Position numbers and translations under genes: made by a program. Shown here in pieces: positions 1-64,000 of a stretch of 64,000 nt of DNA (its first letter is position 1; each line of letters starts with the position of its first letter). The notes beneath the pieces were generated by a model. That model was not told the origin of the DNA. It ran no database searches and saw only the letters and a program-made list of their open reading frames with translations. This stretch comes from Desulfovibrio sp. Fe33 (GTDB taxonomy: Bacteria; Desulfobacterota; Desulfovibrionia; Desulfovibrionales; Desulfovibrionaceae). The stretch lies in NCBI RefSeq assembly GCF_028532725.1, contig NZ_JAQKGU010000006.1, forward strand, positions 1-64,000, written 5' to 3'.

Positions 1-20
1 TTCACCTCTTTCCAGGGCAT
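1..20 (-). CDS. IS481-family transposase, first six codons only
   Basis: The minus strand reads ATG CCC TGG AAA GAG GTG (MPWKEV) up to the window edge, preceded by a GGAGGT Shine-Dalgarno. MPWKEV or close variants start many IS481 transposases; those enzymes carry an N-terminal helix-turn-helix and a DDE catalytic core, which would lie outside the window. The identification rests on the start peptide, its ribosome site and the flanking end repeats. Confidence 0.6.
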
Positions 21-47
21 GTGCACCTCCAGGCTTCCATGCCCAAA

Positions 48-94
48 GTGTTACCCATGTTCCCGGACTAATGTGTTACCTATGTACCCGGACT
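48..94. repeat. Pair of 22-bp direct repeats in the IS end (likely transposase-binding sites)
   Basis: Positions 48-69 and 73-94 share the pattern gtgttacc.atgt.cccggact with three mismatches and a 25-bp period. They lie between the inferred IS terminus and the transposase start, where transposase-binding repeats are expected. Confidence 0.65.
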
Positions 95-97
95 GTA

Positions 98-144
98 CCC
101 TTTACAAAGGGTTCCCCTCTTCCCTTTCCCCCGGCCGCCGGAGG
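98..144 (-). repeat. Dispersed repeat family A, truncated copy (left half)
   Basis: On the minus strand this reads GCCTCCGGCGGCCGGGGG, then purine-rich sequence, ending at the central CCCTTTGTAAAGGG. It matches the left arm and centre of the full copy at 23741-23862. The right arm is absent and is replaced by the IS end, which marks the insertion point. Confidence 0.7.
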
Positions 145-152
145 CAAAACAA

Positions 153-190
153 AAACACGGCCCGAACGCAGTGCGCTACGGGCCGTGTTT
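153..190 (-). terminator. Rho-independent terminator after hypC
   Basis: A perfect 12-bp stem (153-164 with 179-190, arm aaacacggcccg) closes a 14-base loop. Reading on the minus strand, the stem is followed by TTGTTTTG. It lies 19 bp past the hypC stop codon. Confidence 0.85.
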
Positions 191-208
191 GTTTGTCGGG
201 CGAGAAGG

Positions 209-466
209 CTAAAGCATCTCGTGCTGATAATTCTCGCCGCCGAGGAGGTCGACCATGTCGCGGAGAATTTTGAGTGTCTCCTGGGCCTCCTTGGGGTCGA
301 GCTTGCGAAGGGCGAATCCGGCGTGGATGATGATATAGTCGCCGATGGCGGCTTCTTCGTCGAGGAGCATGATGGACGCCTGGACCGTGGTGTCGCCTTC
401 ACCCACTTTGCAGGTGGCGACGCCGTCATTTATTTCAAGAATTTCTGCAGGAATCGCGAGGCACAT
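209..466 (-). CDS. hypC: HypC/HupF-type hydrogenase maturation chaperone
   Basis: This 85-residue protein begins MCLAIP, the HypC signature: the cysteine next to the initiator methionine binds the iron of the Fe(CN)2CO unit while HypC shuttles it with HypD to the large subunit of [NiFe] hydrogenase. Length is normal for the family. It overlaps the 3' end of the upstream endopeptidase gene by 32 bp, so the two are surely co-transcribed and probably translationally coupled. A strong terminator follows. No hydrogenase structural gene or other hyp gene is in the window. Cytoplasmic. Confidence 0.93.
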   Translation of the reverse strand: MCLAIPAEILEINDGVATCKVGEGDTTVQASIMLLDEEAAIGDYIIIHAGFALRKLDPKEAQETLKILRDMVDLLGGENYQHEML

Positions 467-989
467 AAATCTTCTCCGTTGCGGGGTTTTTGTCCGTCCG
501 AAGGGTATAGGAGCCGCCGGCAGCCTTCACTTCCTCAAGAACCAGAGCCTCCATTTGCGGGAGCCGAATTTCCAGTTCCGGGGACAGGGCGGCGGACATG
601 TCCTTGAAGTTGACCGGCTCTATGCCGAAAAGGATGACGTTATCCGGCACGCTGCCAATGATGCTACACTGGGCAAGCGTGTCGAGCAAGTCCGTCTGGT
701 GCATGGAATTCTTGAAGGCGCACGCCTTGTTCAGGTCTTCGCCCAGGAGACGGAAAATTTCGCCCGGCGTGCCGTCGTTGAGGACGATGTCCACAATGAT
801 GAGGTAGTCCGACTCCATGATCGGCCCCATGAGCTTGAGGCCCAGGGTGCCGCCGTCGAGCACGGTGACGTTGTCGGAAAACTCGTATTTCTGCTCGAGA
901 TCCTCAGCCACCCGGACGCCGAATCCCTCGTCGGTGAAGAGGATGTTTCCGACGCCAAGGATGAGAATGCGTTTATCTTTTTCAGGCAT
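435..989 (-). CDS. [NiFe] hydrogenase maturation endopeptidase (HyaD/HybD/HynC family)
   Basis: This 184-residue cytoplasmic protease would trim the C-terminal tail of a [NiFe] hydrogenase large subunit after nickel insertion. The start shows LILGVGNILFTDEGFGVRV with the first nickel-sensing acidic residue, then VDIVLNDGTPGEI, and a conserved histidine in the HQTDLLD segment near residue 97. I chose the ATG at 989; an in-frame GTG three codons upstream (998) is possible, and neither has a strong Shine-Dalgarno. It overlaps hypC. The gene upstream on the same strand is an unrelated ThDP enzyme, so the hydrogenase it serves is encoded elsewhere. Confidence 0.9.
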   Translation of the reverse strand: MPEKDKRILILGVGNILFTDEGFGVRVAEDLEQKYEFSDNVTVLDGGTLGLKLMGPIMESDYLIIVDIVLNDGTPGEIFRLLGEDLNKACAFKNSMHQTDLLDTLAQCSIIGSVPDNVILFGIEPVNFKDMSAALSPELEIRLPQMEALVLEEVKAAGGSYTLRTDKNPATEKIYVPRDSCRNS

Positions 990-1103
990 GGCTTTCACTT
1001 AGTAGAGAGCCAAGGTTTTCGCAAGGTCTAAAACGGAAAACCATGACAGAAACGATAGAAAGCGCGGCGGGAGGGCGCGGCGAGGCTGTCGCCCTTCGGG
1101 AGT

Positions 1104-1135
1104 CGGGCAGGCCGGATCGTTGGTCGACCTGCCCG
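1104..1135 (-). terminator. Hairpin after the ThDP enzyme gene (weak terminator candidate)
   Basis: An 8-bp perfect stem (cgggcagg with cctgcccg) sits just past the stop codon at 1146. There is no T tract, so it may stop transcription only poorly or stabilise the 3' end. Confidence 0.35.
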
Positions 1136-1145
1136 GACAGTGGAA

Positions 1146-2735
1146 TCAGATGACGGCCTCGATAAGCCTGGGGCCGGTCGCCTTGAGGGCCGCGCGCAGG
1201 GCGTCGGCAAAGGCTTGGGTCGTTTCCGTGCGAACGGCCGGGACGCCCATGCCTTCTGCGAGTTTGACCCAGTCCAGGGACGGATCTTGCAGGTCCAGGA
1301 GCGACAGGGCCTTGTCGCCCTTGGAGGCGGCGCGGACCAGTTTGAGTTCCTGATTGAGGACCGCGTAGGAACGGTTGGCGTACAGGACGGTGACCACGTC
1401 CAGGTTTTCCCTGGCCTGGGTCCAGAGGGCCTGTAGGGTGTACATGGCGCTGCCGTCGCCTTCCAGGCAGACGACCTTGCGGTCGGGTGCGGCCACGGCG
1501 GCCCCGGTGGAAAGGGGCAGGATGCCGCCGATGGAGCCGCCGGTCAGGGCCAGATAGTCGTGCGGCGCGGCCTGTGAGAGCAAGTTCGCATAGGGCAGAG
1601 TGGAAGTGATGCCCTCGTCGGCCACGATGGCGTTTTCCGGCAGCAGGGCTGCGACGATGCGCAGGGCGGCTTCGGCGGTGAGCGGACCGTCTCCGGGCAG
1701 GGCGGGAGGATCGAGCTGGACCGTGGGCGCATGGGATGGAGCGTCGATGGCCTCGGCCAATGCGAGGAGCGCGCCGTTTCCGTCCTCATCCGGCTGGGAA
1801 AGGGTCAGGATGTCGCAATGCGGCGGTGTCAGCCAGCCCTCCTGGCCTGGATAGGCGAAGAAGGATACCGGCGGCTGCGCCCCGACGAGCAGGATGCGGT
1901 CGAAATCGTTCAGACGGGCCAGAACCCCTTTGCCCCGATAGGGCAGCCGTTCCACAACGGGCGAGCCTGCGCCGGAACGCATACGCGGGGTGAATGTGTC
2001 GCAGAAGAGCGTGGACCCGGTCTTGGCGCAGATGCGGCCCGCAGCATCCAGGCCTTCGCCGTGGAGAACCGCCCCGCGCAGGAGAATGGCGGTTTTGCCG
2101 CTTGCGAGGGCCTTTGCGGCGGCGTCGATGGCGGTTTGGGAAACGGAAGCGGGAGCCGGGACCGCCAGGGCGGGCGCGGGGCGTTCCGCCGGAAGCCAGG
2201 CCGTGTCCGCAGGCAGGATCAGGGTGGCCACCTGTCCCGGCGCGATGCGCGCGGCGCGCACGGCGCGTGCGGCGTCTGCGGCCACGGCGCGTGCGCTTCG
2301 CGGACGGGCGACCCAATGGGAGATGGCCTCGGCGAAAGCTGTGACGTTGGATGTCAGGGGCGCGTTGTACCGTTCGTGGTAGGTCGCGTGGTCGCCGACG
2401 ATGTTGATGACCGGAGATTGGCCCTTGCGCGCGTTGTGCAGGTTGGCCATGCCGTTGGCGAATCCGGGGCCGAGGTGGAGCAGGGTACAGGCGGGCTTGC
2501 CGGTCATGCGGGCATAGCCGTCGGCCGCGCCGGTGGCCACACCCTCGAACAGACAGAGCACCGGGCGTATGCCGGGAATGCGGTCCAGGGCGGAAACGAA
2601 GTGCATCTCCGAGGTGCCGGGGTTGGCGAAACAGACTTCCACTCCGCTTTCGACCAGGGTGGCGACAAGGCTGTCCGCGCCGTTGAGGCCGGTATCCTGC
2701 CCGGGCTGGGCGTTGGCAGCGGTATGTTGAGGCAT
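1146..2735 (-). CDS. Thiamine-diphosphate enzyme of the acetolactate synthase large-subunit-like family
   Basis: The 529-residue protein has the three-domain plan of the ThDP family: an N-terminal Pyr domain with the catalytic glutamate in LFEGVATGAADGYAR (about residue 60), a middle domain, and a C-terminal PP domain with the cofactor motif EGDGSAMYT followed about 25 residues later by ANRSY. It resembles IlvB/IlvX-type proteins of uncertain substrate more than true acetolactate synthase; no small regulatory subunit gene lies nearby. I chose the ATG at 2735, which has AAAGGAGT 7 bp upstream; longer in-frame openings have no support. It could be a decarboxylase or carboligase of a 2-oxo acid; the substrate cannot be read from sequence. 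Confidence 0.8.
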   Translation of the reverse strand: MPQHTAANAQPGQDTGLNGADSLVATLVESGVEVCFANPGTSEMHFVSALDRIPGIRPVLCLFEGVATGAADGYARMTGKPACTLLHLGPGFANGMANLHNARKGQSPVINIVGDHATYHERYNAPLTSNVTAFAEAISHWVARPRSARAVAADAARAVRAARIAPGQVATLILPADTAWLPAERPAPALAVPAPASVSQTAIDAAAKALASGKTAILLRGAVLHGEGLDAAGRICAKTGSTLFCDTFTPRMRSGAGSPVVERLPYRGKGVLARLNDFDRILLVGAQPPVSFFAYPGQEGWLTPPHCDILTLSQPDEDGNGALLALAEAIDAPSHAPTVQLDPPALPGDGPLTAEAALRIVAALLPENAIVADEGITSTLPYANLLSQAAPHDYLALTGGSIGGILPLSTGAAVAAPDRKVVCLEGDGSAMYTLQALWTQARENLDVVTVLYANRSYAVLNQELKLVRAASKGDKALSLLDLQDPSLDWVKLAEGMGVPAVRTETTQAFADALRAALKATGPRLIEAVI

Positions 2736-2960
2736 GAATTGACTCCTTTCATCAGGATGTTGCGGAGCAGGGGGGCCTGGCAGGCCCGGGAATTTGAAGG
2801 GTCGGGCGTCCCGGCGAGGGAACGGGCGATCGATGGCGAACGTTGGGACCGGCGGCGAGCCGGACGGCCCGGCCGGGAAACGGTTCCCGCCATGTGAGAA
2901 GGTAGCCGAGCGGGCAATGCCGGTCAAGGCGGGCGCGGGAAACAGCCGGATGAAAAGGGA

Positions 2961-2995
2961 ACGGCGGGCCGCGAAATCTGTTCGCGGCCCGCCGT
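2961..2995 (-). terminator. Terminator after isocitrate dehydrogenase
   Basis: A perfect 15-bp stem (2961-2975 with 2981-2995) with a 5-base loop is followed on the minus strand by TTCCCTTTT. It lies 22 bp past the icd stop codon. Confidence 0.75.
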
Positions 2996-3017
2996 TTGCT
3001 GTCGGTTTGTCGGATTC

Positions 3018-4160
3018 TTACAGGTTGGCCAGCAGGAGTTCGCCGAATTCCTTGCAGCCGACCCGTGTGGAGCCTTGGATTTGTGAGGCCAGGTCCACGG
3101 TGACCTTCTTGGCGGCCAGGGTCTTTTCCACCGAGGCGTGGATCAGAGCGGCGGCCTCATGCCAGCCGATGTGCTCCAGAAGCATGGCTCCGGACAGAAT
3201 CAGGGAGCCGGGGTTGGCCATGTCCTTGCCCGCGATGGTCGGTGCGGTGCCGTGGGTCGGCTCGAAGAAGGCGAGCTTGTCGCCCATGTTCACGCCGGGA
3301 GCCAGGCCCAGTCCGCCCACCTGCGCGGCCAGGGCGTCGGAGATGTAATCGCCGTTGAGGTTGGTGGTGGCGAGGACCGAGTATTGCTCGGGGTACATGA
3401 GCACGTTCTGGAACATGGCGTCGGCGATGCGGTCCTTGATGATTACGCCCTCGCCGTCTTCGCCCTCGCGTACGACCCTGCCCTTGTACTCCTCGTCGGC
3501 CAACTCGTACCCCCAGGCGCGGAACCCGCCTTCGGTGGTCTTCATGATGTTGCCCTTGTGGATCAGGGTGACGGACGGCCGGTTTTCGGCGATGGCGAAG
3601 TCGATGGCCTTTTTGACCAGGCGCTTGGAACCCGCCGGAGTGATGGGCTTGATGCCGACGCTGGCGGTGGGATCGATCTTCGCGCCGAGCTCGTCCACGA
3701 GATAGTCGATCAATTTTCTGGCTTCCGGAGTGCCGGACTGATATTCAATACCGGCGTAGACGTCTTCGGTGTTCTCGCGGAAAACGACCATGTCCACCAG
3801 TTCGGGACGCTTGACGGGGGACTCTATCCCCTCGAAATACTTGATGGGCCGGATGCAGGCATAGAGGTCGAAGGTCTGGCGCATGGTCACGTTGAGGCTG
3901 CGGTACCCCTTGCCGACAGGCGTGTTCAGGGGGCCTTTCATGGCCAGGTCGGCCTTGGACAGGGCTTCCATGGTGGCCTGGGGCAGGTATTCGCCGGTCT
4001 CGGCAAAGCCCTTTTCGCCGGCAAGCAATTCCTGCCAGTCGAGTTTGTTGGCCCCGCCGTAGGCCATCTCAACGGCCTTGTTCAGGACGGGGCGTCCGGC
4101 GGCCCAGACTTCGGAGCCGATGCCGTCGCCTTCAATGTAATAGACAGTTCTGGTAGCCAA
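3018..4160 (-). CDS. icd: Isocitrate dehydrogenase (type I)
   Basis: This 380-residue enzyme oxidatively decarboxylates isocitrate to 2-oxoglutarate, in desulfovibrios mainly for glutamate synthesis. The phosphorylatable substrate serine is in GYRSLN (S88), and the family motifs FRENTEDVYAGIE and FFEPTHGTAP are present. The residues that set cofactor choice in E. coli NADP enzyme (K344, Y345, V351, Y391, R395) align with T308, I309, A315, V355 and S359 here, closer to NAD-type enzymes. The start codon is TTG at 4160 with GGAGGA about 4-9 bp upstream. Monocistronic, divergent from cobB. Confidence 0.93.
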   Translation of the reverse strand: MATRTVYYIEGDGIGSEVWAAGRPVLNKAVEMAYGGANKLDWQELLAGEKGFAETGEYLPQATMEALSKADLAMKGPLNTPVGKGYRSLNVTMRQTFDLYACIRPIKYFEGIESPVKRPELVDMVVFRENTEDVYAGIEYQSGTPEARKLIDYLVDELGAKIDPTASVGIKPITPAGSKRLVKKAIDFAIAENRPSVTLIHKGNIMKTTEGGFRAWGYELADEEYKGRVVREGEDGEGVIIKDRIADAMFQNVLMYPEQYSVLATTNLNGDYISDALAAQVGGLGLAPGVNMGDKLAFFEPTHGTAPTIAGKDMANPGSLILSGAMLLEHIGWHEAAALIHASVEKTLAAKKVTVDLASQIQGSTRVGCKEFGELLLANL

Positions 4161-4324
4161 TGGGTCCTCCTCGGCGCTGTGTCGGGATTTCGGGATTGTT
4201 TCGAGATGAAGAAGCGGACTATGACGTTTATTCGGCCGGATTGCAAGCGGGCGGGCGGCCGGAAAAGCCGCCGGGCCGCGTTGCTGTGGCCGATTTGAGA
4301 ATGTAATAACTGTTTGGAGATATC

Positions 4325-5056
4325 GTGCTGGGTGAATTGGAAATGGTCAAGGCGATGCTGGGGGGCGAAAGGCGGGTGGTCGTCCTCACCGGGGCGGGCG
4401 TGTCCGCCGAGAGCGGGGTTCCCACCTTTCGCGGCCGCGACGGGCTGTGGAGGCACCATCGCGTCGAGGACCTCGCCAGGCCGGACGCTTTCGCCGCGCA
4501 CCCGGAACGGGTCTGGGAGTTTTACAATTGGCGGCGCAGGCTGGTGGGAGGTTGCGAACCCAACCCGGCGCATATGGCCCTGGCGGCCATGGATCGTCAG
4601 ATTCCGAATTTTCTTCTGATTACCCAGAACGTGGACGGACTGCATACCCGGGCGGGCAGCCTCAGGGTGCTGGAGATGCACGGCTCGCTGTGGCAGGTCA
4701 GGTGCACTGTCTGCACCCATGCGCGGGAGGATTTCTCCGAATTGCCGGATATGCCGGAATGTCCGGTCTGCGGCCACCTGCTTCGTCCCGGCGTGGTCTG
4801 GTTCGGGGAACCGCTCACGCCCGGCGTGCTCAGGCTGGCCGTCGCGGAAATCGGCAAGGCGGACGTTTTTCTTTCCGTGGGCACATCGGGTCTGGTGCAG
4901 CCCGCAGCGTCCTTCTGCCAACTGGCCAAGGAGCACGGAGCCGTGACTGTGGAGATCAACCGGGAGCCGACTCCGAACACGGGGCTTATGGATTTCGCGC
5001 TGCATGGTCCGGCCGGAGATATCCTGCCCGAGCTGGCGGTCGGGCTGGGCGAGTAG
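4325..5056 (+). CDS. cobB: Sirtuin-type NAD-dependent protein deacylase
   Basis: The 243-residue protein carries GAGVSAESGVPTFRG (NAD site, about residues 23-37), QNVD (101-104), catalytic H119 and a four-cysteine zinc knuckle (C127, C130, C146, C149). It removes acyl groups from protein lysines, forming O-acyl-ADP-ribose. The Y67-xx-R70 pair in FYNWRR is the mark of class III sirtuins such as SIRT5 and E. coli CobB, which also remove succinyl groups. Start is a GTG with GGAG 6 bp upstream. It is divergent from icd, with no partner acetyltransferase nearby. Confidence 0.9.
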   Translation: MLGELEMVKAMLGGERRVVVLTGAGVSAESGVPTFRGRDGLWRHHRVEDLARPDAFAAHPERVWEFYNWRRRLVGGCEPNPAHMALAAMDRQIPNFLLITQNVDGLHTRAGSLRVLEMHGSLWQVRCTVCTHAREDFSELPDMPECPVCGHLLRPGVVWFGEPLTPGVLRLAVAEIGKADVFLSVGTSGLVQPAASFCQLAKEHGAVTVEINREPTPNTGLMDFALHGPAGDILPELAVGLGE

Positions 5057-5062
5057 GATTTC

Positions 5063-5092
5063 TTGACTTCGCGGGGAGTTCGGGGGTAATCC
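5063..5092 (+). promoter_or_regulatory. Candidate sigma-70 promoter for the trpB2 leader
   Basis: TTGACT (5063-5068), an 18-bp spacer and TAATCC (5087-5092) would start a transcript near 5100 and give a leader of about 258 nt before trpB2. Read by eye only. Confidence 0.45.
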
Positions 5093-5100
5093 TTCCTATT

Positions 5101-5172
5101 ATGCAAACACCCATCTCATACAATTTCTTTTGTGGACGCGGGTGGCGCAACGTCAAGCGGCCCGATTCCTAG
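5101..5172 (+). CDS. Possible leader peptide upstream of trpB2 (speculative)
   Basis: A 23-codon frame opens with ATG at 5101, reads ...[12 protein letters not shown]..., has a single tryptophan codon at position 15 and stops at TAG 5170-5172, just ahead of a strong hairpin and an intrinsic terminator. The G-W-R sequence recalls Trp attenuator peptides, but there is only one Trp codon and no ribosome site, so it may be chance. Confidence 0.25.
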
Positions 5173-5174
5173 AC

Positions 5175-5226
5175 GCGCGCCGAAGCCATTCCGCCGCCGG
5201 TCCTGGTGGCGGGTGCTTCCGTGCGC
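5175..5226 (+). promoter_or_regulatory. Long stem-loop in the trpB2 leader
   Basis: Arms at 5175-5187 and about 5212-5226 pair over roughly 13 positions with few mismatches, enclosing an inner stem ccgccgcc/ggtggcgg. It precedes the terminator at 5241-5274 and could be the anti-terminator-competing or sensing part of an attenuator. I do not recognise a known riboswitch class in it. Confidence 0.4.
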
Positions 5227-5240
5227 AGTTGGACATCGGA

Positions 5241-5274
5241 AAAGCCGCTGGATGTAACGCCAGTGGTTTTTTTT
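5241..5274 (+). terminator. Intrinsic terminator 84 bp before trpB2 (attenuator candidate)
   Basis: A stem of about 10 bp (core ccgctgg/ccagtgg with one G-U pair, loop atgtaacg) is followed by eight T residues at 5267-5274. It could end cobB transcripts, but a promoter candidate lies between cobB and this site, which suggests control of trpB2. Confidence 0.75.
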
Positions 5275-5357
5275 ACGTCAACCCGCATGGACCGGATGGG
5301 AGCCGGGAAAGCTCCGAACCGCACCGGTCCACATGCCCAACTGTTCGGAGGAACACC

Positions 5358-6704
5358 ATGTCAGTGAAGAAGATCTTTTTGTCCCAGGACCAGATGCCTA
5401 CCCAGTGGTACAATCCCATGCCGGATTTGCCCACGCCCATGGCTCCGCCCCTCAACCCGCAGACCATGGAACCGCTCACCCCGGACATGCTCGCCCCGAT
5501 ATTCCCGGAATCCCTCATCGCCCAGGAAATGAGCACGGAACGGTTCATCGACATCCCCGAAGAGGTCCTGGACGTCTACAGGATATGGCGTCCCTCCCCC
5601 CTGGTCCGCGCCGACCGTCTGGAAAAGGCCATCGGCGCCAAGTGCAAGATATTCTACAAAGATGAATCCGTGTCTCCGGCGGGTTCCCACAAGCCGAACA
5701 CCTCGGTTCCCCAGGCGTACTACAACAAGATCGAGGGCGTGAAGCGGCTGGCCACCGAGACCGGCGCGGGGCAGTGGGGCACGGCCCTGTCCTTTGCTTG
5801 CGCCCAGTACGGCATGGAGTGCGTGGTCTACATGGTCAAGGTTTCCTATGAGCAGAAGCCGTACCGCAAGATGATAATCAACACCTACGGCGGGACCATT
5901 TACGCCTCCCCTTCGGAGCAGACCCGGACCGGCCGCGAGATGCTGGCCAGGGACCCGGACTGCAAGGGCTCGCTGGGCCTGGCCATTTCCGAGGCGGTCG
6001 AGGATGCGGCCACCCATGACGACACCAAATACGCGTTGGGCTCCGTGCTCAACCATGTGCTCATTCACCAGACCATCACCGGCCTTGAAGTGCAGAAGCA
6101 GTTGGAGATGGTCGGCGAGAAGGCCACCCACTTGGTCGGCTGCGTGGGCGGCGGCTCCAATTTCGGCGGGCTGGTCCTGCCGTTCCTGCCGCAGAAGCTG
6201 GCGGGCGACCCGGTCCGGTTCATCCCGGTGGAGCCCAAGGCGTGCCCGACCCTGACCCGGGGCGAGTACCGCTACGACTTCGGCGATATGGCGCGGCTCA
6301 CTCCGCTGGTCAAGATGCATACGCTGGGGCATGACTTCATGCCCGCGCCCATTCACGCTGGCGGCCTGCGCTACCACGGCGACGCGCCCATCGTCTGCAA
6401 CATCGTCAACGAGGGGCTGTGCGAACCCGTTGCCTACTTCCAGACCGAGTGCTTCGAGGCGGCGAAGCTGTTCATGCAGACCGAGGGATTCCTGCCCGCG
6501 CCGGAGACGTCCCACGCCATCAAGGGGGCCATCGAGGCGGCAAAGACCGCCGGGCCGGATGACGTCATCGTCTTTTTGTACTCCGGCCACGGGATGCTCG
6601 ACCTGGCTTCCTACGACGCCTTCAACCAGGGGCTTCTGACCAACTTCGAGTTGCCCCAGCGCGACATCGAGGAGGCGCTCAAGGCCTGTCCGGACATAAA
6701 ATAG
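5358..6704 (+). CDS. trpB2: Tryptophan synthase beta-like enzyme, TrpB2 type
   Basis: This 448-residue PLP enzyme condenses indole and serine (or O-phosphoserine in some TrpB2) to tryptophan. The Schiff-base lysine is K112 in AGSHKPN and the phosphate loop is [10 protein letters not shown]. The long N-terminal extension with [11 protein letters not shown] and the overall length mark the TrpB2 class, which works without TrpA and is thought to salvage free indole. No trpA is adjacent. Start ATG 5358 has CGGAGGAAC upstream. The structured leader with a terminator suggests attenuation control. Cytoplasmic. Confidence 0.9.
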
Positions 6705-6731
6705 GCTGCCGCGCGGCGATTGACCTGCACG

Positions 6732-6759
6732 CCCCCGGCCCGGATTTCCGTGCCGGGGG
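6732..6759 (+). terminator. Hairpin after trpB2
   Basis: An 8-bp stem (cccccggc with gccggggg) lies 27 bp past the stop codon; the following tract ttcacgtttcc is only moderately T-rich. Confidence 0.45.
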
Positions 6760-6831
6760 TTCACGTTTCCTTGCATCGGGACGGAGGCCTTGCTACTCAA
6801 TAAGGATAGACACCGATCAAGGAGACGAACG

Positions 6832-7302
6832 ATGCTGACCATGTGGAAAAGAATCGGGTTCGCCGCGCTGCTTGTCGCCGTCCTGGCGGCGTTGGGCGCT
6901 TGCGGAACCCACAACGACGCCCCGACAATGAGCGAGGACGCCATCCGTCAGGCCCTGGTGGGCAAGACCTGGACCTTGCGCAAGATCGTGGCCCGCAGCT
7001 ATGACGACGACCCCGCGCGGACCCTGAAGTTCAACGCCGACGGGACGGTCGAGGGATTCGGCGGCTGCAACGCTTTCAACGGCACGTATTCCCTGACGGG
7101 CGACCAGATTGAATTCAGCCCTATGGCCTCCACCCGCAAGTCCTGCGGTCCGGGCCTGGACGAGCAGGAGTATACCTTCCTGACGTTTCTGGCCGTGGTG
7201 CGCCATCTGCGGGTCGAAGAGGATGGAAGCGAACTGGTTTTGCTGACCGAGAGCCAGGGCGAGATGCTTTTCTCTTCCGGCTCGTCCGGGCTGTTCTGGT
7301 AG
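6832..7302 (+). CDS. META/HslJ-domain lipoprotein
   Basis: The 156-residue product starts with a lysine/arginine-charged hydrophobic signal ending in the lipobox LGAC, so it is a lipoprotein with mature Cys near residue 24. The rest is a single META domain: GKTWTLRKI, FNADGTVEGFGGCNAFNGTY and FSPMASTRKSC are typical of HslJ-like proteins, a beta-rich fold of unclear role tied to outer-membrane stress and novobiocin tolerance in E. coli. Start ATG 6832 with AAGGAGA 6 bp upstream. It stands alone between trpB2 and the convergent NagZ-like gene. Confidence 0.85.
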   Translation: MLTMWKRIGFAALLVAVLAALGACGTHNDAPTMSEDAIRQALVGKTWTLRKIVARSYDDDPARTLKFNADGTVEGFGGCNAFNGTYSLTGDQIEFSPMASTRKSCGPGLDEQEYTFLTFLAVVRHLRVEEDGSELVLLTESQGEMLFSSGSSGLFW

Positions 7303-7328
7303 CCCTGTCCGAAATCCGCCTATCGCAG

Positions 7329-7360
7329 GCCGCCGGTCGTCCTTACGGACGGTCGGCGGC
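7329..7360. terminator. Shared hairpin between converging META and NagZ-like genes
   Basis: A 14-bp stem (7329-7342 with 7347-7360, two G-U pairs) closes a TTAC loop. On the plus strand it is followed by tattgtttc. It abuts the stop codon of the minus-strand gene and could serve the plus strand. Confidence 0.55.
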
Positions 7361-8454
7361 TATTGTTTCAGGGATTGTTTCAGGCGCATGATGCGGTTGT
7401 AGGACGTTTCGATGCGCGACAGGGGAATGATTCCGCCGTCCACCAGCTCATGGATGATGGCGTGGGCCTTTTCCGCGATGCGCCGGTCGTACGAGAGGTT
7501 GTTGCCGAAGAGGAGGATGTCCGCCCCGGCTTCAATGGCCCGTCGTATGGCTTCCTTCCTGCCGTATTCGTCGGCAATGGCACCCATGTCCATATCGTCG
7601 GTGATGACCACGCCGTCAAAGCCGAGTTTTTCCCGCAGCAGGCCGGTGACGACCTTTTTCGAGAGAGTGGCCGGATAGTCCGGGTCGAGTTTCGCGTTGA
7701 ATATGTGGGCGGTCATTATCATGTCCGTCTTGCCGCTTCCGATCAGCTCCCTGTAGGGGATGAGTTCGGCCTCGGACCATGTCCCGGTCACGTCGGTCAA
7801 CCCCGCGTGGGAGTCGGACCCGGCGGAGCCGTGCCCGGGAAAGTGCTTGAGGCAGGAGAGCACGCCCGCCCTGTGCAGCTCTTCCATGAACACCCGGGCG
7901 CAAAAGGCCGCTTGCCGTGGATCGCCGGAAAAGCTGCGTCCTAGCCCGCCTATGGCCGGACTGTCGGGATTGACGTTCACATCCACCACCGGGGCGAAGT
8001 CCAGGTTGAACCCGACAGAGGCGAGGGTGGAGCCGACCATGTATCCGGCGGTGCGCACGTTGAATTCTCCGGCCGCGCAGATGTCCGCTGCGGACGGGGT
8101 TTCGAGGAACCCGTATCCCCGCTTGAGCCGCTGCACGTTGCCACCTTCCTGGTCCACGGCCACGAACAGCGGGATTTCGGCATGGGACTGGAGGTCGCGG
8201 ATGAGCTTTGCCACCTGTTCCTTCGAGCGGATGTTGCGCCGGCCGCTGCCGAGCAGCACGTCGCGGTCGAAGAGGATCACTCCGCCCAGGCCTCGGTCGC
8301 GGATGTCCCGGATGACGGCGCTGTCCTCGTTCACGGTGAAGCCCCGGAAACCGGCCATGAGCATCTGGCCGATCATGACATCCAGGTCGGCGGCGCGGGC
8401 CGGACCGGAAAGAAGGATGGAGAGCAGGGTCAGGGCGGCGAAGAAGGTGCGCAT
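7360..8454 (-). CDS. Secreted glycoside hydrolase family 3 beta-N-acetylhexosaminidase (NagZ-like)
   Basis: The 364-residue protein opens with a signal peptide (MRTFFAALTLLSILLSGPARAA) and a GH3 barrel. The acid/base dyad loop KHFPGHG (203-209) with D214 and H216 and the nucleophile segment TDDMDMGAI (about 285-293) identify the NagZ branch, which releases N-acetylglucosamine from muropeptides. E. coli NagZ is cytoplasmic and lacks a signal, so this one probably acts in the periplasm. Start chosen at ATG 8454 because it begins the signal peptide; longer frames upstream lack a sensible N-terminus. Divergent from the rhomboid gene. Confidence 0.88.
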   Translation of the reverse strand: MRTFFAALTLLSILLSGPARAADLDVMIGQMLMAGFRGFTVNEDSAVIRDIRDRGLGGVILFDRDVLLGSGRRNIRSKEQVAKLIRDLQSHAEIPLFVAVDQEGGNVQRLKRGYGFLETPSAADICAAGEFNVRTAGYMVGSTLASVGFNLDFAPVVDVNVNPDSPAIGGLGRSFSGDPRQAAFCARVFMEELHRAGVLSCLKHFPGHGSAGSDSHAGLTDVTGTWSEAELIPYRELIGSGKTDMIMTAHIFNAKLDPDYPATLSKKVVTGLLREKLGFDGVVITDDMDMGAIADEYGRKEAIRRAIEAGADILLFGNNLSYDRRIAEKAHAIIHELVDGGIIPLSRIETSYNRIMRLKQSLKQ

Positions 8455-8569
8455 GGCGGGACTCGTCGGGCTGGAAGTTATGGGGACCGGACAAGTGTAG
8501 GTTGGAGCGCGACGCTCCGCAAGGGTGAAAGCGGTTTGCGCGCGGCCGGATTTCCTAATACATTGCGGC

Positions 8570-9595
8570 ATGAACTTTTCAACCGGCCGCCCCGGATTTT
8601 TTCGCCGCGTCCTGCATCATGCCTGGACCGATCTCGTCCCTCTGGTTCGCGGAGAGGACGCCGCCCCCCTGTCGCACAAGGAGGCCCAGCTCTGGGCGCT
8701 GGTTCTGGCCTCGCGCCACGTCCCCCACAGGTTGCGCCGTCTGCCCGCCGAGCAGGGCGGGGGATATGCGGTCATGGTCCAGGAGTGGTATGCCGACCGG
8801 GGAGTAGGGGAAATCAGCCAGTATTTTGAGGAGAACCGGCCCGAGATGGCCCGGGTGGAGCTGGCGGACCTGCGGCCCGTGGGCGGGCTTGAGCCGACCC
8901 TGTTCGGGCTGGGCCTGCTCGTCCTCTTCTACTGGGTCTATTCCCGCACCTATCCTGCCCTGGGACTTTACTCCGATTTGTGGGTGCGTCTTGGCAGCGC
9001 GGACGCCGGGGCCATTCTGTCCGGCCAGTGGTGGAGGCTGTGCACGGCCCTGACTCTGCACGCGGACGGCCCGCACGTGGCCGGGAACGCGGTCATCGGC
9101 GGGGTGTTCATCTGGCTGGCCGCGCGTCGGCTCGGCTCCGGCGCGGCGTGGATGCTGACCATCCTGTCCGGGGTGCTCGGCAACCTTTTCAATTCACTCG
9201 TCCTCGGCGTGCATCACGACGCCATTGGCTTTTCCACGGCCACCTTCGGGGCGGCCGGAGTGCTCGCCGGAATCAGGCCGTTCGGCGTGGGCAGTGGGCT
9301 GCATGGTCTCGGCGAAGGCTCATCGTTCCGCCGTTTCCTGCGGTTTACGCGCACGGCGCTCATCCCATTCGGCGCGGGACTCGGCCTGTTGGCCATGCTG
9401 GGGGTCGGGGACGGAGAGGGCAATATCGATCTGGGCGCGCATCTTTTCGGTTTTTCGGCGGGGCTCGGACTGGGCGCGGCCACGGGACTTCTGGCGACCC
9501 GGTTCGGCCTGCCGGGCAAAGACACGGACTTCAGGCTCTACCTGGCGGCTCTCGCCATGCCAGCGGCAGCCTGGGTCTGGGCCTGGCTGGCGTGA
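8570..9595 (+). CDS. Rhomboid-family intramembrane serine protease (atypical active site)
   Basis: The 341-residue protein has a soluble N-terminal region of about 110 residues, then a rhomboid core of six or more membrane segments. Landmarks are H164 and N173 in HADGPHVAGN, S222 in GFSTATFG and H291 in GAHLFGFSAG, matching the HxxxN, GxSx and HxxG motifs. The usual GxSG has become G-F-S-T, so activity may be altered. Rhomboids cut transmembrane segments of other proteins. Start ATG 8570; it ends 71 bp before the zinc-importer-like ATPase and could be co-transcribed with it. Confidence 0.8.
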   Translation: MNFSTGRPGFFRRVLHHAWTDLVPLVRGEDAAPLSHKEAQLWALVLASRHVPHRLRRLPAEQGGGYAVMVQEWYADRGVGEISQYFEENRPEMARVELADLRPVGGLEPTLFGLGLLVLFYWVYSRTYPALGLYSDLWVRLGSADAGAILSGQWWRLCTALTLHADGPHVAGNAVIGGVFIWLAARRLGSGAAWMLTILSGVLGNLFNSLVLGVHHDAIGFSTATFGAAGVLAGIRPFGVGSGLHGLGEGSSFRRFLRFTRTALIPFGAGLGLLAMLGVGDGEGNIDLGAHLFGFSAGLGLGAATGLLATRFGLPGKDTDFRLYLAALAMPAAAWVWAWLA

Positions 9596-9666
9596 TATCA
9601 AGGCTTGTGCTACGCTGACTAGGTCTGTATGGATGTCCATCCAACGTGTTTCATTTGGAGTTTCGA

Positions 9667-10491
9667 GTGTCTGAGCCCGTTGTAGACATACAGGGTCTGA
9701 ATTATGCGCCCGGCGGTTTGCCGGTGCTGCAGGATGTCGATCTGCGCATTGAGCGCGGCGACTATCTGGCCGTGCTCGGCCCCAACGGCGGCGGCAAATC
9801 CACGCTGCTCAAGCTCATTCTCGGGCTCATCAAGCCCGACAGCGGCACCATCCGCGTGCTCGGACTGCCTCCGGGCGAGGCGGGCGGACGCATCGGCTAC
9901 CTGCCCCAGCATACCGTGGTGGCGGGTGCCTTTCCCATCACCGTGCTTGAAGCGGTCTGCATGGGCACGGTCCGGCCCGGCTTCAAGGGAATGTCCGGCC
10001 GCCACTCCAAGACGGATCACGAAAAGGCGCGCCGCGCTCTGGAAAAGGTGGACATGCTCGCCTTCGAGGGACGCGGTCTGGCCCGGTTGTCCGGCGGCCA
10101 GAAACAGCGCGTGTTCATCGCCCGCGCCCTGGTGGACTCCCCGGAGCTGCTCCTGCTCGACGAACCCACGGCCAGCGTGGACTCCGTCAGCCGGACGGCC
10201 CTGTTCGCCCTGCTTACCGAACTGAACAAGGACATGACCGTGATTATGGTCAGCCACGATATTTCTTCCCTGTCCTCGGGCGTCAAGTCCGTGGCCTGCG
10301 TCAATCGTTCGCTTCATTTCCACAAGGCCCCGGAAATTACCGACGACATGTTCACCATGGCCTACGGCGGGTCCGGAGACCATTGTTGCCCGGTTGAATT
10401 GGTCACCCACGGCCATGTGCCGCATCGGGTGCTCGCGCCTCACGATGGGAACGACGAGCCCAAAGGCTCTGCCGGGGACGGGGAGGCGTAA
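9667..10491 (+). CDS. znuC: ABC transporter ATPase for zinc/manganese (ZnuC/MntB-like)
   Basis: This 274-residue ATPase has Walker A GPNGGGKST, signature LSGGQKQR, Walker B LLLLDEPTASVD and the switch histidine in VSHD. The closest family by feel is ZnuC, with a histidine- and cysteine-containing C-terminal tail (about 215-274: HFHK, DHCC, HGHVPH) that may bind metal. Start GTG 9667 has TTGGAG 6 bp upstream; an in-frame GTG at 9646 is less well placed. Its stop overlaps the permease start by one base (TAATG). No substrate-binding protein gene (znuA) is in the window. Confidence 0.85.
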   Translation: MSEPVVDIQGLNYAPGGLPVLQDVDLRIERGDYLAVLGPNGGGKSTLLKLILGLIKPDSGTIRVLGLPPGEAGGRIGYLPQHTVVAGAFPITVLEAVCMGTVRPGFKGMSGRHSKTDHEKARRALEKVDMLAFEGRGLARLSGGQKQRVFIARALVDSPELLLLDEPTASVDSVSRTALFALLTELNKDMTVIMVSHDISSLSSGVKSVACVNRSLHFHKAPEITDDMFTMAYGGSGDHCCPVELVTHGHVPHRVLAPHDGNDEPKGSAGDGEA

Positions 10492-11291
10492 TGGACGTCC
10501 TGAGCTTCGATTTCATGCAGAACGCCCTGGCCGCAGGGCTTCTCGCGAGCCTTATCTGCGGCGTCATCGGCACCCTGGTCGTCGTCAATCGTATCGTCTT
10601 CATCTCCGGCGGCATCGCCCACGCCTCTTACGGCGGAGTGGGATTGGCCTTTCTTTTGGGACTGCCCGTCCTGCCCGTGACCGCTGCCTTCACCGTGTGC
10701 ATGGCCCTGATAATGGCCCTCGTCACCCTGCACGCCAGGGAGCGCGTGGATACGGTCATCGGCGTCATCTGGGCCGCAGGCATGGCGCTCGGCATTATTC
10801 TTCTGGATTTCACCCCCGGTTACAACGTGGACCTCATGAGCTACCTGTTCGGCTCCATCCTGGCCGTGCCGCGCGCCGATCTCTGGCTCATGGCCGTCAT
10901 GGCCGCCGTAGTCATCGCCATGGTCCTCGTCTTTTACCGGGGCTTCACGGTCATGAGCTTCGACGAGGAATTCGCCCGTTCGCGCGGCGTGCCGGTGGAT
11001 TTCCTCTATATCCTGCTCATCGTCATGGTAGGCCTGTGCGTGGTGATGATTATTCGCGTGGTCGGCCTGATCCTGGTCATCGCGCTCCTGACCATACCGC
11101 CTTTCATCGCCGAACGGCGCACCCGCTCCCTCAAGGTGATGATGCTGGTGTCGACCATCCTGTCCGCCGTTTTCTCCGTCTCGGGGCTTCTTTTTTCCTA
11201 CGCCCTGGACCTCACCTCGGGCGCGTCCATTATCGCGGTGGCCGCCATCGGCTTTTTCGTTTCCCTGCTTATTCCCCAAAAAAACGCCTGA
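10491..11291 (+). CDS. znuB: ABC transporter permease for zinc/manganese (ZnuB-like)
   Basis: The 266-residue protein has about eight hydrophobic segments and the ABC-3 family pattern GGIAHASYGGVGLAF near residue 40 and GLILVIALLTIPPFIAERR near 200. With the upstream ATPase it should form the membrane part of a metal importer. Start ATG 10491 overlaps the previous stop codon, showing translational coupling. It is followed after 100 bp by a small cysteine-rich protein gene. Confidence 0.88.
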   Translation: MDVLSFDFMQNALAAGLLASLICGVIGTLVVVNRIVFISGGIAHASYGGVGLAFLLGLPVLPVTAAFTVCMALIMALVTLHARERVDTVIGVIWAAGMALGIILLDFTPGYNVDLMSYLFGSILAVPRADLWLMAVMAAVVIAMVLVFYRGFTVMSFDEEFARSRGVPVDFLYILLIVMVGLCVVMIIRVVGLILVIALLTIPPFIAERRTRSLKVMMLVSTILSAVFSVSGLLFSYALDLTSGASIIAVAAIGFFVSLLIPQKNA

Positions 11292-11391
11292 CGCATAAGG
11301 GGTTGTTTTTTCCCATGGAATGCCTTTTGCAAATTGTTGACGGCCGGTGTACATCTTTTCCTGGCTCAAGGCCTGACGAACGGCCCGCCGC

Positions 11392-11604
11392 ATGACCATG
11401 AACTGCAAGCAAAAGCTCATACAGGAAGGATACACCCGGTACCGGGGCGCAGTGGACGCCTCGGTGTACGAGTATTTCAACTGCGATTGTTCGTGGAAGG
11501 CCCAGTGGTACGTCAAAAAAGGCCAATACCGCTGCTGCGGCTGCAAGGAGCGCTGCGAAACCCGCGATCCGGAAGGGTTTCAGCTTTTCCTTGATCTCGG
11601 ATAA
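11392..11604 (+). CDS. Small cysteine-rich protein, unknown function
   Basis: The 70-residue product has eight cysteines (C5, then FNCDCSW, then YRCCGCKERC), many aromatic and charged residues and no signal peptide. The CxC and CCxCxxxC spacing suggests a small metal-binding fold, and its position between a zinc-type importer and an exported cysteine-containing protein fits that. The ribosome site is weak; a second ATG two codons in is equally possible. I do not recognise the family. It ends 18 bp before the next gene, so the two are probably one unit. Confidence 0.6.
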   Translation: MTMNCKQKLIQEGYTRYRGAVDASVYEYFNCDCSWKAQWYVKKGQYRCCGCKERCETRDPEGFQLFLDLG

Positions 11605-11622
11605 GGCAACCAAGGAAGGACA

Positions 11623-12171
11623 ATGCGACGCATTCTCATCGCCCTGAGTCTGGCTCTGTCCCTGGCCGTCGTCCCCGGCCCGGCCCGTGCTTCGGATTAC
11701 ATGGACATGGACCTCTGCCTCGGCAAACAGGTTCTTGGGCGCATCCTGTGCAAGGACCCCAGGGAGATCAACTTCGTCGCCAAGGTGCGGGACAACGTCT
11801 ACCTCTTTTCCGTATTTTACGCCAAACAGATGGCCCGGTTCCTGGTCGGCATCTCCAACGACAAAATTCGTGTTCAGGGCCGGGAATTTCTCAAGCTGAC
11901 CCGGACCATCCCGTACGAATTTGACGAGACCAGCAAATGCGCCGTGGTCGAATATTCCTCCTCGGAATGCAATTACAGCGAACCCATCGTTTGCTGCTCG
12001 GAAAAAACCGAAGAGGATAAACTCGACGACAAGTTCTGGGACCGGCCCATTCCCGAGTTGCTTGAGGAAGACCTGCGCAAGGCTCTCGAAGTGCTGCCGC
12101 CCGAAGAAGGGCAGCCCGCCCAGGGGCAACAGCAGCAAGGCCGGGAAACCTCGCCGCCCGCGGCGCAGTAA
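11623..12171 (+). CDS. Exported protein of unknown function with six cysteines
   Basis: The 182-residue protein starts with a clear signal peptide (MRRILIALSLALSLAVVPGPARAS). The mature part has cysteines in DLCLGK, ILCKDP, SKCAV, SECNY and VCCSEK and an acidic, glutamine/proline-rich tail. It looks periplasmic and probably disulfide-bonded. Start ATG 11623 has AAGGAAGGA upstream. A strong terminator follows, so it closes the plus-strand run that begins with znuC or the rhomboid gene. Family unknown to me. Confidence 0.75.
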   Translation: MRRILIALSLALSLAVVPGPARASDYMDMDLCLGKQVLGRILCKDPREINFVAKVRDNVYLFSVFYAKQMARFLVGISNDKIRVQGREFLKLTRTIPYEFDETSKCAVVEYSSSECNYSEPIVCCSEKTEEDKLDDKFWDRPIPELLEEDLRKALEVLPPEEGQPAQGQQQQGRETSPPAAQ

Positions 12172-12194
12172 TTCCACTGCGCACAAGATTATCC

Positions 12195-12220
12195 AAGCCC
12201 CCGAGTCCGCTCGGGGGCTT
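12195..12220 (+). terminator. Rho-independent terminator after the exported cysteine protein
   Basis: An 11-bp perfect stem (aagcccccgag with ctcgggggctt), 4-base loop, then a T run to 12223. Confidence 0.85.
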
Positions 12221-12279
12221 TTTGCGTTCTGGACGGGAAGGGGGCTGTGGAACGTCCTCAGTGACAGAGGACCGGAGGG

Positions 12280-12933
12280 TCAGTTCTCGTCGAGGCGTTC
12301 GATGAACCGTTCAACGTGCCTGCTCTGGATGGAGGCTGCCTTGTCCGGCTGGCGGCGGCTGACGGCGAGCGCGACCCGACGGTGCTCTTCCGCCTCGTCC
12401 GGGCCGGGCTTGTAGGTGTCGAGGGTAAGGAACCAGTATCGAAGACAAATGTTGTGCAGGAATTCCCGGGTCTGGCGGAGTATCATGTTCCCGGCGGCCT
12501 TGGCGAGCGTATCGTGGAACAGGCTGTCGGTGATCACGACCTGTTCGTATTCCCCGGCTGTTATATGCCGGGCCAGCTTCTCGGAGAGGCGGAGCAGGTT
12601 CTCGATGTCCTCATCCGAGGCGCGCTCTGCGGCGAGTCTGGCCACGGCGGTTTCAAGGGGGGCGCGCGTTTCGTATACCTGCCGGACCTTGTCGTCCTCG
12701 ATGGGAGCCACGAACACGCCGTACCGGGGCTTGATGACCAGCAAACCCTGGTGGCAGAGCAGTTGCATGACCTCCCGCATGGGAGTTCTGGATACACCGA
12801 ATTCATCGGCAAGCTCCCGCTCGCGGATGCGTTGGCCGGGTTTGAGCTTGGTGTAGAGAATCCAGTCCCTGAGGGAGGTGTAAATACGCATCTTGGCGTC
12901 ATCGTTGGGGAACCAGAGCAGGGCGGTGGTCAT
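12280..12933 (-). CDS. GntR-family (FCD-type) transcription regulator
   Basis: The 217-residue protein has an N-terminal winged helix (about 20-75: LKPGQRIRERELADEFGVSRTPMREVMQ) and a C-terminal all-helical FCD ligand domain with the metal-type histidines in FHDTL and near EEHRRV. It is the last gene of the operon, starting one base after the asparaginase stop with AAGGAAC upstream, and very likely controls that operon in response to the imported compound or its product. The palindrome at 19365-19376 over the operon start is the natural operator candidate. Confidence 0.88.
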   Translation of the reverse strand: MTTALLWFPNDDAKMRIYTSLRDWILYTKLKPGQRIRERELADEFGVSRTPMREVMQLLCHQGLLVIKPRYGVFVAPIEDDKVRQVYETRAPLETAVARLAAERASDEDIENLLRLSEKLARHITAGEYEQVVITDSLFHDTLAKAAGNMILRQTREFLHNICLRYWFLTLDTYKPGPDEAEEHRRVALAVSRRQPDKAASIQSRHVERFIERLDEN

Positions 12934-12934
12934 A

Positions 12935-13930
12935 TCAGAGTTCCTTGTAGAGTTCGGCCACCGCGTCGGGTGGTATGGAGCTTTCCAAGGCCAGGGCCAG
13001 CAACAACTGCGCCTTGGTCCCGCTGAGATATCTGGCCGAAATGACGCCTTTCGCCATCAGGCTCGCGGCTCCACCCGGGTATCCGTAGCAAGGCCATACC
13101 CCGCCTTTCAGGCAACGGGTGGTCAGGACGACGGTAACATTATTGTCCAGAGCGTTGGAAATGGCTTTTTCCAACTCCGGAGTGACGTTCCCGGCCCCGA
13201 ATCCTTCGATGACCATACCGGCGGCCCCGTTCTCGACAGCCGCCCGGATCAGGGTGCCGTCCATGCCGGGATAGCATGTGATGAGCGGGACGAACAGCGA
13301 GGGAGGAGCAGGGTTCGCGGCCAACCGGGGCCGATGCACGCGGCTGGTGTGGACGAACTTCGCCCCTTCGTTGGTGAAGCGTCCCACACTGCCGAGGTTC
13401 TGGCCGATGAACGGCTCGACGGAAAGGGAATCCGCCTTCACGGCATCGGTGGCGGTGTAGAGCTTGTCCGCCATCTGGATGACGGTTTCACACGATTCGG
13501 GTAGGGCCAGGCAGGCCTGAATGCTGTTCTGGAGATTGCGCACGCCGTCGTAGCCCTGCTCGCCGAGATGGCGCATGGCCCCGGTGAGGACCACCGGTTT
13601 GGTAGAAACGAGGAGCTGGTCGAGCACGAAGGCGGTCTCCACGAGCAGATCCGTGCCGTGTAGGATTACGGCCCCGGCCATGCCGGGGTCGGCCAGGGCT
13701 GCGTCGACGTCCCGGCACAGCCGCATCATGTGACCGAGGTCCATGTGCGGGCTTGGAATATTGGACCAGAGCACAGGTTTGAGGGCGACGTCGTGGACGA
13801 GTGACATCCCGTCCAGCAGGCGGGTGAAATCGTCGCTCGGCTGCGCGCCGACGTCGCCCTCGCGGCGGTCCATGCTGATGGTCCCGCCCGTAAGGAAGAC
13901 TGCTATGGTCTTTTTATCTCGGGACGACAT
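12935..13930 (-). CDS. Asparaginase/glutaminase-family amidohydrolase
   Basis: This 331-residue enzyme has both catalytic threonine motifs of the L-asparaginase fold: FLTGGTIS near the N-terminus and ILHGTDLLVETA near residue 90 (consensus HGTDTMEETA, so the T-M-E positions differ). It lacks a signal peptide and is cytoplasmic. The altered second motif and its company with a creatininase-family amidohydrolase suggest a substrate other than plain asparagine. It overlaps the upstream creatininase gene by 17 bp and precedes the regulator by one base, firmly within the operon. Confidence 0.85.
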   Translation of the reverse strand: MSSRDKKTIAVFLTGGTISMDRREGDVGAQPSDDFTRLLDGMSLVHDVALKPVLWSNIPSPHMDLGHMMRLCRDVDAALADPGMAGAVILHGTDLLVETAFVLDQLLVSTKPVVLTGAMRHLGEQGYDGVRNLQNSIQACLALPESCETVIQMADKLYTATDAVKADSLSVEPFIGQNLGSVGRFTNEGAKFVHTSRVHRPRLAANPAPPSLFVPLITCYPGMDGTLIRAAVENGAAGMVIEGFGAGNVTPELEKAISNALDNNVTVVLTTRCLKGGVWPCYGYPGGAASLMAKGVISARYLSGTKAQLLLALALESSIPPDAVAELYKEL

Positions 13931-14666
13931 ACTTCCAGCTTTGCTCGTCCATGCGATTGACGAAGTCGACCAGGTAGTCCACGAGGACGGACCGCATGGC
14001 GTCGCCTTTTGCAGCGGTGGCCTTGGTGGGATCGCCGCTTGCGCCGAACTGGGTCAACTCTTCGAAGTTCCAGATGAGCTTCACGTTGTTGTCCATTTCA
14101 GGAATTTCACCCTTGGCGCGGCTCATGTCGCAGAGATCGGGGAAGATGGACAGGCCGATGGAGGTTTCGCCTTCGCCTCCGTGTCCCAGGCCGTCCCACA
14201 CCTCGAAGGTGTCCTTGGGCAGCAGGTTGCCCGCAGTCACCCACCATGCGTCCAGCACGGCCAGGCCGAAATCGGGGTTCGCAACCTTGAAGTCGCGGGC
14301 CGCGATTTCGATGGGCGCGATGTTGCCGTCATGTCCGTTGACGATGAGCACCTTGTTGATGCCCCAGAATTTGGCGGAATCGAGCAACTCGCGCACCACG
14401 CGGATGACCGTGTCGCTGGACAGGGAGAGGCACATGGGCTTGTGGCGGTAATGCTGGCTCATGCCGAAGAACTGCGGCGGAGCGACCACGGTGTTCTCAA
14501 GGCGCTCGGCCAGGTCGATGCCGATCTGGTGGCAGACGAAGGAATCACAGCCATAGGGCAGATGCTCGCCGTGGGATTCGCATGAGCCGACAGGCAGGAT
14601 CAACTTGTCGATCTTGGCTTCCTTGAAGCTGTGTTGATTCAACTCTTCAAGTCTGACTGTCTTCAT
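13914..14666 (-). CDS. Creatininase-family amidohydrolase
   Basis: The 250-residue protein shows the metal-binding set of this family: GSCESHGEHLPYGCDS (about 27-42), VNGHDGN (about 108-114) and GHGGEGETS (about 160-168). Members open cyclic amides (creatinine), remove formyl groups or act in flavin and mycofactocin pathways, so the fold does not fix the substrate. Start ATG 14666 with GAGGAGACC upstream. It sits between a solute-binding protein and an asparaginase-like enzyme, which suggests stepwise hydrolysis of an imported amide. Confidence 0.87.
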   Translation of the reverse strand: MKTVRLEELNQHSFKEAKIDKLILPVGSCESHGEHLPYGCDSFVCHQIGIDLAERLENTVVAPPQFFGMSQHYRHKPMCLSLSSDTVIRVVRELLDSAKFWGINKVLIVNGHDGNIAPIEIAARDFKVANPDFGLAVLDAWWVTAGNLLPKDTFEVWDGLGHGGEGETSIGLSIFPDLCDMSRAKGEIPEMDNNVKLIWNFEELTQFGASGDPTKATAAKGDAMRSVLVDYLVDFVNRMDEQSWKYVVPR

Positions 14667-14707
14667 AGAGGTCTCCTCAATTCAAAGGATATGGGTGTTG
14701 TTGAAGG

Positions 14708-14745
14708 CCCATACCCGCCCGGCAGGCCTGCCGGACGGGTATGGG
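14708..14745 (-). promoter_or_regulatory. Strong hairpin between livK and the creatininase gene
   Basis: The outer arms cccatacccg and cgggtatggg pair perfectly, and an inner ggcaggcctgcc palindrome extends the stem. No T tract follows. It is well placed to protect the 3' end of the binding-protein mRNA and to lower expression of the downstream enzymes. Confidence 0.6.
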
Positions 14746-14768
14746 AATTGTTCGGTTTCGGAGAGAAG

Positions 14769-15917
14769 CTACTGGGCCTTGGGGTACCAGATGTTCTCGA
14801 CCTTGTAGTCGCCGCCCTGGACGCTGATGATGGCGACGCCCTTGACGGGGACGCCGGACGGGCGGGAGTAGGTGATCTTGCCGGTGACCGCGGGGTAGCC
14901 GTCGGTGGCGGCCAGGGCCTTCTTGATGTCGGCGGGTTCGGCGGAGCCGGCCTGCTTGATGGCGTTGGCGATCAGGCCGACGGCGTCGAAGCCCAGGGCC
15001 GCAAAGGCGTTCTCGGGCGGAGTATTGTAGGTCTCGGTGTAGGCTTTGACGAAGGCCAGGACTTCGGGGCGGGTGTCTTCACGGTAGGTGTGCGTGGAGA
15101 AGTACACGTTGTTGGCAAGCGTCTTGCCGGGAACCGTGGAGACCAGCTCGGTGTCGAAACCGTCGCCGGACAGGATGGGCAGGTCGAGACCGGCCTCGCG
15201 GATCTGCTTGACGGTCAGACCGGCTTCGTTCGGGATGGACGCGATGAACACGGCGTCGGCATTGGCGGCCTTGAGGCGGGCGATCTGCGCGGAGAAGTCC
15301 TTGTCGCCCATCATGAAGAAGTCTTCCAGGACGATTTCACCGCCGTTTTCCTTGATGCGCTGCTTGTAGAAGCGGGACATGGTCTTGGTGAAGTCCATGG
15401 AGTTGTCGGTCCAGACCGCGATCTTTTTCAGCTTCAGGGCGTTGGTGGAGTAGTCCGCGATGGCGAAGGACTGATCGTCGTCACCAAACGGGGTCATGAA
15501 CATGCAGTCGCCGATCATCATGGGCAGGGTCGGCAGGGTGGCGCCGGAGGTGACGAAGGGGATGCCCTTTTTCTGGAACAGGGGGGCGGCGGGCAGGACG
15601 AACGCGGGATCGGAATAACCGATACCGGCGACAATGCCTTCGCTCAGGACCTTCTTCGCGCCGATGGCGGAATCCTTCTGGTCGGTCTTGGTGTCCACGC
15701 CGACGATTTCGATCATACGGCCGCCCAGCAGTCCGCCCGCGTCGTTGATCAGCTTGGCCTGAAGCTGTGCGCCGCGCAGGGACGGGGCGTCGATGGAGCT
15801 CATGCCGCCGGTCAGGTTGTACAGCGCGCCGATCTTGATCGGTTCGGCGGCTGCGGCCGGGAGGGCCAGGCCGAGGCAAAGGACGATCGCAGCGACCATT
15901 TGCATCATTTTTTTCAT
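14769..15917 (-). CDS. Branched-chain amino acid-type ABC transporter substrate-binding protein
   Basis: The 382-residue periplasmic protein has a signal peptide (cleavage after ALPAAAA), then the LivK/type I binding-protein fold beginning EPIKIGALYNLTGGMSSID. It would capture the substrate for the permease encoded upstream. The family includes carriers of amides, urea and aromatic acids as well as leucine, so the neighbours are the better clue to the ligand. Start ATG 15917 with TAGGAGAG upstream, 10 bp after livM. Confidence 0.9.
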   Translation of the reverse strand: MKKMMQMVAAIVLCLGLALPAAAAEPIKIGALYNLTGGMSSIDAPSLRGAQLQAKLINDAGGLLGGRMIEIVGVDTKTDQKDSAIGAKKVLSEGIVAGIGYSDPAFVLPAAPLFQKKGIPFVTSGATLPTLPMMIGDCMFMTPFGDDDQSFAIADYSTNALKLKKIAVWTDNSMDFTKTMSRFYKQRIKENGGEIVLEDFFMMGDKDFSAQIARLKAANADAVFIASIPNEAGLTVKQIREAGLDLPILSGDGFDTELVSTVPGKTLANNVYFSTHTYREDTRPEVLAFVKAYTETYNTPPENAFAALGFDAVGLIANAIKQAGSAEPADIKKALAATDGYPAVTGKITYSRPSGVPVKGVAIISVQGGDYKVENIWYPKAQ

Positions 15918-15927
15918 CGGTTCTCTC

Positions 15928-16917
15928 CTATTTTGTTAAAGTTTTCCGAGGAAGAAGCAATTTCGGCTCTGAATCGCCCATCAGCCCTTGCGGCCTGTAG
16001 ATCAGGATAACGACAAGGACCAGGGCCATGAAGATCTCCCCGACTCCGTAAACGGAGTAGTTCTCTTCCAACGGCCGGAAAAACTCCTTCGCAATCGTGA
16101 ACAAGATGGCGGTGATGACGGAGCCGGTAATGGAACCGCTTCCGCCGACCACGACCATGACGACGATGGAAAACGCCAGGGCCAGGGAAAACGACCCGGG
16201 CGTGAGCGCGGTGATGAGGTGTCCCCACAGGCCGCCGGCCACTCCGGCGAAGAATGCGCCGATGGCGAGGGCCTGCAATCGCGCAGGGAACAGGGAAATG
16301 CCGAGGCAGCTCGCGGCCATTTCATTATCCCGTATCGAGATGAGCGCGCGGCCGTATGATGAGAATTTTACCTTCCAGCAGACGTAGATGGAAACAGCCA
16401 GCCATCCGTATACCCACCAGACGTTGGTCAGTTCGTCCAGGCCGTTGAGGCCCAGGGGGCCTCGCGTGATGTTTTCCATGTTGGTGATGAGCACCTGCAC
16501 GATGATAAGGAAGCCCATGGTGGCCACGGCCAGATAATGCCCTTTGAGGCGCAGGACCGGGATGCCGATGATTACGGCGGCGGCCATGGCCACGAGTCCG
16601 CCGAGGATCAGGGAGGGGAAGAATGGCAGGTGCAGGCTTGCCAGCCAGGACGGAAGTTCCGGCAGAAACAGGGGCTTCTTGACGGGCGAGAACGTGAGCA
16701 GGGCGCATGTGTAGCCGCCGATGGCCATGAAGGCCGGGTGCCCCAGTGAGAAAAGGCCGGTAAAGCCGTTGGTCAGGTTCAGGCTGGTGGCCAGAATGCC
16801 GAAGATGCCTACGAAACATACCAAGGAAAGCAGGTAGTCGTTGAAGAACGACTGCATGAGCGCAAGGGCCGCGACCGTGGCGGCGGCACCCCCTATGACG
16901 AGGTAACGTCTTTGCAT
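15928..16917 (-). CDS. livM: Branched-chain amino acid-type ABC transporter permease (LivM)
   Basis: The 329-residue protein has about ten hydrophobic segments and LivM landmarks: SLNLTNGFTGLFSLGHPAF near residue 45, GHYLAVATMGF near 130 and SSYGRALISIRDNEMAA near 190, the last being the loop that contacts the ATPase. Its ATG shares a base with the livH stop (TAATG), so the two are translationally coupled. Inner membrane. Confidence 0.9.
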   Translation of the reverse strand: MQRRYLVIGGAAATVAALALMQSFFNDYLLSLVCFVGIFGILATSLNLTNGFTGLFSLGHPAFMAIGGYTCALLTFSPVKKPLFLPELPSWLASLHLPFFPSLILGGLVAMAAAVIIGIPVLRLKGHYLAVATMGFLIIVQVLITNMENITRGPLGLNGLDELTNVWWVYGWLAVSIYVCWKVKFSSYGRALISIRDNEMAASCLGISLFPARLQALAIGAFFAGVAGGLWGHLITALTPGSFSLALAFSIVVMVVVGGSGSITGSVITAILFTIAKEFFRPLEENYSVYGVGEIFMALVLVVILIYRPQGLMGDSEPKLLLPRKTLTK

Positions 16918-17813
16918 TATGCGCGTTCCTCCACGTTTTTACCCAGGATGCCGTTGGGCATGATGAGCAGGATGACGATCAGGCTCCCGAACACGAAGGC
17001 GTCGCGGTAGGAGGAATAAATGGGCGGGAGCAGTCCCACGAACAAGACTTCGGCCATGCCGAGGATGTATCCGCCGAGGATGGCGCCGGGAATGGAGCCT
17101 ACGCCGCCGATGACCGCGGCCACGAAGGATTTGAGGCCGGGCAGAAAGCCCATGAGCGGGTCGATCTGGCCGAACTTGCCACCCCACATCAGGCCGCCGA
17201 TACCCGCCAGGGCGGAGCCGAGGGCAAAGGTGAAGGCTATGGTCCTGTTGATGTTCACGCCCATGAGCCGGGCCACGTCGAGGTTCTCCGCCGTGGCGCG
17301 CATGGCTACCCCCATCTTGGTGCGGTGCACGATATATAGCAGGGCCGCCATGAGCAGGGGGGTGACCAAAATGATGCTCAGGTCCACCACGCGGATGGAG
17401 AAGCCGCTCACGGACACGCTTTGCAGGAACGACGGCGGGAACGAAAAGTTCCGGGGCTGGGCCGAAAGAAGCAGGATGCCGAGGTTCTGGATGATGATGG
17501 AGATGCCGAGCGAGGCGATGAACCCGGTGACCTGCGGTGCGCCGCGCATGGGCCGGAAGGCGATCCGTTCGATGAGGATGCCGCAGAACGCGCCGACCGC
17601 GATGACGCCGATCATGACGGCCCAGATGGGCAGCCCGAGATGGGCAAGCAGTCCGAGCGTGGCGAATGCGCCGATCATGAGGATGTCGCCGTGCGCGAAG
17701 TTGATCAGGTTGATGATGCCGTAGATCATGGAAAAGCCGATGGCGACCAGAGCGTACATGGACCCCAGGATGAGACCGTTGAGCAGTTGTTGTGCGAGAT
17801 ATGCGGTATCCAT
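16917..17813 (-). CDS. livH: Branched-chain amino acid-type ABC transporter permease (LivH)
   Basis: The 298-residue inner-membrane protein has the LivH pattern LLNGLILGSMYALVAIGFS at the start, INFAHGDILMIGAF near residue 40 and GVAMRATAENLDVARLMGVN near 180 as the ATPase-coupling loop. It starts two bases after livF ends. Forms the pore with LivM. Confidence 0.9.
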   Translation of the reverse strand: MDTAYLAQQLLNGLILGSMYALVAIGFSMIYGIINLINFAHGDILMIGAFATLGLLAHLGLPIWAVMIGVIAVGAFCGILIERIAFRPMRGAPQVTGFIASLGISIIIQNLGILLLSAQPRNFSFPPSFLQSVSVSGFSIRVVDLSIILVTPLLMAALLYIVHRTKMGVAMRATAENLDVARLMGVNINRTIAFTFALGSALAGIGGLMWGGKFGQIDPLMGFLPGLKSFVAAVIGGVGSIPGAILGGYILGMAEVLFVGLLPPIYSSYRDAFVFGSLIVILLIMPNGILGKNVEERA

Positions 17814-17815
17814 GG

Positions 17816-18553
17816 CTATCCTCCGAGGTAGGCCTTGCGGACGTTGTCGTCGTTGGCAAGCTCGTTGCTGGGGCCTTCCATGACTACGCGGCCGGTTTCG
17901 ATGACATAGGCCCGGTCCGCGAACTCAAGGGCCATGACCGCGTTTTGCTCGACCAGCAGGATGGTCACGCCGGTTTCGTTTACTTCCTGCAAAAGCTTGA
18001 AGATCTGCTCCACGATCAGGGGTGCCAATCCCAATGACGGCTCGTCGAGCATGAGCAGCTTGGGTCTGCTCATGAGCGCGCGGCCCACGGCCAGCATCAT
18101 CTGCTCGCCGCCGGACAGGGAACCGGCCGCCTGGCCTCGCCGTTCCGCCAGGATGGGGAAGAGCGTCAGAATCTGGTCGAGATCCCGCTTGATGCCCTCG
18201 TTGTCGTTTCGCAGGAAGGCCCCGATGTTCAGGTTCTCAAGGACACTGAGCTGGCTGAATACGCCGCGCCCTTCCGGGCAGTGGGAAACACCTGCCGCCA
18301 CGATGTCCTCGGTCTTCATGTTGTGGAGCGCGAGAGGGTCGGCGTCCGGCGACGGCCGGTAGGTGATGGTGCCGCCTCTCGGGGAGAGCAGCCCGGAAAT
18401 GGTCCTGAGCGTGGACGTTTTGCCCGCGCCGTTGGCTCCGATGAGGGCCACGGACTCGCCTCGGCCGATTTGCAGGGAAATATCGTGCAGGACGTGGGTG
18501 CTGCCCCGGTATACGTCCAAGGATTGTATGTTCAGCATGATGTCTTTCGTCAT
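17816..18553 (-). CDS. livF: Branched-chain amino acid-type ABC transporter ATPase (LivF)
   Basis: The 245-residue ATPase has Walker A GANGAGKTS, signature LSGGEQMML and Walker B LLMLDEPSLGLAP. The SLGLAP sequence and HCPEGRGVFSQLSVLENL mark the LivF type. I chose ATG 18553, which overlaps the livG stop by four bases (ATGA); longer frames upstream lie inside livG. Confidence 0.9.
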   Translation of the reverse strand: MTKDIMLNIQSLDVYRGSTHVLHDISLQIGRGESVALIGANGAGKTSTLRTISGLLSPRGGTITYRPSPDADPLALHNMKTEDIVAAGVSHCPEGRGVFSQLSVLENLNIGAFLRNDNEGIKRDLDQILTLFPILAERRGQAAGSLSGGEQMMLAVGRALMSRPKLLMLDEPSLGLAPLIVEQIFKLLQEVNETGVTILLVEQNAVMALEFADRAYVIETGRVVMEGPSNELANDDNVRKAYLGG

Positions 18554-19341
18554 TTGCGGCTCCCCGTTTCCGAACCGAGATACGCCTTGATGACATCCGG
18601 GTTGTTCTGCACCTCTTCGGGCGTGCCCTCGGTGAGCAGTTGTCCGTAGTTCAGTACCTGGAGGCGTTGGCACAGGTTCATCACGAACGGCATGTCGTGT
18701 TCCACGAGCAGGATGGCGAGTTCGAATTCCCGGTTGACGTGCCGAATTACCTGCATCAGGTCTTGGGTCTCCTGCGGGTTCATGCCTGCGGCGGGTTCGT
18801 CCAGGAGCAGCAACTTGGGCCGCAGGGCGAGCGCCCGGGCGATTTCGAGACGCCGCAGGTCGCCGTAGGAAAGGGTGGACGCGATGGTGCGCAAGTGTTG
18901 CTCAATGCCGAGGATGCCCGCCAGTTTTACGGCCTGCTCCTCGATTTCGCGTTCGGATTGCCGGAAGGCGGGAGTATGCAGCAGTGTTTGCCAAAATCCG
19001 CAACCCGCGCCGTTGTGAAAGCCGACCTTGATGTTGTCCAGGACGGTCATGCTCTGAAAGATGCGGATGTTCTGGAAGGTGCGGGCCATGCCGGAACGGG
19101 CTGTGTTCGTGGCTTTGCATCGGGTGATGTCCTTGCCGTCGAATACAATGGAGCCGTCCGTCGGAGGCAGGACGCCGGTAAGGAGGTTGAAGACAGTGGT
19201 TTTTCCCGCCCCGTTGGGGCCGATGAGTCCGACCAGTTCGCCCGGGGTCAGCGTCAGGGAATAGTCCGTGACCGCTTGGATTCCACCGAAGCGTTTCTGT
19301 AAATCGGTTGCTTCAAGAAGAGGTGTGTTTTGTGACCCCAT
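18550..19341 (-). CDS. livG: Branched-chain amino acid-type ABC transporter ATPase (LivG)
   Basis: The 263-residue ATPase has Walker A GPNGAGKTT, the LivG-type ARTFQNIRIFQSMTVLDNI segment, a signature LSYGDLRRLEIAR and Walker B LLLLDEPAAGMNP. It is the first gene of the eight-gene operon; ATG 19341 has CAGGA upstream, and a promoter with an overlapping palindrome lies 24-67 bp ahead. Confidence 0.9.
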   Translation of the reverse strand: MGSQNTPLLEATDLQKRFGGIQAVTDYSLTLTPGELVGLIGPNGAGKTTVFNLLTGVLPPTDGSIVFDGKDITRCKATNTARSGMARTFQNIRIFQSMTVLDNIKVGFHNGAGCGFWQTLLHTPAFRQSEREIEEQAVKLAGILGIEQHLRTIASTLSYGDLRRLEIARALALRPKLLLLDEPAAGMNPQETQDLMQVIRHVNREFELAILLVEHDMPFVMNLCQRLQVLNYGQLLTEGTPEEVQNNPDVIKAYLGSETGSRK

Positions 19342-19364
19342 GGATAATCCTGTAAGTTCCTGTT

Positions 19365-19376
19365 CTGGTATACCAG
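19365..19376. promoter_or_regulatory. Perfect 12-bp palindrome, candidate operator for the operon's GntR regulator
   Basis: CTGGTATACCAG is its own reverse complement and has the TGGTnnACCA look of GntR/FCD operators. It falls right at the inferred transcription start of livG, where a repressor would block the promoter. Confidence 0.6.
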
Positions 19377-19378
19377 CT

Positions 19379-19408
19379 CTTTTACTGCCAATTGAAGAGA
19401 ATTGTCAA
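19379..19408 (-). promoter_or_regulatory. Sigma-70 promoter of the liv-amidohydrolase operon
   Basis: On the minus strand a consensus -35 TTGACA (19408-19403) is followed after 18 bp by TAAAAG (19384-19379), putting the start near 19372. The region is AT-rich, unlike its surroundings. Confidence 0.6.
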
Positions 19409-19898
19409 TTTAAACAAAAGATATTCTTACTTGCCTATTTATTTGGCATTTTCTTGTCTGTCGAAGCATGGAATCTTGCCCTGTTTGCCAATCGGTCCGT
19501 TCGGTTGTCCGATTTAACTCCATGGTATGAAAATAGTTCTGGTTTTACAACGTCTTGCAGTTGGTGGGTCGACATGGGGTTGCCGTGCCTCCACTCCACG
19601 TTCGGGGGGAAGGAACACGCTACATCGTATTTAAATTGTTGTCGAATATAGTCTGGAACTGGAAATTCGCTTTCCAGAATCGGGCCGATTTACCTGGGGC
19701 GCGGGGCGAGATTCGGTTGAAACGGCTTTACTCCACGGCTTGAAGTTGCCTTTTCTTACGTCTTTGTCGTGGAAGTTGGTCTTGAAGCCCTTCAAGGCAC
19801 ATGTGTCGGACGATTCGCCTGACGCCCGTTGTCCCGTTTCTTGCCCTGCCGGTTCGAGCGGATTGTCGAATTCATGCTTTTGGGGCAGGCCGCAAGGA
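19409..19898. other. Non-coding stretch upstream of the liv operon, no gene seen
   Basis: The first 150 bp are AT-rich and may hold further control sites; the rest is mixed. I see a short perfect inverted repeat (ctggaaa/tttccag, 19659-19677), but no frame with a ribosome site and plausible protein. Confidence 0.5.
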
Positions 19899-19931
19899 AA
19901 CAACCCCGTTCGCCTTGTTGGCGAGGTTGTT
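19899..19931 (-). terminator. Weak terminator candidate after the zinc-ribbon gene
   Basis: Stem aacaacc/ggttgtt with an inner tcgcc/ggcga stem, separated by a 4-base bulge. On the minus strand TTTCCTTG follows. It lies 35 bp past the gene's stop. Confidence 0.35.
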
Positions 19932-19965
19932 CAAAACAGCTCAGGAGCCGGGCGATAAAGGCAAG

Positions 19966-20277
19966 TTAATCTCTTCGAAACCAGAGGAGGAGGGCTATGA
20001 TGGCCACGGTCGGGTAGAGTGGCCACCAGACCTTGTAGGCGATGGAGAATCCGGCCACAGTGCCGAGGACCAGGACGTAGGCCCAAGCTTCCAGCATACG
20101 TTTGACGGTTCGCATGAGGTCCCGGGGGAGGCCCTGGTGCCGGAAGGGTTCGAGGGGCGCGGCGGAATGGTCCGGGCGCGATGACGAGCGTCGGGAGGAT
20201 TGGAGCTTGTTGCCGCATCGGGCGCAGGCCAGGGCGTCGTCGGAGTTTTTGCCTCCGCATTTCGTGCAGGTTATCAC
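19966..20277 (-). CDS. Zinc-ribbon membrane protein
   Basis: From a GTG at 20277 the product is 103 residues: an N-terminal zinc ribbon with two CxxC knuckles (CTKCGG and CARCGN), a basic/serine linker, then two closely spaced hydrophobic segments ending in WFRRD. Such small proteins are usually membrane-anchored accessory factors of unknown role. The start is chosen because the zinc ribbon begins there; the ribosome site is poor and longer forms cannot be excluded. Divergent from the large unknown gene. Confidence 0.65.
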   Translation of the reverse strand: MITCTKCGGKNSDDALACARCGNKLQSSRRSSSRPDHSAAPLEPFRHQGLPRDLMRTVKRMLEAWAYVLVLGTVAGFSIAYKVWWPLYPTVAIIALLLWFRRD

Positions 20278-20427
20278 GGCTGTGTTATGGCCGCCCCGGG
20301 CGGTTGAGGTCAAGGGTGGAGCGGAAGCTTTTGTCCCGGTCCGGCCGGGGAAAATCCTTTTGCAGAAGCCGTGCTGATGGCATAGGGTTATGCTCGCGAA
20401 AAGCTGCATTGAGGATATTTTGAGGTC

Positions 20428-21975
20428 ATGACGGAAGCATCCCCCGGAATCAGGACGCAAAGAGCGGATAAGGAAGAACGCCTTGCCGCCTACCAGAAGA
20501 CGCTGCGCGCCTTGAAGGAACGTTCATCGTTGCGCGAGGTCACGGAGCGCGAGATGTTGTTGGCGATACTGGAGCAGAACGCCCCGGCCATCAACGAATA
20601 CCCCATGCTCGACGCGCAGCGCAGCAGCGTCATGGAGCTTCTGTGCGGCCGGGTGGGCCATCCCGGATACGAATTCATTCACGGGCGGATCGGCCGGTTC
20701 ATCGTCTTGCTGGCCCATCATGAGAAGGCGGTAAAGGCCGGGGACTCGGCGCGGCGCGGCGAACTTGAGGCCGCGTTGCTCAACGGCGAGGCCGTGCTCG
20801 TCAAATGCGCCCAGGGCATCGTCTACGCCATGGCCCTGGTTACGGACAATTTTGAGGAGCTGGTCCTGCGCTATTTCGGCCGGCAGAGCCTGGAGCAGTA
20901 CGGCGCGCTTATCGAGAAGCATCGGATCGACCAGGTTTTCTGGAACGCCTTCGTGGAGGAATTCATCGCCAGCCGCGTGAAGGAAGCCCATCGCGAGATT
21001 CTGGACGGCGGAAAGTACGCCATTACCAAGGAGCGAAGCTTCCTGGTCATCCGATTCCTTTTTGACGATATCCTTTCGCGTCTCAATCCCACGGATCAGG
21101 AGATTTCCAAGACCCGTATCCAGAAGAGCTACATCGAGGCCCGGGAAAATTCCTCTCGCCGTGCGCGGGCAAAGCTGATTCAGGCCATGCTGCTCAAGGG
21201 GATCAAGCCCCTGTCACAATCCGGCGATCTTTCATCCGGCGAACTGCTTCACGCCGCGCGCATCGTTTGTATCGACCCCGTTGCCGAGGAGTTCGAGAAC
21301 CAGTACCGGGCGCGGGTGGCGGAGGCTTCGGCGACCCCTGACGGCGATGCCGGAGCCAGGGACCCCGAGGAGCGGAAAAGGGAGCAGGTCTGGTTCAAGT
21401 TCGTGCTGGACCAGCTTGTGGGGCTCGGCGTCGGGGCGTCCATCGCCTTTGGCGTGACCGGCGACCATTTCTTCAAGGCGCTTGAAAACGTGATTCCGGA
21501 TCAGATTCGGGGCATCCTGCCGCTCAAGAAGGATTTCAGTTTGCCCGTGCTGGAGAAGATTCTGTTTTTCCTGCTGGAAAACCACTTCATCCAGATTCTC
21601 AAGGAATGCGGCCGCGAGGAGGGGGGCAAAATCCAGGTCCGCAGCGGCCGGGCCAGGCGGGTGCCCGCCCAGGCCGTGGACGCGCTGCCCGGCATGTCCA
21701 AAATCCGCAAGAAGCAGCTCTTCGGCAACGATGTGACCAGGGATGACACCCTGCTGTTCAAGCTCAAGACCTCGAAGCAGATGACCGAAGCCATGTCCAT
21801 GCTCTCCCTGGAGCCAGAACTGCGCGAGGGGCTGTCCCAGCTTTGGAAGCGGGCCGTGTTCCGCGTTGATATCATGGTCCTCATCAACCTGGAGCTGGTG
21901 GCCCGGACCACCACCAACCTGACGGCCCGCCTGACCGAAATCCTGCGAAAATACGGCGTAAAAAAGACCGCCTGA
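20428..21975 (+). CDS. Large helical cytoplasmic protein, unknown family
   Basis: The 515-residue protein has no signal peptide, no clear membrane segment apart from a mildly hydrophobic VGLGVGASIAFGVTG stretch (about 330-345), and no motif I recognise. It is rich in charged amphipathic helices (for example EERLAAYQKTLRALKERSS at the start and LTARLTEILRKYG at the end). An RKKQLFGND-type basic segment near residue 425 might bind nucleic acid, but that is a guess. Start ATG 20428 has TGAGGT upstream. Monocistronic. Codon use looks native, so it is probably an old lineage gene rather than a recent import. Confidence 0.8.
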   Translation: MTEASPGIRTQRADKEERLAAYQKTLRALKERSSLREVTEREMLLAILEQNAPAINEYPMLDAQRSSVMELLCGRVGHPGYEFIHGRIGRFIVLLAHHEKAVKAGDSARRGELEAALLNGEAVLVKCAQGIVYAMALVTDNFEELVLRYFGRQSLEQYGALIEKHRIDQVFWNAFVEEFIASRVKEAHREILDGGKYAITKERSFLVIRFLFDDILSRLNPTDQEISKTRIQKSYIEARENSSRRARAKLIQAMLLKGIKPLSQSGDLSSGELLHAARIVCIDPVAEEFENQYRARVAEASATPDGDAGARDPEERKREQVWFKFVLDQLVGLGVGASIAFGVTGDHFFKALENVIPDQIRGILPLKKDFSLPVLEKILFFLLENHFIQILKECGREEGGKIQVRSGRARRVPAQAVDALPGMSKIRKKQLFGNDVTRDDTLLFKLKTSKQMTEAMSMLSLEPELREGLSQLWKRAVFRVDIMVLINLELVARTTTNLTARLTEILRKYGVKKTA

Positions 21976-21995
21976 CCCTTGGACGGGCGGCGGTC
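21960..21995 (-). terminator. Terminator after purU, inside the 3' end of the converging gene
   Basis: Stem gaccgcc/ggcggtc (21966-21972 with 21989-21995) is followed on the minus strand by TTTTTT. It overlaps the last codons of the plus-strand gene. Confidence 0.7.
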
Positions 21996-22028
21996 CTCAT
22001 TTGCGTTTCTCTAGTCTTCGGGCGTCGG

Positions 22029-22910
22029 TTAGCGGCGGAAGACGATGGTCTTGTTGCCGTCCACGATGACCCTGTCCTCCAGGTGCCATTTGACGGCGCG
22101 GGACAGAACCTGGCGTTCGATGTCCCCGCCGAGTCTCTTCAGGTCGTCCACCGTGTGGCTGTGGGTCACGCGGATGACGTCCTGTTCGATGATCGGCCCC
22201 TCGTCCAGCTTTTCGGTGACGTAGTGAGCAGTGGCGCCAATCAGTTTGACCCCGCGTTCATAGGCCCTGCGGTACGGGTCAGCGCCCACGAAGGCGGGCA
22301 GGAACGAGTGGTGGATGTTGATGATCCGGTTGGGATAGCGGCTGACGAAATCGGAGGTCAGGATCTGCATGTAGCGGGCGAGCACGATGAGATCCGTCTG
22401 GCCGTTCATCAGCTCGATCATGGTGTCCTCGGCCGTGACCTTGTCGCGGAGGGAAGGGCCCACCGGCACGTGGTGGAAGGGCACCCCGAAGTTCTCCACC
22501 TCGCGTTGCAGCGTCGGATGGTTGGAAATGACCATGGATATTTCGGCGTCCAGTTCGCCGCGCTTCCAGCGCCAGAGAAGCTCCATGAGGGCGTGGTCGA
22601 CCTTGGAGCAGAGAATGACCATCCGCTTGGGTGTCCAGACCGGGTTCAGTGACCAGCCCATGACGAAGTTGCCGGCTACTTCCTCGGCGAATTCCCGGCG
22701 CAGGTTGTCCAGGCCGTCCATGTCCAGGCCGGGCAGGAAGAACTCGTTGCGCATGAAGAACCGGCCGCCTTCTGGGTCGGTGGAGTGCTGGTCCGAGTGG
22801 ATGATATTGGCGTTCTTGCTGTGCAGAAAACCGGAAACAGCGGCTACGATGCCCGGCTGGTCCGGGCAGGTGATGAGCAGCCGGACGGTGCTTTCCTTGG
22901 ATTCGGTCAT
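22029..22910 (-). CDS. purU: Formyltetrahydrofolate deformylase
   Basis: The 293-residue enzyme hydrolyses 10-formyl-THF to formate and THF, balancing one-carbon pools. It has an N-terminal ACT domain ([20 protein letters not shown]) and a C-terminal formyltransferase fold with the catalytic set in [20 protein letters not shown] and the aspartate in EGPIIEQDV. Length fits PurU. Start ATG 22910 begins the ACT domain; longer frames are unsupported. Divergent from gmhA by 206 bp. Confidence 0.93.
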
Positions 22911-23116
22911 TGTCTTGGATGCCTTGATGCGTTCTGAATGGTGTATGATCCGGCGTGAAACGGCCCGCGCCGGGCGCAAGGTTGGGCTGTACCGCAAAAG
23001 AGGGCCGAATAAAAGTCTTTTCCTCGCCCCCGGACCGGTAAGGCTTGGCAAGCGTGGATTTCGGCAGTATAGGCAGGTCTGACTATTGTTGGACGACAAC
23101 CATAAATGAGGAATGC

Positions 23117-23740
23117 ATGTCTGAATCCGCTTTGCAGAAGGTGATGGATCACGCTTCGGCCGGTCTGGCCGTGCGCAAGGCCTTTTTCGATACCAAGGCT
23201 GAATTGGTGGTCGAGATCGCCCGGGCCATGGCCGTATGCCTGGCCGGGGGCGGCAAGGTCATGTTTTGCGGCAACGGCGGGTCCGCCGCCGACAGCCAGC
23301 ATCTGGCCGCCGAGTTCACCAACCGGTTCCGCATGGAACGGCCGCCGCTGCCCGGTCTGGCCCTGACCACCGACACGTCTGCCCTGACCGCCATCGGCAA
23401 CGACTACAGCTTCGACGAGATTTTTTCCAAGCAGCTCCTTGCCCTGGGGCGGTCCGGGGATATTCTCGTGGGCTTTTCCACCTCGGGCACCAGCACCAAC
23501 GTCATCCGGGCCATGCGCGAAGCCAAGCGCAACAACATCGTCACCGTCGGCCTGACCGGCCAGAGCGGTGCTGAAATGGCCGCCGTGTCCGACTTTCTCG
23601 TGACCGTGCCCTCGGGCGATACCGCCATCATCCAGGAAATTCATATCGCCGCCGGGCACATGATGTGCCATCTCGTCGATCACTTCCTCTTCGAGGCCGT
23701 GACCGAACTCACCCCCTATCTGCCGGAATCCAGAGGCTAG
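23117..23740 (+). CDS. gmhA: Sedoheptulose-7-phosphate isomerase
   Basis: This 207-residue SIS-domain enzyme makes D-glycero-D-manno-heptose 7-phosphate, the first step to the ADP-heptose of the LPS core. Motifs are [18 protein letters not shown] (about 50-67), STSGTSTNV (about 118-126) and the zinc/active-site histidine in [12 protein letters not shown] near the C-terminus. Start ATG 23117 has GAGGAA upstream. Other LPS genes (lpxB, GT9) are elsewhere in the window. A family A repeat hairpin begins right after the stop codon and may end the transcript. Confidence 0.93.
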
Positions 23741-23862
23741 AAGCCTCCGGCGGCCGGGGGGAAGGGGAAAGGGAAACCCTTTGAAAAGGGCTTTCCCTTT
23801 CCCCTTCCCCCCGGACCCCCTATCCTCTTTCCCTTCCTAAACTTTTTGTGCCGCTGCGCGGG
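23741..23862 (+). repeat. Dispersed repeat family A, full copy with long homopurine hairpin
   Basis: Positions 23756-23776 (all G/A) and 23792-23812 form a perfect 21-bp inverted repeat around ccctttgaaaaggg, itself able to pair. The unit begins GCCTCCGGCGGCC and ends with a C/T-rich tract, CTAAACTTTTTGTG and a gccgctgcgcgg mini-hairpin. It begins directly after gmhA, so it can act as its terminator. Copies at 25873-25998, 26086-26157 and 98-144. Confidence 0.85.
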
Positions 23863-24007
23863 AGACGCGAGCGCGGTAAGGTCTTTTGTTACGCCTACGC
23901 ACTTCGCCGGAGGCGACATAAGAAGTGTGGGAGATTCTCAAGAACTCTTCTCAAAGGGACCCATATAATTAATTCCCAGCTTCCGCGTCAGGACGCCGTG
24001 GAGTCGA

Positions 24008-24160
24008 AAAAATCCGCGCCGAAGGCGCATACAGGGGATGCAAGGGTGCGTACCCTTGCCCGCCGGAGGCGAAATCACCCGACTATTACCGCGAAGCGGT
24101 TTCTACCGTCTGATTTTCGTCTTCAGGGTGTTAAAGGGATAGTTCCCTTTTCAAAGGGAC
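24008..24160 (+). repeat. Dispersed repeat family B, copy 1
   Basis: Shares with five other copies the order gcgccgaaggcgc, ggggatgcaaggg, cccttgcccgccggaggcgaaatc, a cga..attaccgcgaagcggt mini-hairpin and a tail ending in ttcccttttcaaagggacc. Non-coding; the open frame reading LARRRRN in it recurs in other copies because the DNA repeats. Confidence 0.8.
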
Positions 24161-24263
24161 CTTGGGCCGTCGAAGACGTCCGTCCGGCCCCTTCCTATAG
24201 TGGAAGCGAGTCCGGAAGACAGGCCCTGTCGGGGCATTCTTTACGCTGGAATGTGGGAAGCGC

Positions 24264-24644
24264 TTAGAAATCTTCGCGCTTGATGCGGATGATCAGCCCT
24301 TTTTCGCGGAGCTTCTGGGCCAGGATGTTCGCGCGCTGGATGGACGGCACGGTGCTGATGACCAGTTGCGCGGTGCCGTTGTCGTCCCAGACCCAGATGT
24401 TTTCGGGCAGGACGAGACCCGCCTTGCGGGTGGCGGCGAGCAGGCGTTCGCGAGCCTGTTCACGGTTGTCGAAAGAGGCTTTGTCCAAGGAGTCGCCGCA
24501 CGCCAGTACCCACCAGCCGCGCGGCCGGAGTGTCGGATTGGGCTCTTCACCGAAGCTTTTGGCCGTCACGGCGGCCTGCCTGGCACGGACCACGGCGGTC
24601 ATGCGCAGGATGCTTTCTTCCACTTGCCTGATTGCATTTTGCAT
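24264..24644 (-). CDS. Small conserved-looking protein, unknown function
   Basis: The 126-residue product starts MQNAIRQVEESILRMTAVVRARQAAV, an amphipathic helix, followed by a mixed alpha/beta region (RGWWVLACGDSLDKASFDN...). The C-terminal part (VISTVPSIQRANILAQKLREKGLIIRIKRED) resembles a short ferredoxin-like or SPOR-like fold, but I cannot assign a family. No signal peptide. Upstream GGGGGGA may serve as ribosome site at a long spacing. It is flanked downstream by repeat A and B copies and is divergent from a membrane protein gene. Confidence 0.65.
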   Translation of the reverse strand: MQNAIRQVEESILRMTAVVRARQAAVTAKSFGEEPNPTLRPRGWWVLACGDSLDKASFDNREQARERLLAATRKAGLVLPENIWVWDDNGTAQLVISTVPSIQRANILAQKLREKGLIIRIKREDF

Positions 24645-24792
24645 GTATGTAGATTCCCCCCAAAGTGGCGGTGTTCATCCGCCAGGAAGTACAATTACTC
24701 CGGGGCTCAGGGAATGGCAAGCAAAGCTGGAGGGCGGCGCATGATTTTTCGATCGCTTGCGCAGGGGCGGGAGGGAATGTATCCTGCGCCGC

Positions 24793-25215
24793 ATGGTCTA
24801 TCTTTCCGGTTCCGCTCCCAGACGCACTCTTGCGCAACGGTTGGCCCGCATCCTGATCGGGGTGGCGGCGGTGGGGCTTATCTGCTGGGGGCTGGCCTCC
24901 ATTCCCTACGATATCCTGCGGGCAGAGCGCGCCCGGCTGTTCGGCGAGGAAATGACATCCGGCCTGGTGCTCCACGCCCGCACGGTCGAGGACCCTGAGT
25001 ATCCGCAGGCCAGCCTGGTTATAGAATACAAGTACGCGGACCCGGACGGGTTCACGCGGCGAGCAGAGGCGAGGCTGCCGAACAGCCTGTGGCGTCGTCA
25101 CCGTCCCGGCGCAGTGGTCAAGGTCTTGTTGGTCAGGGGCCGCTCGGAGTTGTCTCGCCTGCCGGACGAGGTGGAACCGGCCTTTCAGGTCTGGCTGCGG
25201 GATTTGATGGACTGA
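24793..25215 (+). CDS. Single-span membrane protein resembling DUF3592
   Basis: From ATG 24793 the product is 140 residues: a basic N-terminus, one membrane segment (ILIGVAAVGLICWGLASI), then a beta-rich extracytoplasmic domain with SLVIEYKYADPDG, RAEARLPNSLWRRH and GAVVKVLLVRGRSELSRL. This is the usual layout of DUF3592 proteins (function unknown). The ribosome site is not clear: GGGAGG lies 19 bp upstream of the ATG and fits better to an in-frame CTG at 24784. Confidence 0.65.
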   Translation: MVYLSGSAPRRTLAQRLARILIGVAAVGLICWGLASIPYDILRAERARLFGEEMTSGLVLHARTVEDPEYPQASLVIEYKYADPDGFTRRAEARLPNSLWRRHRPGAVVKVLLVRGRSELSRLPDEVEPAFQVWLRDLMD

Positions 25216-25218
25216 CGA

Positions 25219-25815
25219 TCAGCCGCCGTACTGCTTGGGAAATTTTTCGCCCATGAGGTATTCCATGGCCTCGCGGTCGATGGTGCCCGAGGCGATGAGA
25301 AACTCCAGTCCCGCGACCATGGGATGGTATTCGATCCCGTGTCCAAGCTCGTCGGCCGGACCGTAGAGGTAACGTTCGGCGGGCACGGCTTCGTTCACTT
25401 CCATAAGTCCGTCGCCGGACAGCGCCGAAGGCAGGACGTGGTCCAGGATGATGCCGCCGGGCAGGGTGGTCCACAGATGATAGGTGCCCAATGCGTCCTC
25501 GCCCGATTCGTTTTCGACCATCTTCCGGAAATGCGCGGGCGTGACCGGAAAACGCATTTCGCCGTCAACCGACACGTTGCCCATGGTCAACACGCCGCCG
25601 GGAATATGGAATTTTTTGGTCAGCATATGGAACATGCCGAAGTTCACGGAAAGAGCCTGCACCGCCCGCTGTCGGAACGGAATGTGGCCCGTTTCCTCGA
25701 TGGCGTTCAGCACGGCCTGATCCAACGGCATGGCCGTTTCATTGACCGCTGGTTCGCCCAGTCCCAGCTTCCGCGTCCGCGATACCGCGTTTTTGAATTC
25801 CTTGAGATATGACAT
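25219..25815 (-). CDS. Hypothetical protein, 198 residues
   Basis: No family recognised. The N-terminus is MSYLKEFKNAVSRTRKLG; the body has a run of glycine/histidine-containing turns (KKFHIPGGVLTMGNVSVDGEMRFPV, GIILDHVLP) that suggests a beta-rich soluble protein. No signal or membrane segment. Start ATG 25815 chosen as the first in a clean coding frame; sequence further upstream runs into the family A repeat. It converges on the DUF3592-like gene with a 3-bp gap. Confidence 0.7.
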   Translation of the reverse strand: MSYLKEFKNAVSRTRKLGLGEPAVNETAMPLDQAVLNAIEETGHIPFRQRAVQALSVNFGMFHMLTKKFHIPGGVLTMGNVSVDGEMRFPVTPAHFRKMVENESGEDALGTYHLWTTLPGGIILDHVLPSALSGDGLMEVNEAVPAERYLYGPADELGHGIEYHPMVAGLEFLIASGTIDREAMEYLMGEKFPKQYGG

Positions 25816-25872
25816 GGCCGATTCCTCTACCACCTCGCCCGAGCCCCGGCAAGCGGTGAGGGCTGGGGGATG

Positions 25873-25998
25873 ATGCCTCCGGCGGTCGGGGGAAGGGGAG
25901 AAAAAACCCTTTGAAAAGGGTTGTTTCCTCCCCTTCCCCCGAACCCCCATCCCCTTCTTTTCCCAAACTTTATATAGCCGCTTCGCGGGGGGGGGCTT
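25873..25998 (+). repeat. Dispersed repeat family A, full copy
   Basis: Same layout as 23741-23862: gcctccggcggtc, purine-rich arm, ccctttgaaaaggg centre, pyrimidine-rich arm, then cccaaactttatatagccgcttcgcggg. A perfect outer stem of 14 bp pairs 25887-25900 with 25928-25941; the inner arm is imperfect. Confidence 0.85.
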
Positions 25999-26085
25999 CA
26001 GTTTTCTTTTTTTACGAATCGACGGGATCAATCTTGTGACTTGGAAAGAGACCGCTCTTTCCGACAATCTGCACCCGCGCGGATG

Positions 26086-26157
26086 CGCCTCCAAAAAGTT
26101 TCGGAGGGTGAGAGAGGATAGGGGGGCCAGGGGGAAAGGGGAGGCGAACCCTGAAAA
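26086..26157 (-). repeat. Dispersed repeat family A, right half only, inverted
   Basis: On the minus strand this reads from CAGGGTTCGCCTCCCCTTTCC through a C/T-rich tract to CCGAAACTTTTTGGAGGCGC, matching the right half of the full copies. The left arm is replaced by the nrdD terminator hairpin. Confidence 0.6.
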
Positions 26158-26193
26158 AGCGTAATGCCCGCTGCCGGTGACAGCGGGCATTAC
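26155..26193 (-). terminator. Rho-independent terminator of nrdD
   Basis: A perfect 13-bp stem (26161-26173 with 26181-26193, arm gtaatgcccgctg) with a 7-base loop is followed on the minus strand by GCTTTTTC. A second hairpin without T tract (agacccct/aggggtct, 26208-26231) lies between it and the nrdD stop. Confidence 0.85.
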
Positions 26194-26242
26194 ATTCCAC
26201 TATCCTCAGACCCCTATCCTCTTAGGGGTCTTCAGAACTCGA

Positions 26243-28300
26243 TTAGTTGCACAGGCAGTCGCTGAAGACCACTCGGTCTGTGTATTCCGCCTGTTTGCCC
26301 TTGTTCCAGCGGGACACTGGGCGGTAGTAGCCCACGATCCGCGTATAGACCTCGGCCTCCTGGCCGCAGGTGGGGCATTCGAAGTGCTCGCCCAGGATGT
26401 AGCCGTGCTCCTTGCAGATAGAGAAGGTGGGCGTGATGGAGATGTAGGGAATCTTGGTCTTGGTGAACGCCTTGATGATGAAGTTCCTGAGGGACTTCGG
26501 GTCGGACACGGCCTCGCCTAGGAAGGTATGGAACACGGTTCCGCCGGTATAGAGGGGCTGGAGCTGGTTCTGGTGTTCCAGGGCGTAGAGGACGTCGTCG
26601 GAGATGCCCACGGGCAACTGCGTTGAGTTGGTGTAGTAGGGGGTGCCGTTGCCCTGGGTCTTGATGTCGGCGTAGAGCGACTTGTCGATCTTGGCCAGCC
26701 GGTAGCTGGTGCCCTCGGCCGGAGTGGCCTCAAGGTTGTAGAGGTTGCCGGTCTCCTCCTGGAAGCGGGCCGTGATGCGGCGGAGGTGGTTGAGGGTGCG
26801 GCGCATGAGGCGCACGCCGCCCTCGGTCTCGATGCCTTTGCCTATGAGGTTGAGGCAGGCGTCGTGGCCGCCGAGCAGGCCGATGGTGGAGAAGTGGCCC
26901 TTGTAGCCGTTCTTGAGGTAGCGTCTGGACCAGGGGAACATGCCCGCCTCAAGGTTGGCGTTGATGACCTTGCGCTTGTATTCCAGGGAGTCCTTGGCCA
27001 GCTCGGCGTATTCCTCGACCAGATCGAGGAAATCGTCCTCGCTCTGGGCCAGATAGGCGAGCTTGGGCAGGTTGAGCGTGACCACGCCGATGGAACCGGT
27101 CAGGTCGCCCGCGCCGAACAGTCCGCCGGTCTTGTTGCGCAGCTCGCGGAGATCCATCTGGAGGCGGCAGCACATGGAGCGGACGTCTTCGGGGTTGAGG
27201 TCGGAGCTGATGAAGTTCTGGAAGTAGGGCACGCCGTACTTGGCGGTGAGCTTCATGAGCAGGTCGCCGATCTCGGATTCCCAGGGGAAGTCCTCGGTGA
27301 CGTTGTAGGTCGGGATGGGGAAGGAGAAAATGCGGTCGCTGTAGTCGCCTTCGAGCATGACCTCGATGTACGCCTTGTTGACCATGTCCATTTCTTCCTG
27401 GAAATCGCCGTAGGTCAGCTCTTCGTCGTACTTGCCGCCGACGATGATCGGTTCGGTGGCGATGTGCTTGGGAGCCACCAGGTCGAAGGAAAGGTTGGTG
27501 AACGGCGACTGGCCGCCCCAGCGCGAGGTGGTGTTCAGGTTGAAGACGAACTTCTGCATGCACTGGCGCACCTGTTCGTAGTCCAGTCCGTCGACGCGGA
27601 TGAATGGGGCCAGATAGGTGTCGACGTTGTTGAACGCCTGGGCTCCGGCCCACTCGTTCTGGAGGGTGCCGAGAAAGTTGTTCATCTGCCCGAGGGCCGT
27701 GTCGAAATGCCTGGCCGGACCCGCGGACGCGCGTCCCGCGAGGTTGAAGCCTTCGAGGAGCAGATCGCGCAGGGACCAGCCCGCGCAGTAACCGGCCAAT
27801 CCGAAAGAGAGGTCGTGAATGTGGAAATAGCCGTGCTCGTGCGCCAGGCGGATCTCCTCGGGGTACTTCTCCAGGGCGTAGCGGGCCTGGACCGTGCCGG
27901 AAAGGTGCAGCATGAGCCCCTGGAAGGAGTGGGTCATGTTGGCGTTCTCGTTCACGCGCCAGTCGGCCTGGTCAAGGTAGGTGTCTATGACTTCCTTGAT
28001 GTCCAGGTAGGCTTCCTTCTGGGAGCGGAGCTGACGGCGCTTTTCGCGGTACAGGATGTACTTCTTGGCGATGTCGTACTGCCGTCCCTCCATGAGGACC
28101 TGTTCGACCATGTTCTGGACGTGTTCCTGCTCGGGGATGTCCATGTCGTCGAGTTTCTTCTCGACCTTGCGGGCCAGGCGCTTGGCAAGGAGCGGGTCTT
28201 TGATTCCGCTGGCGCTGAGCGCCTTGAAAATGGCCTGTGAGATGCGGTCAGTCGACCATGTTTCCAGCCGGCCGTCTCTCTTCATGATTTGACTTGGCAT
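26243..28300 (-). CDS. nrdD: Anaerobic ribonucleoside-triphosphate reductase (class III)
   Basis: The 685-residue oxygen-sensitive enzyme reduces NTPs to dNTPs with a glycyl radical. It has an N-terminal ATP-cone (about 1-95, starting IMKRDGRLETWSTDRI), the catalytic barrel, a C-terminal zinc site (CKEHGY and CPTCGQ) and the glycyl radical loop RIVGYYRPVSRWNKGKQ close to the end. Start chosen at ATG 28300 with AAGGAGG upstream; alternatives are 28327 and 28285. It overlaps the activase gene nrdG by 53 bp, an unusually long overlap. Confidence 0.94.
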   Translation of the reverse strand: MPSQIMKRDGRLETWSTDRISQAIFKALSASGIKDPLLAKRLARKVEKKLDDMDIPEQEHVQNMVEQVLMEGRQYDIAKKYILYREKRRQLRSQKEAYLDIKEVIDTYLDQADWRVNENANMTHSFQGLMLHLSGTVQARYALEKYPEEIRLAHEHGYFHIHDLSFGLAGYCAGWSLRDLLLEGFNLAGRASAGPARHFDTALGQMNNFLGTLQNEWAGAQAFNNVDTYLAPFIRVDGLDYEQVRQCMQKFVFNLNTTSRWGGQSPFTNLSFDLVAPKHIATEPIIVGGKYDEELTYGDFQEEMDMVNKAYIEVMLEGDYSDRIFSFPIPTYNVTEDFPWESEIGDLLMKLTAKYGVPYFQNFISSDLNPEDVRSMCCRLQMDLRELRNKTGGLFGAGDLTGSIGVVTLNLPKLAYLAQSEDDFLDLVEEYAELAKDSLEYKRKVINANLEAGMFPWSRRYLKNGYKGHFSTIGLLGGHDACLNLIGKGIETEGGVRLMRRTLNHLRRITARFQEETGNLYNLEATPAEGTSYRLAKIDKSLYADIKTQGNGTPYYTNSTQLPVGISDDVLYALEHQNQLQPLYTGGTVFHTFLGEAVSDPKSLRNFIIKAFTKTKIPYISITPTFSICKEHGYILGEHFECPTCGQEAEVYTRIVGYYRPVSRWNKGKQAEYTDRVVFSDCLCN

Positions 28301-28931
28301 TCTCCGGCGTCCTCCTTGGGGGCACAAATTTCTGGATTTTCAGTTCATGTTTCGGGGGCAGATAGCTTTGCGCGACGGCGACGTCGGCTTTGGTCAGGCC
28401 GGGCACCTGGGTGATCCGGAAGTAGAAGGCGTCAGGCATGGCCGCGGCCATCTCGAAGATGCGGGTCATGTTGGCGCGGGCGGCGATTTCGGAAACCGCC
28501 TTGCCGGTCAGCGCCGGATACTTTGCATAGGGGCCTTTGACGTCCACGGCGAAGGTGTCGACGAGCTTGGCTTGGAGGAGGTCGGCGACCACCTCGGGGC
28601 GCATACCGTTGGTGTCCATCTTGACGGGCAGACCGGCCTTACGGATTTCGTAGACCAGTTCGCCCACGCCGGGCACCGTGGTGGGTTCGCCTCCGGTGAT
28701 GGTCACGCCGTCCAGCCATCCGGCCCGGTCGCGCAGGTAGGCCCTGACGCGCTGGGGGTCGATGGCGGGCAGGGAGTGCATGTCCCAGGCGAGCTGAAAA
28801 TTATGGCAGGTTGGGCAGCGCAGGTTGCAGCCTCCCAAAAATATGATGCATGAGGTCTTTCCGGGCCAATCGCACAGGCTCAGATTTTCGAACCCGCGAA
28901 CATAATTCCAGACCCCAATGGGCTCGCTCAT
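28248..28931 (-). CDS. nrdG: Anaerobic ribonucleotide reductase activating protein (radical SAM, NrdG2 type)
   Basis: This 227-residue radical SAM enzyme makes the glycyl radical on NrdD. The [4Fe-4S] motif is in GGCNLRCPTC (CxxxCxxC, about residues 35-42) and the SAM motif in TITGGEPT. It is longer than E. coli NrdG (about 154) and matches the NrdG2 type with the DVKGPYAKYPALTG segment. Start ATG 28931 with GGAGTCGAG upstream. It is the first gene of a two-gene operon. Confidence 0.92.
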   Translation of the reverse strand: MSEPIGVWNYVRGFENLSLCDWPGKTSCIIFLGGCNLRCPTCHNFQLAWDMHSLPAIDPQRVRAYLRDRAGWLDGVTITGGEPTTVPGVGELVYEIRKAGLPVKMDTNGMRPEVVADLLQAKLVDTFAVDVKGPYAKYPALTGKAVSEIAARANMTRIFEMAAAMPDAFYFRITQVPGLTKADVAVAQSYLPPKHELKIQKFVPPRRTPENAKSNHEERRPAGNMVD

Positions 28932-29625
28932 CTCGACTCCTCGCAATGGCGCAACCCCTTTTGGGCGGCTGCACCCGACGTAAGTAACGTAAGTAGTGAT
29001 AATGTCCGGGGATGCCTTTACCGTCACCATTCCCCGGGGCGGACGCGGCCCGATTCCGATGGGAAAAAGGGCTTGAACGCGTGAGGGTCAATCTATCCCA
29101 CGAAACAAATTTTGTACAGGGGGGATTCTGAAAATATTTGACTACCTGACCAGGATTTCCAAGTTATAGGCGATTATCTGCGATTAATGAAAAATAGAAA
29201 AAGTTTTCAACTGTTGTCGAAAAATGAACACGGCAATATAGTTAACTTTTTTCTAGAGTAAGTTTAGAAAAAAATTGTTTCGATTTCGACGGGATTTGTT
29301 TTCGACAGAAGCTCGTGGGGCGGGCGAAAAAAGAATGGTCTCGTTCCGTGAAAGACTGCTTACCACAAGGGCTGGCGGATGGGAACAGCCGATTTTAGGT
29401 ATTCCACAAGAAAAAAAACAATCTATTTGGGAGTTTTTCCCGAATTCCGGCAAGCGTCCGCAGGCCGGGAGTCAGCGCGTGTCAACCGTATTATTGGACG
29501 TTTTCAGGGTGTTTTTCCGGCACGAGTCTTGCCCGCCCGGCCGTTTCAGCAGGAATCATTATCGTTGATATTGTCCTGATGACATCATCCAGGCGTTGAA
29601 TCTCCCCGCGCAGCCTGATGATCCG
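28932..29625. other. Gene-free region upstream of nrdG
   Basis: 694 bp without a convincing gene. The part at 29100-29280 is strikingly AT-rich for this genome and probably carries the nrdGD promoter; on the minus strand TTGAAA, 17 bp and TTAATC (around 29172-29200) is one candidate. A direct repeat gcgattatct/gcgattaatg lies at about 29169-29188. Short frames over 29253-29579 have no ribosome site or recognisable product. Confidence 0.5.
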
Positions 29626-30945
29626 CTAGATCGCCGCCCGGCTGTCCACCAGGGCGTTGCGCTGGTAGGCGCGCAGGTCGAACTCGGGCAGGGCGGCCAG
29701 GAGGTGGTCCATGATGTCCGATAGGATGTCCTCGTGCAGGGCCCAGGCCGTTTCGCTGGTGAAGCAGTATATCTCCAGCGGCAGTCCGTCATCGGCGTGG
29801 GGTTGCAGTTGGCGCACGAGCAGGGTCATGTCCTGGCGGATCTTGGGATGGCAGCGCAGGTATTCCAGGGCATAGCGGCGGAACAGGCCGATATTGGTCA
29901 TGCGGCGGCCGTTGAGAGGCGAGGCCGGGTCCGCGCCGGACGCGGCGTTTGCGGCGTCGATTTCCTTCTGGCGCATTTCGATGAACGGGGCCAGGTGTTG
30001 GACCGTCATGAGCCGCTTCTTGAGCGACGGGTCCGCGAACCGGATGGACGACTGGTCGATCATGATGGCGCGCTTGATTCTGCGTCCGCCGCTTTTGGTC
30101 ATGCTTTCCCAGTTCTTGAAGGGCGTGTCCAGGAACTTGAAGGTCGGAACGGCCGTCACGGTCATATCCCAGTTCTGGATTTTGACCGTGTTCAGGGCGA
30201 TGTCGATGACGGTGCCGTCCGCGTTCATAGCGGGCATTTCGATCCAGTCGCCGGTGTGCAGCAGGTCGTTGGCCGATATCTGGATGCCCGCCACCAGGGA
30301 AAGAAGGGTGTCGCGGAAGACGAGCATGAGCACCGCGGTCATGGCACCAATGCCGGAAAGCAGTCCCCACGGCGATTCGCCGAGGAGGATGGCGACCACG
30401 GAGACCGCGCAGATCATGTATATGAACAGTTTGACCAACTGCACGTATCCCTTGATGGGGCGGCGGTTGGACACCTCGAAGGTCCTGTACAGTCCGGACA
30501 GCGCGTCGAGGAGTTTGGCCAGGATAAGGACCACGCTCACGGCCAGATAGGCGTGGATGAGGCGGTCGAGGACTCCCGTCAGCCCGGAGAAGAACTCCAG
30601 CCCCCAGAAGAAGACCAAGGCAGGGGCCAGGAGCGCGGCGCGGGAAAAGAAACCGGCTTCCAGCAGGAAGTCGTCGAAGCTGTTTTGGGTGCGGTGGGAG
30701 AACACGCGGGCCCCCCGCAGCAGCAGCGCCCGTGTCAGGAGGAAGGCGAGGAGCCCGGCCAGCACCAGGATGCCGGTCTTGGCCACAAGGTCCAGGATCG
30801 GGTTGGCCTCGATGAGTGTTACGGGCAGGTCCGGTTGCAGGTCCAGGTTCACGGGGAGCGGCTCCTTGTCGCTTGGTTTGATTGCTTCTAGCAGATTCCC
30901 CCCCGCTTGAGAACCGGGGAGGATGGGGGGAACCCGGTTTGACAT
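29626..30945 (-). CDS. Mechanosensitive channel of the MscS family (YbdG-like)
   Basis: The 439-residue protein has five hydrophobic segments and the pore/upper-beta segment LSGIGAMTAVLMLVFRDTLLSLVAGIQI, followed by DLLHTGDWIEMPAMNADGTVIDIALNTVKIQNWD, the beta domain of the YbdG/MscM branch. It would release solutes on osmotic down-shock. Start ATG 30945; the ribosome site is weak and the first 30 residues are not conserved-looking, so a later start is possible. Divergent by 53 bp from the metallophosphoesterase. Confidence 0.85.
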   Translation of the reverse strand: MSNRVPPILPGSQAGGNLLEAIKPSDKEPLPVNLDLQPDLPVTLIEANPILDLVAKTGILVLAGLLAFLLTRALLLRGARVFSHRTQNSFDDFLLEAGFFSRAALLAPALVFFWGLEFFSGLTGVLDRLIHAYLAVSVVLILAKLLDALSGLYRTFEVSNRRPIKGYVQLVKLFIYMICAVSVVAILLGESPWGLLSGIGAMTAVLMLVFRDTLLSLVAGIQISANDLLHTGDWIEMPAMNADGTVIDIALNTVKIQNWDMTVTAVPTFKFLDTPFKNWESMTKSGGRRIKRAIMIDQSSIRFADPSLKKRLMTVQHLAPFIEMRQKEIDAANAASGADPASPLNGRRMTNIGLFRRYALEYLRCHPKIRQDMTLLVRQLQPHADDGLPLEIYCFTSETAWALHEDILSDIMDHLLAALPEFDLRAYQRNALVDSRAAI

Positions 30946-30998
30946 AGCCCGCGATGTCCTCCATGCTTATGATGAAAACGTCCTGAGGGAATCCCGTC

Positions 30999-32192
30999 AT
31001 GAGCTATTGGTTCATTATTGTCATGGCCGTTTCCACCCTGTTGGTCCTCTATTTGGGGTGGCGGTTGATAAATCCTTTGCAAATGGCCCGCAGCCGCAAG
31101 ATCACGCTTTGGGCCCTGCTGGCCTTGCTTCTGTTCGGCCATCGGTTGACCTGGATGCTGCACCGGACCAACCGATATGAAATGGTGGCCTGCGATTCCA
31201 TCGACTGGGTCGGATTCACCTTTCTCGGATTTGTTTCCATCCTGATTGTGTTCATGTTGGCCCGGGATATCCCGAGCCTGTTCGGAGCCGTGGCTTCCGG
31301 TCTGAAAAGGCTGTTTATCCGGCGCAGCAAGCGGCCCTATTTCATCGGTCCAAACCATGCCCGCCGCCGGTTCCTGCTCAACGCTTCCAATGGGCTGTTC
31401 CTGGCCGCCGCCTTGCCCATGACCGGATTCGGCGTATACAACGCCCGGCGCAAGCCTTCGGTGCTGAAGAACGATTTTTTCGTGCTTGATCTTCCCGCCG
31501 GTCTGGACGGATTCACCATCGCGCAGATATCCGACACCCATATAGGCCCGACCATTCGGGCTGGATGGGCGCGCAAGGTCGTGGACGCGGTCAACAGCCT
31601 CGCCCCCGATCTTATCGTGCACACCGGCGACATGGTGGATGGGGCCGTGGACGGGCTCAAGACGGACGTTATGCCCTTCGGCGGCCTGTCTGCCCCGCAC
31701 GGGGTGTGGTTCTGCACCGGCAATCACGAGTATTATTCCGGCGTTTTCGAGTGGCTGTCCGAGGCGCGCAGGCTGGGCTTTCGGCCTCTGGTCAACGAAC
31801 ATGCGCTCATAGACACGGGGAACGGCAGGCTCCTGCTGGCGGGGGTTACGGACCTGCGCGCCGGGCGGATTGTCCCGGGTCATGCCTCCTCGCCGTCGAA
31901 GGCCATGGCGGGAGCGCCTGTCCATGACGTGTCCGTGCTGTTGGCCCACCAGCCCGATTCCGTGTACGCCGCTTCCGAGGCGGGCTTCGACATTCAGCTT
32001 TCCGGGCATACGCACGGCGGACAGTATTTCCCGTACAACTATGTCATTCATCTGTTTCAGACCTTTGTGCGCGGGGCGTACATGCATGACGGCACGCAGC
32101 TCTATGTGAACATGGGTACCGGCTATTGGGGGCCGCCCATGCGCATCGGCACCGTGCCCGAAATAACCCTTCACACCCTGCGCCGCGCCTAA
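30999..32192 (+). CDS. Membrane-anchored metallophosphoesterase (YaeI-like)
   Basis: The 397-residue protein has three or four N-terminal membrane segments (1-155) and a C-terminal calcineurin-type domain with the full metal set: SDTHIGP (about 177), HTGDMVDG (about 208), GNHEYY (about 242), LAHQPDS and GHTHGGQ. The closest known type is YaeI, a phosphodiesterase acting on periplasmic or lipid substrates. An FLLNASN...RRR segment before the domain resembles a twin-arginine-like stretch but lies internally. Start ATG 30999 with TGAGGGA upstream. Confidence 0.87.
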   Translation: MSYWFIIVMAVSTLLVLYLGWRLINPLQMARSRKITLWALLALLLFGHRLTWMLHRTNRYEMVACDSIDWVGFTFLGFVSILIVFMLARDIPSLFGAVASGLKRLFIRRSKRPYFIGPNHARRRFLLNASNGLFLAAALPMTGFGVYNARRKPSVLKNDFFVLDLPAGLDGFTIAQISDTHIGPTIRAGWARKVVDAVNSLAPDLIVHTGDMVDGAVDGLKTDVMPFGGLSAPHGVWFCTGNHEYYSGVFEWLSEARRLGFRPLVNEHALIDTGNGRLLLAGVTDLRAGRIVPGHASSPSKAMAGAPVHDVSVLLAHQPDSVYAASEAGFDIQLSGHTHGGQYFPYNYVIHLFQTFVRGAYMHDGTQLYVNMGTGYWGPPMRIGTVPEITLHTLRRA

Positions 32193-32220
32193 ACCCGTTC
32201 ATCCCAAAACCGCCCTCCGC

Positions 32221-32330
32221 CCGTCAGGGCGGTAACGGGGATGCAAGGGGGCGCTCCCCTTGCCCGCCGGAGGCGAAATCCTTCGACAATCTCGCCGCAG
32301 GCGGCTTCAACCCTGATTTCTCCACCGCCC
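32221..32330 (+). repeat. Dispersed repeat family B, copy 2
   Basis: Begins cgtcagggcggtaacggggatgcaaggg, includes cccttgcccgccggaggcgaaatc and a gccgcaggcggc mini-hairpin, ends near cctgatttctcc. Confidence 0.8.
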
Positions 32331-32384
32331 AACCACCGCCCAACCGCCGCGCCTCCCGCAATAAACCGAACGCCGGACACTCCG

Positions 32385-32500
32385 CCCGTTAGGGCGGCAA
32401 CGGGGATGCAAGGGGCGTTCCCCTTGCCCGCCGGAGGCGAAATCCTTCGACAATCCCGCCGCAGGCGGCTTCAAAACCTGATTTTTTCATCGTTCCATCC
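32385..32500 (+). repeat. Dispersed repeat family B, copy 3
   Basis: Near-identical core to copy 2, in the same orientation 164 bp on, including the cgttagggcggcaacggggatgcaagg prefix and gccgcaggcggcttcaaaacctgatttt. Confidence 0.8.
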
Positions 32501-32655
32501 CAAAAAAGGAACCACCCTTTAACTTTCTGAAAAGGATAATCAGGAGTTGAAAGCCGCTTCGCGGCAATAATCGGGTGATTTCGCCTCCGGCGGGCAAGGA
32601 TTCGCACCCTTGCATCCCGTGTAAGCGCCTTCGGCGCGGGCTTTTTCGCAGTGTG
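32501..32655 (-). repeat. Dispersed repeat family B, copy 4, inverted
   Basis: The minus strand carries the whole unit: AAAAAGCCCGCGCCGAAGGCGC, GGGATGCAAGGGTGCG, CCTTGCCCGCCGGAGGCGAAATC, the GCCGCGAAGCGGC hairpin and the tail. It meets copy 3 tail to tail. Confidence 0.82.
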
Positions 32656-32691
32656 ATGTTCTGCTGCGAAAGGTAAATATATAAGTCCAAA

Positions 32692-32727
32692 AAAAGGGCC
32701 GACGCCCGCAGTATGCGCGCGTCGGCC
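32692..32727 (-). terminator. Rho-independent terminator of the APC permease gene
   Basis: Stem ggccgacgc/gcgtcggcc (32697-32705 with 32719-32727), followed on the minus strand by a run of seven T residues. Confidence 0.85.
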
Positions 32728-32750
32728 TGATGGTTTCGGTCCGCTTCCGG

Positions 32751-34100
32751 CTATGCTTTTTGCCGTTTGCGGTTTTTCGGTCTGCGTCCGTGCATGAGCC
32801 AGACGCCCGACATCAGGATGAGCAGGGAGACGACCAGGAAGTGCAGGAACATGGCCTTCTGGATGGCGCCCCAGATGATGTAGATCGAACCGGCTCCGGC
32901 CAGGACCGGACAGAGGTAGCGGCTGGCGTTGCCCAGATCGGTGAAGGTTTTCATGACCCAGATGTAGAGGGAGATGTAAATGACGTACAGGAAGGCGATG
33001 GGCAGCTCGGAAATGTCCATGAAGTTGCCCCACCAGCCCGCGAAGTTGCCATACCAGACCAGCAGCCAGAAACAGGACAGTGCGTAGCCCAGAACGGCGG
33101 AATGGGTGGTGCTGTTGGTCACGGGATTGACCCGGCAGAAGAAGTCGGGTTTCGGGCCGAGCCCACGGGAGGCGATGGAGAACATGCCGCGCGCCGATCC
33201 CATGATGAGGCCGTTGAGGGTGCCCAGGCAGGAGATGATGACGAAGACCGTGAGCAGGGTGCCGCCCAGGCGTCCGAAGATGAGCGAAATGACCCGCACC
33301 GGGGCTGCGTCGCCCTCGGCCAGGACTTGTTCGTTGGTCAGAACGCCGGAAATGCCTATGTAGTAGAGCATGTAGATGCAGACCACGGCGATGGTTCCGA
33401 CCACTAGGGCGCGGGGGAGGGTCCGCTTGGCGTCCCGAAGTTCGGCGTTGATGACGGTGGCGATGATCCAGCCCTCGTAGGCGAAGGCCGTGGACAGGGT
33501 GGCCAGGGCCAGGCCGCCGCCTTCGCCGGAGACGGTCTTTGCCGCGGTGGTGAAGTTCTCCACGGTCATGCCGTTGCTCAGTCCGGCGATGGTTCCGACC
33601 ACGGCCACCAGGGCCAGGGGAATCAGTTTGACCACGGTGGACGTTACCTGCCATCGCCCGGCCAGGACGGGCGAGAAATAGTTGAGCAGGAAGAAAAGGG
33701 TCATGTAGACCCAGGACAGGGGCCACAGGATGTTTTCCGCGCCGAAAAGTCCCTGCGTGTAGTTGGCCGAGACCCAGGCCAGCACGGCCACCAGGGTGGG
33801 GTAGTAGATGAATGTCATGAACCAGGCCACCAGGTATCCGGCGGTTTTGCCGTAGGCCTGTTCGAAGTAGTCCACCACGCCGTTGACCCGTTCGATGCGG
33901 GTGGCGATCTTGGAGAAAACATAGGCGGTCACGACCATGATCGCGCCGCCGATGAGCCAGGCCAGCAGGGCCGTGGGCAGACTTCCGGCAGAGGCCTCAA
34001 GCACGTTGTCCGCCTTGAAGAATACGCCGGAGCCGATGACGATGCCCACGACCATGGCGGTCGCGGTCCAGAATCCGTACTTTTTCTGTAGAGTTTTCAT
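32751..34100 (-). CDS. APC-superfamily amino acid permease
   Basis: The 449-residue protein has about twelve membrane segments. The first, WTATAMVVGIVIGSGVFFKA, carries the GSG helix break of APC substrate sites, and AFAYEGWIIATVINAELRDAKRTLPRAL is the family's conserved segment around TM6-7. It resembles LAT/SteT-type exchangers, so substrate may be a neutral or cationic amino acid. I chose ATG 34100 because it opens the transport domain; the long upstream frame has no membrane or targeting logic. Divergent from the GntR operon at 34342. Confidence 0.85.
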   Translation of the reverse strand: MKTLQKKYGFWTATAMVVGIVIGSGVFFKADNVLEASAGSLPTALLAWLIGGAIMVVTAYVFSKIATRIERVNGVVDYFEQAYGKTAGYLVAWFMTFIYYPTLVAVLAWVSANYTQGLFGAENILWPLSWVYMTLFFLLNYFSPVLAGRWQVTSTVVKLIPLALVAVVGTIAGLSNGMTVENFTTAAKTVSGEGGGLALATLSTAFAYEGWIIATVINAELRDAKRTLPRALVVGTIAVVCIYMLYYIGISGVLTNEQVLAEGDAAPVRVISLIFGRLGGTLLTVFVIISCLGTLNGLIMGSARGMFSIASRGLGPKPDFFCRVNPVTNSTTHSAVLGYALSCFWLLVWYGNFAGWWGNFMDISELPIAFLYVIYISLYIWVMKTFTDLGNASRYLCPVLAGAGSIYIIWGAIQKAMFLHFLVVSLLILMSGVWLMHGRRPKNRKRQKA

Positions 34101-34279
34101 GATGATATGGAGTCGCCTCTCAAAAGGCAGTATAGGGGGTTGCAACCTCGGCCCGTTCTTCCGTTCAACCGCACCTCCTGCGGCGACAGGCCTAGGACCC
34201 CTTAACGCCGGGAGCGGGGTTACGTCCAGCCATTTCCCCTTTTTAGGGCTGTATTTCGGCCTTGTTTTTTCATTCCCCC

Positions 34280-34308
34280 TTGACTCGACGGTCAACATGG
34301 CCTAAACC
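34280..34308 (+). promoter_or_regulatory. Promoter candidate of the GntR-hydroxyacid dehydrogenase-TauE operon
   Basis: TTGACT (34280-34285), 17 bp, TAAACC (34303-34308). The operator-like repeat starts three bases downstream. Confidence 0.5.
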
Positions 34309-34310
34309 TG

Positions 34311-34325
34311 ATTGGTCCAACCAAT
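34311..34325. promoter_or_regulatory. FadR/LldR-type operator
   Basis: ATTGGT-CCA-ACCAAT: perfect 6-bp arms with a 3-bp spacer, matching the TGGTnnnACCA consensus of FadR/LldR-type GntR regulators. It covers the expected transcription start and lies 17 bp upstream of the regulator's ATG, so autoregulation is likely. Confidence 0.72.
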
Positions 34326-34341
34326 TTACAAGAGGCGGAGT

Positions 34342-35055
34342 ATGGAAGCCAGGCCAGTGACCAGAAGAAGCATGTCCGACGAGATCGTCAACCAGATCAA
34401 GGAGATGATCGACCACGGACGATTGCAGCCCGGAGACCGGCTGCCGGCCGAGCGGAAGCTGGCGGAGCAGTTCGGCGTGTCCCGCACCACGGTGCGCGAG
34501 GGCATCAAGATATTGTCCGAGTCCGGTCTCCTGACCAGCCGCCAGGGGGCGGGCACCTTTGTCAGCCGCCCCGACGAGGGAAGCCGGGAAGGATCGCTCA
34601 TCGAGGCGGTCCTGGCGGGTGATTACGATCTTCAGGACGTGTTCGAGGTGCGGAAGATGCTTGAGCCGGAAATAGCGGCCCTGGCGGCGCGCAACGGCTC
34701 GCCGGACGCCAAGATGCGGCTTGAGGCCATCATCATGGAGCAGGAACAGGCCATCCGGAGCGGCGAAAGCGGGGCGGGAATCGATCACCAGTTCCACCAG
34801 GCCCTGGCCGAAGCCTCGGGCAACCCGGTGTTGCGTGAAATGGTCTCGGCCCTGCACGAGGGGTTTTCCCGGAGCCGGTCCGAAGAGGTCCAGTCTCCCC
34901 AGCGGCAGAAGGCGTCGCTGGCCGCGCATCGGGCCATTGTGGAAGCGGTCAGAAACGGTCACGCCATGCGCGCCGAGCGGGCCATGCGCGAGCACCTCGA
35001 TGAAGTGGAAAGAATCATCTTTGATAATCAAAGAGAAGTATACTCAAGGAGATAG
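34342..35055 (+). CDS. GntR/FadR-family regulator (LldR-like)
   Basis: The 237-residue protein has an N-terminal winged helix (about 10-75: LQPGDRLPAERKLAEQFGVSRTTVREGIKIL) and an FCD ligand domain with the metal histidines in IDHQFHQALAEASGN and the SLAAHRAIVEAV and MREHLDEVE helices. LldR, PdhR and GlcC are relatives that sense 2-hydroxy or 2-oxo acids. The next gene, two bases away, encodes a 2-hydroxyacid dehydrogenase, which fits. Start ATG 34342 with GGCGGAG upstream. Confidence 0.87.
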   Translation: MEARPVTRRSMSDEIVNQIKEMIDHGRLQPGDRLPAERKLAEQFGVSRTTVREGIKILSESGLLTSRQGAGTFVSRPDEGSREGSLIEAVLAGDYDLQDVFEVRKMLEPEIAALAARNGSPDAKMRLEAIIMEQEQAIRSGESGAGIDHQFHQALAEASGNPVLREMVSALHEGFSRSRSEEVQSPQRQKASLAAHRAIVEAVRNGHAMRAERAMREHLDEVERIIFDNQREVYSRR

Positions 35056-35057
35056 CG

Positions 35058-36074
35058 ATGAAGGAGATTAAGGAGAAGGCTCGGGAACTGATGAAAGGCT
35101 TCTGCCGGGTGTGCAAGGTCTGCGACGGACGGGCCTGCGCGGGCGAGGTCCCGGGAATGGGCGGTCTGGGGACGGCCGCGTCCTTCAAGGCCAACGTGGA
35201 GGCCCTGGAAGGTTTCCGTCTGAATATGCGGCTTTTGCACGACGCGGCTGAACCCGATACGTCCGCGACGTTGCTGGGTATCGACATGTCCATGCCGGTC
35301 ATGGCCGCGCCCATCGGCGGCGTGTCCTTCAACATGGGCGGCGGCGTGTCCGAGGAAGATTACATCGACGCGGTCGTCGGCGGTTGCCGGGCGGCCGGGG
35401 TCATCGGCTGCACCGGCGACGGCGTGCCGCCCGTTATCCACGAGGCCGGTTTCGCCGCCATCGCGAAGAACGACGGCCACGGCATCCCGTTCATCAAGCC
35501 CTGGGAAGGCGTGGAGCTCGACGAGAAGTTGGAGAAGGCCCGCGCCGCCGGCTGTGCCGTGTTCGGCATGGACGTGGACGCCGCCGGGCTGATTACCCTG
35601 CGTCAGATGGGGCGCCCCGTGGCCCCGAAGCCCGTTGCCGAATTGGTCAAGATCATCGACAAGGTGCACGGCTGGGGCGCGAAGTTCATTCTCAAGGGGA
35701 TCATGACCCCGGACGAGGCCGCATTGGCCGTGGAGGCGGGCGCGGACGCCATCGTGGTCTCCAACCACGGCGGCCGCGTGCTCGATCACACCCCCGGCAC
35801 GGCCGAGGCCCTGCCCGACGTGGTCGAGAAGGTGCACGGCGACATCACCATCCTGGTGGACGGCGGCATCCGGACCGGCGCGGACATACTCAAGATGCTT
35901 GCGCTGGGCGCGAACGGTGTGCTCATCGGCCGTCCCGTGTCCGTGGCGGCTGTCGGCGGCTTGCAGGATGGGGTCGAGAAATACTTCGCGACCCTCAAGA
36001 GCCAGCTTTCCGGCGCCATGGTCCTGACCGGCTGCAAGGATATCGCTTCCATAGACGCGAACGTGCTGTTCTAA
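35058..36074 (+). CDS. FMN-dependent alpha-hydroxyacid dehydrogenase
   Basis: The 338-residue TIM-barrel flavoprotein has PVMAAPIGGVSFN near residue 80, IVVSNHGGRVLDHTPGTAEALP near 235 (substrate-binding His/Arg) and ILVDGGIRTGADILK, typical of L-lactate/glycolate oxidising enzymes. The N-terminus carries FCRVCKVCDGRACAGEVPGMGG, a cysteine-rich motif seen in an anaerobe branch, absent from aerobic lactate oxidases. It probably oxidises lactate or another 2-hydroxyacid in the cytoplasm, passing electrons to an unknown acceptor. Two bases after the regulator, with an AAGGAGAT site. Confidence 0.85.
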   Translation: MKEIKEKARELMKGFCRVCKVCDGRACAGEVPGMGGLGTAASFKANVEALEGFRLNMRLLHDAAEPDTSATLLGIDMSMPVMAAPIGGVSFNMGGGVSEEDYIDAVVGGCRAAGVIGCTGDGVPPVIHEAGFAAIAKNDGHGIPFIKPWEGVELDEKLEKARAAGCAVFGMDVDAAGLITLRQMGRPVAPKPVAELVKIIDKVHGWGAKFILKGIMTPDEAALAVEAGADAIVVSNHGGRVLDHTPGTAEALPDVVEKVHGDITILVDGGIRTGADILKMLALGANGVLIGRPVSVAAVGGLQDGVEKYFATLKSQLSGAMVLTGCKDIASIDANVLF

Positions 36075-36089
36075 AGGAGATTTCGACCC

Positions 36090-36890
36090 GTGATTACCAC
36101 CTACATACTCTACATATGCCTCGGCGCGGTCGCCGGGGTCCTGGCCGGATTGCTCGGCATCGGCGGGGGCCTGGTCATCGTGCCCATGCTCAACTTCGCC
36201 TTCGAATGGCAGAACTTCCCGGTGGAGCACATTCAGCACGTGGCGCTCGGCACGTCCATGGCGACGATCATCTTCACCTCCATCTCGTCCATGCGCGCCC
36301 ATCACAAGCGCGGGGCCATCAACTACAGCGCCTTCTGGCGGCTGGCTCCCGGCATCATCGTCGGAACGTACCTCGGCTCCTGGGTCGCCTCCCTGCTGTC
36401 CACCTTGTTCCTGAAGGTATTCTTCGGTCTGTTCCTCTATTACGTGGCCACCCAGATGCTTCTGAACATCAAGCCCAAGGGCGAGCGCGAACTGCCCGGC
36501 CATGCTGGCACCTTCGTGGCGGGCAGCGGCATCGGCGTCTTCTCTGCCCTGGTCGGCATCGGCGGCGGCACGCTGACCGTGCCCTTCCTGTCCTGGTGCA
36601 ACCAGACCATGCACACGGCCATCGCCACGGCTGCGGCCGTGGGCCTGCCCATCGCCCTGGCCGGGACGGCGGGATACGTGGTCAATGGCTGGTCCGTGGC
36701 GGGCATTCCCGGTCCGCACATCGGCTATGTGTACCTTCCGGCCCTGCTCGGCATCATCGTGACCAGCACGCTGACCGCGCCTTTCGGTGCCAAGCTGGCG
36801 CACAGCCTGCCCGTGACCAAGCTCAAGAAGATTTTCGCGATCCTCCTGTTCCTGGTCGGCACGCGTATGCTTTGGAACGCCTTGGCGTAA
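36090..36890 (+). CDS. TauE/SafE-family anion permease
   Basis: The 266-residue protein has about eight membrane segments in two repeats, each with the family glycine motif (LLGIGGGLVIVPML near 20 and LVGIGGGTLTVPFL near 150). Members move sulfite, sulfoacetate, 2-hydroxy or other organic acids; exporters and importers both occur. As the third gene of a hydroxyacid dehydrogenase operon it probably carries the substrate or product. Start is GTG 36090 with AAAGGAG upstream. A two-way terminator follows. Confidence 0.87.
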   Translation: MITTYILYICLGAVAGVLAGLLGIGGGLVIVPMLNFAFEWQNFPVEHIQHVALGTSMATIIFTSISSMRAHHKRGAINYSAFWRLAPGIIVGTYLGSWVASLLSTLFLKVFFGLFLYYVATQMLLNIKPKGERELPGHAGTFVAGSGIGVFSALVGIGGGTLTVPFLSWCNQTMHTAIATAAAVGLPIALAGTAGYVVNGWSVAGIPGPHIGYVYLPALLGIIVTSTLTAPFGAKLAHSLPVTKLKKIFAILLFLVGTRMLWNALA

Positions 36891-36947
36891 TCCTGGGTTT
36901 CCTGCGGCGGGCCGCCGCCTCCGAACTGTCTTGAATCAGGCAAAAAG

Positions 36948-36972
36948 AAAGGGACTGCGTTGCAGTCCCTTT
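36948..36972. terminator. Bidirectional terminator
   Basis: A perfect 11-bp stem (aaagggactgc/gcagtcccttt) with a 3-base loop is flanked by T tracts on both strands. It serves the TauE gene on the plus strand and the 107-residue protein gene on the minus strand. Confidence 0.88.
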
Positions 36973-36995
36973 TTCATTGTGCGTGGGTAAGCGGA

Positions 36996-37319
36996 TTACA
37001 GGCCGTGGTCCCTTTGGTGCGCGTCCAGCACGTTGTCCACGCGGACGAGCTTCTCCTCGATTTTTCCGGGCTTGATCGTATAGCGGGTGACGGTCCATTC
37101 GAGCTGGTCGATGAACTCCACGTGCCCGTAGCCGTTTTCGGGCAGGTTGTCGCGTACGGCTTCGATGAAGTCGTCGATGAGGATGTAGTGGCCCTCGTGG
37201 TCGACGCGCAGGACGTCGCCGTTGTAGTCCACCTGTTCGAAGGGCATCAGGTCCTTTATTTTCTCGAATATTTCAGGACTGATGCGGTGAAAGTCGCCAT
37301 AGACGCGGACATCTTCCAT
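36996..37319 (-). CDS. Small acidic protein, unknown function
   Basis: The 107-residue product (MEDVRVYGDFHRISPEIF...) is rich in acidic and aromatic residues, has no signal or membrane segment, and looks like a compact alpha/beta protein with strands DVLRVDHEGHYILIDDFI and RYTIKPGKIEEKLVRVD. I do not recognise a family. It lies 35 bp downstream of the GT2 gene and is probably the last gene of the lpxB-GT2 transcript. Confidence 0.7.
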   Translation of the reverse strand: MEDVRVYGDFHRISPEIFEKIKDLMPFEQVDYNGDVLRVDHEGHYILIDDFIEAVRDNLPENGYGHVEFIDQLEWTVTRYTIKPGKIEEKLVRVDNVLDAHQRDHGL

Positions 37320-37354
37320 GCTCTTGCTCCATTGGGGAATGTGATGGGCAGGAA

Positions 37355-39043
37355 TTAGGCATTCAGGCCCAGGCGGTCAACCAGGAAGCGGGATTTTTCT
37401 TCGAGATCGGCCCAGAGCATGGCCCGGTTCTCCCGGCCCAGACGGTCCAGTTCCTCGTCCGAGTATTTGGTGTCCAGTTTGAGCTTGTTGCCCATGACCT
37501 GGCCGATTTGCCTGGCCGTTTTGGACTTGGCCAGGGAGGAGTGCTGTACGTGGCGCACGGCCAGGCCGCCCACATACAGGGCCGGGGTGCCGTCGAGGCT
37601 CGCGCGCAGGTCGCGGTCCAGATCGTCGAACTGGGACGGCGTGTAGCGCAGGTCGAAGGGGCCGGTCCGCCCGATGGAGCGCATGTTGACCAGGTGGCAG
37701 CAGCCCGACACGGAAAGGCAGGGCCGGGTATAGGTGAACATCCCTGTGTCCGGGCTGCCCGCGCAGTTATCGTGGACAGGCACGCGGTTGGGCAGTGCGT
37801 CGGGTTCTCCCTCGGGCGGCCGCACGGGAAAGATGTTGTAGTCCGCGGATTGCAGTCCGAAAGGCGGGACCGCGGCGGTGATCCGGCAGCCCACGGCCCC
37901 TAGGTCGTCGCGCCCCTGCGCCGGTCCGAGCAATCGCGGCAGCCAGTCTTCGGGGAGGATGATGTCGTCATCCAGAAATGCGGCCCATCGCGCCTTGCGC
38001 ACTGCGGGCAGGGACAGAAGCCAGTTGCGCGCGGCGGGCGCGCCCACGTTGACCGGGAGGGTTTCGATGTGGAATCGGTCCGCGCCGAACCTTTGCGCTG
38101 CCTGGGCGAGGACCTCGCCGGTATGGTCGGAGGACCCGTTGTTCAGTGCGAAGATTCCGGCCCGGCCGATTTCGCTTCGCAGGAGGGATTCCAGGGTCTC
38201 GGCCAGGAGGTCGGCCTTGTTCCAGGAGTAGAGCAGCACGGCGGCTTCCTCGCACTGCGCGGGGGACGCCACGGGCGCGGGGCGGAAAAGGTCGTGGAGC
38301 TTGAGCGTCAGGTTGACGTGCCAGGGGATGGCCTGCCACAGCCCTGCGAGCGCGCCCTTGGCCTCGCCGGTTCGTCCCATACGCAACAGCAGCTCGCCGC
38401 CCGCATAGGCCCGCCATAACCCCCAGAGATTCGGGTCGAGGCTTTCGATGATCGGCAGGGCCTCATCGGGCGGCAGGCAGTGGAAGGCCCGGTCCGCTTC
38501 GAAGCGCGCCCGCAGGGGAAGGGCGGCCTCGGGCCATCGGACCATGTCGAGGGCGGCCTTGGCGATCTCCGGCCTTCCCATGTGGATGAGGTCACGCCAG
38601 ATGTGGCGCAGCCAGCCGAGCCCCTTGGCCGGGTCGTTCAGGACCACGGCCAGGAAGCGCAGGATCAGGCTTCGGTCGTCCTGTCGGGCCAGCTCGTACC
38701 ATGCGTCCGCGGCCTCGCCTTCACCCGGTTGCGCGGATTCGGCGGCCAGGATCATGAGCCGGGCCAGGGTGCGGTCCGTCTTGAGCCCGAGATTGACGGC
38801 CTTGACCGCCCAACGGGCCAGGTCGGGATGCAGCGGGTAAGCCTGCATTCCCCACAGCGCCATGCCCATGGCCGCGCTTTTGCAGCCGGGATTCTCCTCG
38901 CTCAGGAGGAACAGGCCGGGCAGGAGTCCGGCCAGGGACTCGGGCAGGCCCATGCCCAGTTGCCAGCCGGAAAAATGACGCGCGAATGCGGGCTGGACGG
39001 GGGCGCAGGGCGGCAGGGTGCGGGGGAAGGCGAAGCGGTTCAT
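37355..39043 (-). CDS. Glycosyltransferase family 2 protein with helical N-terminal domain
   Basis: The 562-residue protein has an N-terminal helical, TPR-like region (about 1-255) and a GT-A domain starting AAVLLYSWNKADLLAETLESLL, with the nucleotide-sugar metal motif AAFLDDDIILPEDW (DxD) and later DLDRDLRASL. The family moves sugars to lipids, polysaccharides or proteins; desulfovibrios have several such long GT2 proteins tied to surface glycans. It is 39 bp downstream of lpxB on the same strand. Cytoplasmic, no membrane segments. Confidence 0.85.
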   Translation of the reverse strand: MNRFAFPRTLPPCAPVQPAFARHFSGWQLGMGLPESLAGLLPGLFLLSEENPGCKSAAMGMALWGMQAYPLHPDLARWAVKAVNLGLKTDRTLARLMILAAESAQPGEGEAADAWYELARQDDRSLILRFLAVVLNDPAKGLGWLRHIWRDLIHMGRPEIAKAALDMVRWPEAALPLRARFEADRAFHCLPPDEALPIIESLDPNLWGLWRAYAGGELLLRMGRTGEAKGALAGLWQAIPWHVNLTLKLHDLFRPAPVASPAQCEEAAVLLYSWNKADLLAETLESLLRSEIGRAGIFALNNGSSDHTGEVLAQAAQRFGADRFHIETLPVNVGAPAARNWLLSLPAVRKARWAAFLDDDIILPEDWLPRLLGPAQGRDDLGAVGCRITAAVPPFGLQSADYNIFPVRPPEGEPDALPNRVPVHDNCAGSPDTGMFTYTRPCLSVSGCCHLVNMRSIGRTGPFDLRYTPSQFDDLDRDLRASLDGTPALYVGGLAVRHVQHSSLAKSKTARQIGQVMGNKLKLDTKYSDEELDRLGRENRAMLWADLEEKSRFLVDRLGLNA

Positions 39044-39082
39044 TATGGCTGCCGTTTAACAGAAATGGCGGGCAGGCGCCAG

Positions 39083-40231
39083 TCAGCCGGTCGGCGATGC
39101 GAGTTTTCCGAGGTCGTCGAGAATGATCCGGGCGGCGCGAAGGGGCGCGCCTGGGTCGCCGACCATGGTGCGCAGGACGTTGAGCCCGTCCTTCACTTCC
39201 CGGTAGGCTTCGGGATCGTCCAGCCAGTTCCGGGCCGTTCGGGCCAGGTTCTCCGGCGAGGCTTTCTTGCCGATGAATTCCGGGTAGATTTCGCGGCCGA
39301 GGATGAGATTGGGCAGGGAAATGAATTCGACGTTGACGAGCAGCCGCCCGATCAGTTCGGACAGGGGAGAGACCTTGTAGGCCACCAGGACCGGGGTGCC
39401 GATGAGCGCGGTTTCCAGCGTGACGGTGCCCGAGGCAGCCAGGATGAACTTGCACGACCTGAAGGTCTCGTAACGGTCGTCCGGTGAGACGAAGGAAACC
39501 GGGATGTCGTCGGGCCACAGGGCGCGCAGCAGGGATTCGTCCATGCCCGGCGCACGGACCAGGACGTATTCCAGGCCGGGATGGTCGGCGGCGAGCAGCC
39601 GGGCCGTGTCCGCGAACACCGGGAGCAGGGACGAGACCTCCTTTGTCCGGCTGCCGGGCAGCAGGCCCACGCGGTTCTCGTCCGGTTGCGCGGCGTCCAG
39701 CCTGTCCAAAGGCAGCACATCCATGAGCGGATGCCCCACGTAGTCCACATCCATGCCGTATTTCGCGTAGAAATCCCTTTCGAAGGGCAGGATGCAGATG
39801 ACCTTGCGGACGAATTCGCGCAGGAATTCGGCCCTGCCCGAACGCCACGCCCATATCTGCGGGCTGATGTAGTAGTAGACAGGGATGCCGAGCTTCCTGG
39901 CTATCCGGGCTATGCGGAAATTGAATTCCGGGCAGTCCACCAGGATGATGGCCCTGGGCCGGATGGCCTCAAGCTCGCCCCTGATGACCCTGAGCAGTTT
40001 GAGAATGCGCGGCAGGCCGCCGAGGATTTCGGTGATTCCCACCAGGGAAATTTCACGCATGGAATGGCGGGGCCGAAGTCCCTCCGCCTCCATGGCCGGG
40101 CCTCCCATGCCGGTGAAGGATACGCCCGGGTCCGCCTGCCGGAGCGCCTTCATGAGCTCCGCGCCGTGCAAATCGCCGGAAGCCTCGCCCACGCTGAACC
40201 AGATGGGGCCTGATGGATTGCCTTTCTGCAT
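39083..40231 (-). CDS. lpxB: Lipid-A-disaccharide synthase
   Basis: This 382-residue GT19 enzyme joins lipid X and UDP-2,3-diacylglucosamine to make the lipid A disaccharide. Typical motifs are WFSVGEASGDLHGAELM at the start, GHPLMD near 165, LLPGSRTKEV near 195 and SGTVTLETAL near 270. The other lpx genes are not in the window. A Gfo/Idh-type oxidoreductase, often next to lpx genes in this lineage, is divergent across a 131-bp gap. Confidence 0.94.
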   Translation of the reverse strand: MQKGNPSGPIWFSVGEASGDLHGAELMKALRQADPGVSFTGMGGPAMEAEGLRPRHSMREISLVGITEILGGLPRILKLLRVIRGELEAIRPRAIILVDCPEFNFRIARIARKLGIPVYYYISPQIWAWRSGRAEFLREFVRKVICILPFERDFYAKYGMDVDYVGHPLMDVLPLDRLDAAQPDENRVGLLPGSRTKEVSSLLPVFADTARLLAADHPGLEYVLVRAPGMDESLLRALWPDDIPVSFVSPDDRYETFRSCKFILAASGTVTLETALIGTPVLVAYKVSPLSELIGRLLVNVEFISLPNLILGREIYPEFIGKKASPENLARTARNWLDDPEAYREVKDGLNVLRTMVGDPGAPLRAARIILDDLGKLASPTG

Positions 40232-40362
40232 GGACAGTTAGTAGCCCATGTGCGGTCCGGCCGCAAGACGAACCGGGGAATGCGTCTCTACGGGGTTGCC
40301 ATAGGGGCCGTTGCCCTGTACTACTCACACGCACACGCGAACCCTAGAACGAGGTTACATAT

Positions 40363-41286
40363 ATGATAAAAGTCGGAGTCGTCGGCCTGGGTTGGATGGG
40401 CAGAGTGCATCTGCGCAACTATACCGAGATGGCGGGCGTGGAAGTTGTCGGAGTGGTCGATGTCGATCCGAAGGCCCGCGAAGAGGTCGAAGCCCAGTTC
40501 GGAGTGAAGGCCTTCGCCTCGCTGGACGAACTGCTCAAGCTCGACCTGGACGCCATGTCCATCTGCGTGCCCACCAGCCTGCACCATGAAACCGGTCTCA
40601 AGGTCATGGACAAGGGCATCAACGCCATCATCGAGAAGCCCCTTGCCGCGACGGCGGCCGAGGGCGAGGAACTTGTCGCCAAGGCCAGGGAAAAGGGCGT
40701 GGCCCTCATGGTCGGACACGTGGAACGCTTCAACCCCGCGGTCTCCCGGGTCAAGGAGCTCGTCGGGGACGACGTCATCTCCATCCAGATCGAGCGCGTG
40801 GGTCCGTATCCGCCGCGTATTCAGGATGTGGGCGTCATCAAGGATCTCGGTTCCCACGATATCGATCTCATCCGCTACCTGACCGGCTCCGAGTTCAAGA
40901 CCGTGTACGCGGTTTCCTCCACCTCCCTGGGCAAGCACGAGGACTCCGCCCTCATCACCTGCGAGATGGAAAACGGCGTGCTCGCCAACATCACCACCAA
41001 CTGGGTCACTCCCTACAAGGGACGCAAGATCAACGTCGCCTGCGAGTCCAAGTACATCGCCGCCAACCTGATTACCCAGGAGGTCAAGGAATACTCGGCC
41101 TTCTCCACCTACGACAAATCCTATTCCGTGCGCGAGTGGCCGCTTATGTTCCGCGAGCCGGTCAAGGCCGAACTGACCGCCTTCCTCGACGCCCTGCGCA
41201 ACGGCACTCCGGTTCCCATCACCGGCGAAGACGGCCTCGAAGTGCTCAAGACCTTCGAACGCATCTTCGACTGCCTCGACAAATAA
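40363..41286 (+). CDS. Gfo/Idh/MocA-family oxidoreductase
   Basis: The 307-residue NAD(P)-dependent enzyme has a Rossmann start VGVVGLGWMGRVHLRNY, the family lysine in IIEKPLA (about residue 90) and HDIDLIRYLTG near 168. Relatives oxidise or reduce sugars and sugar nucleotides; next to lpxB a role in UDP-sugar modification for lipid A or LPS is plausible. Start ATG 40363; an AACGAGG site lies upstream. A strong two-way terminator follows. Confidence 0.85.
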   Translation: MIKVGVVGLGWMGRVHLRNYTEMAGVEVVGVVDVDPKAREEVEAQFGVKAFASLDELLKLDLDAMSICVPTSLHHETGLKVMDKGINAIIEKPLAATAAEGEELVAKAREKGVALMVGHVERFNPAVSRVKELVGDDVISIQIERVGPYPPRIQDVGVIKDLGSHDIDLIRYLTGSEFKTVYAVSSTSLGKHEDSALITCEMENGVLANITTNWVTPYKGRKINVACESKYIAANLITQEVKEYSAFSTYDKSYSVREWPLMFREPVKAELTAFLDALRNGTPVPITGEDGLEVLKTFERIFDCLDK

Positions 41287-41305
41287 CGTCGGCGGCACAT
41301 GCAAC

Positions 41306-41342
41306 AAAAAAGCGCCCGCTTCATGGAAGCGGGCGCTTTTTT
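41306..41342. terminator. Bidirectional terminator
   Basis: A perfect 16-bp stem including A/T flanks (core agcgcccgctt/aagcgggcgct) gives T runs on both strands, serving the Gfo/Idh gene and the BON lipoprotein gene. Confidence 0.9.
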
Positions 41343-41414
41343 GTCGTCGGGGGCCTGCCGTCGGCGAGCGGGTTTTCCGGGGTGCGGATGAACGGTCGCG
41401 CGCCGCTGCCCGGG

Positions 41415-42077
41415 CTATTTCCCGGCCACGGAATCCTTGTCCGGGGAAACTGGCTCGGCGGGCGTATTGACCGTGATGTAGTCCACCACATCCGCGAGTC
41501 CGTTGACTTCGGAGGCGATGGCCAGGGCGGCGGTTTTCTGGTGGTAGTCCCGTGCGCTGCCGATGAGAACCGCGTGTCCCCGGATAACCTCCACGCGGAG
41601 GTCCGCTCCTTCGAGTCGTTTGGTCTCGTCGAACCGGCCGCGCAGTTCCTTGAGCAGAAGTTCGTCGCGGGCCGCGTCCCGGGCGGCCGTCCTGGGCGGT
41701 GCCGCCGGGTAGAATTTGCAGGTGATGGTCTTGACGCCGTCCACGGTGGCCGCCGTGCGTATGGCGTAATCCGCCACGTTGCGGCTTTGCACCTGGCCAA
41801 CGAGATAGGCCTTGCCGTTGAAGACGTGCGCGGAGAGATGGAGTCCGTTCAGTTCGAGCCGTTCGCGCAGCCGCCGTTCGGTCTGGACGTCGCGGACGAT
41901 GCGCAGGCTGCCGCCGTCAACGTTGTCGCGCGGCAGGTATTCGTCGGCCATGACCACGGCGTCGTAGCCGGTCATGGCCCCTCCGGCCACCTGCACGGCG
42001 GGGTAGAGCGCGCATCCGGCGAGGAGCGCGGAGAGGAGGACGGCCAAAGCCGCCATGTACGTTTTTTCGGGCAGCAT
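41415..42077 (-). CDS. BON-domain lipoprotein (OsmY/DolP-like)
   Basis: The 220-residue protein has a lipoprotein signal ending LLAGC (Cys about residue 22) and two BON domains: one around LRERLELNGLHLSAHVFNGKAYLVGQVQS and one around LRVEVIRGHAVLIGSARDYHQ. BON lipoproteins such as DolP bind anionic phospholipid and support outer-membrane integrity. It is the last gene in a run with a PAP2 phosphatase and an ArnT-like transferase, 53 bp after the latter. Confidence 0.88.
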   Translation of the reverse strand: MLPEKTYMAALAVLLSALLAGCALYPAVQVAGGAMTGYDAVVMADEYLPRDNVDGGSLRIVRDVQTERRLRERLELNGLHLSAHVFNGKAYLVGQVQSRNVADYAIRTAATVDGVKTITCKFYPAAPPRTAARDAARDELLLKELRGRFDETKRLEGADLRVEVIRGHAVLIGSARDYHQKTAALAIASEVNGLADVVDYITVNTPAEPVSPDKDSVAGK

Positions 42078-42130
42078 TGACCCGAAAGTATAGTCGAACG
42101 TCTAGAGATTGTCTAACACAATCGCCGCAA

Positions 42131-43750
42131 TCAACCTTTGATGGCCAGGATGTGGACCAGCCCGGCAATGGACTGCCGGTCTATGACGTGGAATTCCGGC
42201 AGCCTGTCCTCGATGTCTTCCCAATGGCTGGCGCGGATGACCAGGATAACCTTGTCGCGCGCGTTCATGTCTTCGATGAGCTTGTCGTAGTTGTCGTATT
42301 CGGCGTAGTCGTGTCCGGCGTAGTATGTGTAGATGCCGGAGTAGACCCGGGCGGAGAACGGCGTGTAGCCGTGTTCGATGTAGTCGCCCAGGATCAGGGC
42401 CTGGCGGCGGGGGCTCATGGCGTCGTCAAGAGAGGGCGCGGCGAGCAGGCCCACCGGGTATATCCAGAGGATCATGGCCAGGGCGCAGGTCATGAGCGCG
42501 GCGCGGTATTCCCTGGCCCGCATGGAGACGATGGCCGCGCCGCCGAGAATGAGGACTCCGGCGCAGATGCCCATGCCGCGCACCGGCACCGGGATGGGGA
42601 TGAGGTCGCCGACAAGGAGCAGAACCGCGCCGAGCACGATCCACAGGCCGCCCACCAGCGTCCAGAGTCTGGCGGCCCGGGCCGCGGCCATGGTTCGCAG
42701 GTCGTCGGCGATGAGGATGGCGAGCGGCGGGAACATGGGCAGGACGTAGATGAACACCTTGCCGCTCAGGCTCGAAAGAAAGATGAAGGTGGCCGCGAAC
42801 ATGATCCAGAGCATGGTTTTCGCTCCGGCCTGACGTCGCCCGCCCCACAGCGTTCCCCAGAACGAGAGGGAGAAGAGCCGCTTCACCGGCGCGGTGAACA
42901 GGGCCAGGGTCCACGGCATCCAGGCCAGGGGGAAGGCCGCGAAGTACCACCAGAACGGTTCCCTGTGGTGAAAGGTGTGGGTGGCCCTTTCGAGGATCTG
43001 CTTGCCGAGAACGGTGTTTATCAGGAAGGCCGGTCCTTCCGCCAGGACAACGCCCGCCACCCAGGCGGCGAGCATGCCGAGCATGACCAGCACGCCGAGG
43101 CCCGTGCGCCGCGAGAGCAGCCGCTTGGCTTCGCCCTTGAAGAGCAGGAACAGGGAGATGTTGACCAGGGGGAACAGGAAGCCGAGCGGTCCCTTGACCA
43201 AGGTGGCCGCGCCGGCCAGGGCGAATCCCAGGACCGGCCACCATCCTTCGTTCTTGCCGGTGTATGCTCGGTAGAAGACGGCGTGGCTGAGGACGATCAG
43301 GGCCGCGAACAGCAGGTCCATGCGGGAGTAATGCAGCAGGGCGGCAACCACGAAGGTGGACAGCAGGATCAGGGTGGATGCCAGGGACGTGGTCTTGTCG
43401 AATTTGAGCATCCGGGCCAGGGCGTAGGCGGCGAACAGGAAGAATAGGCCCGACAGGGCGGCGCCGAGGAAGAAGACCGCCGGGGCGTCGAACGGGGTGA
43501 GCTTGTCCAGCACCCAGAGGAACCAGAAATAGACCGGGGGCTTGTCGGGGTACGCCTGGCCGTTGAGAGCCAGGACCATCCACTTACCGTTGACGGCCAG
43601 GTTGTTGTAGGCGTCGGCGTAGCGGACTTCGTCCGAGAACCACAGGGCGCGGTTGTTCAGGGCGAACCATGTCTGGGCCAGCACGGCCAGGGTCATGGTC
43701 AGCCAGGGGTGGTTTTCAAGCCGGGTCCAGACGGTGCGAAGGACGCTCAT
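42131..43750 (-). CDS. ArnT-like/GT39 glycosyltransferase
   Basis: The 539-residue membrane enzyme has about twelve hydrophobic segments. The first periplasmic loop carries LWFSDEVRYADAYNN (the acidic DE pair) and YPDKPPVYFWFL, hallmarks of the ArnT/PMT family, which transfer sugars from polyprenyl phosphate donors to lipid A or proteins. With the PAP2 phosphatase next door it may remodel lipid A. It starts one base after the PAP2 gene stop. Confidence 0.87.
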   Translation of the reverse strand: MSVLRTVWTRLENHPWLTMTLAVLAQTWFALNNRALWFSDEVRYADAYNNLAVNGKWMVLALNGQAYPDKPPVYFWFLWVLDKLTPFDAPAVFFLGAALSGLFFLFAAYALARMLKFDKTTSLASTLILLSTFVVAALLHYSRMDLLFAALIVLSHAVFYRAYTGKNEGWWPVLGFALAGAATLVKGPLGFLFPLVNISLFLLFKGEAKRLLSRRTGLGVLVMLGMLAAWVAGVVLAEGPAFLINTVLGKQILERATHTFHHREPFWWYFAAFPLAWMPWTLALFTAPVKRLFSLSFWGTLWGGRRQAGAKTMLWIMFAATFIFLSSLSGKVFIYVLPMFPPLAILIADDLRTMAAARAARLWTLVGGLWIVLGAVLLLVGDLIPIPVPVRGMGICAGVLILGGAAIVSMRAREYRAALMTCALAMILWIYPVGLLAAPSLDDAMSPRRQALILGDYIEHGYTPFSARVYSGIYTYYAGHDYAEYDNYDKLIEDMNARDKVILVIRASHWEDIEDRLPEFHVIDRQSIAGLVHILAIKG

Positions 43751-43751
43751 T

Positions 43752-44372
43752 TCATGATCTCCTGAAAAGCGAGGATTCGGCGATGATTACGGCGGCGAAT
43801 CCGCCCAGGCTGCCGAGCAGCCAGCCGAAGAAAACGTCGGTGGGATGGTGCCAGCCTAGATAGATGCGCGAAAATCCGGCCAGGCCTACGAACAGGCCGA
43901 GCAGGACGGGGACCGCCTGTTTCGACGCGCGCAACGCCAGCGGCAAGGTCCAGCCGGTGATCTCGGTGGTGTGTCCCGAAGGCAGGGAGGCATGGGAATA
44001 CTCCCCGGACAGGGGCGCGAACCAGCGGCCGCCGTCGGGGCGGGGCCTGCCGATGACGTATTTGGTGAAATGCACGGCCAGACCGGCGACCAGTCCCTGC
44101 ACCACGAGCAGGACGAGCACGAAGCGCAGCCGTTCGCGGTCGCCCGACCTCCAGGCGATGAAGAGCATCGCCGCGTAATACACGTAGAAGACGGGGTTGC
44201 ACCAGTTGGTGACGAAACGCATGAACGCGGCGAATCCCGCGTGGGCGGCGCGATGGTCCTTGAAGAACACGATCACGTCCCGTTCGTTGTCGAAACCGAA
44301 CCAGAGGGCTGCCAGGATGAGCAGGAGGGGCGCGGAGTAAAGCGCCCAATGTTTCAGGGAAGTACAGCTCAT
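43752..44372 (-). CDS. PAP2-family membrane phosphatase
   Basis: The 206-residue protein has five or six membrane segments and the full PAP2 signature: KYVIGRPRP (about 101-109), PSGHTTE (about 130-136) and SRIYLGWHHPTDV (about 168-180). Members dephosphorylate lipid A, undecaprenyl diphosphate or phosphatidylglycerol phosphate on the periplasmic side. Adjacent to an ArnT-like gene, a lipid A or polyprenyl phosphate substrate is likely. Confidence 0.9.
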   Translation of the reverse strand: MSCTSLKHWALYSAPLLLILAALWFGFDNERDVIVFFKDHRAAHAGFAAFMRFVTNWCNPVFYVYYAAMLFIAWRSGDRERLRFVLVLLVVQGLVAGLAVHFTKYVIGRPRPDGGRWFAPLSGEYSHASLPSGHTTEITGWTLPLALRASKQAVPVLLGLFVGLAGFSRIYLGWHHPTDVFFGWLLGSLGGFAAVIIAESSLFRRS

Positions 44373-44422
44373 GCGAGTTTATAAGCCATCGGGAGAACCC
44401 GGGCAAGTCGGGCGGCGGGGCG

Positions 44423-44620
44423 TTACGACTCGCTGTCTCCGTCGGAGGGATAGGGTTTGTGCGTGTAGCGGGCCCAGATTTCCGGACTCGCGTTCAGTTC
44501 CTTGAGGATGTCGGTCATGTCCTTGCCTTCCTGTTTCCAATATTTGTCGGCATTGTCGGAACACTCGAAGGGGATGACCAAGGTGCCGTCCTCGGTCAGG
44601 AAGGGTTTCTTTTCGTCCAT
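44423..44620 (-). CDS. Small acidic protein, 65 residues, unknown function
   Basis: MDEKKPFLTEDGTLVIPFECSDNADKYWKQ is a clean soluble frame with acidic character, one cysteine and a conserved-looking WKQEGKDMTDILKELNAS helix. No motif recognised. It starts the run leading to the PAP2, ArnT-like and BON genes, or may stand alone. Confidence 0.65.
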   Translation of the reverse strand: MDEKKPFLTEDGTLVIPFECSDNADKYWKQEGKDMTDILKELNASPEIWARYTHKPYPSDGDSES

Positions 44621-44708
44621 GGCGAGGGACTATTTCATGGAACCGGCGCAATGACAAGCGTCGGTTGATTCATCCGTGTTTGCGGGAAGTTGGAACGCCG
44701 CGTCCGGA

Positions 44709-46478
44709 TCAGGCGACGGCCTGATCGTCCGGGGGCAGGCAGACCTTGCGGTCGATCTCCCGGACCTTTTTGAGGATGCATCTGCCGATGCGTTTGAGTT
44801 CGCCCAGATCCTTTGCCTCGTAAGCGAACTTGGCCCGCGTCAGTCCGGCGAGGTCCACGATCTCGTTGAACAGGTACGGGGCATAGAGCGGGTCCTGCTT
44901 GATGAACAGCTCCATGCGGTTGAGCGCCTCATGCACGCTCTTCTGATTCGCCTTGAGATTTTTGAAGAGCTTGCCGAGGTGCTTTTCCATATTATGGAGG
45001 GAGGTGGTCCACATGGGCGAGCGCGGGTCCATGCGCAGGGGCGGGGCGTTGTGCCGGCAGGCGCGGAGGTCGCCCAGGAAACGCTCGACCGCGCCCGGCG
45101 CAGAGGCCAGAACGCCCTGCGCATAGGCCGTCTCCACGTCCACGACCTTGGTTCCCTCGATGGGGACGCCGCCGCCGTAGAGATTGTACACGGGAAATTC
45201 GGATTGCTTGAGGTCTCCCTCCAGCTCGCGTTTTGCGGTCATGTACTGCACCGTGGTCAGGATTTCCTCGCCGTCCATGTTTTTGGTGGTCTGGTGCCAG
45301 GACTTGAGGCGCATGTTGGTGGTTTGGTTGTGATGGCCGCCAGAGTGGGAGCGTCCGTTGATCCAGGCGTAGTCCTGCCCGGCCAGGAGCAGGTGGGAAA
45401 CGCCGCAATAGCGCAGGAAGCGCGACAGGGTGACGGACACGTTGCCGCCCGCGTCCAGAACCAGGTCCCGTTCCTTGAGGACGTAGGTGCCCACGCCGCC
45501 CACCGTCCACAGGGGCAGGGTGGGGCCGGGGTACCGTTTGAGGATCATGGGGTCGATTTTCGTGGAATAGATAAGCGGCACATCCTGGACGAAGTCGGGG
45601 TCCAGTCTTTCGAACACCTTGAGCATGGACGAGTCGTAGTCGATGGCCGCGCACAGGTGCGGCCTGATGCCGAGCGTCTGGAGGGACGGAAGGGTTTGCA
45701 GGGCGCAGGTGTAGAGCACATGCCCCGTTTTTTCCTTGAGCAGGGGGGCCATGATTTCCAGGGACGGCCCCGCGCCGAGGATGACCGCGCCCACGCCCGC
45801 GCCCTTGCCTTCCATGGGCTTGAGGCTGCCGTCGCGCATGGCCTTGGCGAAGTTGTCGATCTCGTTGCCGACCATGACGTCCTGCCGGTGGCGCAGGGTG
45901 GACAGCTCCAGGGAGAAATTTTCGAGCGAGTTTTTCAGCCAGGTGGACCAGCGGGCGTATTCCGGCCCGAGTTGGCGGCTGGGAATGTCGTTCTTGAGGT
46001 GAATACGGCCGTAGATGAATTGCAGGTCGAGGTTGCGGACCACTTCCGACAGGAAGCGCTCGTCCGGAATCATGATGTGGAGTTTTTTGCGTTCGAAGAA
46101 GGGGCGGTAATCGGTCTGACCCAGGCAGGCCAGGAGCATTTCCGGCCGGGGTTCGAGAAGCATGACCTTGTGCGTGTCCGGCGTGTTGCCGAGCACGTGG
46201 TTCACGCCGTACCCCAGATTGGAGCCGACGATGAACGTGGCCGAGGTCACGGCTTTTTCCGGCGTCACCCAGTTGCCGTACAATCCTTGGGGCGGGAGGG
46301 ATTCGAGGATTCCCTTGCCGCTATCCATACGCCAGTCGAGCAGCCCGAATTCGTTGACGAACAGGCCGCTTCGCAGTTTGTCTTCATCGAACGGCCGGGA
46401 GGAGAGCCACTGGAAGATGGGATTCCCAGTGCGTTGCAGGTATTCGATGTTGTCTTTCAGAAACGGGTACGGATTCAT
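44709..46478 (-). CDS. Motility-associated (Maf/DUF115) glycosyltransferase
   Basis: The 589-residue protein has the DUF115/MptE-like core: GNWVTPEKAVTSATFIVGSNLGYGVNHVL in the N-terminal part and AVILGAGPSLEIMAPLLKE near 255, LAGQDYAWINGRSHS near 375 in the central nucleotide-sugar domain. Maf proteins attach nonulosonic acids or related sugars to flagellin. No flagellin gene or nonulosonate genes are in the window. Start ATG 46478 has AGAGG upstream; a longer frame adds an unlikely N-terminus. Confidence 0.85.
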   Translation of the reverse strand: MNPYPFLKDNIEYLQRTGNPIFQWLSSRPFDEDKLRSGLFVNEFGLLDWRMDSGKGILESLPPQGLYGNWVTPEKAVTSATFIVGSNLGYGVNHVLGNTPDTHKVMLLEPRPEMLLACLGQTDYRPFFERKKLHIMIPDERFLSEVVRNLDLQFIYGRIHLKNDIPSRQLGPEYARWSTWLKNSLENFSLELSTLRHRQDVMVGNEIDNFAKAMRDGSLKPMEGKGAGVGAVILGAGPSLEIMAPLLKEKTGHVLYTCALQTLPSLQTLGIRPHLCAAIDYDSSMLKVFERLDPDFVQDVPLIYSTKIDPMILKRYPGPTLPLWTVGGVGTYVLKERDLVLDAGGNVSVTLSRFLRYCGVSHLLLAGQDYAWINGRSHSGGHHNQTTNMRLKSWHQTTKNMDGEEILTTVQYMTAKRELEGDLKQSEFPVYNLYGGGVPIEGTKVVDVETAYAQGVLASAPGAVERFLGDLRACRHNAPPLRMDPRSPMWTTSLHNMEKHLGKLFKNLKANQKSVHEALNRMELFIKQDPLYAPYLFNEIVDLAGLTRAKFAYEAKDLGELKRIGRCILKKVREIDRKVCLPPDDQAVA

Positions 46479-46617
46479 GGCGCGGCCTCTCATGCTCAAA
46501 AAATGGACGGTGACGAGGAGAAAATGCAGATTGTATGCCAGTTGCGTCATGCCTTTTTTTGCCCTAGGGTGCGGGCATCCATTTCCAATCCAAACCGCAT
46601 GATTTCAGGGCGCTGCG

Positions 46618-48897
46618 ATGAACAAGAACCTGCTCGAACTGATCGGCGACACGCCGCTGGTGGAGATACGCCGCCTCAACCCCAATCCGAACGTCAGGAT
46701 TTTGGCCAAGATCGAGAGCCGCAATCCCGGCGGGTCCATCAAGGACCGCGTGGCCGCGGCCATGATCGAGGCCGCGGAAAAGTCGGGTGAGCTGACCGGA
46801 GACAAGATCATCATCGAGGCCACCTCGGGCAATACCGGCGTGGGGCTGGCCATGGTTGCGGCCATCAAGGGCTATCGCATCAAGCTCATCATGCCCGAGA
46901 CGGCCAGCGAAGAACGCAAGATGATCATGGCCGCCTACGGCGCGGAGCTGGAACTGACCCCCGGCCATCTGGCCACCGACGGGGCCATCGAGCAGGCCTA
47001 CCGCTACGCCCGCGAGGAACCGGAAAAGTATGTGCTCATGGACCAGTACAACAACCTGGCCTCCATACAGGCGCACTACATGGGCACCGGGCTGGAAATC
47101 TGGAACCAGACCGGCGGCGCGGTGACGCACTGCGTCATGACCCTCGGCACCTCGGGCACGGCCATGGGCATCGCCAAGAGGCTGCACGAGATGGGCGACG
47201 TCTACGTGGCCGCAGTGGAGCCCTATGCGGGCCACAAGATCCAGGGCCTCAAGAACATGCTCGAATCCTATCCGCCGGGCATCTATGACAAGACCGCCCT
47301 GGACGAGGTCCTGCACGTCGAGGACGAGGTCGCCTTCGAGAACTGCCGCAGACTCGCCCGCGAGGAGGGCATTTTCGCGGGCATGAGTTCGGGCGCGGCT
47401 CTCGGCGGCGCCTTGCAGTTGGCCGAACGTCTGGACAAGGGGCTCATCGTGGTCATCTTCCCCGACTCCGGCGAGCGGTATCTGTCCACCCACCTGTACC
47501 GTCGGCGGTCCGGCAGCGGCGTGACGATTTTCGACATGGCGTCCAACGCCGGGAAGATGCTCAACACCGGCAACGGGCTGGGCGCGTACACCATGGGGCC
47601 GAGCCTGGACAATCCTGACGGCCTGGATTCCTGGCGCAGGCTGGTGCTGCTCGACGTGTTCATCCGTCACCTGGCCGGGCGCGGCGTGGAGGCCGTGGGC
47701 GTGGCAGGGCTGACCGACATGGACGACCGCACCCTGGCGGCCGCCCGCGAAACGGGCATGGACCGGGCCTCCCTAGCCGAAGCCCGGCGAGAGACGATTC
47801 TGGAGCGCGGCCGTGTCATGGGGTTGTCGGATTCCCTGAAATTTCCCCTGTCCTCGGCGAGTAACGAGACCGCCCTGAATTTGTGCCGCAAGCTTCTGGG
47901 CAAGGGGTTGGCCTACGAGAAGTTGCGTTCCGTGTATTTCGACGTGTTCCGCGACAAGCGGTACGGCGAGATCGGCACCGTGGACATGGACAAGGTGTCC
48001 GGCGGCCGCACCGTGGACCTGGACGCCTACGTCAAGGACAACCCCCTCGATTTCACGCTGCTCAAGCGTGCCTCGCTCATGGACCTGAAACGCGGTGAAG
48101 TGCTGGAGACCCCGTGGGGCAACGTGCGTCCGAGCTGGTTCCTGCAACATGCGGCCATGGCCCTGGACGGGGCGGATCGCACGGATGTGATGATCGGCTC
48201 TGACAAGCATCGTTTTCCCCATCTGGAGAACCTGCGGGCCATCTGGTCCACGGCCGGGCGTGAGGTCCAGGCGTGGATGGCTTGCCAGCAGACTTCCGAG
48301 GGTGAGGGCGAGACCTTGGCGAGCGTGGCCGAAAAGCTGGGCGGCTACCGTGCGGCCCGGCTCTGGCTGCTGTCGGTGTCCCCCCGCAAGCAGTTGTGCG
48401 CGTCCGACGACAATCTGGCCATGTGGGCGCGCAACTGGCGGCGTATTCAGGAGGGCGCGGCGGCTCTCACGCTTTCACTGAGCGCGCGCGGCGACACCGT
48501 GTCCAGCAATGTGAACCAGGCCGTTTTCGATCTCAAGGCGGCCTTCAAAACGGCCATGGACGACGGCCTCAAGCTCCATACGTTCTGGCCCGCCCTGTTC
48601 AAGTTCGTCAAACAGGTCAACCATTGGGCCGCCAACGACGAACTCACCGGCGCGTCCGCTGCGGTCTGCCTCGACGAACTCAAGGCCGTCGACGTCATCC
48701 TGGCCATCCTCGATCCCGCCCAGATGCCCATTCCCTTTTCAGACCTCCCCGCCGAGGTCCAGGGCATGGTCGCCGACCGTCAGAAGGCGCGAGAAGCCAA
48801 GGACTTCGCCCTGTCGGACGAACTGCGCGACAAGATCGCGGCGGCGGGCTTCCGCGTGGAAGACACCGGCGGCGCGCCGAGGGTGTTCAAGGGGTAA
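46618..48897 (+). CDS. Cysteine synthase fused to a degenerate cysteinyl-tRNA synthetase-like domain
   Basis: The 759-residue protein is two enzymes in one frame. Residues 1-295 are a CysK/CysM-type PLP sulfhydrylase: LIGDTPLVEI, Schiff-base K42 in GGSIKDR, EATSGNTG (67-74), phosphate loop TLGTSGTAMG (175-184). Residues about 300-759 align along the whole of CysRS, from IFDM and AYTMGP through TDMDDRTL, NPLDFTLLK, PWGNVRPSW and GSDKHRFPHLEN to the C-terminal AREAKDFALSDELRDKIAAAGF. All synthetase essentials are gone: HIGH is replaced by DNPDGL (331-336), the four zinc ligands become M326, H511, L536 and L539, and KMSKS is absent. So it cannot charge tRNA in the usual way; a regulatory, tRNA-binding or persulfide-related role is open. 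ATG 46618. Divergent from the Maf gene. Confidence 0.9.
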   Translation: MNKNLLELIGDTPLVEIRRLNPNPNVRILAKIESRNPGGSIKDRVAAAMIEAAEKSGELTGDKIIIEATSGNTGVGLAMVAAIKGYRIKLIMPETASEERKMIMAAYGAELELTPGHLATDGAIEQAYRYAREEPEKYVLMDQYNNLASIQAHYMGTGLEIWNQTGGAVTHCVMTLGTSGTAMGIAKRLHEMGDVYVAAVEPYAGHKIQGLKNMLESYPPGIYDKTALDEVLHVEDEVAFENCRRLAREEGIFAGMSSGAALGGALQLAERLDKGLIVVIFPDSGERYLSTHLYRRRSGSGVTIFDMASNAGKMLNTGNGLGAYTMGPSLDNPDGLDSWRRLVLLDVFIRHLAGRGVEAVGVAGLTDMDDRTLAAARETGMDRASLAEARRETILERGRVMGLSDSLKFPLSSASNETALNLCRKLLGKGLAYEKLRSVYFDVFRDKRYGEIGTVDMDKVSGGRTVDLDAYVKDNPLDFTLLKRASLMDLKRGEVLETPWGNVRPSWFLQHAAMALDGADRTDVMIGSDKHRFPHLENLRAIWSTAGREVQAWMACQQTSEGEGETLASVAEKLGGYRAARLWLLSVSPRKQLCASDDNLAMWARNWRRIQEGAAALTLSLSARGDTVSSNVNQAVFDLKAAFKTAMDDGLKLHTFWPALFKFVKQVNHWAANDELTGASAAVCLDELKAVDVILAILDPAQMPIPFSDLPAEVQGMVADRQKAREAKDFALSDELRDKIAAAGFRVEDTGGAPRVFKG

Positions 48898-48986
48898 GGG
48901 CGCCACGCGCAACGGTCTTTTTTTGTTGATACGCGCGGCCAACCGGATGGCGAAGGTTTTTCTTAAGGCAATACAGGTTAAGTTGA

Positions 48987-50861
48987 GTGAAATATCGTCC
49001 TGAAATTGACGGGTTGAGAGCGCTGGCCGTTCTGGGAGTCCTTTTTTATCATCTTGAATGGACGGTCGTACGCGGGGGATGGCTCGGCGTAGACATTTTT
49101 TTTGTCATATCCGGTTATCTCATTTCTTCAGTCCTGCTCAGCGAGTTGCAGGCAAAGGGAAAGGTCTCCATTTCCCATTTTTATCTTCGGCGCATCCGGA
49201 GAATAGCTCCGGCGCTGCTGGTTTGCCTGACGGGTTCGTTTTTTCTGGTTCTCCCGCTGACCGGAACCGAGGCTTTTTCCCAATACCTCAAATCCGCCGT
49301 CGCAGCGCTATTCTCTGTCTCCAATATCTTCTTCTGGCAACACTCTGGGTATTTTGCCTTGGACGCCAAGTTCGTTCCCCTGCTGCATACTTGGACGCTG
49401 GGCATCGAGGAACAATTCTATATCATCATACCGGCTGTCTTCGCGGTTCTCTCCCGTTGCGCCGTGCGGCGCAGGCGGTGGGTCTGGCTTGTCTTCGGTC
49501 TGATGACAGCGATTTCGTACGTCTTTTGCAGGTACGGCCGTGGCCTAGTTTCTCCGGAGTTTTTGTTTTACATGCTCCCTTCGCGTATGTGGGAGCTGGC
49601 CCTCGGCACAATGACGGCCTTGCTGCTTGTTAAGCATCCACGCATAGGTGAAACAACTCTTGCGGGCAACATCCTCAGTTCGGCTGGGGCGTTGTTTCTG
49701 ATATTTGCCCTGGCCTTGTATACCGGGAGTACTTTTTTTGCGGAAAAGGCATTGTTTGTTTGTATAGGGACAGTCCTTTTTATAATTTGTGCCCGCGAGG
49801 GCACTTTGGCTCATAAGTTCTTTGCAATTACTCCGGTTCGATTTATCGGGAAAATTTCTTATTCATTATATCTATGGCATTGGCCGGTCATAGTGTTTTG
49901 GAATATTTTAGTATTCAAGTGTTCGATTCAAAAGACCTTTTTATTTGATTTTGGAATTATACTCGTATCGACGGGCTTGGCGACCCTTTCGTGGAAGTAC
50001 ATTGAGCAGCCTTTCCGCCGAAAAGAGAACTGGGTATCCTGTCTGCAGCGCATGTCTCCTTATGTAGTGAGTTCTGCTGCTCTTGTGATGGTCGGATTTT
50101 TCTTTTTCCCTGCCCCTGCGAACCAGGCGATATTGGATTTGAGCCTTTATCCCGAGTCCTCGTACAACGATATGACGAAGGGAAAATACCCCGCATTGGG
50201 AGAGGGGGATACTCCCATGTTTATGGTCGTCGGCGATAGCCATGCGCGAGCTTTGGCTTACGCCTTTGACGCTTTTGCGGAGCAATATGGTGTATCGGGT
50301 GTTTTGGGAACCCATGGCTCCACCGCGCCGATTCCCACCACTAAAAAAGAAAATCCTTATGCCGAACTTTGGTTGCAGTACATAAATGAGCGTAAAGTGC
50401 AGCACGTAGTCCTGGTGGGGAATTGGAGAGGCTATCTCGATTACCGGAAATTGGGGAACAGAAGCGCTTGGGCTACACAGGATTTCGCTATAGCATTCCG
50501 TCGGACGGTCAAGAAATTGATACGGACTGGCCATCATGTGTGGATTGTTGAAGATGTGCCTCGGTTTCGACGCAATCCCGTGTTCGCCGTGCGGCTCATT
50601 ACGGAGGGGTATAGAGAAACCGTTGACCGTCGCAGGCAATATGCCATCTCCAGCCTGTTCCGGGATTTTTCCTCTCCACGTCTGCATATCTTGGATCCGT
50701 GGCCAGCGTTGGTCCAAGATGAAGTCATTCGTGCCGTGAGGGACGGTTATCTGCTCTACCGTGACGGGAACCACCTGACCCCGCAGGGGGCGCAGCTCGT
50801 TAAAAACGTTTTTACTCCTCTTTTTGAAACGATCATCGGGAGTGAAAAAAAACGGAGCTGA
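48987..50861 (+). CDS. OafA/YrhL-type acyltransferase with C-terminal SGNH domain
   Basis: The 624-residue protein has an N-terminal acyltransferase-3 domain of about ten membrane segments (YRPEIDGLRALAVLGVLFYH with the catalytic-type histidine, WLGVDIFFVISGYLIS, FYLRRIRRIAPAL, HTWTLGIEEQFY) and a periplasmic SGNH esterase-like domain with VVGDSHARAL and the D/H dyad in RDGNHLTPQG near the end. It should O-acetylate LPS O-antigen or another surface glycan. GC is clearly lower than neighbours (A/T-rich codons, many TTT and ATA), suggesting transfer. GTG start at 48987. Confidence 0.88.
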   Translation: MKYRPEIDGLRALAVLGVLFYHLEWTVVRGGWLGVDIFFVISGYLISSVLLSELQAKGKVSISHFYLRRIRRIAPALLVCLTGSFFLVLPLTGTEAFSQYLKSAVAALFSVSNIFFWQHSGYFALDAKFVPLLHTWTLGIEEQFYIIIPAVFAVLSRCAVRRRRWVWLVFGLMTAISYVFCRYGRGLVSPEFLFYMLPSRMWELALGTMTALLLVKHPRIGETTLAGNILSSAGALFLIFALALYTGSTFFAEKALFVCIGTVLFIICAREGTLAHKFFAITPVRFIGKISYSLYLWHWPVIVFWNILVFKCSIQKTFLFDFGIILVSTGLATLSWKYIEQPFRRKENWVSCLQRMSPYVVSSAALVMVGFFFFPAPANQAILDLSLYPESSYNDMTKGKYPALGEGDTPMFMVVGDSHARALAYAFDAFAEQYGVSGVLGTHGSTAPIPTTKKENPYAELWLQYINERKVQHVVLVGNWRGYLDYRKLGNRSAWATQDFAIAFRRTVKKLIRTGHHVWIVEDVPRFRRNPVFAVRLITEGYRETVDRRRQYAISSLFRDFSSPRLHILDPWPALVQDEVIRAVRDGYLLYRDGNHLTPQGAQLVKNVFTPLFETIIGSEKKRS

Positions 50862-50882
50862 GTGGGCATTGCCGCCAACCTG

Positions 50883-51605
50883 TCATTTGCGAGACGCCAG
50901 ACAGTGTGTGTGGCCTTCTCCGTCTCCTAAGTATAAATCATCGCTGGTGCTGTACCGGCCGTCTCTCATTCCCCGATCAAGCAGGTCCTGAAGCTGTTCC
51001 AGCAGGCGAGACGCGTGGAATCCGTCGCAGACGGCGTGATGCGCCTGGATCGCCAGGGGGAGTTGGACGCTTGCTCCCTGCTCGAAGAATTTGCCCATGG
51101 TGAAGATGGGCAGGAGGTACTTTTCGGCCCGGGGCAGGTTGAGGTTGAAGCCGGTGAAGCTCGTCCAGGGGATGGCGGAGATGTTGAACAGATTCTCCGG
51201 CGGGTCGGGCTTTGGGCAATACCGCCTGGTGCCGCCGTATCGCGCCATGTCGTCGAGGACGGCTTCGTACATGGCGTTGCGATTGCCGTCGAATTCCGTC
51301 CATATGGCGGAAAACAGCTCGGATTCCTTGTCGAAGACGGTGTACGAAGGGTGGAGGATGTCGTGAATAACGAGTTCACCGGATTCGCGGTAGGCGGTCC
51401 TGAACTCGGGCATGGTGTTCACGGCCCCGGCGATCAGGCAGATGAGCATCGGGTACAGCTTGAGGCCGTTCGCTTTCTGCGTCGCGCGAAAACGGGTTAT
51501 GTCGAGATTGGCGGTCATGCTGAAAGAACAAGGCGCGACTTCCGTGAAATGTCTGAAGAGTTCTCGTCGTTTCCACGTATCCATGTCTATGCGGGTGAAG
51601 GGCAT
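50883..51605 (-). CDS. Chloramphenicol acetyltransferase-family enzyme (CatA-like)
   Basis: The 240-residue protein follows classical CAT along its length: WKRRELFRHF at the start, LYPMLICLIAGAVNTMPEFR, YTVFDKESELFSAIW, NISAIPWTSFTGFNLNL, FTMGKFFEQG and the catalytic QAHHAVCDGFHASRL, with H190 as base and D194. Such trimeric cytoplasmic enzymes acetylate chloramphenicol with acetyl-CoA; whether this one does is not certain. ATG 51605 with GAGGAA upstream. No mobile element directly flanks it, but it lies between an AT-rich acyltransferase gene and a family B repeat. Confidence 0.87.
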   Translation of the reverse strand: MPFTRIDMDTWKRRELFRHFTEVAPCSFSMTANLDITRFRATQKANGLKLYPMLICLIAGAVNTMPEFRTAYRESGELVIHDILHPSYTVFDKESELFSAIWTEFDGNRNAMYEAVLDDMARYGGTRRYCPKPDPPENLFNISAIPWTSFTGFNLNLPRAEKYLLPIFTMGKFFEQGASVQLPLAIQAHHAVCDGFHASRLLEQLQDLLDRGMRDGRYSTSDDLYLGDGEGHTHCLASRK

Positions 51606-51727
51606 TGCATTCCTCGGCGATTGCGGTTTGGGGAGATTTCGTCCCTGAGTCGCCGCGCTATCTTGGTACGGGGAGACTGTCAATCCCTGGGGCGGCAATT
51701 CGTGGCCGGTTCGCGTCAAAGACACAA

Positions 51728-51832
51728 AGCGGGATGGAAGGGGCGAATCCTTCCCCGCCGGAGGCCAAGTCATTCGACAATTGCCGCGCAGCGGACTTCA
51801 AATCTTGATTTCCTCCTCCTCTCCGCAGTCAA
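51728..51832 (+). repeat. Dispersed repeat family B, copy 5
   Basis: Diverged copy: gcgggatggaaggggcgaatccttccccgccggaggccaagtc-type core, cgacaattgccgcgcagcgg mini-hairpin and ttcaaatcttgatttcc tail. Confidence 0.7.
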
Positions 51833-51861
51833 AAAAAGAGCCGCCCCATTTGGAACGGCTC
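51833..51861 (-). terminator. Rho-independent terminator of msrAB
   Basis: Stem gagccg/cggctc (51838-51843 with 51856-51861) is followed on the minus strand by seven T residues, 24 bp past the stop codon. Confidence 0.8.
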
Positions 51862-51885
51862 CTTTGCGTTTTGCGAAATGCGTGG

Positions 51886-53022
51886 CTAGTCAAACAGGTA
51901 CAGGAATTCACCATACCCCTCGGCTTCCATTTTATCCTTGGGGATAAAGCGCAGGGCGGCGGAGTTCATGCAGTAGCGTTGGCCCGTGGGCTGCGGGCCG
52001 TCCGGGAAGACATGGCCCAGATGGGAGTCGGCGGCCTTGCTGCGCACCTCGGTGCGGGGCTGGAAGAGACGCCGGTCCACCTTTTCAACGAGGTTTTCCG
52101 GGACCAGCGGCTTGCTGAAACTCGGCCACCCCGTGCCGGAATCGTATTTGTCCCGGCTTGAGAAGAGCGGTTCGCCGCTGACCACGTCCACGTAGATGCC
52201 TTCAGCGTGGTTGTCCCAGTATTCGTTGTTGAAGGGCGCTTCTGTGCCTTCGTGCTGCGTGACCTGGTACTGAAGGGGCGTCAGGGCCCGCTTGAGCTCG
52301 GCGTCGCCGGGCTTGGTGAACGTGCCGTCCGGGGCCGGCGGTTCGGGCGTGTCCTGCCGGGCCGCTTCGATGACGTCGTCGGCCTCGTCGCCCCAGAACT
52401 CGTTCACGAACCTGTCGCGGCCCGAAAAGCGGCGGTAGGTCTTGTAACGCATCGGGTTGAGGCCGGAGTATCCCTGGTGGTAGTCCTCGGCGGGGTAGAA
52501 AGTGGTGTACTCGATTACAGGCGTGACCACCGGGCTGTCGAACCGGCCGGATTCGTCGAGAGCCAGTTTGGACGCTTCTGCGATCTCCCGTTGTTGTTCG
52601 CTGTGATAGAAGACGGCCGAGGTGTATTGGAACCCCCGGTCGCCGAAGGAACCGCCGTCGTCGGTGGGATCGAAATGACGCCAGTAATGGTCGAGCACCT
52701 GGGCGTAGCTGATCCGCGACGGGTCGAAAGTGACCTGTACCGCTTCGCGGTGGCTGGTGAGGCCGGTGGCCACCTGCTCGTAGCTGGGATCGGCTTCGAC
52801 GCCGCCCGCATAGCCGGAAACGGCCTTTATCACGCCGGGTAATTTTTCCATGTCCGATTCGACGCACCAGAAGCACCCGCCCGCCAGGGTGGCCGTTTCC
52901 AGTTTCAACATGCCGTTATCTGCCATTTTCACTTCCTCCGATGAAAAGGATGGGGGAGTTCCGAAGCCGAGCGAAAGCGCTATGGCCCCCATTAGAATGA
53001 TGAATGCGAATTGACGCTTCAT
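51886..53022 (-). CDS. msrAB: Periplasmic fused methionine sulfoxide reductase MsrA-MsrB
   Basis: The 378-residue protein has a signal peptide ([20 protein letters not shown]), an MsrA domain with catalytic C50 in GGCFWC and an MsrB domain with catalytic C351 in RYCMNS, so it repairs both S- and R-methionine sulfoxide outside the cytoplasm. The MsrB part lacks the two zinc CxxC pairs found in many relatives. Start ATG 53022 with AGGAGA upstream opens the signal peptide. In an anaerobe this points to defence against oxidants from occasional air exposure. Divergent from a SLOG-like gene. Confidence 0.92.
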
Positions 53023-53275
53023 GGGTTGTCTCCTGAATTGGGAGTAGTAGCCATTATCGCTTATATGTATGCATACTTCCCGGCAAGTCAATGGCGAGGT
53101 GTAAGCGCATTGAAAGAACAGGGCGGCGAGAACCATTATTTTTGCCAGAAAAAGATGGATTTTTGGCTTGTTTTGGGGCAGTGCCATTGCTTCGTGGCGA
53201 CAGGATGTGCATAGTGGGCGTGTCAGGCCGTCGGCCGCGACCGAATTTCGCATTCAATCACATCAAGGAGAGACC

Positions 53276-53824
53276 ATGCCTTACCAGAACTACACTCTTT
53301 TCAGCGGCGGCGCCCAGGGTGCCGAGAATCAGTTCGGCAAGCTCGCCGAGTATTACGGCCTGTCCGAAGTGAACTACACCTTTGAAGGCCACCGCATCGA
53401 ACGCACCCGCGGCGTGCGCGTTCTGACCGATGAGGAGCTGACCCAGAAGGACGTCAGCCTGACCTACGTTTCCAAGCTCCTGAACCGCAAGTTCACCAAC
53501 GCCGAGAAGATGCGCAAGGTCCTTCAGACCATCATGTGGCAGGTGGATTCCAGCCAGCAGATTTTCGTTGTCGGCACCATTCTGGAAGACGGCACGGTCA
53601 AGGGCGGCACCGGCTGGGGAGCCGAGTTCGCCAAGATCTGCAACAAGGAGCTGTACGTCTTCGATCAGGCCAAGGACGCCTGGTCCGAGTGGCAGCACGG
53701 TGCCTGGGTCGAGGTCGAGGCTCCGGTCGTCACCGCTGGCCATTTCACCGGCACCGGCACCCGCTTCCTGGAGGAAAACGGCAAGAAGGCTCTTGAGGAG
53801 CTGTTCTCCCGTTCCTTCAAATAG
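53276..53824 (+). CDS. SLOG-like putative nucleotide-binding protein
   Basis: The 182-residue protein opens YTLFSGGAQGAENQFGKLAEYYG, the GGxxG-type start of SLOG/Rossmann-like folds (relatives of YpsA and lysine-decarboxylase-like LOG proteins), and has VKGGTGWGAEFAKICNKELYVFDQ near residue 120, the second half of such a site. SLOG proteins bind nucleotides or their derivatives; no substrate can be named. Start ATG 53276 with CAAGGAGAG upstream. Monocistronic with its own terminator, divergent from msrAB, so possible shared regulation. Confidence 0.7.
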   Translation: MPYQNYTLFSGGAQGAENQFGKLAEYYGLSEVNYTFEGHRIERTRGVRVLTDEELTQKDVSLTYVSKLLNRKFTNAEKMRKVLQTIMWQVDSSQQIFVVGTILEDGTVKGGTGWGAEFAKICNKELYVFDQAKDAWSEWQHGAWVEVEAPVVTAGHFTGTGTRFLEENGKKALEELFSRSFK

Positions 53825-53848
53825 AGCCTTTCAGACGAGTATGAAAAA

Positions 53849-53880
53849 GGCGGTCCGGATAGTCCGGACCGCCTTTTTTT
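53849..53880 (+). terminator. Rho-independent terminator after the SLOG-like gene
   Basis: Perfect 11-bp stem (ggcggtccgga/tccggaccgcc), 3-base loop, then seven T residues. Confidence 0.92.
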
Positions 53881-53929
53881 ATGGAATCCATGTTGTTGAC
53901 TCCCCGCTTTTGCCGCAGAACGACGCGGA

Positions 53930-54085
53930 GCGAAAAAGCCCGCGCCGAGGGCGCTTGCTGGGGGATGCAAGGGCGCGCATCCTTGCCCGCCGGAGGCGAA
54001 ATCATCCGACTATTGCCGCGAAGCGGCTATCAACGCCTGATTTCCCTCTTCAGGGAGTTGAGGGGGAGTCACCTTTTCAACACGT
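53930..54085 (+). repeat. Dispersed repeat family B, copy 6
   Basis: Full-length copy: aaaaagcccgcgccgagggcgc, gggggatgcaagggcgcg, ccttgcccgccggaggcgaaatc, attgccgcgaagcggc hairpin, cctgatttccctcttcagggag and a tail ending accttttcaa. Confidence 0.82.
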
Positions 54086-54095
54086 TCGACTCGGA

Positions 54096-55676
54096 TTACA
54101 TTTCGAGTTTCTTTTTGCTCTTCTTCTTGGTTTGCGAGTACTTCTTCACGTCGATGTTGTACTTCTTCACCTTGTAGTTGACGATCCGGTAGGACACGCG
54201 CAGGTCGCGGGCTGATTGCAGCATGTTGCCGCCGGTCTTCTTCAGCGAGTCGACCAGCAGTTCCTGCTCGAACTTGGCCACGGCCTCGCCGAAGGAGAGG
54301 TTGGTGCCCGTGGCGGAGCTTTCCGCCGACTGGAGGGTGGGCGGCAGGTGGTAGGTGCGGATGACCTGTTCCTCGCAGAGCAGGACCGCGCGTTCCATGC
54401 AGTTCTTCAACTCGCGCACGTTGCCTGGCCAGTGGTACATGACCAGCAGCTCGATGGCGGGCGTGGAGATGCGTTTGACCTCCTTGCCGTATTCATCGGT
54501 GAATTCGGCCAGGAAGTGTTCGGCCAGGGGCAGGATGTCCTCCCGCCGCTCCTTGAGGGGCGGAATGAAGATGGGGAAGACGTTGATGCGATAGTACAGG
54601 TCTTCGCGGAACAGGCCCTTTTCCAGCAGCTCTTCCAGCGGCTGGTGGGTGGCGCAGATGAGGCGCACATCCACCGTGATGGTCTGCTCGCTGCCGACCC
54701 GCTGGATTTCCTTTTCCTGGATGGCCCGGAGCACCTTGGCCTGGGCGTCCATGGACAGCTCGCCGATTTCATCCAGGAACAGGGTGCCCTGGTCGGCGAC
54801 CTCGAACAGGCCTCGCTTGGTCTGGAAAGCTCCGGTGAAAGCGCCTTTCTGGTGGCCGAACAGCTCGGACTCGATGAGCTCGGACGGCAGGGCCGCGCAG
54901 TTGAGCTTGATGAGCGGCTTGTCCGCGCGCGGGCTGGCCTGGTGGATGGCCTCGGCCAGCAGTTCCTTGCCGGTGCCGGATTCGCCGCGCAACAACGCGG
55001 TGGCGCGGCTCGGGGCCACCTGTGCGGACTGGCGCAGAACCAGCCGCATGGCCTTGGAGGCGGCCACGAAGTCCTTGGGCGGAGTCGCCTCGGCTCCTCC
55101 GGCCATCAGCCCTTGAGAGAGCAGGTGGTTCTGGGTGGCCATCTCCTCCTGCAACTGCGCCACATGCCCGGCGATGATGCCCGCCACCACTTCCAGGAAG
55201 TCGCGGTGGGCGGCCATGTCGTCGGCCGGGATGAGAGGCACGTCCACGGACAGCGCGCCGATGACCTCGGATTCGTCCGAACGGATGTTGATGACCGGGA
55301 CACAGATGAAGCCGAGTTTCCTCAGCTCTTCTTCGCTGCGGCCGAACGCCTTGTTCAGGAACTCGGGATCGTCGGACATGCGGGGCACGCTGATGGATTG
55401 CCCGGAATTGAAGACCCTGCCGATGATGCCCCGGCCCGGCGAGTAGGTGACGTCGTCGGATTGCGCGGGGCTGTAGGTCAGCGAGAGCTTCAGGTTTTCT
55501 GTCTTGGGGTCCATGATGACCATGAACGCCCGGACGTATTCCATGTCCAGGGCCAGAGTTTTCAGGAGCGCGTTGAGCGCTTCCTCAAGGGTTTGTTCCT
55601 GCCTTAAGGATTCCTGAATGGTCTTCAGCGTATTCAGATAGCCGAGATCGGAGTGGTCCTGCGTGTAGGTTGCCAT
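54096..55676 (-). CDS. Sigma-54-dependent activator with GAF domain (NifA-like)
   Basis: The 526-residue protein has an N-terminal GAF sensor domain (about 25-170), an AAA+ core (about 205-430) with Walker A GESGTGKE (231-238) and the sigma-54 contact loop GAFTGA (278-283), and a Fis-type helix-turn-helix near 475-505, ending in a lysine-rich tail. It drives open-complex formation at sigma-54 promoters. It lies 9 bp downstream of iorB and is likely co-transcribed, so it may sense a metabolite of the Ior reaction. I see no clear -24/-12 site nearby. Confidence 0.9.
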   Translation of the reverse strand: MATYTQDHSDLGYLNTLKTIQESLRQEQTLEEALNALLKTLALDMEYVRAFMVIMDPKTENLKLSLTYSPAQSDDVTYSPGRGIIGRVFNSGQSISVPRMSDDPEFLNKAFGRSEEELRKLGFICVPVINIRSDESEVIGALSVDVPLIPADDMAAHRDFLEVVAGIIAGHVAQLQEEMATQNHLLSQGLMAGGAEATPPKDFVAASKAMRLVLRQSAQVAPSRATALLRGESGTGKELLAEAIHQASPRADKPLIKLNCAALPSELIESELFGHQKGAFTGAFQTKRGLFEVADQGTLFLDEIGELSMDAQAKVLRAIQEKEIQRVGSEQTITVDVRLICATHQPLEELLEKGLFREDLYYRINVFPIFIPPLKERREDILPLAEHFLAEFTDEYGKEVKRISTPAIELLVMYHWPGNVRELKNCMERAVLLCEEQVIRTYHLPPTLQSAESSATGTNLSFGEAVAKFEQELLVDSLKKTGGNMLQSARDLRVSYRIVNYKVKKYNIDVKKYSQTKKKSKKKLEM

Positions 55677-55685
55677 TTGTATTCT

Positions 55686-56282
55686 CTAAGCGTTTAGCGC
55701 TTTGACGCCGAGCTCCAGCGCTTTGAGGTTCACGGCCTGAAGCTTTGCGGGGAGGTTGGCCTTGATGGCGGCCTCCAGGGCCTCGGGACCGAAGGGCAGT
55801 TCGCCTGCCGCGCAGAGCGCGCCGAGCATGGCGATGTTTCCGGACTGCACCGCGCCCGCTTCGAGGCCGATGGACTGGTTGGCCATGAAGTACGCCTTGC
55901 TCGTGCAGGCCTGAACGGCCTTTTTGATGTCGTCGATGGTCGGGCATTCCTGCTTGCCCATGGCGACGGCCAGGGGCGGCATGAACTCGGTGGACGAGAC
56001 CACCAGGCCGCCCTGGCGCAGGTACGGCAGGGCGCGCATGGTCTCCATGGGCTCGAAGCCGAGGAGAATGTCGGCCTCGCCGTGGCCTATCTTGGGCGAC
56101 TTGCAGCCTATGAGGACGGTAGATTCGACCACGCCGCCGCGCTGGGCCATGCCGTGAATCTCGCCGGAGGTCACGGTCAGCCCCTGGCTGAGCACGGTCT
56201 TCGCCAGCAGGGTGGTGGCGGTCAGGGTGCCCTGGCCGCCGACGCCGGTCATGAATATGCGGATTTTCTTGGTATCGCCCAT
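55686..56282 (-). CDS. iorB: Indolepyruvate:ferredoxin oxidoreductase, beta subunit
   Basis: The 198-residue subunit is the gamma-domain-like part of the 2-oxoacid:ferredoxin oxidoreductase family: FMTGVGGQGTLTATTLLA, SGEIHGMAQRGGVVES and ADILLGFEPMETMRALPYL are typical. With IorA it oxidatively decarboxylates arylpyruvates from aromatic amino acids to aryl-acetyl-CoA, reducing ferredoxin. ATG 56282 lies two bases after the iorA stop. Cytoplasmic. Confidence 0.92.
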   Translation of the reverse strand: MGDTKKIRIFMTGVGGQGTLTATTLLAKTVLSQGLTVTSGEIHGMAQRGGVVESTVLIGCKSPKIGHGEADILLGFEPMETMRALPYLRQGGLVVSSTEFMPPLAVAMGKQECPTIDDIKKAVQACTSKAYFMANQSIGLEAGAVQSGNIAMLGALCAAGELPFGPEALEAAIKANLPAKLQAVNLKALELGVKALNA

Positions 56283-56284
56283 GA

Positions 56285-58120
56285 TTAGCTGCCTCTCTTC
56301 TTGGCTTTGATGTGTCCGCAGACCTGGAGGCAGAGCATACAGCCGTTGCACAGGATGGGGTTGACCGCGGCCTTGCCGCCTTCCTTGTACATGGCCGGGC
56401 ACGCCAGCTTGTCCAGGCAATCGAAACGGCCGGTGCAGGATTCGGACACGTAGGCCACCTGCGGAGCGACCTTCTTGTAGACCCGGCGGGTGTAGAGCGG
56501 ACAGGGCTCCTTGGCGATGAGCACGCGCACGCCGGACATTTCCTTGAGTTCTTCCATGGCGGCCATGGTCTTCTTCTGGTTGAACGGATTGACCGTGCGG
56601 ACTTCGGTGACGCCCAGGCCGCGCACAGCGGACTCGATGTCCAGCGGATGGTCGTTGTCGCCGAGAACGGTGCGGTCCACGCCGGGGTTCGGCTGGTGGC
56701 CGGTCATGGCCGTGGTCCGGTTGTCCAGAATGACGATGAGCACGTCATGGGAGTTGAAGACGGCGTTGGCTATGCCGGTCAGGCCGGAATGGAAGAAGGT
56801 GGAGTCGCCGATGAATGCGACCACGGTCTGTCCTGAGGCCTTGGCCAGTCCGCCGCCCGCCGAGATGGAGGAACCCATGCACACCAGGAAGTCGGCGGTC
56901 TGCAACGGGGGCAGCAGGCCGAGGGTGTAGCAGCCGATGTCCGAGGAATAGACCGCCTCGTCGCCGAAGACCTTGCGGGCGGCGAAGTAGGTGCCGCGGT
57001 GCGGGCAGCCCGCGCACAGGTTCGGCGGACGGCCGGGCAGATCGGGCAGACCGCATTCACAGGTGGGCACTGGCGCTTCGCCGAGGGCCTCGCGGATGAC
57101 GTTCTCCACCATGGTGACGGTGAATTCGCCGTTGCGGGGCAGGACGTCCTTGCCCTTGATCTCGACGGACAGCCCGTTCTTCTGGGCCAGGACGCGGAGA
57201 TCGTTCTCCAGGACCGGCTCCAGTTCCTCGACCACCAGGACCGTTTTCACGGACTTGAGGAAGTCGAGACACAGGCGTTCGGGCAGGGGGTTGGTGAACC
57301 CGAGCTCCAGGACCTTGACCTTGTCGGCCAGGCCGGAATTCTCCAGGGCGTCGGCCACGTAGGCGCGGCTGATGCCGGAGCAGACGATGCCGAAGCCGCC
57401 GGTGCCGGTCACGGTGTTGTACGGGGAGTTCTCGGCTTCCTCGCGCAGTGCTTCCATGCGTTCCATGAGGCGGATGTGCATGGGCCGGGAAAAGGCCGGA
57501 ATGGGCACGAAATGGGACGGGTTGCGCTTGAAGCCCTCGGGCTTGGCCGGGGCCGGGGCCGGGCCGAATTCCACCGGGCCGCGCAGATGGTTCACGCGGG
57601 TGGTGGTGCGCAGAAGCAGCGGCGCGCCGTGCTTTTTGGAAATGCGCAGGCCGTCGCGGGCCATGTCCTTGGCTTCCTGCGCCGAAGCGGGCTCCAGCAC
57701 CGGCATACCGCCCAGCCGGGCGTAGATGCGGTTGTCCTGCTCGTTCTGGCTGGAGTGGCAGCCGGGATCGTCGGCGGACAGAAGCATGAGGCCGCCGGGC
57801 GCGCCGACGTAGCACAGGGTCATGAGGGGGTCGGCGGCCACGTTTACGCCCACGTGCTTCATGGTGCACATGGTCATGGCTCCGGCCAGAGTCGCGCCGC
57901 CCGCGACTTCCAGGGCGACCTTCTCGTTGACCGAGTATTCGAAGTAGTAGTTGCCGTCGGGCGAAATGCGATAGAACGTGTCGGGCACTTCACTGGAGGG
58001 GGTGCCGGGGTAGCAGGTCACCACCTGGATGCCCGCTTCCACGGCGCCGCGCACGATGGCTTCGTTGCCGAGGAGCAGATGGGTGTCGCCGGGGGTGTCA
58101 CCCAAGAGCGGATTTGCCAT
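56285..58120 (-). CDS. iorA: Indolepyruvate:ferredoxin oxidoreductase, alpha subunit
   Basis: The 611-residue subunit has the substrate/ThDP domains (LLGNEAIVRGAVEAGIQVVTCYPGTPSSE at the start, CAGCPHRGTYFAARK near 360, FIGDSTFFHSGLTGIANAV with GDS near 425) and a C-terminal ferredoxin-like domain with CTGRFDCLDKLAC and CNGCMLCLQVC for two [4Fe-4S] clusters. Length and layout fit archaeal and desulfovibrio IorA. Start ATG 58120 with GAGAGGC upstream, 59 bp after the TPR protein gene. Confidence 0.94.
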   Translation of the reverse strand: MANPLLGDTPGDTHLLLGNEAIVRGAVEAGIQVVTCYPGTPSSEVPDTFYRISPDGNYYFEYSVNEKVALEVAGGATLAGAMTMCTMKHVGVNVAADPLMTLCYVGAPGGLMLLSADDPGCHSSQNEQDNRIYARLGGMPVLEPASAQEAKDMARDGLRISKKHGAPLLLRTTTRVNHLRGPVEFGPAPAPAKPEGFKRNPSHFVPIPAFSRPMHIRLMERMEALREEAENSPYNTVTGTGGFGIVCSGISRAYVADALENSGLADKVKVLELGFTNPLPERLCLDFLKSVKTVLVVEELEPVLENDLRVLAQKNGLSVEIKGKDVLPRNGEFTVTMVENVIREALGEAPVPTCECGLPDLPGRPPNLCAGCPHRGTYFAARKVFGDEAVYSSDIGCYTLGLLPPLQTADFLVCMGSSISAGGGLAKASGQTVVAFIGDSTFFHSGLTGIANAVFNSHDVLIVILDNRTTAMTGHQPNPGVDRTVLGDNDHPLDIESAVRGLGVTEVRTVNPFNQKKTMAAMEELKEMSGVRVLIAKEPCPLYTRRVYKKVAPQVAYVSESCTGRFDCLDKLACPAMYKEGGKAAVNPILCNGCMLCLQVCGHIKAKKRGS

Positions 58121-58179
58121 TTTGCCTCTCCTGCGGCCGGACGCTTGCGCGCTCGGCCTCTTTGTTGATTGAAGATTGG

Positions 58180-58833
58180 TTATTCGTTTTCCAGCTGGGA
58201 AATCTTGTACTCGATGAACGGCTTGTCGCCGATGTTCTCGGCGTCCAGCTTCTTGTAGGCGGCCAGGGCTTCGGCCTTGTCTCCGGCGGCCTCGGCGGCC
58301 AGGGCGAGCTGGCGGTAGACCGGGACGGTGTAGGCTTCGGTGGCCTCCTGGGCCAATCCCTTCATTTCCTTGAGGGCGTCGGCGCCGTGTCCGGCCAGGG
58401 TCATGGCCTTGGCCTTGCCGAGGCGGGCGACGAAGCGCATCTCGCCGTCGGTCATGCCGATCAGGTCGTTCCAGTAGCCTTCGGCCTTGGCGTAGTCGCC
58501 TACGGTCATGGCGGTCTGGGCCGCTTCAAGGGTGACGGCGGGCAGAACGGAGGACGGAACGCCGCCGAGCATGGCTTCGAGTTTGGCCAGTCTGTCGGCT
58601 CCGGTGGAGGAAACCATGATGTCGCCGAGCTGTTCCTGGGCGGTAGCGGCGGCGCTGGAGTTGTAAGCCTTGAAGCCCGCGTAGGCGACGGTCACGACCA
58701 GGATGACGCAGACCGCGGCGATGAGCTGCTTGCGGTACTTGAATGCGGCTTCGAGAACGGGGTGCAGGGATACGGGCGTGCGCGCCTCGATATCGGCCAG
58801 CACGTCGGGTTGGACGGGATTGGTTGCAGCCAT
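58180..58833 (-). CDS. Single-span TPR protein (YfgM/Ancillary SecYEG translocon-like)
   Basis: The 217-residue protein has a short cytoplasmic start, one membrane segment (LIAAVCVILVVTVAYAGFKAY, about 36-56) and a periplasmic helical region with TPR-like repeats. The layout is that of YfgM, a helper of periplasmic folding, but similarity is only structural. It is the first gene of the iorA-iorB-activator run, an odd partner for a cytoplasmic enzyme. ATG 58833; GGAGG lies 13 bp upstream. Confidence 0.78.
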   Translation of the reverse strand: MAATNPVQPDVLADIEARTPVSLHPVLEAAFKYRKQLIAAVCVILVVTVAYAGFKAYNSSAAATAQEQLGDIMVSSTGADRLAKLEAMLGGVPSSVLPAVTLEAAQTAMTVGDYAKAEGYWNDLIGMTDGEMRFVARLGKAKAMTLAGHGADALKEMKGLAQEATEAYTVPVYRQLALAAEAAGDKAEALAAYKKLDAENIGDKPFIEYKISQLENE

Positions 58834-58908
58834 GTTTTTTTCATGCCTCCATGAGGGTGATTTTCTAGATGGGCGGGCCGGGAGTCTAGGCCCGGCAACG
58901 CAGAGGGC

Positions 58909-58937
58909 TTGATAAGCAAAATTGTAAAAAAGGTCAA
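58909..58937 (-). promoter_or_regulatory. Promoter of the TPR-iorAB-activator run
   Basis: On the minus strand TTGACC (58937-58932), 17 bp, TATCAA (58914-58909); the start would be near 58902, 69 bp before the TPR gene. Surrounding DNA is AT-rich. Confidence 0.6.
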
Positions 58938-58939
58938 AG

Positions 58940-58956
58940 CCTATTTTGGAAATAGG
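58940..58956. promoter_or_regulatory. Palindrome just upstream of the ior promoter
   Basis: CCTATTT-TGG-AAATAGG: perfect 7-bp arms with a 3-bp spacer, two bases upstream of the -35 box. It could be an activator site. The regulator is unknown. Confidence 0.5.
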
Positions 58957-59074
58957 ACGGAATTACGCCAAATAACAGGTAGTGGAAACGGACCGTTTTC
59001 GTAAAAAATAACAAAAAATGTAAATTGATCTGGCGTAGTCGAACCAAAGCGTATTCGGCGCATGAAGACGGGAA

Positions 59075-59103
59075 TTGACTTTGGCCCCCGGGCGAGGTTA
59101 GCA
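59075..59103 (+). promoter_or_regulatory. Promoter candidate of proA
   Basis: TTGACT (59075-59080), 17 bp, TTAGCA (59098-59103), 61 bp before the proA ATG. Confidence 0.45.
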
Positions 59104-59164
59104 AAATGAGCCTGCCGGTGCTGAATTTCATTCGTCGGCGGACGTATTTTTCAAGGAGATCAAC

Positions 59165-60424
59165 ATGGACATTCGCGAACAGATGGTGGAGATGGGCAAG
59201 CGCGCCAAGGCGGCGTCGCGCAAGCTTTCCGCGTCCTCGGGCAAGGCCCGGCAGGACGCCTTGCTGATTCTGGCCGACCTGCTGGAATCCGAGGCCCCGG
59301 CCATCGGTGAGGCCAACCGGCTCGATCTCGACGCGGCGGCGGAGCGCGGACTGGACAAGGCGCGCGTACAGCGGCTGACCATTTCCGAGAAGGTCCTCAA
59401 TTCCATGATAAAGGGATGCCGCGACGTGGCGGCCATGGCGGACCCCGTGGGCGAGATCGAGTCCATGGTCAAGCGGCCCAACGGAATGCTCGTGGGCCGT
59501 ATGCGCGTGCCCCTCGGCGTGGTGGCCATGATCTACGAATCCCGGCCCAACGCCACGGTTGACGCGGGCATCCTCTGCCTCAAAGCGGGCAACGCGGTCA
59601 TCCTGCGCGGCGGTTCCGAGGCCTTCCACTCCAACACCTGCCTCGCCGGGCTCATGCATCGCGCCTTGGAGCAGGCCGGACTGCCTCGCGACGCGGTTCA
59701 GGTGCCGTCCACCACGGATCGCGAGGCCGTGACCGAATTGCTCAAACTGGAAGAGTACATCGACGTGGTCATCCCGCGCGGCGGCGAAGGGCTCATCCGC
59801 GCCGTGACCAGCCAGGCGACCATGCCGGTTCTCAAGCACTACAAGGGCGTGTGCCACATATTTGCCGATGCCGGGTGCGACGTGGCCAAGGCCGTGCCCA
59901 TTGTCGAGAACGCCAAGATGCAGTACCCGAGCGGCTGCAACGCCCTGGAATGCCTGCTCGTCCACAAGGACGCGGCCGGGGAGTTGCTGCCCAGGGTGGC
60001 CGAGGCCATCGGCCCCAAGGGCGTGAAGTTCAAGGCGTGTCCCGGTTCACTGCCCCTGCTCGGGAAATACGCCGAGCCCGCGGTGGATGCGGATTGGGGT
60101 TTCGAGTTCCTGGATCTGGTTTTGGCGGTCAAGATCGTGGACGGACTGGACGAGGCCATGGACCACATCGCCCGGTACGGCTCCAACCACACGGAAGCCA
60201 TCCTGTCCGAGGACTACGCCCACTGTATGCGTTTCATCCGCGAGGTGGACGCCTCCCTGGTAGTGGCCAACGCGACCACCAGGTTCAACGACGGAGCCCA
60301 GCTCGGCCTCGGCGCGGAGATCGGCATTTCCACTTCCAAGCTCCACGCCTATGGTCCCATGGGCATCAAGGAGCTGACCAGCGCCAAGTTCGTTCTGCTG
60401 GGCGAAGGGCAAATCCGCGAATAG
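59165..60424 (+). CDS. proA: Glutamate-5-semialdehyde dehydrogenase (gamma-glutamyl phosphate reductase)
   Basis: This 419-residue NADPH enzyme reduces gamma-glutamyl phosphate in proline synthesis. It has the aldehyde dehydrogenase fold with VVAMIYESRPNATVDAG (120-135), catalytic C258 in YPSGCNALE and IPRGGEGLI. Full length for the family. ATG 59165 with AAGGAGAT upstream. It has its own promoter and terminator, so nadD is a separate or read-through unit. proB is not in the window. Confidence 0.94.
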   Translation: MDIREQMVEMGKRAKAASRKLSASSGKARQDALLILADLLESEAPAIGEANRLDLDAAAERGLDKARVQRLTISEKVLNSMIKGCRDVAAMADPVGEIESMVKRPNGMLVGRMRVPLGVVAMIYESRPNATVDAGILCLKAGNAVILRGGSEAFHSNTCLAGLMHRALEQAGLPRDAVQVPSTTDREAVTELLKLEEYIDVVIPRGGEGLIRAVTSQATMPVLKHYKGVCHIFADAGCDVAKAVPIVENAKMQYPSGCNALECLLVHKDAAGELLPRVAEAIGPKGVKFKACPGSLPLLGKYAEPAVDADWGFEFLDLVLAVKIVDGLDEAMDHIARYGSNHTEAILSEDYAHCMRFIREVDASLVVANATTRFNDGAQLGLGAEIGISTSKLHAYGPMGIKELTSAKFVLLGEGQIRE

Positions 60425-60450
60425 CCGGACCGACACATATTGTTGCATTG

Positions 60451-60481
60451 AACGGGCCGTCCTCGGGGGCGGCCCGTTTTT
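60451..60481 (+). terminator. Rho-independent terminator of proA
   Basis: Stem aacgggccg/cggcccgtt (60451-60459 with 60470-60478) followed by T to 60481. Confidence 0.85.
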
Positions 60482-60572
60482 GTGCGCCCGCTGCGCCGCG
60501 CGGCGTATTCCCGGCTTCGGCTTGCGGGCTCGGCCCATCAGGGCTATCGTTATGTCATAAAGGAGACAGGCA

Positions 60573-61235
60573 GTGAAGATCGGCATACTCGGCGGCAGTT
60601 TCAACCCGGTGCATACCGGCCATGTGCGCATGGCGGTGGAGGTTCACGAGCAGCTCGGCCTGGACCGGGTCGAGTTGGTTCCGGCCGCCGAACCGCCCCA
60701 TAAGCCAAGCGGGGGGCTGCTGCCCTTCGAGCTGCGGCTGGATTTGGTGCGCCGGGCCATCGAAGGCATTCCCGGGTTGGGAGCCAATCCGCTGGAGGCG
60801 GAGCGGTCCGGCCCGTCGTTCACCTGCGACACCCTGACATGCTACCGCACCGAGCGGCCTGACAATGAGCTGTATTTCATCCTGGGCGCGTCCACCTTTC
60901 TGGAGCTGCGCAATTGGCGTCGCGGGTTGGAAATACCGACTCTGGCGTCACTCGTGGTGGTCAACCGATGGGAGGCCGCGGAGGCGGTGGCCGGATTCGT
61001 GGCCGAGCAGTGGCCCGAGGCGACGCTTGAGGGCGAGGGCGTTTGGCGGATGCCCGGGGGCAACGAGATCAGGTTGCTGGACATACCCCGTCTGGACATC
61101 AAGGGCGGGCATATCCGACGCCGCTGGTTGGACCGCCGCAACTTGAGCCTGCTTGTCCCGGATGGCGTGCGGGCGTTGCTTGAGGACCGTGCCGAAGAAA
61201 TCGCGCGATGCTGGGGAGAACGCCGGACGATCTGA
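60573..61235 (+). CDS. nadD: Nicotinate-nucleotide adenylyltransferase
   Basis: The 220-residue enzyme adenylates nicotinate mononucleotide in NAD synthesis. It starts with the nucleotidyltransferase motif GGSFNPVHTGH (7-17), has PAAEPPHKP near residue 38 and ends with the GGHIRRRWLDRRNLSLLVPDGV segment that replaces the usual ISST.IR motif. GTG start at 60573 with AAAGGAGA upstream. Converges with the GT9 gene. Confidence 0.92.
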   Translation: MKIGILGGSFNPVHTGHVRMAVEVHEQLGLDRVELVPAAEPPHKPSGGLLPFELRLDLVRRAIEGIPGLGANPLEAERSGPSFTCDTLTCYRTERPDNELYFILGASTFLELRNWRRGLEIPTLASLVVVNRWEAAEAVAGFVAEQWPEATLEGEGVWRMPGGNEIRLLDIPRLDIKGGHIRRRWLDRRNLSLLVPDGVRALLEDRAEEIARCWGERRTI

Positions 61236-61286
61236 CCGTCCGCCGAACCGTCCCGTTTCCTTCCTTTTGCGGGCGATGCCCCGCTT

Positions 61287-62309
61287 TTATCGAAGATATT
61301 TGCCGAGCGAGGCGTGGACCGCGTCGAAGACCGACTCCGGCGTGGTTTGGGTCATGCACTCGAAGCCCCTGGGGCATTGCCTGGCCCCGTGCAGGGAGCA
61401 GGGGCGGCAGGGCAGCTCCCGTTCCAGGACGACGTCCTCGGGTCCGGCCGGGTAGAATCCCCAGACTTTGGCCGTGGGACCGAAAATGGCGACAACCGGC
61501 GTGGATACGCCGCAGGCCAGGTGCATGGGGCCGGAATCGCCCGTGACCAGCAGATCGGCCTCGTGAAGCAGCCCGCAGGTCTCGCGCAGGTTCGTGGCGT
61601 TTGTCAGGTCGCGGTCGTGCCCTTTGCGGAGCGGATTTTCGCTTCTGCCCACCACGAACCAGTTGACGTCCGCTGCGTCGAGCAGGGCGCACAGCCGCAG
61701 CCAGTTCTCGGCGGGCCACTGTTTGGCCGGGTGGGTGGCGTAAGGGTGCAGGGCGACCAGAGGTCTGTTCTTCGCGATGGGGGCGAGCCGCCGGGCCGCG
61801 TCTGACTTTTCGGTCTCGGTCAGGTAAATGCGCGGGAGCAGGGCTTCGCGCGGGGGCGCGGTTTCGTCCAGCGCCAGGGCGTATCTCTGGGGGACGTTGA
61901 GGGCTTCGAGCCTGCGCCGGAACCGTTCGGCGCGGGTGCGCTCGAACAGGCGGCGGGTCAGGCTGAATTTGGGGTAGCGGCGCACCTCTCCATGCCAGCG
62001 CAGGGCGAGCAGGCGGGAACGCAATGTGCCGTGCAGGTCCACAAGGACGTTTCCGGCATATTGCCGGGCCAGTTCGCCGGTGCGGCGAAACCACCCCGCG
62101 TCGGTCAGGTCGGCTTTGGAAAGGCCCACGGTTCCGGCCACGGCGGGATGGTTTTCCAGCAGGGGCAGGTTGGCCTCCCTGGTCACGAAAATGAAGGAGG
62201 TTCCGGCCGTTTCATGCCAGTGGGCCAGGACGCCCGTGGCCAGCGCCACGTCGCCCATGTGCCCGAGGCGGAAGGCCACGGCGGGTTGCTCTGCTGCGCG
62301 TGAATCCAT
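61287..62309 (-). CDS. Glycosyltransferase family 9 (heptosyltransferase-like)
   Basis: The 340-residue protein has the GT9 two-domain layout: VAFRLGHMGDVALATGVL at the start, VDLHGTLRSRLLAL near residue 93, LHPYATHPAKQWPAENW near 180 and the ADP-heptose site LLVTGDSGPMHLACGVSTPVVAIFGPT near 255. It probably adds heptose to the LPS inner core. Four cysteines near the C-terminus (CRPC, QCPRGFEC) look like a small metal site seen in some GT9 proteins. ATG 62309 chosen over a longer frame. Confidence 0.88.
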   Translation of the reverse strand: MDSRAAEQPAVAFRLGHMGDVALATGVLAHWHETAGTSFIFVTREANLPLLENHPAVAGTVGLSKADLTDAGWFRRTGELARQYAGNVLVDLHGTLRSRLLALRWHGEVRRYPKFSLTRRLFERTRAERFRRRLEALNVPQRYALALDETAPPREALLPRIYLTETEKSDAARRLAPIAKNRPLVALHPYATHPAKQWPAENWLRLCALLDAADVNWFVVGRSENPLRKGHDRDLTNATNLRETCGLLHEADLLVTGDSGPMHLACGVSTPVVAIFGPTAKVWGFYPAGPEDVVLERELPCRPCSLHGARQCPRGFECMTQTTPESVFDAVHASLGKYLR

Positions 62310-62439
62310 GCCCGTCCTGTTCGCCTCAATCGTCTTGGAAGTCAAGCCTGTTGCGTGTTGCGCAGGTCCGTGGCATCTGGTACATCCATCGGTAAGGTAC
62401 AGTGTTCGATCCTCTCTTTTCCAGGAAGTGACAAGATCC

Positions 62440-63492
62440 ATGGTTGAACTAATTCTCGCCGTCGGCGTGGCCGTCTTCGTGTCTGCGTTTTGTTCCGTGG
62501 CCGAAGCGGCTCTTTACTCCATGAGTTGGGCCGACATTCAGAAGCTCAAGGACAGCGGCCGCAAGTCCGCGCTTTTGCTTCATAGTCTCCGTTCGAAAAT
62601 CGATGAGCCCATCACGGCCATCCTGACGCTGAACACCTGCGCGCACACCGCGGGAGCCGCCGTGGCCGGGTGGGCCTGGGCCAAATTGTACGGCGACGAC
62701 ACGCTTTGGCTCTTTACACTTTGCTTTACAGTAATTATTCTCATCTTCACGGAGATCATGCCGAAGACCATCGGTGTGCTCTATTCGGATGTGATCGCTC
62801 CCATTTTGGCTCGTCCCCTCAAGGGGATGGTCTGGGTGTTCAAGCCGATCATCGCGGTCATGGGGCTGTTGTCCAAGGCCGTGAAGCATCGGGAGTCCAA
62901 GCCGGACCACACCGAGGACGACATCAGGGCCATCGTCAGCCTGACGCGGCGTTCCGGGGTGATAAAGCCGTATGAGGAGACGTCCATTCGGAACATCCTC
63001 TCCCTGGACTGCAAGACGGTCCGGCAGATCATGACCCCGAGGACCGTGGTTTTTTCCCTGTCGTCGGACATGACCGTGGCCCAGGCCCGGGAGGAACATC
63101 CGAACTGGCCCCACAGCCGCATCCCGGTCTTTGACGAGGACCCGGAGGACATTGTGGGCGTGGTCTATCGGCGGGTGGTGCTCGAAGCCCTCGCCGACGA
63201 CAAGGACGAGCTCAAGCTGGCCGACATCATGCGTCCGGTGCGGTTCGTTCTGGAGACCGTCACCCTGGACAAGCTCCTGGTGCAGTTTCTGGGCAGCCGG
63301 ATGCATCTGGCCGTGGTCCTGGACGAATACGGCGGGGTGGCCGGGGTGGTCACGCTGGAAGATGTCCTCGAAGAGATCCTCGGCAGCGAAATTGTTGACG
63401 AGACCGACCAGGTGGTGGATATGCGGGAACTTGCCCGCACGCAGCGCGACGAATTGACCCGCGCCCGCAACGGTTCGGCGGATAAGAAATAG
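62440..63492 (+). CDS. CNNM/HlyC-type membrane protein with CBS pair
   Basis: The 350-residue protein has a DUF21 transmembrane domain (about 1-150; FCSVAEAALYSMS and EIMPKTIGVLYSD are typical) and two CBS domains (about 195-315: IMTPRTVVFSLSSDMTVAQA, HSRIPVFDEDPEDIVGVVYRR, LDEYGGVAGVVTLEDVLEEILG). The C-terminal CorC/HlyC domain is missing, so it is a short form. CNNM proteins transport Mg2+, probably Na+-coupled. ATG 62440 with AGGAAG upstream; ccmE follows after 29 bp. Confidence 0.88.
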   Translation: MVELILAVGVAVFVSAFCSVAEAALYSMSWADIQKLKDSGRKSALLLHSLRSKIDEPITAILTLNTCAHTAGAAVAGWAWAKLYGDDTLWLFTLCFTVIILIFTEIMPKTIGVLYSDVIAPILARPLKGMVWVFKPIIAVMGLLSKAVKHRESKPDHTEDDIRAIVSLTRRSGVIKPYEETSIRNILSLDCKTVRQIMTPRTVVFSLSSDMTVAQAREEHPNWPHSRIPVFDEDPEDIVGVVYRRVVLEALADDKDELKLADIMRPVRFVLETVTLDKLLVQFLGSRMHLAVVLDEYGGVAGVVTLEDVLEEILGSEIVDETDQVVDMRELARTQRDELTRARNGSADKK

Positions 63493-63521
63493 CATCAGCC
63501 GCGCTCCGCGCAAGGAAACAT

Positions 63522-63962
63522 ATGGCCAAGAGTTCCAACAAGATCGTGTACGCCGTCGCCCTGGCGCTGTTCCTGGGCGGCCTTTCCTATCTCATCTTCT
63601 CGGGCCTGACCCAGGATTCGGTGTATTTTCTCAACGTGACCGAGGCCCTGGCGCAGGATCGGGCCGAGATCGGCAACGCACGCCTGTTCGGCAAGGTGTC
63701 GCCCGCCGGGCTGTCCATCGCCGACGGCAAGCTCGGAGCCGATTTCGATCTGGTGGACAAGATGCAGGGAGACAAGGCGTTGCGGGTGCAGTACAAGGGC
63801 GCCTTGCCGGACACCTTCAAGGCGGATGTCGAGGTCATCGTGGAGGGGAAGTTCTCCCCGGACGGCCGTGTCTTCGTGGCCAGGACCCTTGTGACCAAGT
63901 GCCCTTCAAAGTATGAAGAACAGAGCAAAGAGATGGAGATGCAGAAGGGGCAGGCTGGTTAG
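63522..63962 (+). CDS. ccmE: Cytochrome c maturation haem chaperone CcmE, Cys-type
   Basis: The 146-residue protein has one N-terminal membrane anchor (IVYAVALALFLGGLSYLIF), a periplasmic OB-fold and, near the end, TKCPSKYEE with C127 and Y131. Standard CcmE binds haem through His in HxxxY; this CxxxY form is known from archaea and from Desulfovibrio, where the Ccm system lacks CcmH. It carries haem to the CcmF ligase. Start ATG 63522; the ribosome site is AAGGAA. Further ccm genes are expected past the window end. Confidence 0.92.
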   Translation: MAKSSNKIVYAVALALFLGGLSYLIFSGLTQDSVYFLNVTEALAQDRAEIGNARLFGKVSPAGLSIADGKLGADFDLVDKMQGDKALRVQYKGALPDTFKADVEVIVEGKFSPDGRVFVARTLVTKCPSKYEEQSKEMEMQKGQAG

Positions 63963-64000
63963 TGAAATCTTTTTCACATGATTGCGTCCCGGTTTATTCC

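Follow-up and report, generated by a model that had tools for sequence, protein, structure and literature searches.

Relatives of CysRS

The review table of aminoacyl-tRNA synthetase paralogues names CysRS* and MshC for cysteinyl-tRNA synthetase (CysRS), and a fusion with cysteine synthase does not figure there (PMC9437257). In the account of the same review, Desulfobacterales have a CysRS* that has no anticodon domain and whose substrate is SelC* (Mukai 2017b), and HisZ is a paralogue of HisRS that is associated with feedback by its own amino acid (PMC9437257).

Here we describe a gene in which a CysM-type cysteine synthase is continued, within one frame, by a CysRS-like domain (Table 1). The gene lies in what we call the window, the whole stretch of 64,000 nucleotides of Desulfovibrio sp. 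Fe33 DNA that was analysed. No description of such a fusion was found in the open-access PMC literature (titles, abstract starts and some passages, with preprints outside the scope), and the fusion is apparently undescribed so far. Our preferred reading, to which we give slightly less than an even chance on the strength of sequence comparisons, is that the protein would be a cysteine synthase, independent of CysE in many hosts, whose pseudo-CysRS half binds tRNA-Cys and thereby modulates how much cysteine is made.

Gene and domain layout

The frame is free of interruptions; from stop to stop it measures 764 codons, which fixes the start of the gene to within five codons. The original prediction of a complete PLP-dependent sulfhydrylase followed in the same frame by an end-to-end CysRS domain is upheld by the frame itself, by Pfam matches to PALP (1.2e-66, residues 7-283), tRNA-synt_1e (CysRS catalytic domain; 1.8e-22, residues 320-546) and CysS_C (CysRS anticodon domain; 1.1e-6, residues 709-752), and by a full-length AlphaFold2 model of the protein (mean pLDDT 86.6, pTM 0.77). 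No Rfam match (riboswitch, T-box) reaches the gathering threshold within the 64-kb window, and a simple scan of the gene's surroundings found neither a sigma-70-like promoter nor a terminator.

Two genes might be joined in this way by an error in sequencing or by a chimeric contig. We found no point in support of such an artefact, and the probability that we assign to it is negligible: the architecture is identical in all 134 fusions examined, 54 of 60 surveyed genomes have the fusion as a single frame, and the synthase halves of the fusions form one clade (97/99) among the 76 rows of a tree from which 20 near-duplicate rows of the order had been dropped, with L070 kept. Frameshift, assembly join and chimera are thereby ruled out.

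Table 1. Features of the fusion gene, in positions of the window
Feature	Position	Strand	Basis
Fusion gene: CysM-type cysteine synthase and CysRS-like domain	46618..48897	+	759 aa plus stop, single frame
PLP-dependent cysteine synthase domain, CysM-like, residues 1-296	46618..47505	+	PALP, cysKM profile, structure matches
K42, PLP lysine by family homology	46741..46743	+	K in 134/134 fusions; codon checked
TSGNTG, residues 69-74	46822..46839	+	SGNTG in 134/134; T69 is T in 123, S in 11
K212-N213, substrate loop	47251..47256	+	K and N in 134/134 fusions
CysRS-like domain, residues 301-759; no aminoacylation site left by alignment, predicted fold kept	47518..48894	+	Profiles, predicted model
M326 at zinc ligand Cys28	47593..47595	+	Fusions: C 60/134, M 34/134
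GLDS (335-338) at HIGH motif	47620..47631	+	Alignment with E. coli HIGH (37-40)
R340-R341, fusion-family signature	47635..47640	+	Both in 134/134 fusions; R at the place of R341 in 0/23 true CysRS
YEKLR (433-437), signature in catalytic half of CysRS-like domain	47914..47928	+	Invariant in 40-row alignment; K435 in 128/134
H511 at zinc ligand Cys209	48148..48150	+	Fusions: C 69/134, H 34/134
H535 at zinc ligand His234, retained	48220..48222	+	H in 134/134 fusions and 23/23 true CysRS
L539 at zinc ligand Glu238	48232..48234	+	Fusions: E 40/134, L 53/134
Site of deleted KMSKS loop, after residue 564	48304..48312	+	Gap against E. coli 266-273
Anticodon-binding C-terminal domain: R721, R725, F730, D734, R737, D749	48742..48873	+	CysS_C 1.1e-6; conservation

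Distribution of the fusion

We surveyed the genome of origin and 59 relatives, and found the fusion in 55 of the 60, as a single frame in 54 and split over two contigs in G019. There is a partial fusion frame in G056, and the survey did not find the fusion in G029, G042, G043 and G054, two of these four being only 82% and 85% complete. The fusion is not limited to Desulfovibrionales. A set of 395 genomes drawn from the phylum gave at least 150 matches, all the listed ones in frames 740 aa long or longer, and the synthase half is present in each of the 80 frames that were fetched (79 among the phylum matches listed, and G187). The fusion is ancient and spread over the phylum; a single origin is the simplest reading, because the synthase halves form one clade. 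An apparent second type of fusion in G115, an 871-aa frame, was judged spurious, because what it encodes ahead of the CysM start is GC-rich and gives an Arg-rich product.

The 134 aligned fusions consist of 54 from the survey of 60 genomes and of 20 and 60 from the phylum set; L069, L070, the split G019 and the partial G056 were left out. Eight duplicate loci were also dropped. Alignments A1 and A2 include 40 and 28, respectively, of the 54 fusions of the order. All conservation counts over the 134 fusions include 34 rows from one genus.

Genus g15, of the same family, has 11 genomes with a match only at the level of an ordinary CysRS (1e-51 to 1e-55, among the matches listed), and the CysK/CysM frames in the seven of its genomes that were tested have 308-374 aa. 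Loss of the CysRS-like domain from a fused gene was considered for g15 and G043, and rejected, as the standalone proteins of CysM type that we retrieved (four from g15, one from G043) fall outside the fusion clade; the fusion gene itself seems to be missing there. Its function is thus dispensable in some lineages, which we count against the preferred reading. Gene neighbourhood gives no phylum-wide conserved pattern: when frames near the fusion were grouped by similarity, no group exceeded nine loci, and in that one the positions are scattered. This too has been counted against the preferred reading.

The synthase half and its sulfur acceptor

The synthase half belongs to the CysK/CysM subfamily, with 347.7 bits against the cut-off of 344.15 in the cysKM profile (TIGR01136, residues 6-294); in the CysM equivalog profile TIGR01138 it has 344.7 bits and stays below the cut-off of 394.2 (both NCBIfam). 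The model of this half matches 2bht with Z of 43.4 and M. tuberculosis CysM 3dki with Z of 42.4. K212 of the substrate loop falls at position 220 of the 323-aa chain of M. tuberculosis CysM if the stretch is ungapped, as the equal length of the aligned ranges (3dwi) would have it; this comparison comes from a short-fragment search that gives aligned ranges only and whose top matches are chance matches to repeat proteins. Arg220 has a role in the M. tuberculosis enzyme, and K212 would put a basic residue in its place. E. coli CysM has Arg at the same position, and K212 is therefore not diagnostic for the use of O-phosphoserine.

In the genome of origin, which by its named relatives belongs in Pseudodesulfovibrio or close to it, the fusion is an extra cysteine synthase. 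There is a separate cysK, and 399 bases beyond the cysK match a CysE-like match begins; the presence of this separate CysK with a CysE-like gene nearby was counted against the preferred reading. Other hosts are arranged differently. Matches to CysK/CysM (E <= 1e-60) and to CysE (E <= 1e-15) were sought in 62 fusion genomes. A CysE match is called strong at 1e-40 or better, and as even the strong ones stay below the curated cut-off of 210.65 bits, they are CysE-like in terms of the profile only. Thirty of the genomes have no CysK/CysM other than the fusion; of these 27 have no CysE match, three have a weak one (G049, G053 and G111; 1e-31 to 1e-33), and none has a strong one. The remaining 32 have a second CysK/CysM, and all of these have a strong CysE match except G187, which has none and whose second gene is of the CysM type. 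As far as CysE models tell, then, the fusion works without O-acetylserine in roughly half of these hosts, and it is a candidate cysteine synthase of those genomes of the phylum that lack CysE.

Genomes without the fusion lack strong CysE in seven of 36 cases (six with no match, G418 with a weak one), each with a single match of CysK/CysM type. Six such genes were fetched from genomes lacking both the fusion and strong CysE, and all are standalone and outside the fusion clade. It follows that the CysRS-like domain is an addition, and that the reaction itself can do without it.

O-phosphoserine was considered as the acceptor in place of O-acetylserine, and dropped as a firm assignment. Of 32 genomes scored for SerA, 23 have a match over cut-off, namely 23 of the 24 outside the order of the window and none of the eight within it (the genome of origin and seven sole-fusion genomes); the genome of origin has only partial SerA-like matches, the best with 301 bits against a cut-off of 454. 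The SerC_1 type is found in six of the 32 and again in none of the eight, and nine of 14 control genomes are likewise without a match. In its account of D. vulgaris, the GapMind study found no standard serine pathway (PMC7311316). O-phosphoserine is a plausible acceptor elsewhere in the phylum, and a doubtful one in the order of the window, to judge by gene content.

The CysRS-like half: a predicted fold with a lost active site

The CysRS-like half has 131.3 bits in the cysS profile (TIGR00435), far below the cut-off of 340, and the fusion protein has 40.4 bits in the MshC profile (TIGR03447), with a cut-off of 485.1, so that identity with MshC is ruled out by score (both NCBIfam). An AlphaFold2 model of the domain alone (mean pLDDT 89.9, pTM 0.88) superimposes on 8qhp with Z of 41.1 (rmsd 2.5, 389 residues) and on tRNA-bound E. 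coli CysRS 1u0b with Z of 40.3 (rmsd 5.7, 432 residues). The predicted fold of this half is that of CysRS, as had been proposed, and it appears to be retained despite the loss of the active site.

We aligned the domain with 23 true CysRS, one from E. coli and 22 from the order of the window. The E. coli zinc ligands Cys28, Cys209, His234 and Glu238 correspond to M326, H511, H535 and L539. Three of these positions agree with the original prediction; its fourth, L536, is the equivalent of E. coli His235, and the true ligand position is that of H535. The claim that every catalytic element has been lost is thus right for HIGH, KMSKS and three of the four zinc ligands, and wrong for the retained H535. 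By these alignments the aminoacylation site of the window member is lost, and with the motifs gone, adenylation by this protein is unlikely. Within the genus dN/dS is 0.08-0.24 for the CysRS-like half and 0.015-0.12 for the synthase half (seven comparisons), and therefore the CysRS-like half is constrained, not decaying.

The family as a whole is more varied. The complete zinc set, CCHE, is found in 35 of the 134 fusions, and neither zinc cysteine in 65. HxG is followed by H or N at the HIGH site in six fusions, and CCHE is combined with HxG and a KMSKS-like loop in 11. The notion of a dead CysRS joined to a cysteine synthase therefore holds for the window protein and the 54 aligned fusions of its order, and does not hold uniformly for the family in view of the 35 zinc-complete members. 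As 41 of 59 fused domains are over the CysRS cut-off of 340 bits, automatic annotation may label fusions as CysRS. On a tree of synthase halves, made by a quick method from 81 dereplicated fusions (rows of at least 85% identity dropped from the 134) and seven standalone rows, the intact-zinc state changes at least seven times, four of the changes being forced by starred branches, the KMSKS-like state nine times, and the state without zinc cysteines twice, in counts that do not tell gain from loss. Regain of four zinc ligands seems unlikely.

Of 59 fusion genomes, 54 also encode a separate CysRS over the cut-off, with more than 525 bits in 50 and lower scores in G164, G220, G194 and G153; the G153 match lies within a 738-aa frame that has no synthase half. 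The genome of origin has a normal cysS of 566 bits. In these 54 genomes the fused domain is not needed for charging. Among the same 59 genomes, a separate CysRS was not found in G413, G064, G137 and G276, each of them at most 94% complete, and only a fragment was found in G082.

These counts bear on the idea of an enzyme that both makes and loads cysteine: the ancestor would have passed new cysteine to its own CysRS domain, the intact members would still do so, and the form found in Desulfovibrionales would be a decayed remnant. The 11 fusions with zinc ligands, HxG and a KMSKS-like loop and the 41 domains over the cut-off speak for it, and the four genomes without a separate CysRS found would fit, incomplete as they are. 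However, only one of the 11 has H or N as the fourth residue of HIGH, nearly all fusion genomes have the separate CysRS, and purifying selection on the dead domain in the genus of the window is not what is expected of a passive remnant. We consider this account improbable.

The anticodon site

The six C-terminal residues listed in Table 1 correspond, in the same order, to E. coli R423, R427, W432, D436, R439 and D451. D451 of E. coli CysRS, which we take to be a tRNA contact, has its counterpart in D749. For R423, R427, W432 and D436, contacts with G34, the wobble base of tRNA-Cys, are described in PMC12684709. Not one of the 134 fusions has a change at R423, D436, R439 or D451, and this includes all 65 that lack both zinc cysteines; position 427 has R in 125, K in eight and Q in one, and position 432 is aromatic in all. 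By comparison, only one of 12 catalytic positions is kept in at least 93% of the fusions. There are 126 positions invariant in the 23 true CysRS, 34 of which are kept at this level, and these include four of four anticodon positions (423, 427, 436, 451) as against 30 of 122 others (Fisher p 0.0046, with positions picked after alignment and relatedness uncorrected).

The simplest account of an aminoacylation site that erodes beside an unchanged anticodon site is that tRNA-Cys binding has been the retained function. Among the jobs that the original prediction offered for the domain, tRNA-Cys sensing is favoured, because the anticodon-site residues stay unchanged while the zinc state has changed several times; cysteine sensing through the canonical zinc site cannot apply to the window protein, and none of the results speaks for a carrier of channelled cysteine or for PLP-dependent persulfide formation, the other roles offered. 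We infer that the two halves are coupled as well. The pseudo-CysRS half would bind tRNA-Cys via the preserved anticodon site, this binding, or the charged as against the uncharged state of the bound tRNA, would alter synthase activity, and cysteine output would then track translation demand. A more specific version, in which uncharged tRNA-Cys read by the pseudo-synthetase half switches on cysteine synthesis in the same polypeptide, is somewhat less likely than the general reading. Similar tRNA-sensing logic is found in the HisRS-like part of GCN2.

There is a structural objection to reading tRNA binding from these residues, as the small C-terminal domain might need R423, D436, R439 and D451 simply in order to fold. 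In its general form, this is the proposal that the CysRS fold is kept only as a scaffold, for oligomerisation or stability of the synthase, and that the conserved C-terminal residues are structural. H234, W205, P203 and other positions are likewise invariant. Moreover, 11 residues, P328, R341, K435, R484 and K491 among them, are shared by 95% or more of the fusions and rare in true CysRS, and R341, K435, R484 and K491 could form an interface; several fusion-specific residues adjoin HIGH or sit in the stretch before C209, where they could serve a link to the synthase. On the other hand, 92 of the 122 true-CysRS positions outside the anticodon site are kept in under 93% of fusions, and the synthase fold is evidently independent of the domain, given the standalone CysM-type proteins of CysE-free genomes such as G256 and G381. 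A mere scaffold is, in our opinion, also improbable.

Feedback on cysteine synthesis is normally provided by CysE, and the fused domain might stand in for it if the CysRS-like pocket bound L-cysteine, with zinc where the ligands are kept, and inhibited the synthase, with no role for tRNA. Another feedback point would be useful in the 30 sole-fusion genomes, all of which lack strong CysE; the 35 CCHE members have the ligands for such a pocket, and HisZ, in the account of PMC9437257, is a known synthetase paralogue with amino-acid feedback. Against this, both zinc cysteines are missing from the window protein and from 64 further fusions, and the unchanged anticodon-site residues are left unexplained. 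We regard direct cysteine sensing as unlikely, if somewhat less so than the scaffold.

If uncharged tRNA-Cys does switch the synthase on, the fusion would be a metabolic enzyme under the direct control of a tRNA and would do after translation what the T-box and GCN2 do by other means; sulfate reducers across the phylum would have kept it, often as their sole CysK/CysM. With the tRNA link real, a bacterial biosynthetic enzyme would sense translation demand by tRNA, not by the end product. The family is a natural series in which the aminoacylation site is intact, partly eroded or fully lost and the anticodon site is unchanged, and it allows a direct test of the change from synthetase to regulator.

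Comparison with known systems

CysM, including the O-phosphoserine sulfhydrylase of M. tuberculosis, has in common with the synthase half the fold (Z 42-43), the PLP lysine, SGNTG and the CysM-like loop GLKNM; the fusion differs in its CysRS-like extension of 459 residues, and identity in the aligned structures is about 40-44%. Bacterial CysRS (CysS) shares with the fusion the whole fold, the anticodon-domain residues, H234 and W205, whereas the window fusion has no HIGH, no KMSKS and only one of the four zinc ligands, and its 131 bits compare with a cut-off of 340. MshC, the cysteine ligase of mycothiol synthesis, is derived from CysRS as the fused domain is (Z 38.4), but MshC chains align with residues 1-399 of the model only and have no C-terminal anticodon domain. 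CysRS* of Desulfobacterales resembles the fusion in being a second CysRS-like protein in sulfate reducers, and is its reverse in other respects: in the review's account it lacks the anticodon domain and charges SelC*, whereas the fusion keeps the anticodon domain and, by its motifs, has lost the active site (PMC9437257).

Among synthetase-like proteins that regulate the making of an amino acid, HisZ comes nearest as a precedent. As described in the review, it regulates HisG; it is synthetase-like, does not adenylate, and intervenes in the pathway that makes its own amino acid (PMC9437257), much as we suppose for the fusion. HisZ is, however, a separate subunit that responds to histidine and whose regulation has been shown, whereas here a CysRS-like domain with a preserved anticodon site is fused to the enzyme that it would putatively regulate.

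Cysteine synthases in genomes without the fusion, and serine genes in the order

No match at the level of the fusion gene was found in any of the 11 genomes of genus g15, family f1 (G135, G168, G197, G224, G249, G294, G315, G376, G394, G412 and G431). All seven g15 genomes tested have a strong CysE-like match (an E-value of 1e-40 or better), and the single CysK/CysM found in each of G294, G315 and G376 is placed outside the clade formed by the synthase halves of the fusions. Six other genomes, G075, G113, G149, G178, G256 and G381, lack both CysE and the fusion; each encodes one standalone CysM-type protein with the substrate loop GLKHM, and these proteins are candidate CysE-independent synthases devoid of an extra domain.

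Searches of eight genomes of the order (the window's own, G000, as well as G037, G041, G049, G050, G053, G056 and G058) produced no SerA match over the cut-off and no SerC_1 match at all, in agreement with the GapMind result for D. vulgaris, in which serine synthesis could not be assigned to a standard pathway (PMC7311316).

Neighboring genes and additional CysRS-like sequences

Three genes found downstream of the fusion gene are listed in the table; frames similar to the MsrA-MsrB protein are also located near the fusion gene in five relatives.

Features of the window and of related genomes
Feature	Location	Strand	Remarks
Acyltransferase-SGNH protein	window 48987-50861		adjoins the next gene
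Chloramphenicol acetyltransferase-family protein	window 50883-51773	minus	CAT, 2e-75
MsrA-MsrB fusion	window 51886-53253	minus	PMSR and SelR domains
CysRS-like fragment L012	G002:C1:1806322-1806576		54% identity to residues 365-451 of 459 (C-terminal part of domain)
Second CysRS-like domain L070	G027:C8:26316-27689		503-aa frame
CysRS with C-terminal stretch, L201	G153:C20:3532-4905		738-aa frame
Short CysRS paralogue	G332:C6:115358-116590		
Short CysRS paralogue	G335:C34:19106-20356		
Short CysRS paralogue	G193:C61:164356-165615		
Short CysRS paralogue	G430:C1:2100534-2101781		

The L012 fragment lies about 250 bases past the match of the G002 fusion gene, contains one in-frame stop, and is possibly the remnant of a tandem copy. 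The L070 domain, found in a genome that also has a full fusion, is 81% identical to the domain of the window; its position near the copy of G032 on the 76-row tree that shows the fusion clade suggests either contamination or a broken extra copy in G027. In L201, approximately 256 residues extend beyond the CysRS match, and the frame has no cysteine synthase half.

The four short paralogues, with frames of 421-427 aa, match the CysRS profile only from position 1 to about position 405, which indicates that they have no anticodon domain; the matches of two of them are interrupted by in-frame stops. These paralogues look like the CysRS* of Desulfobacterales, as described in PMC9437257.
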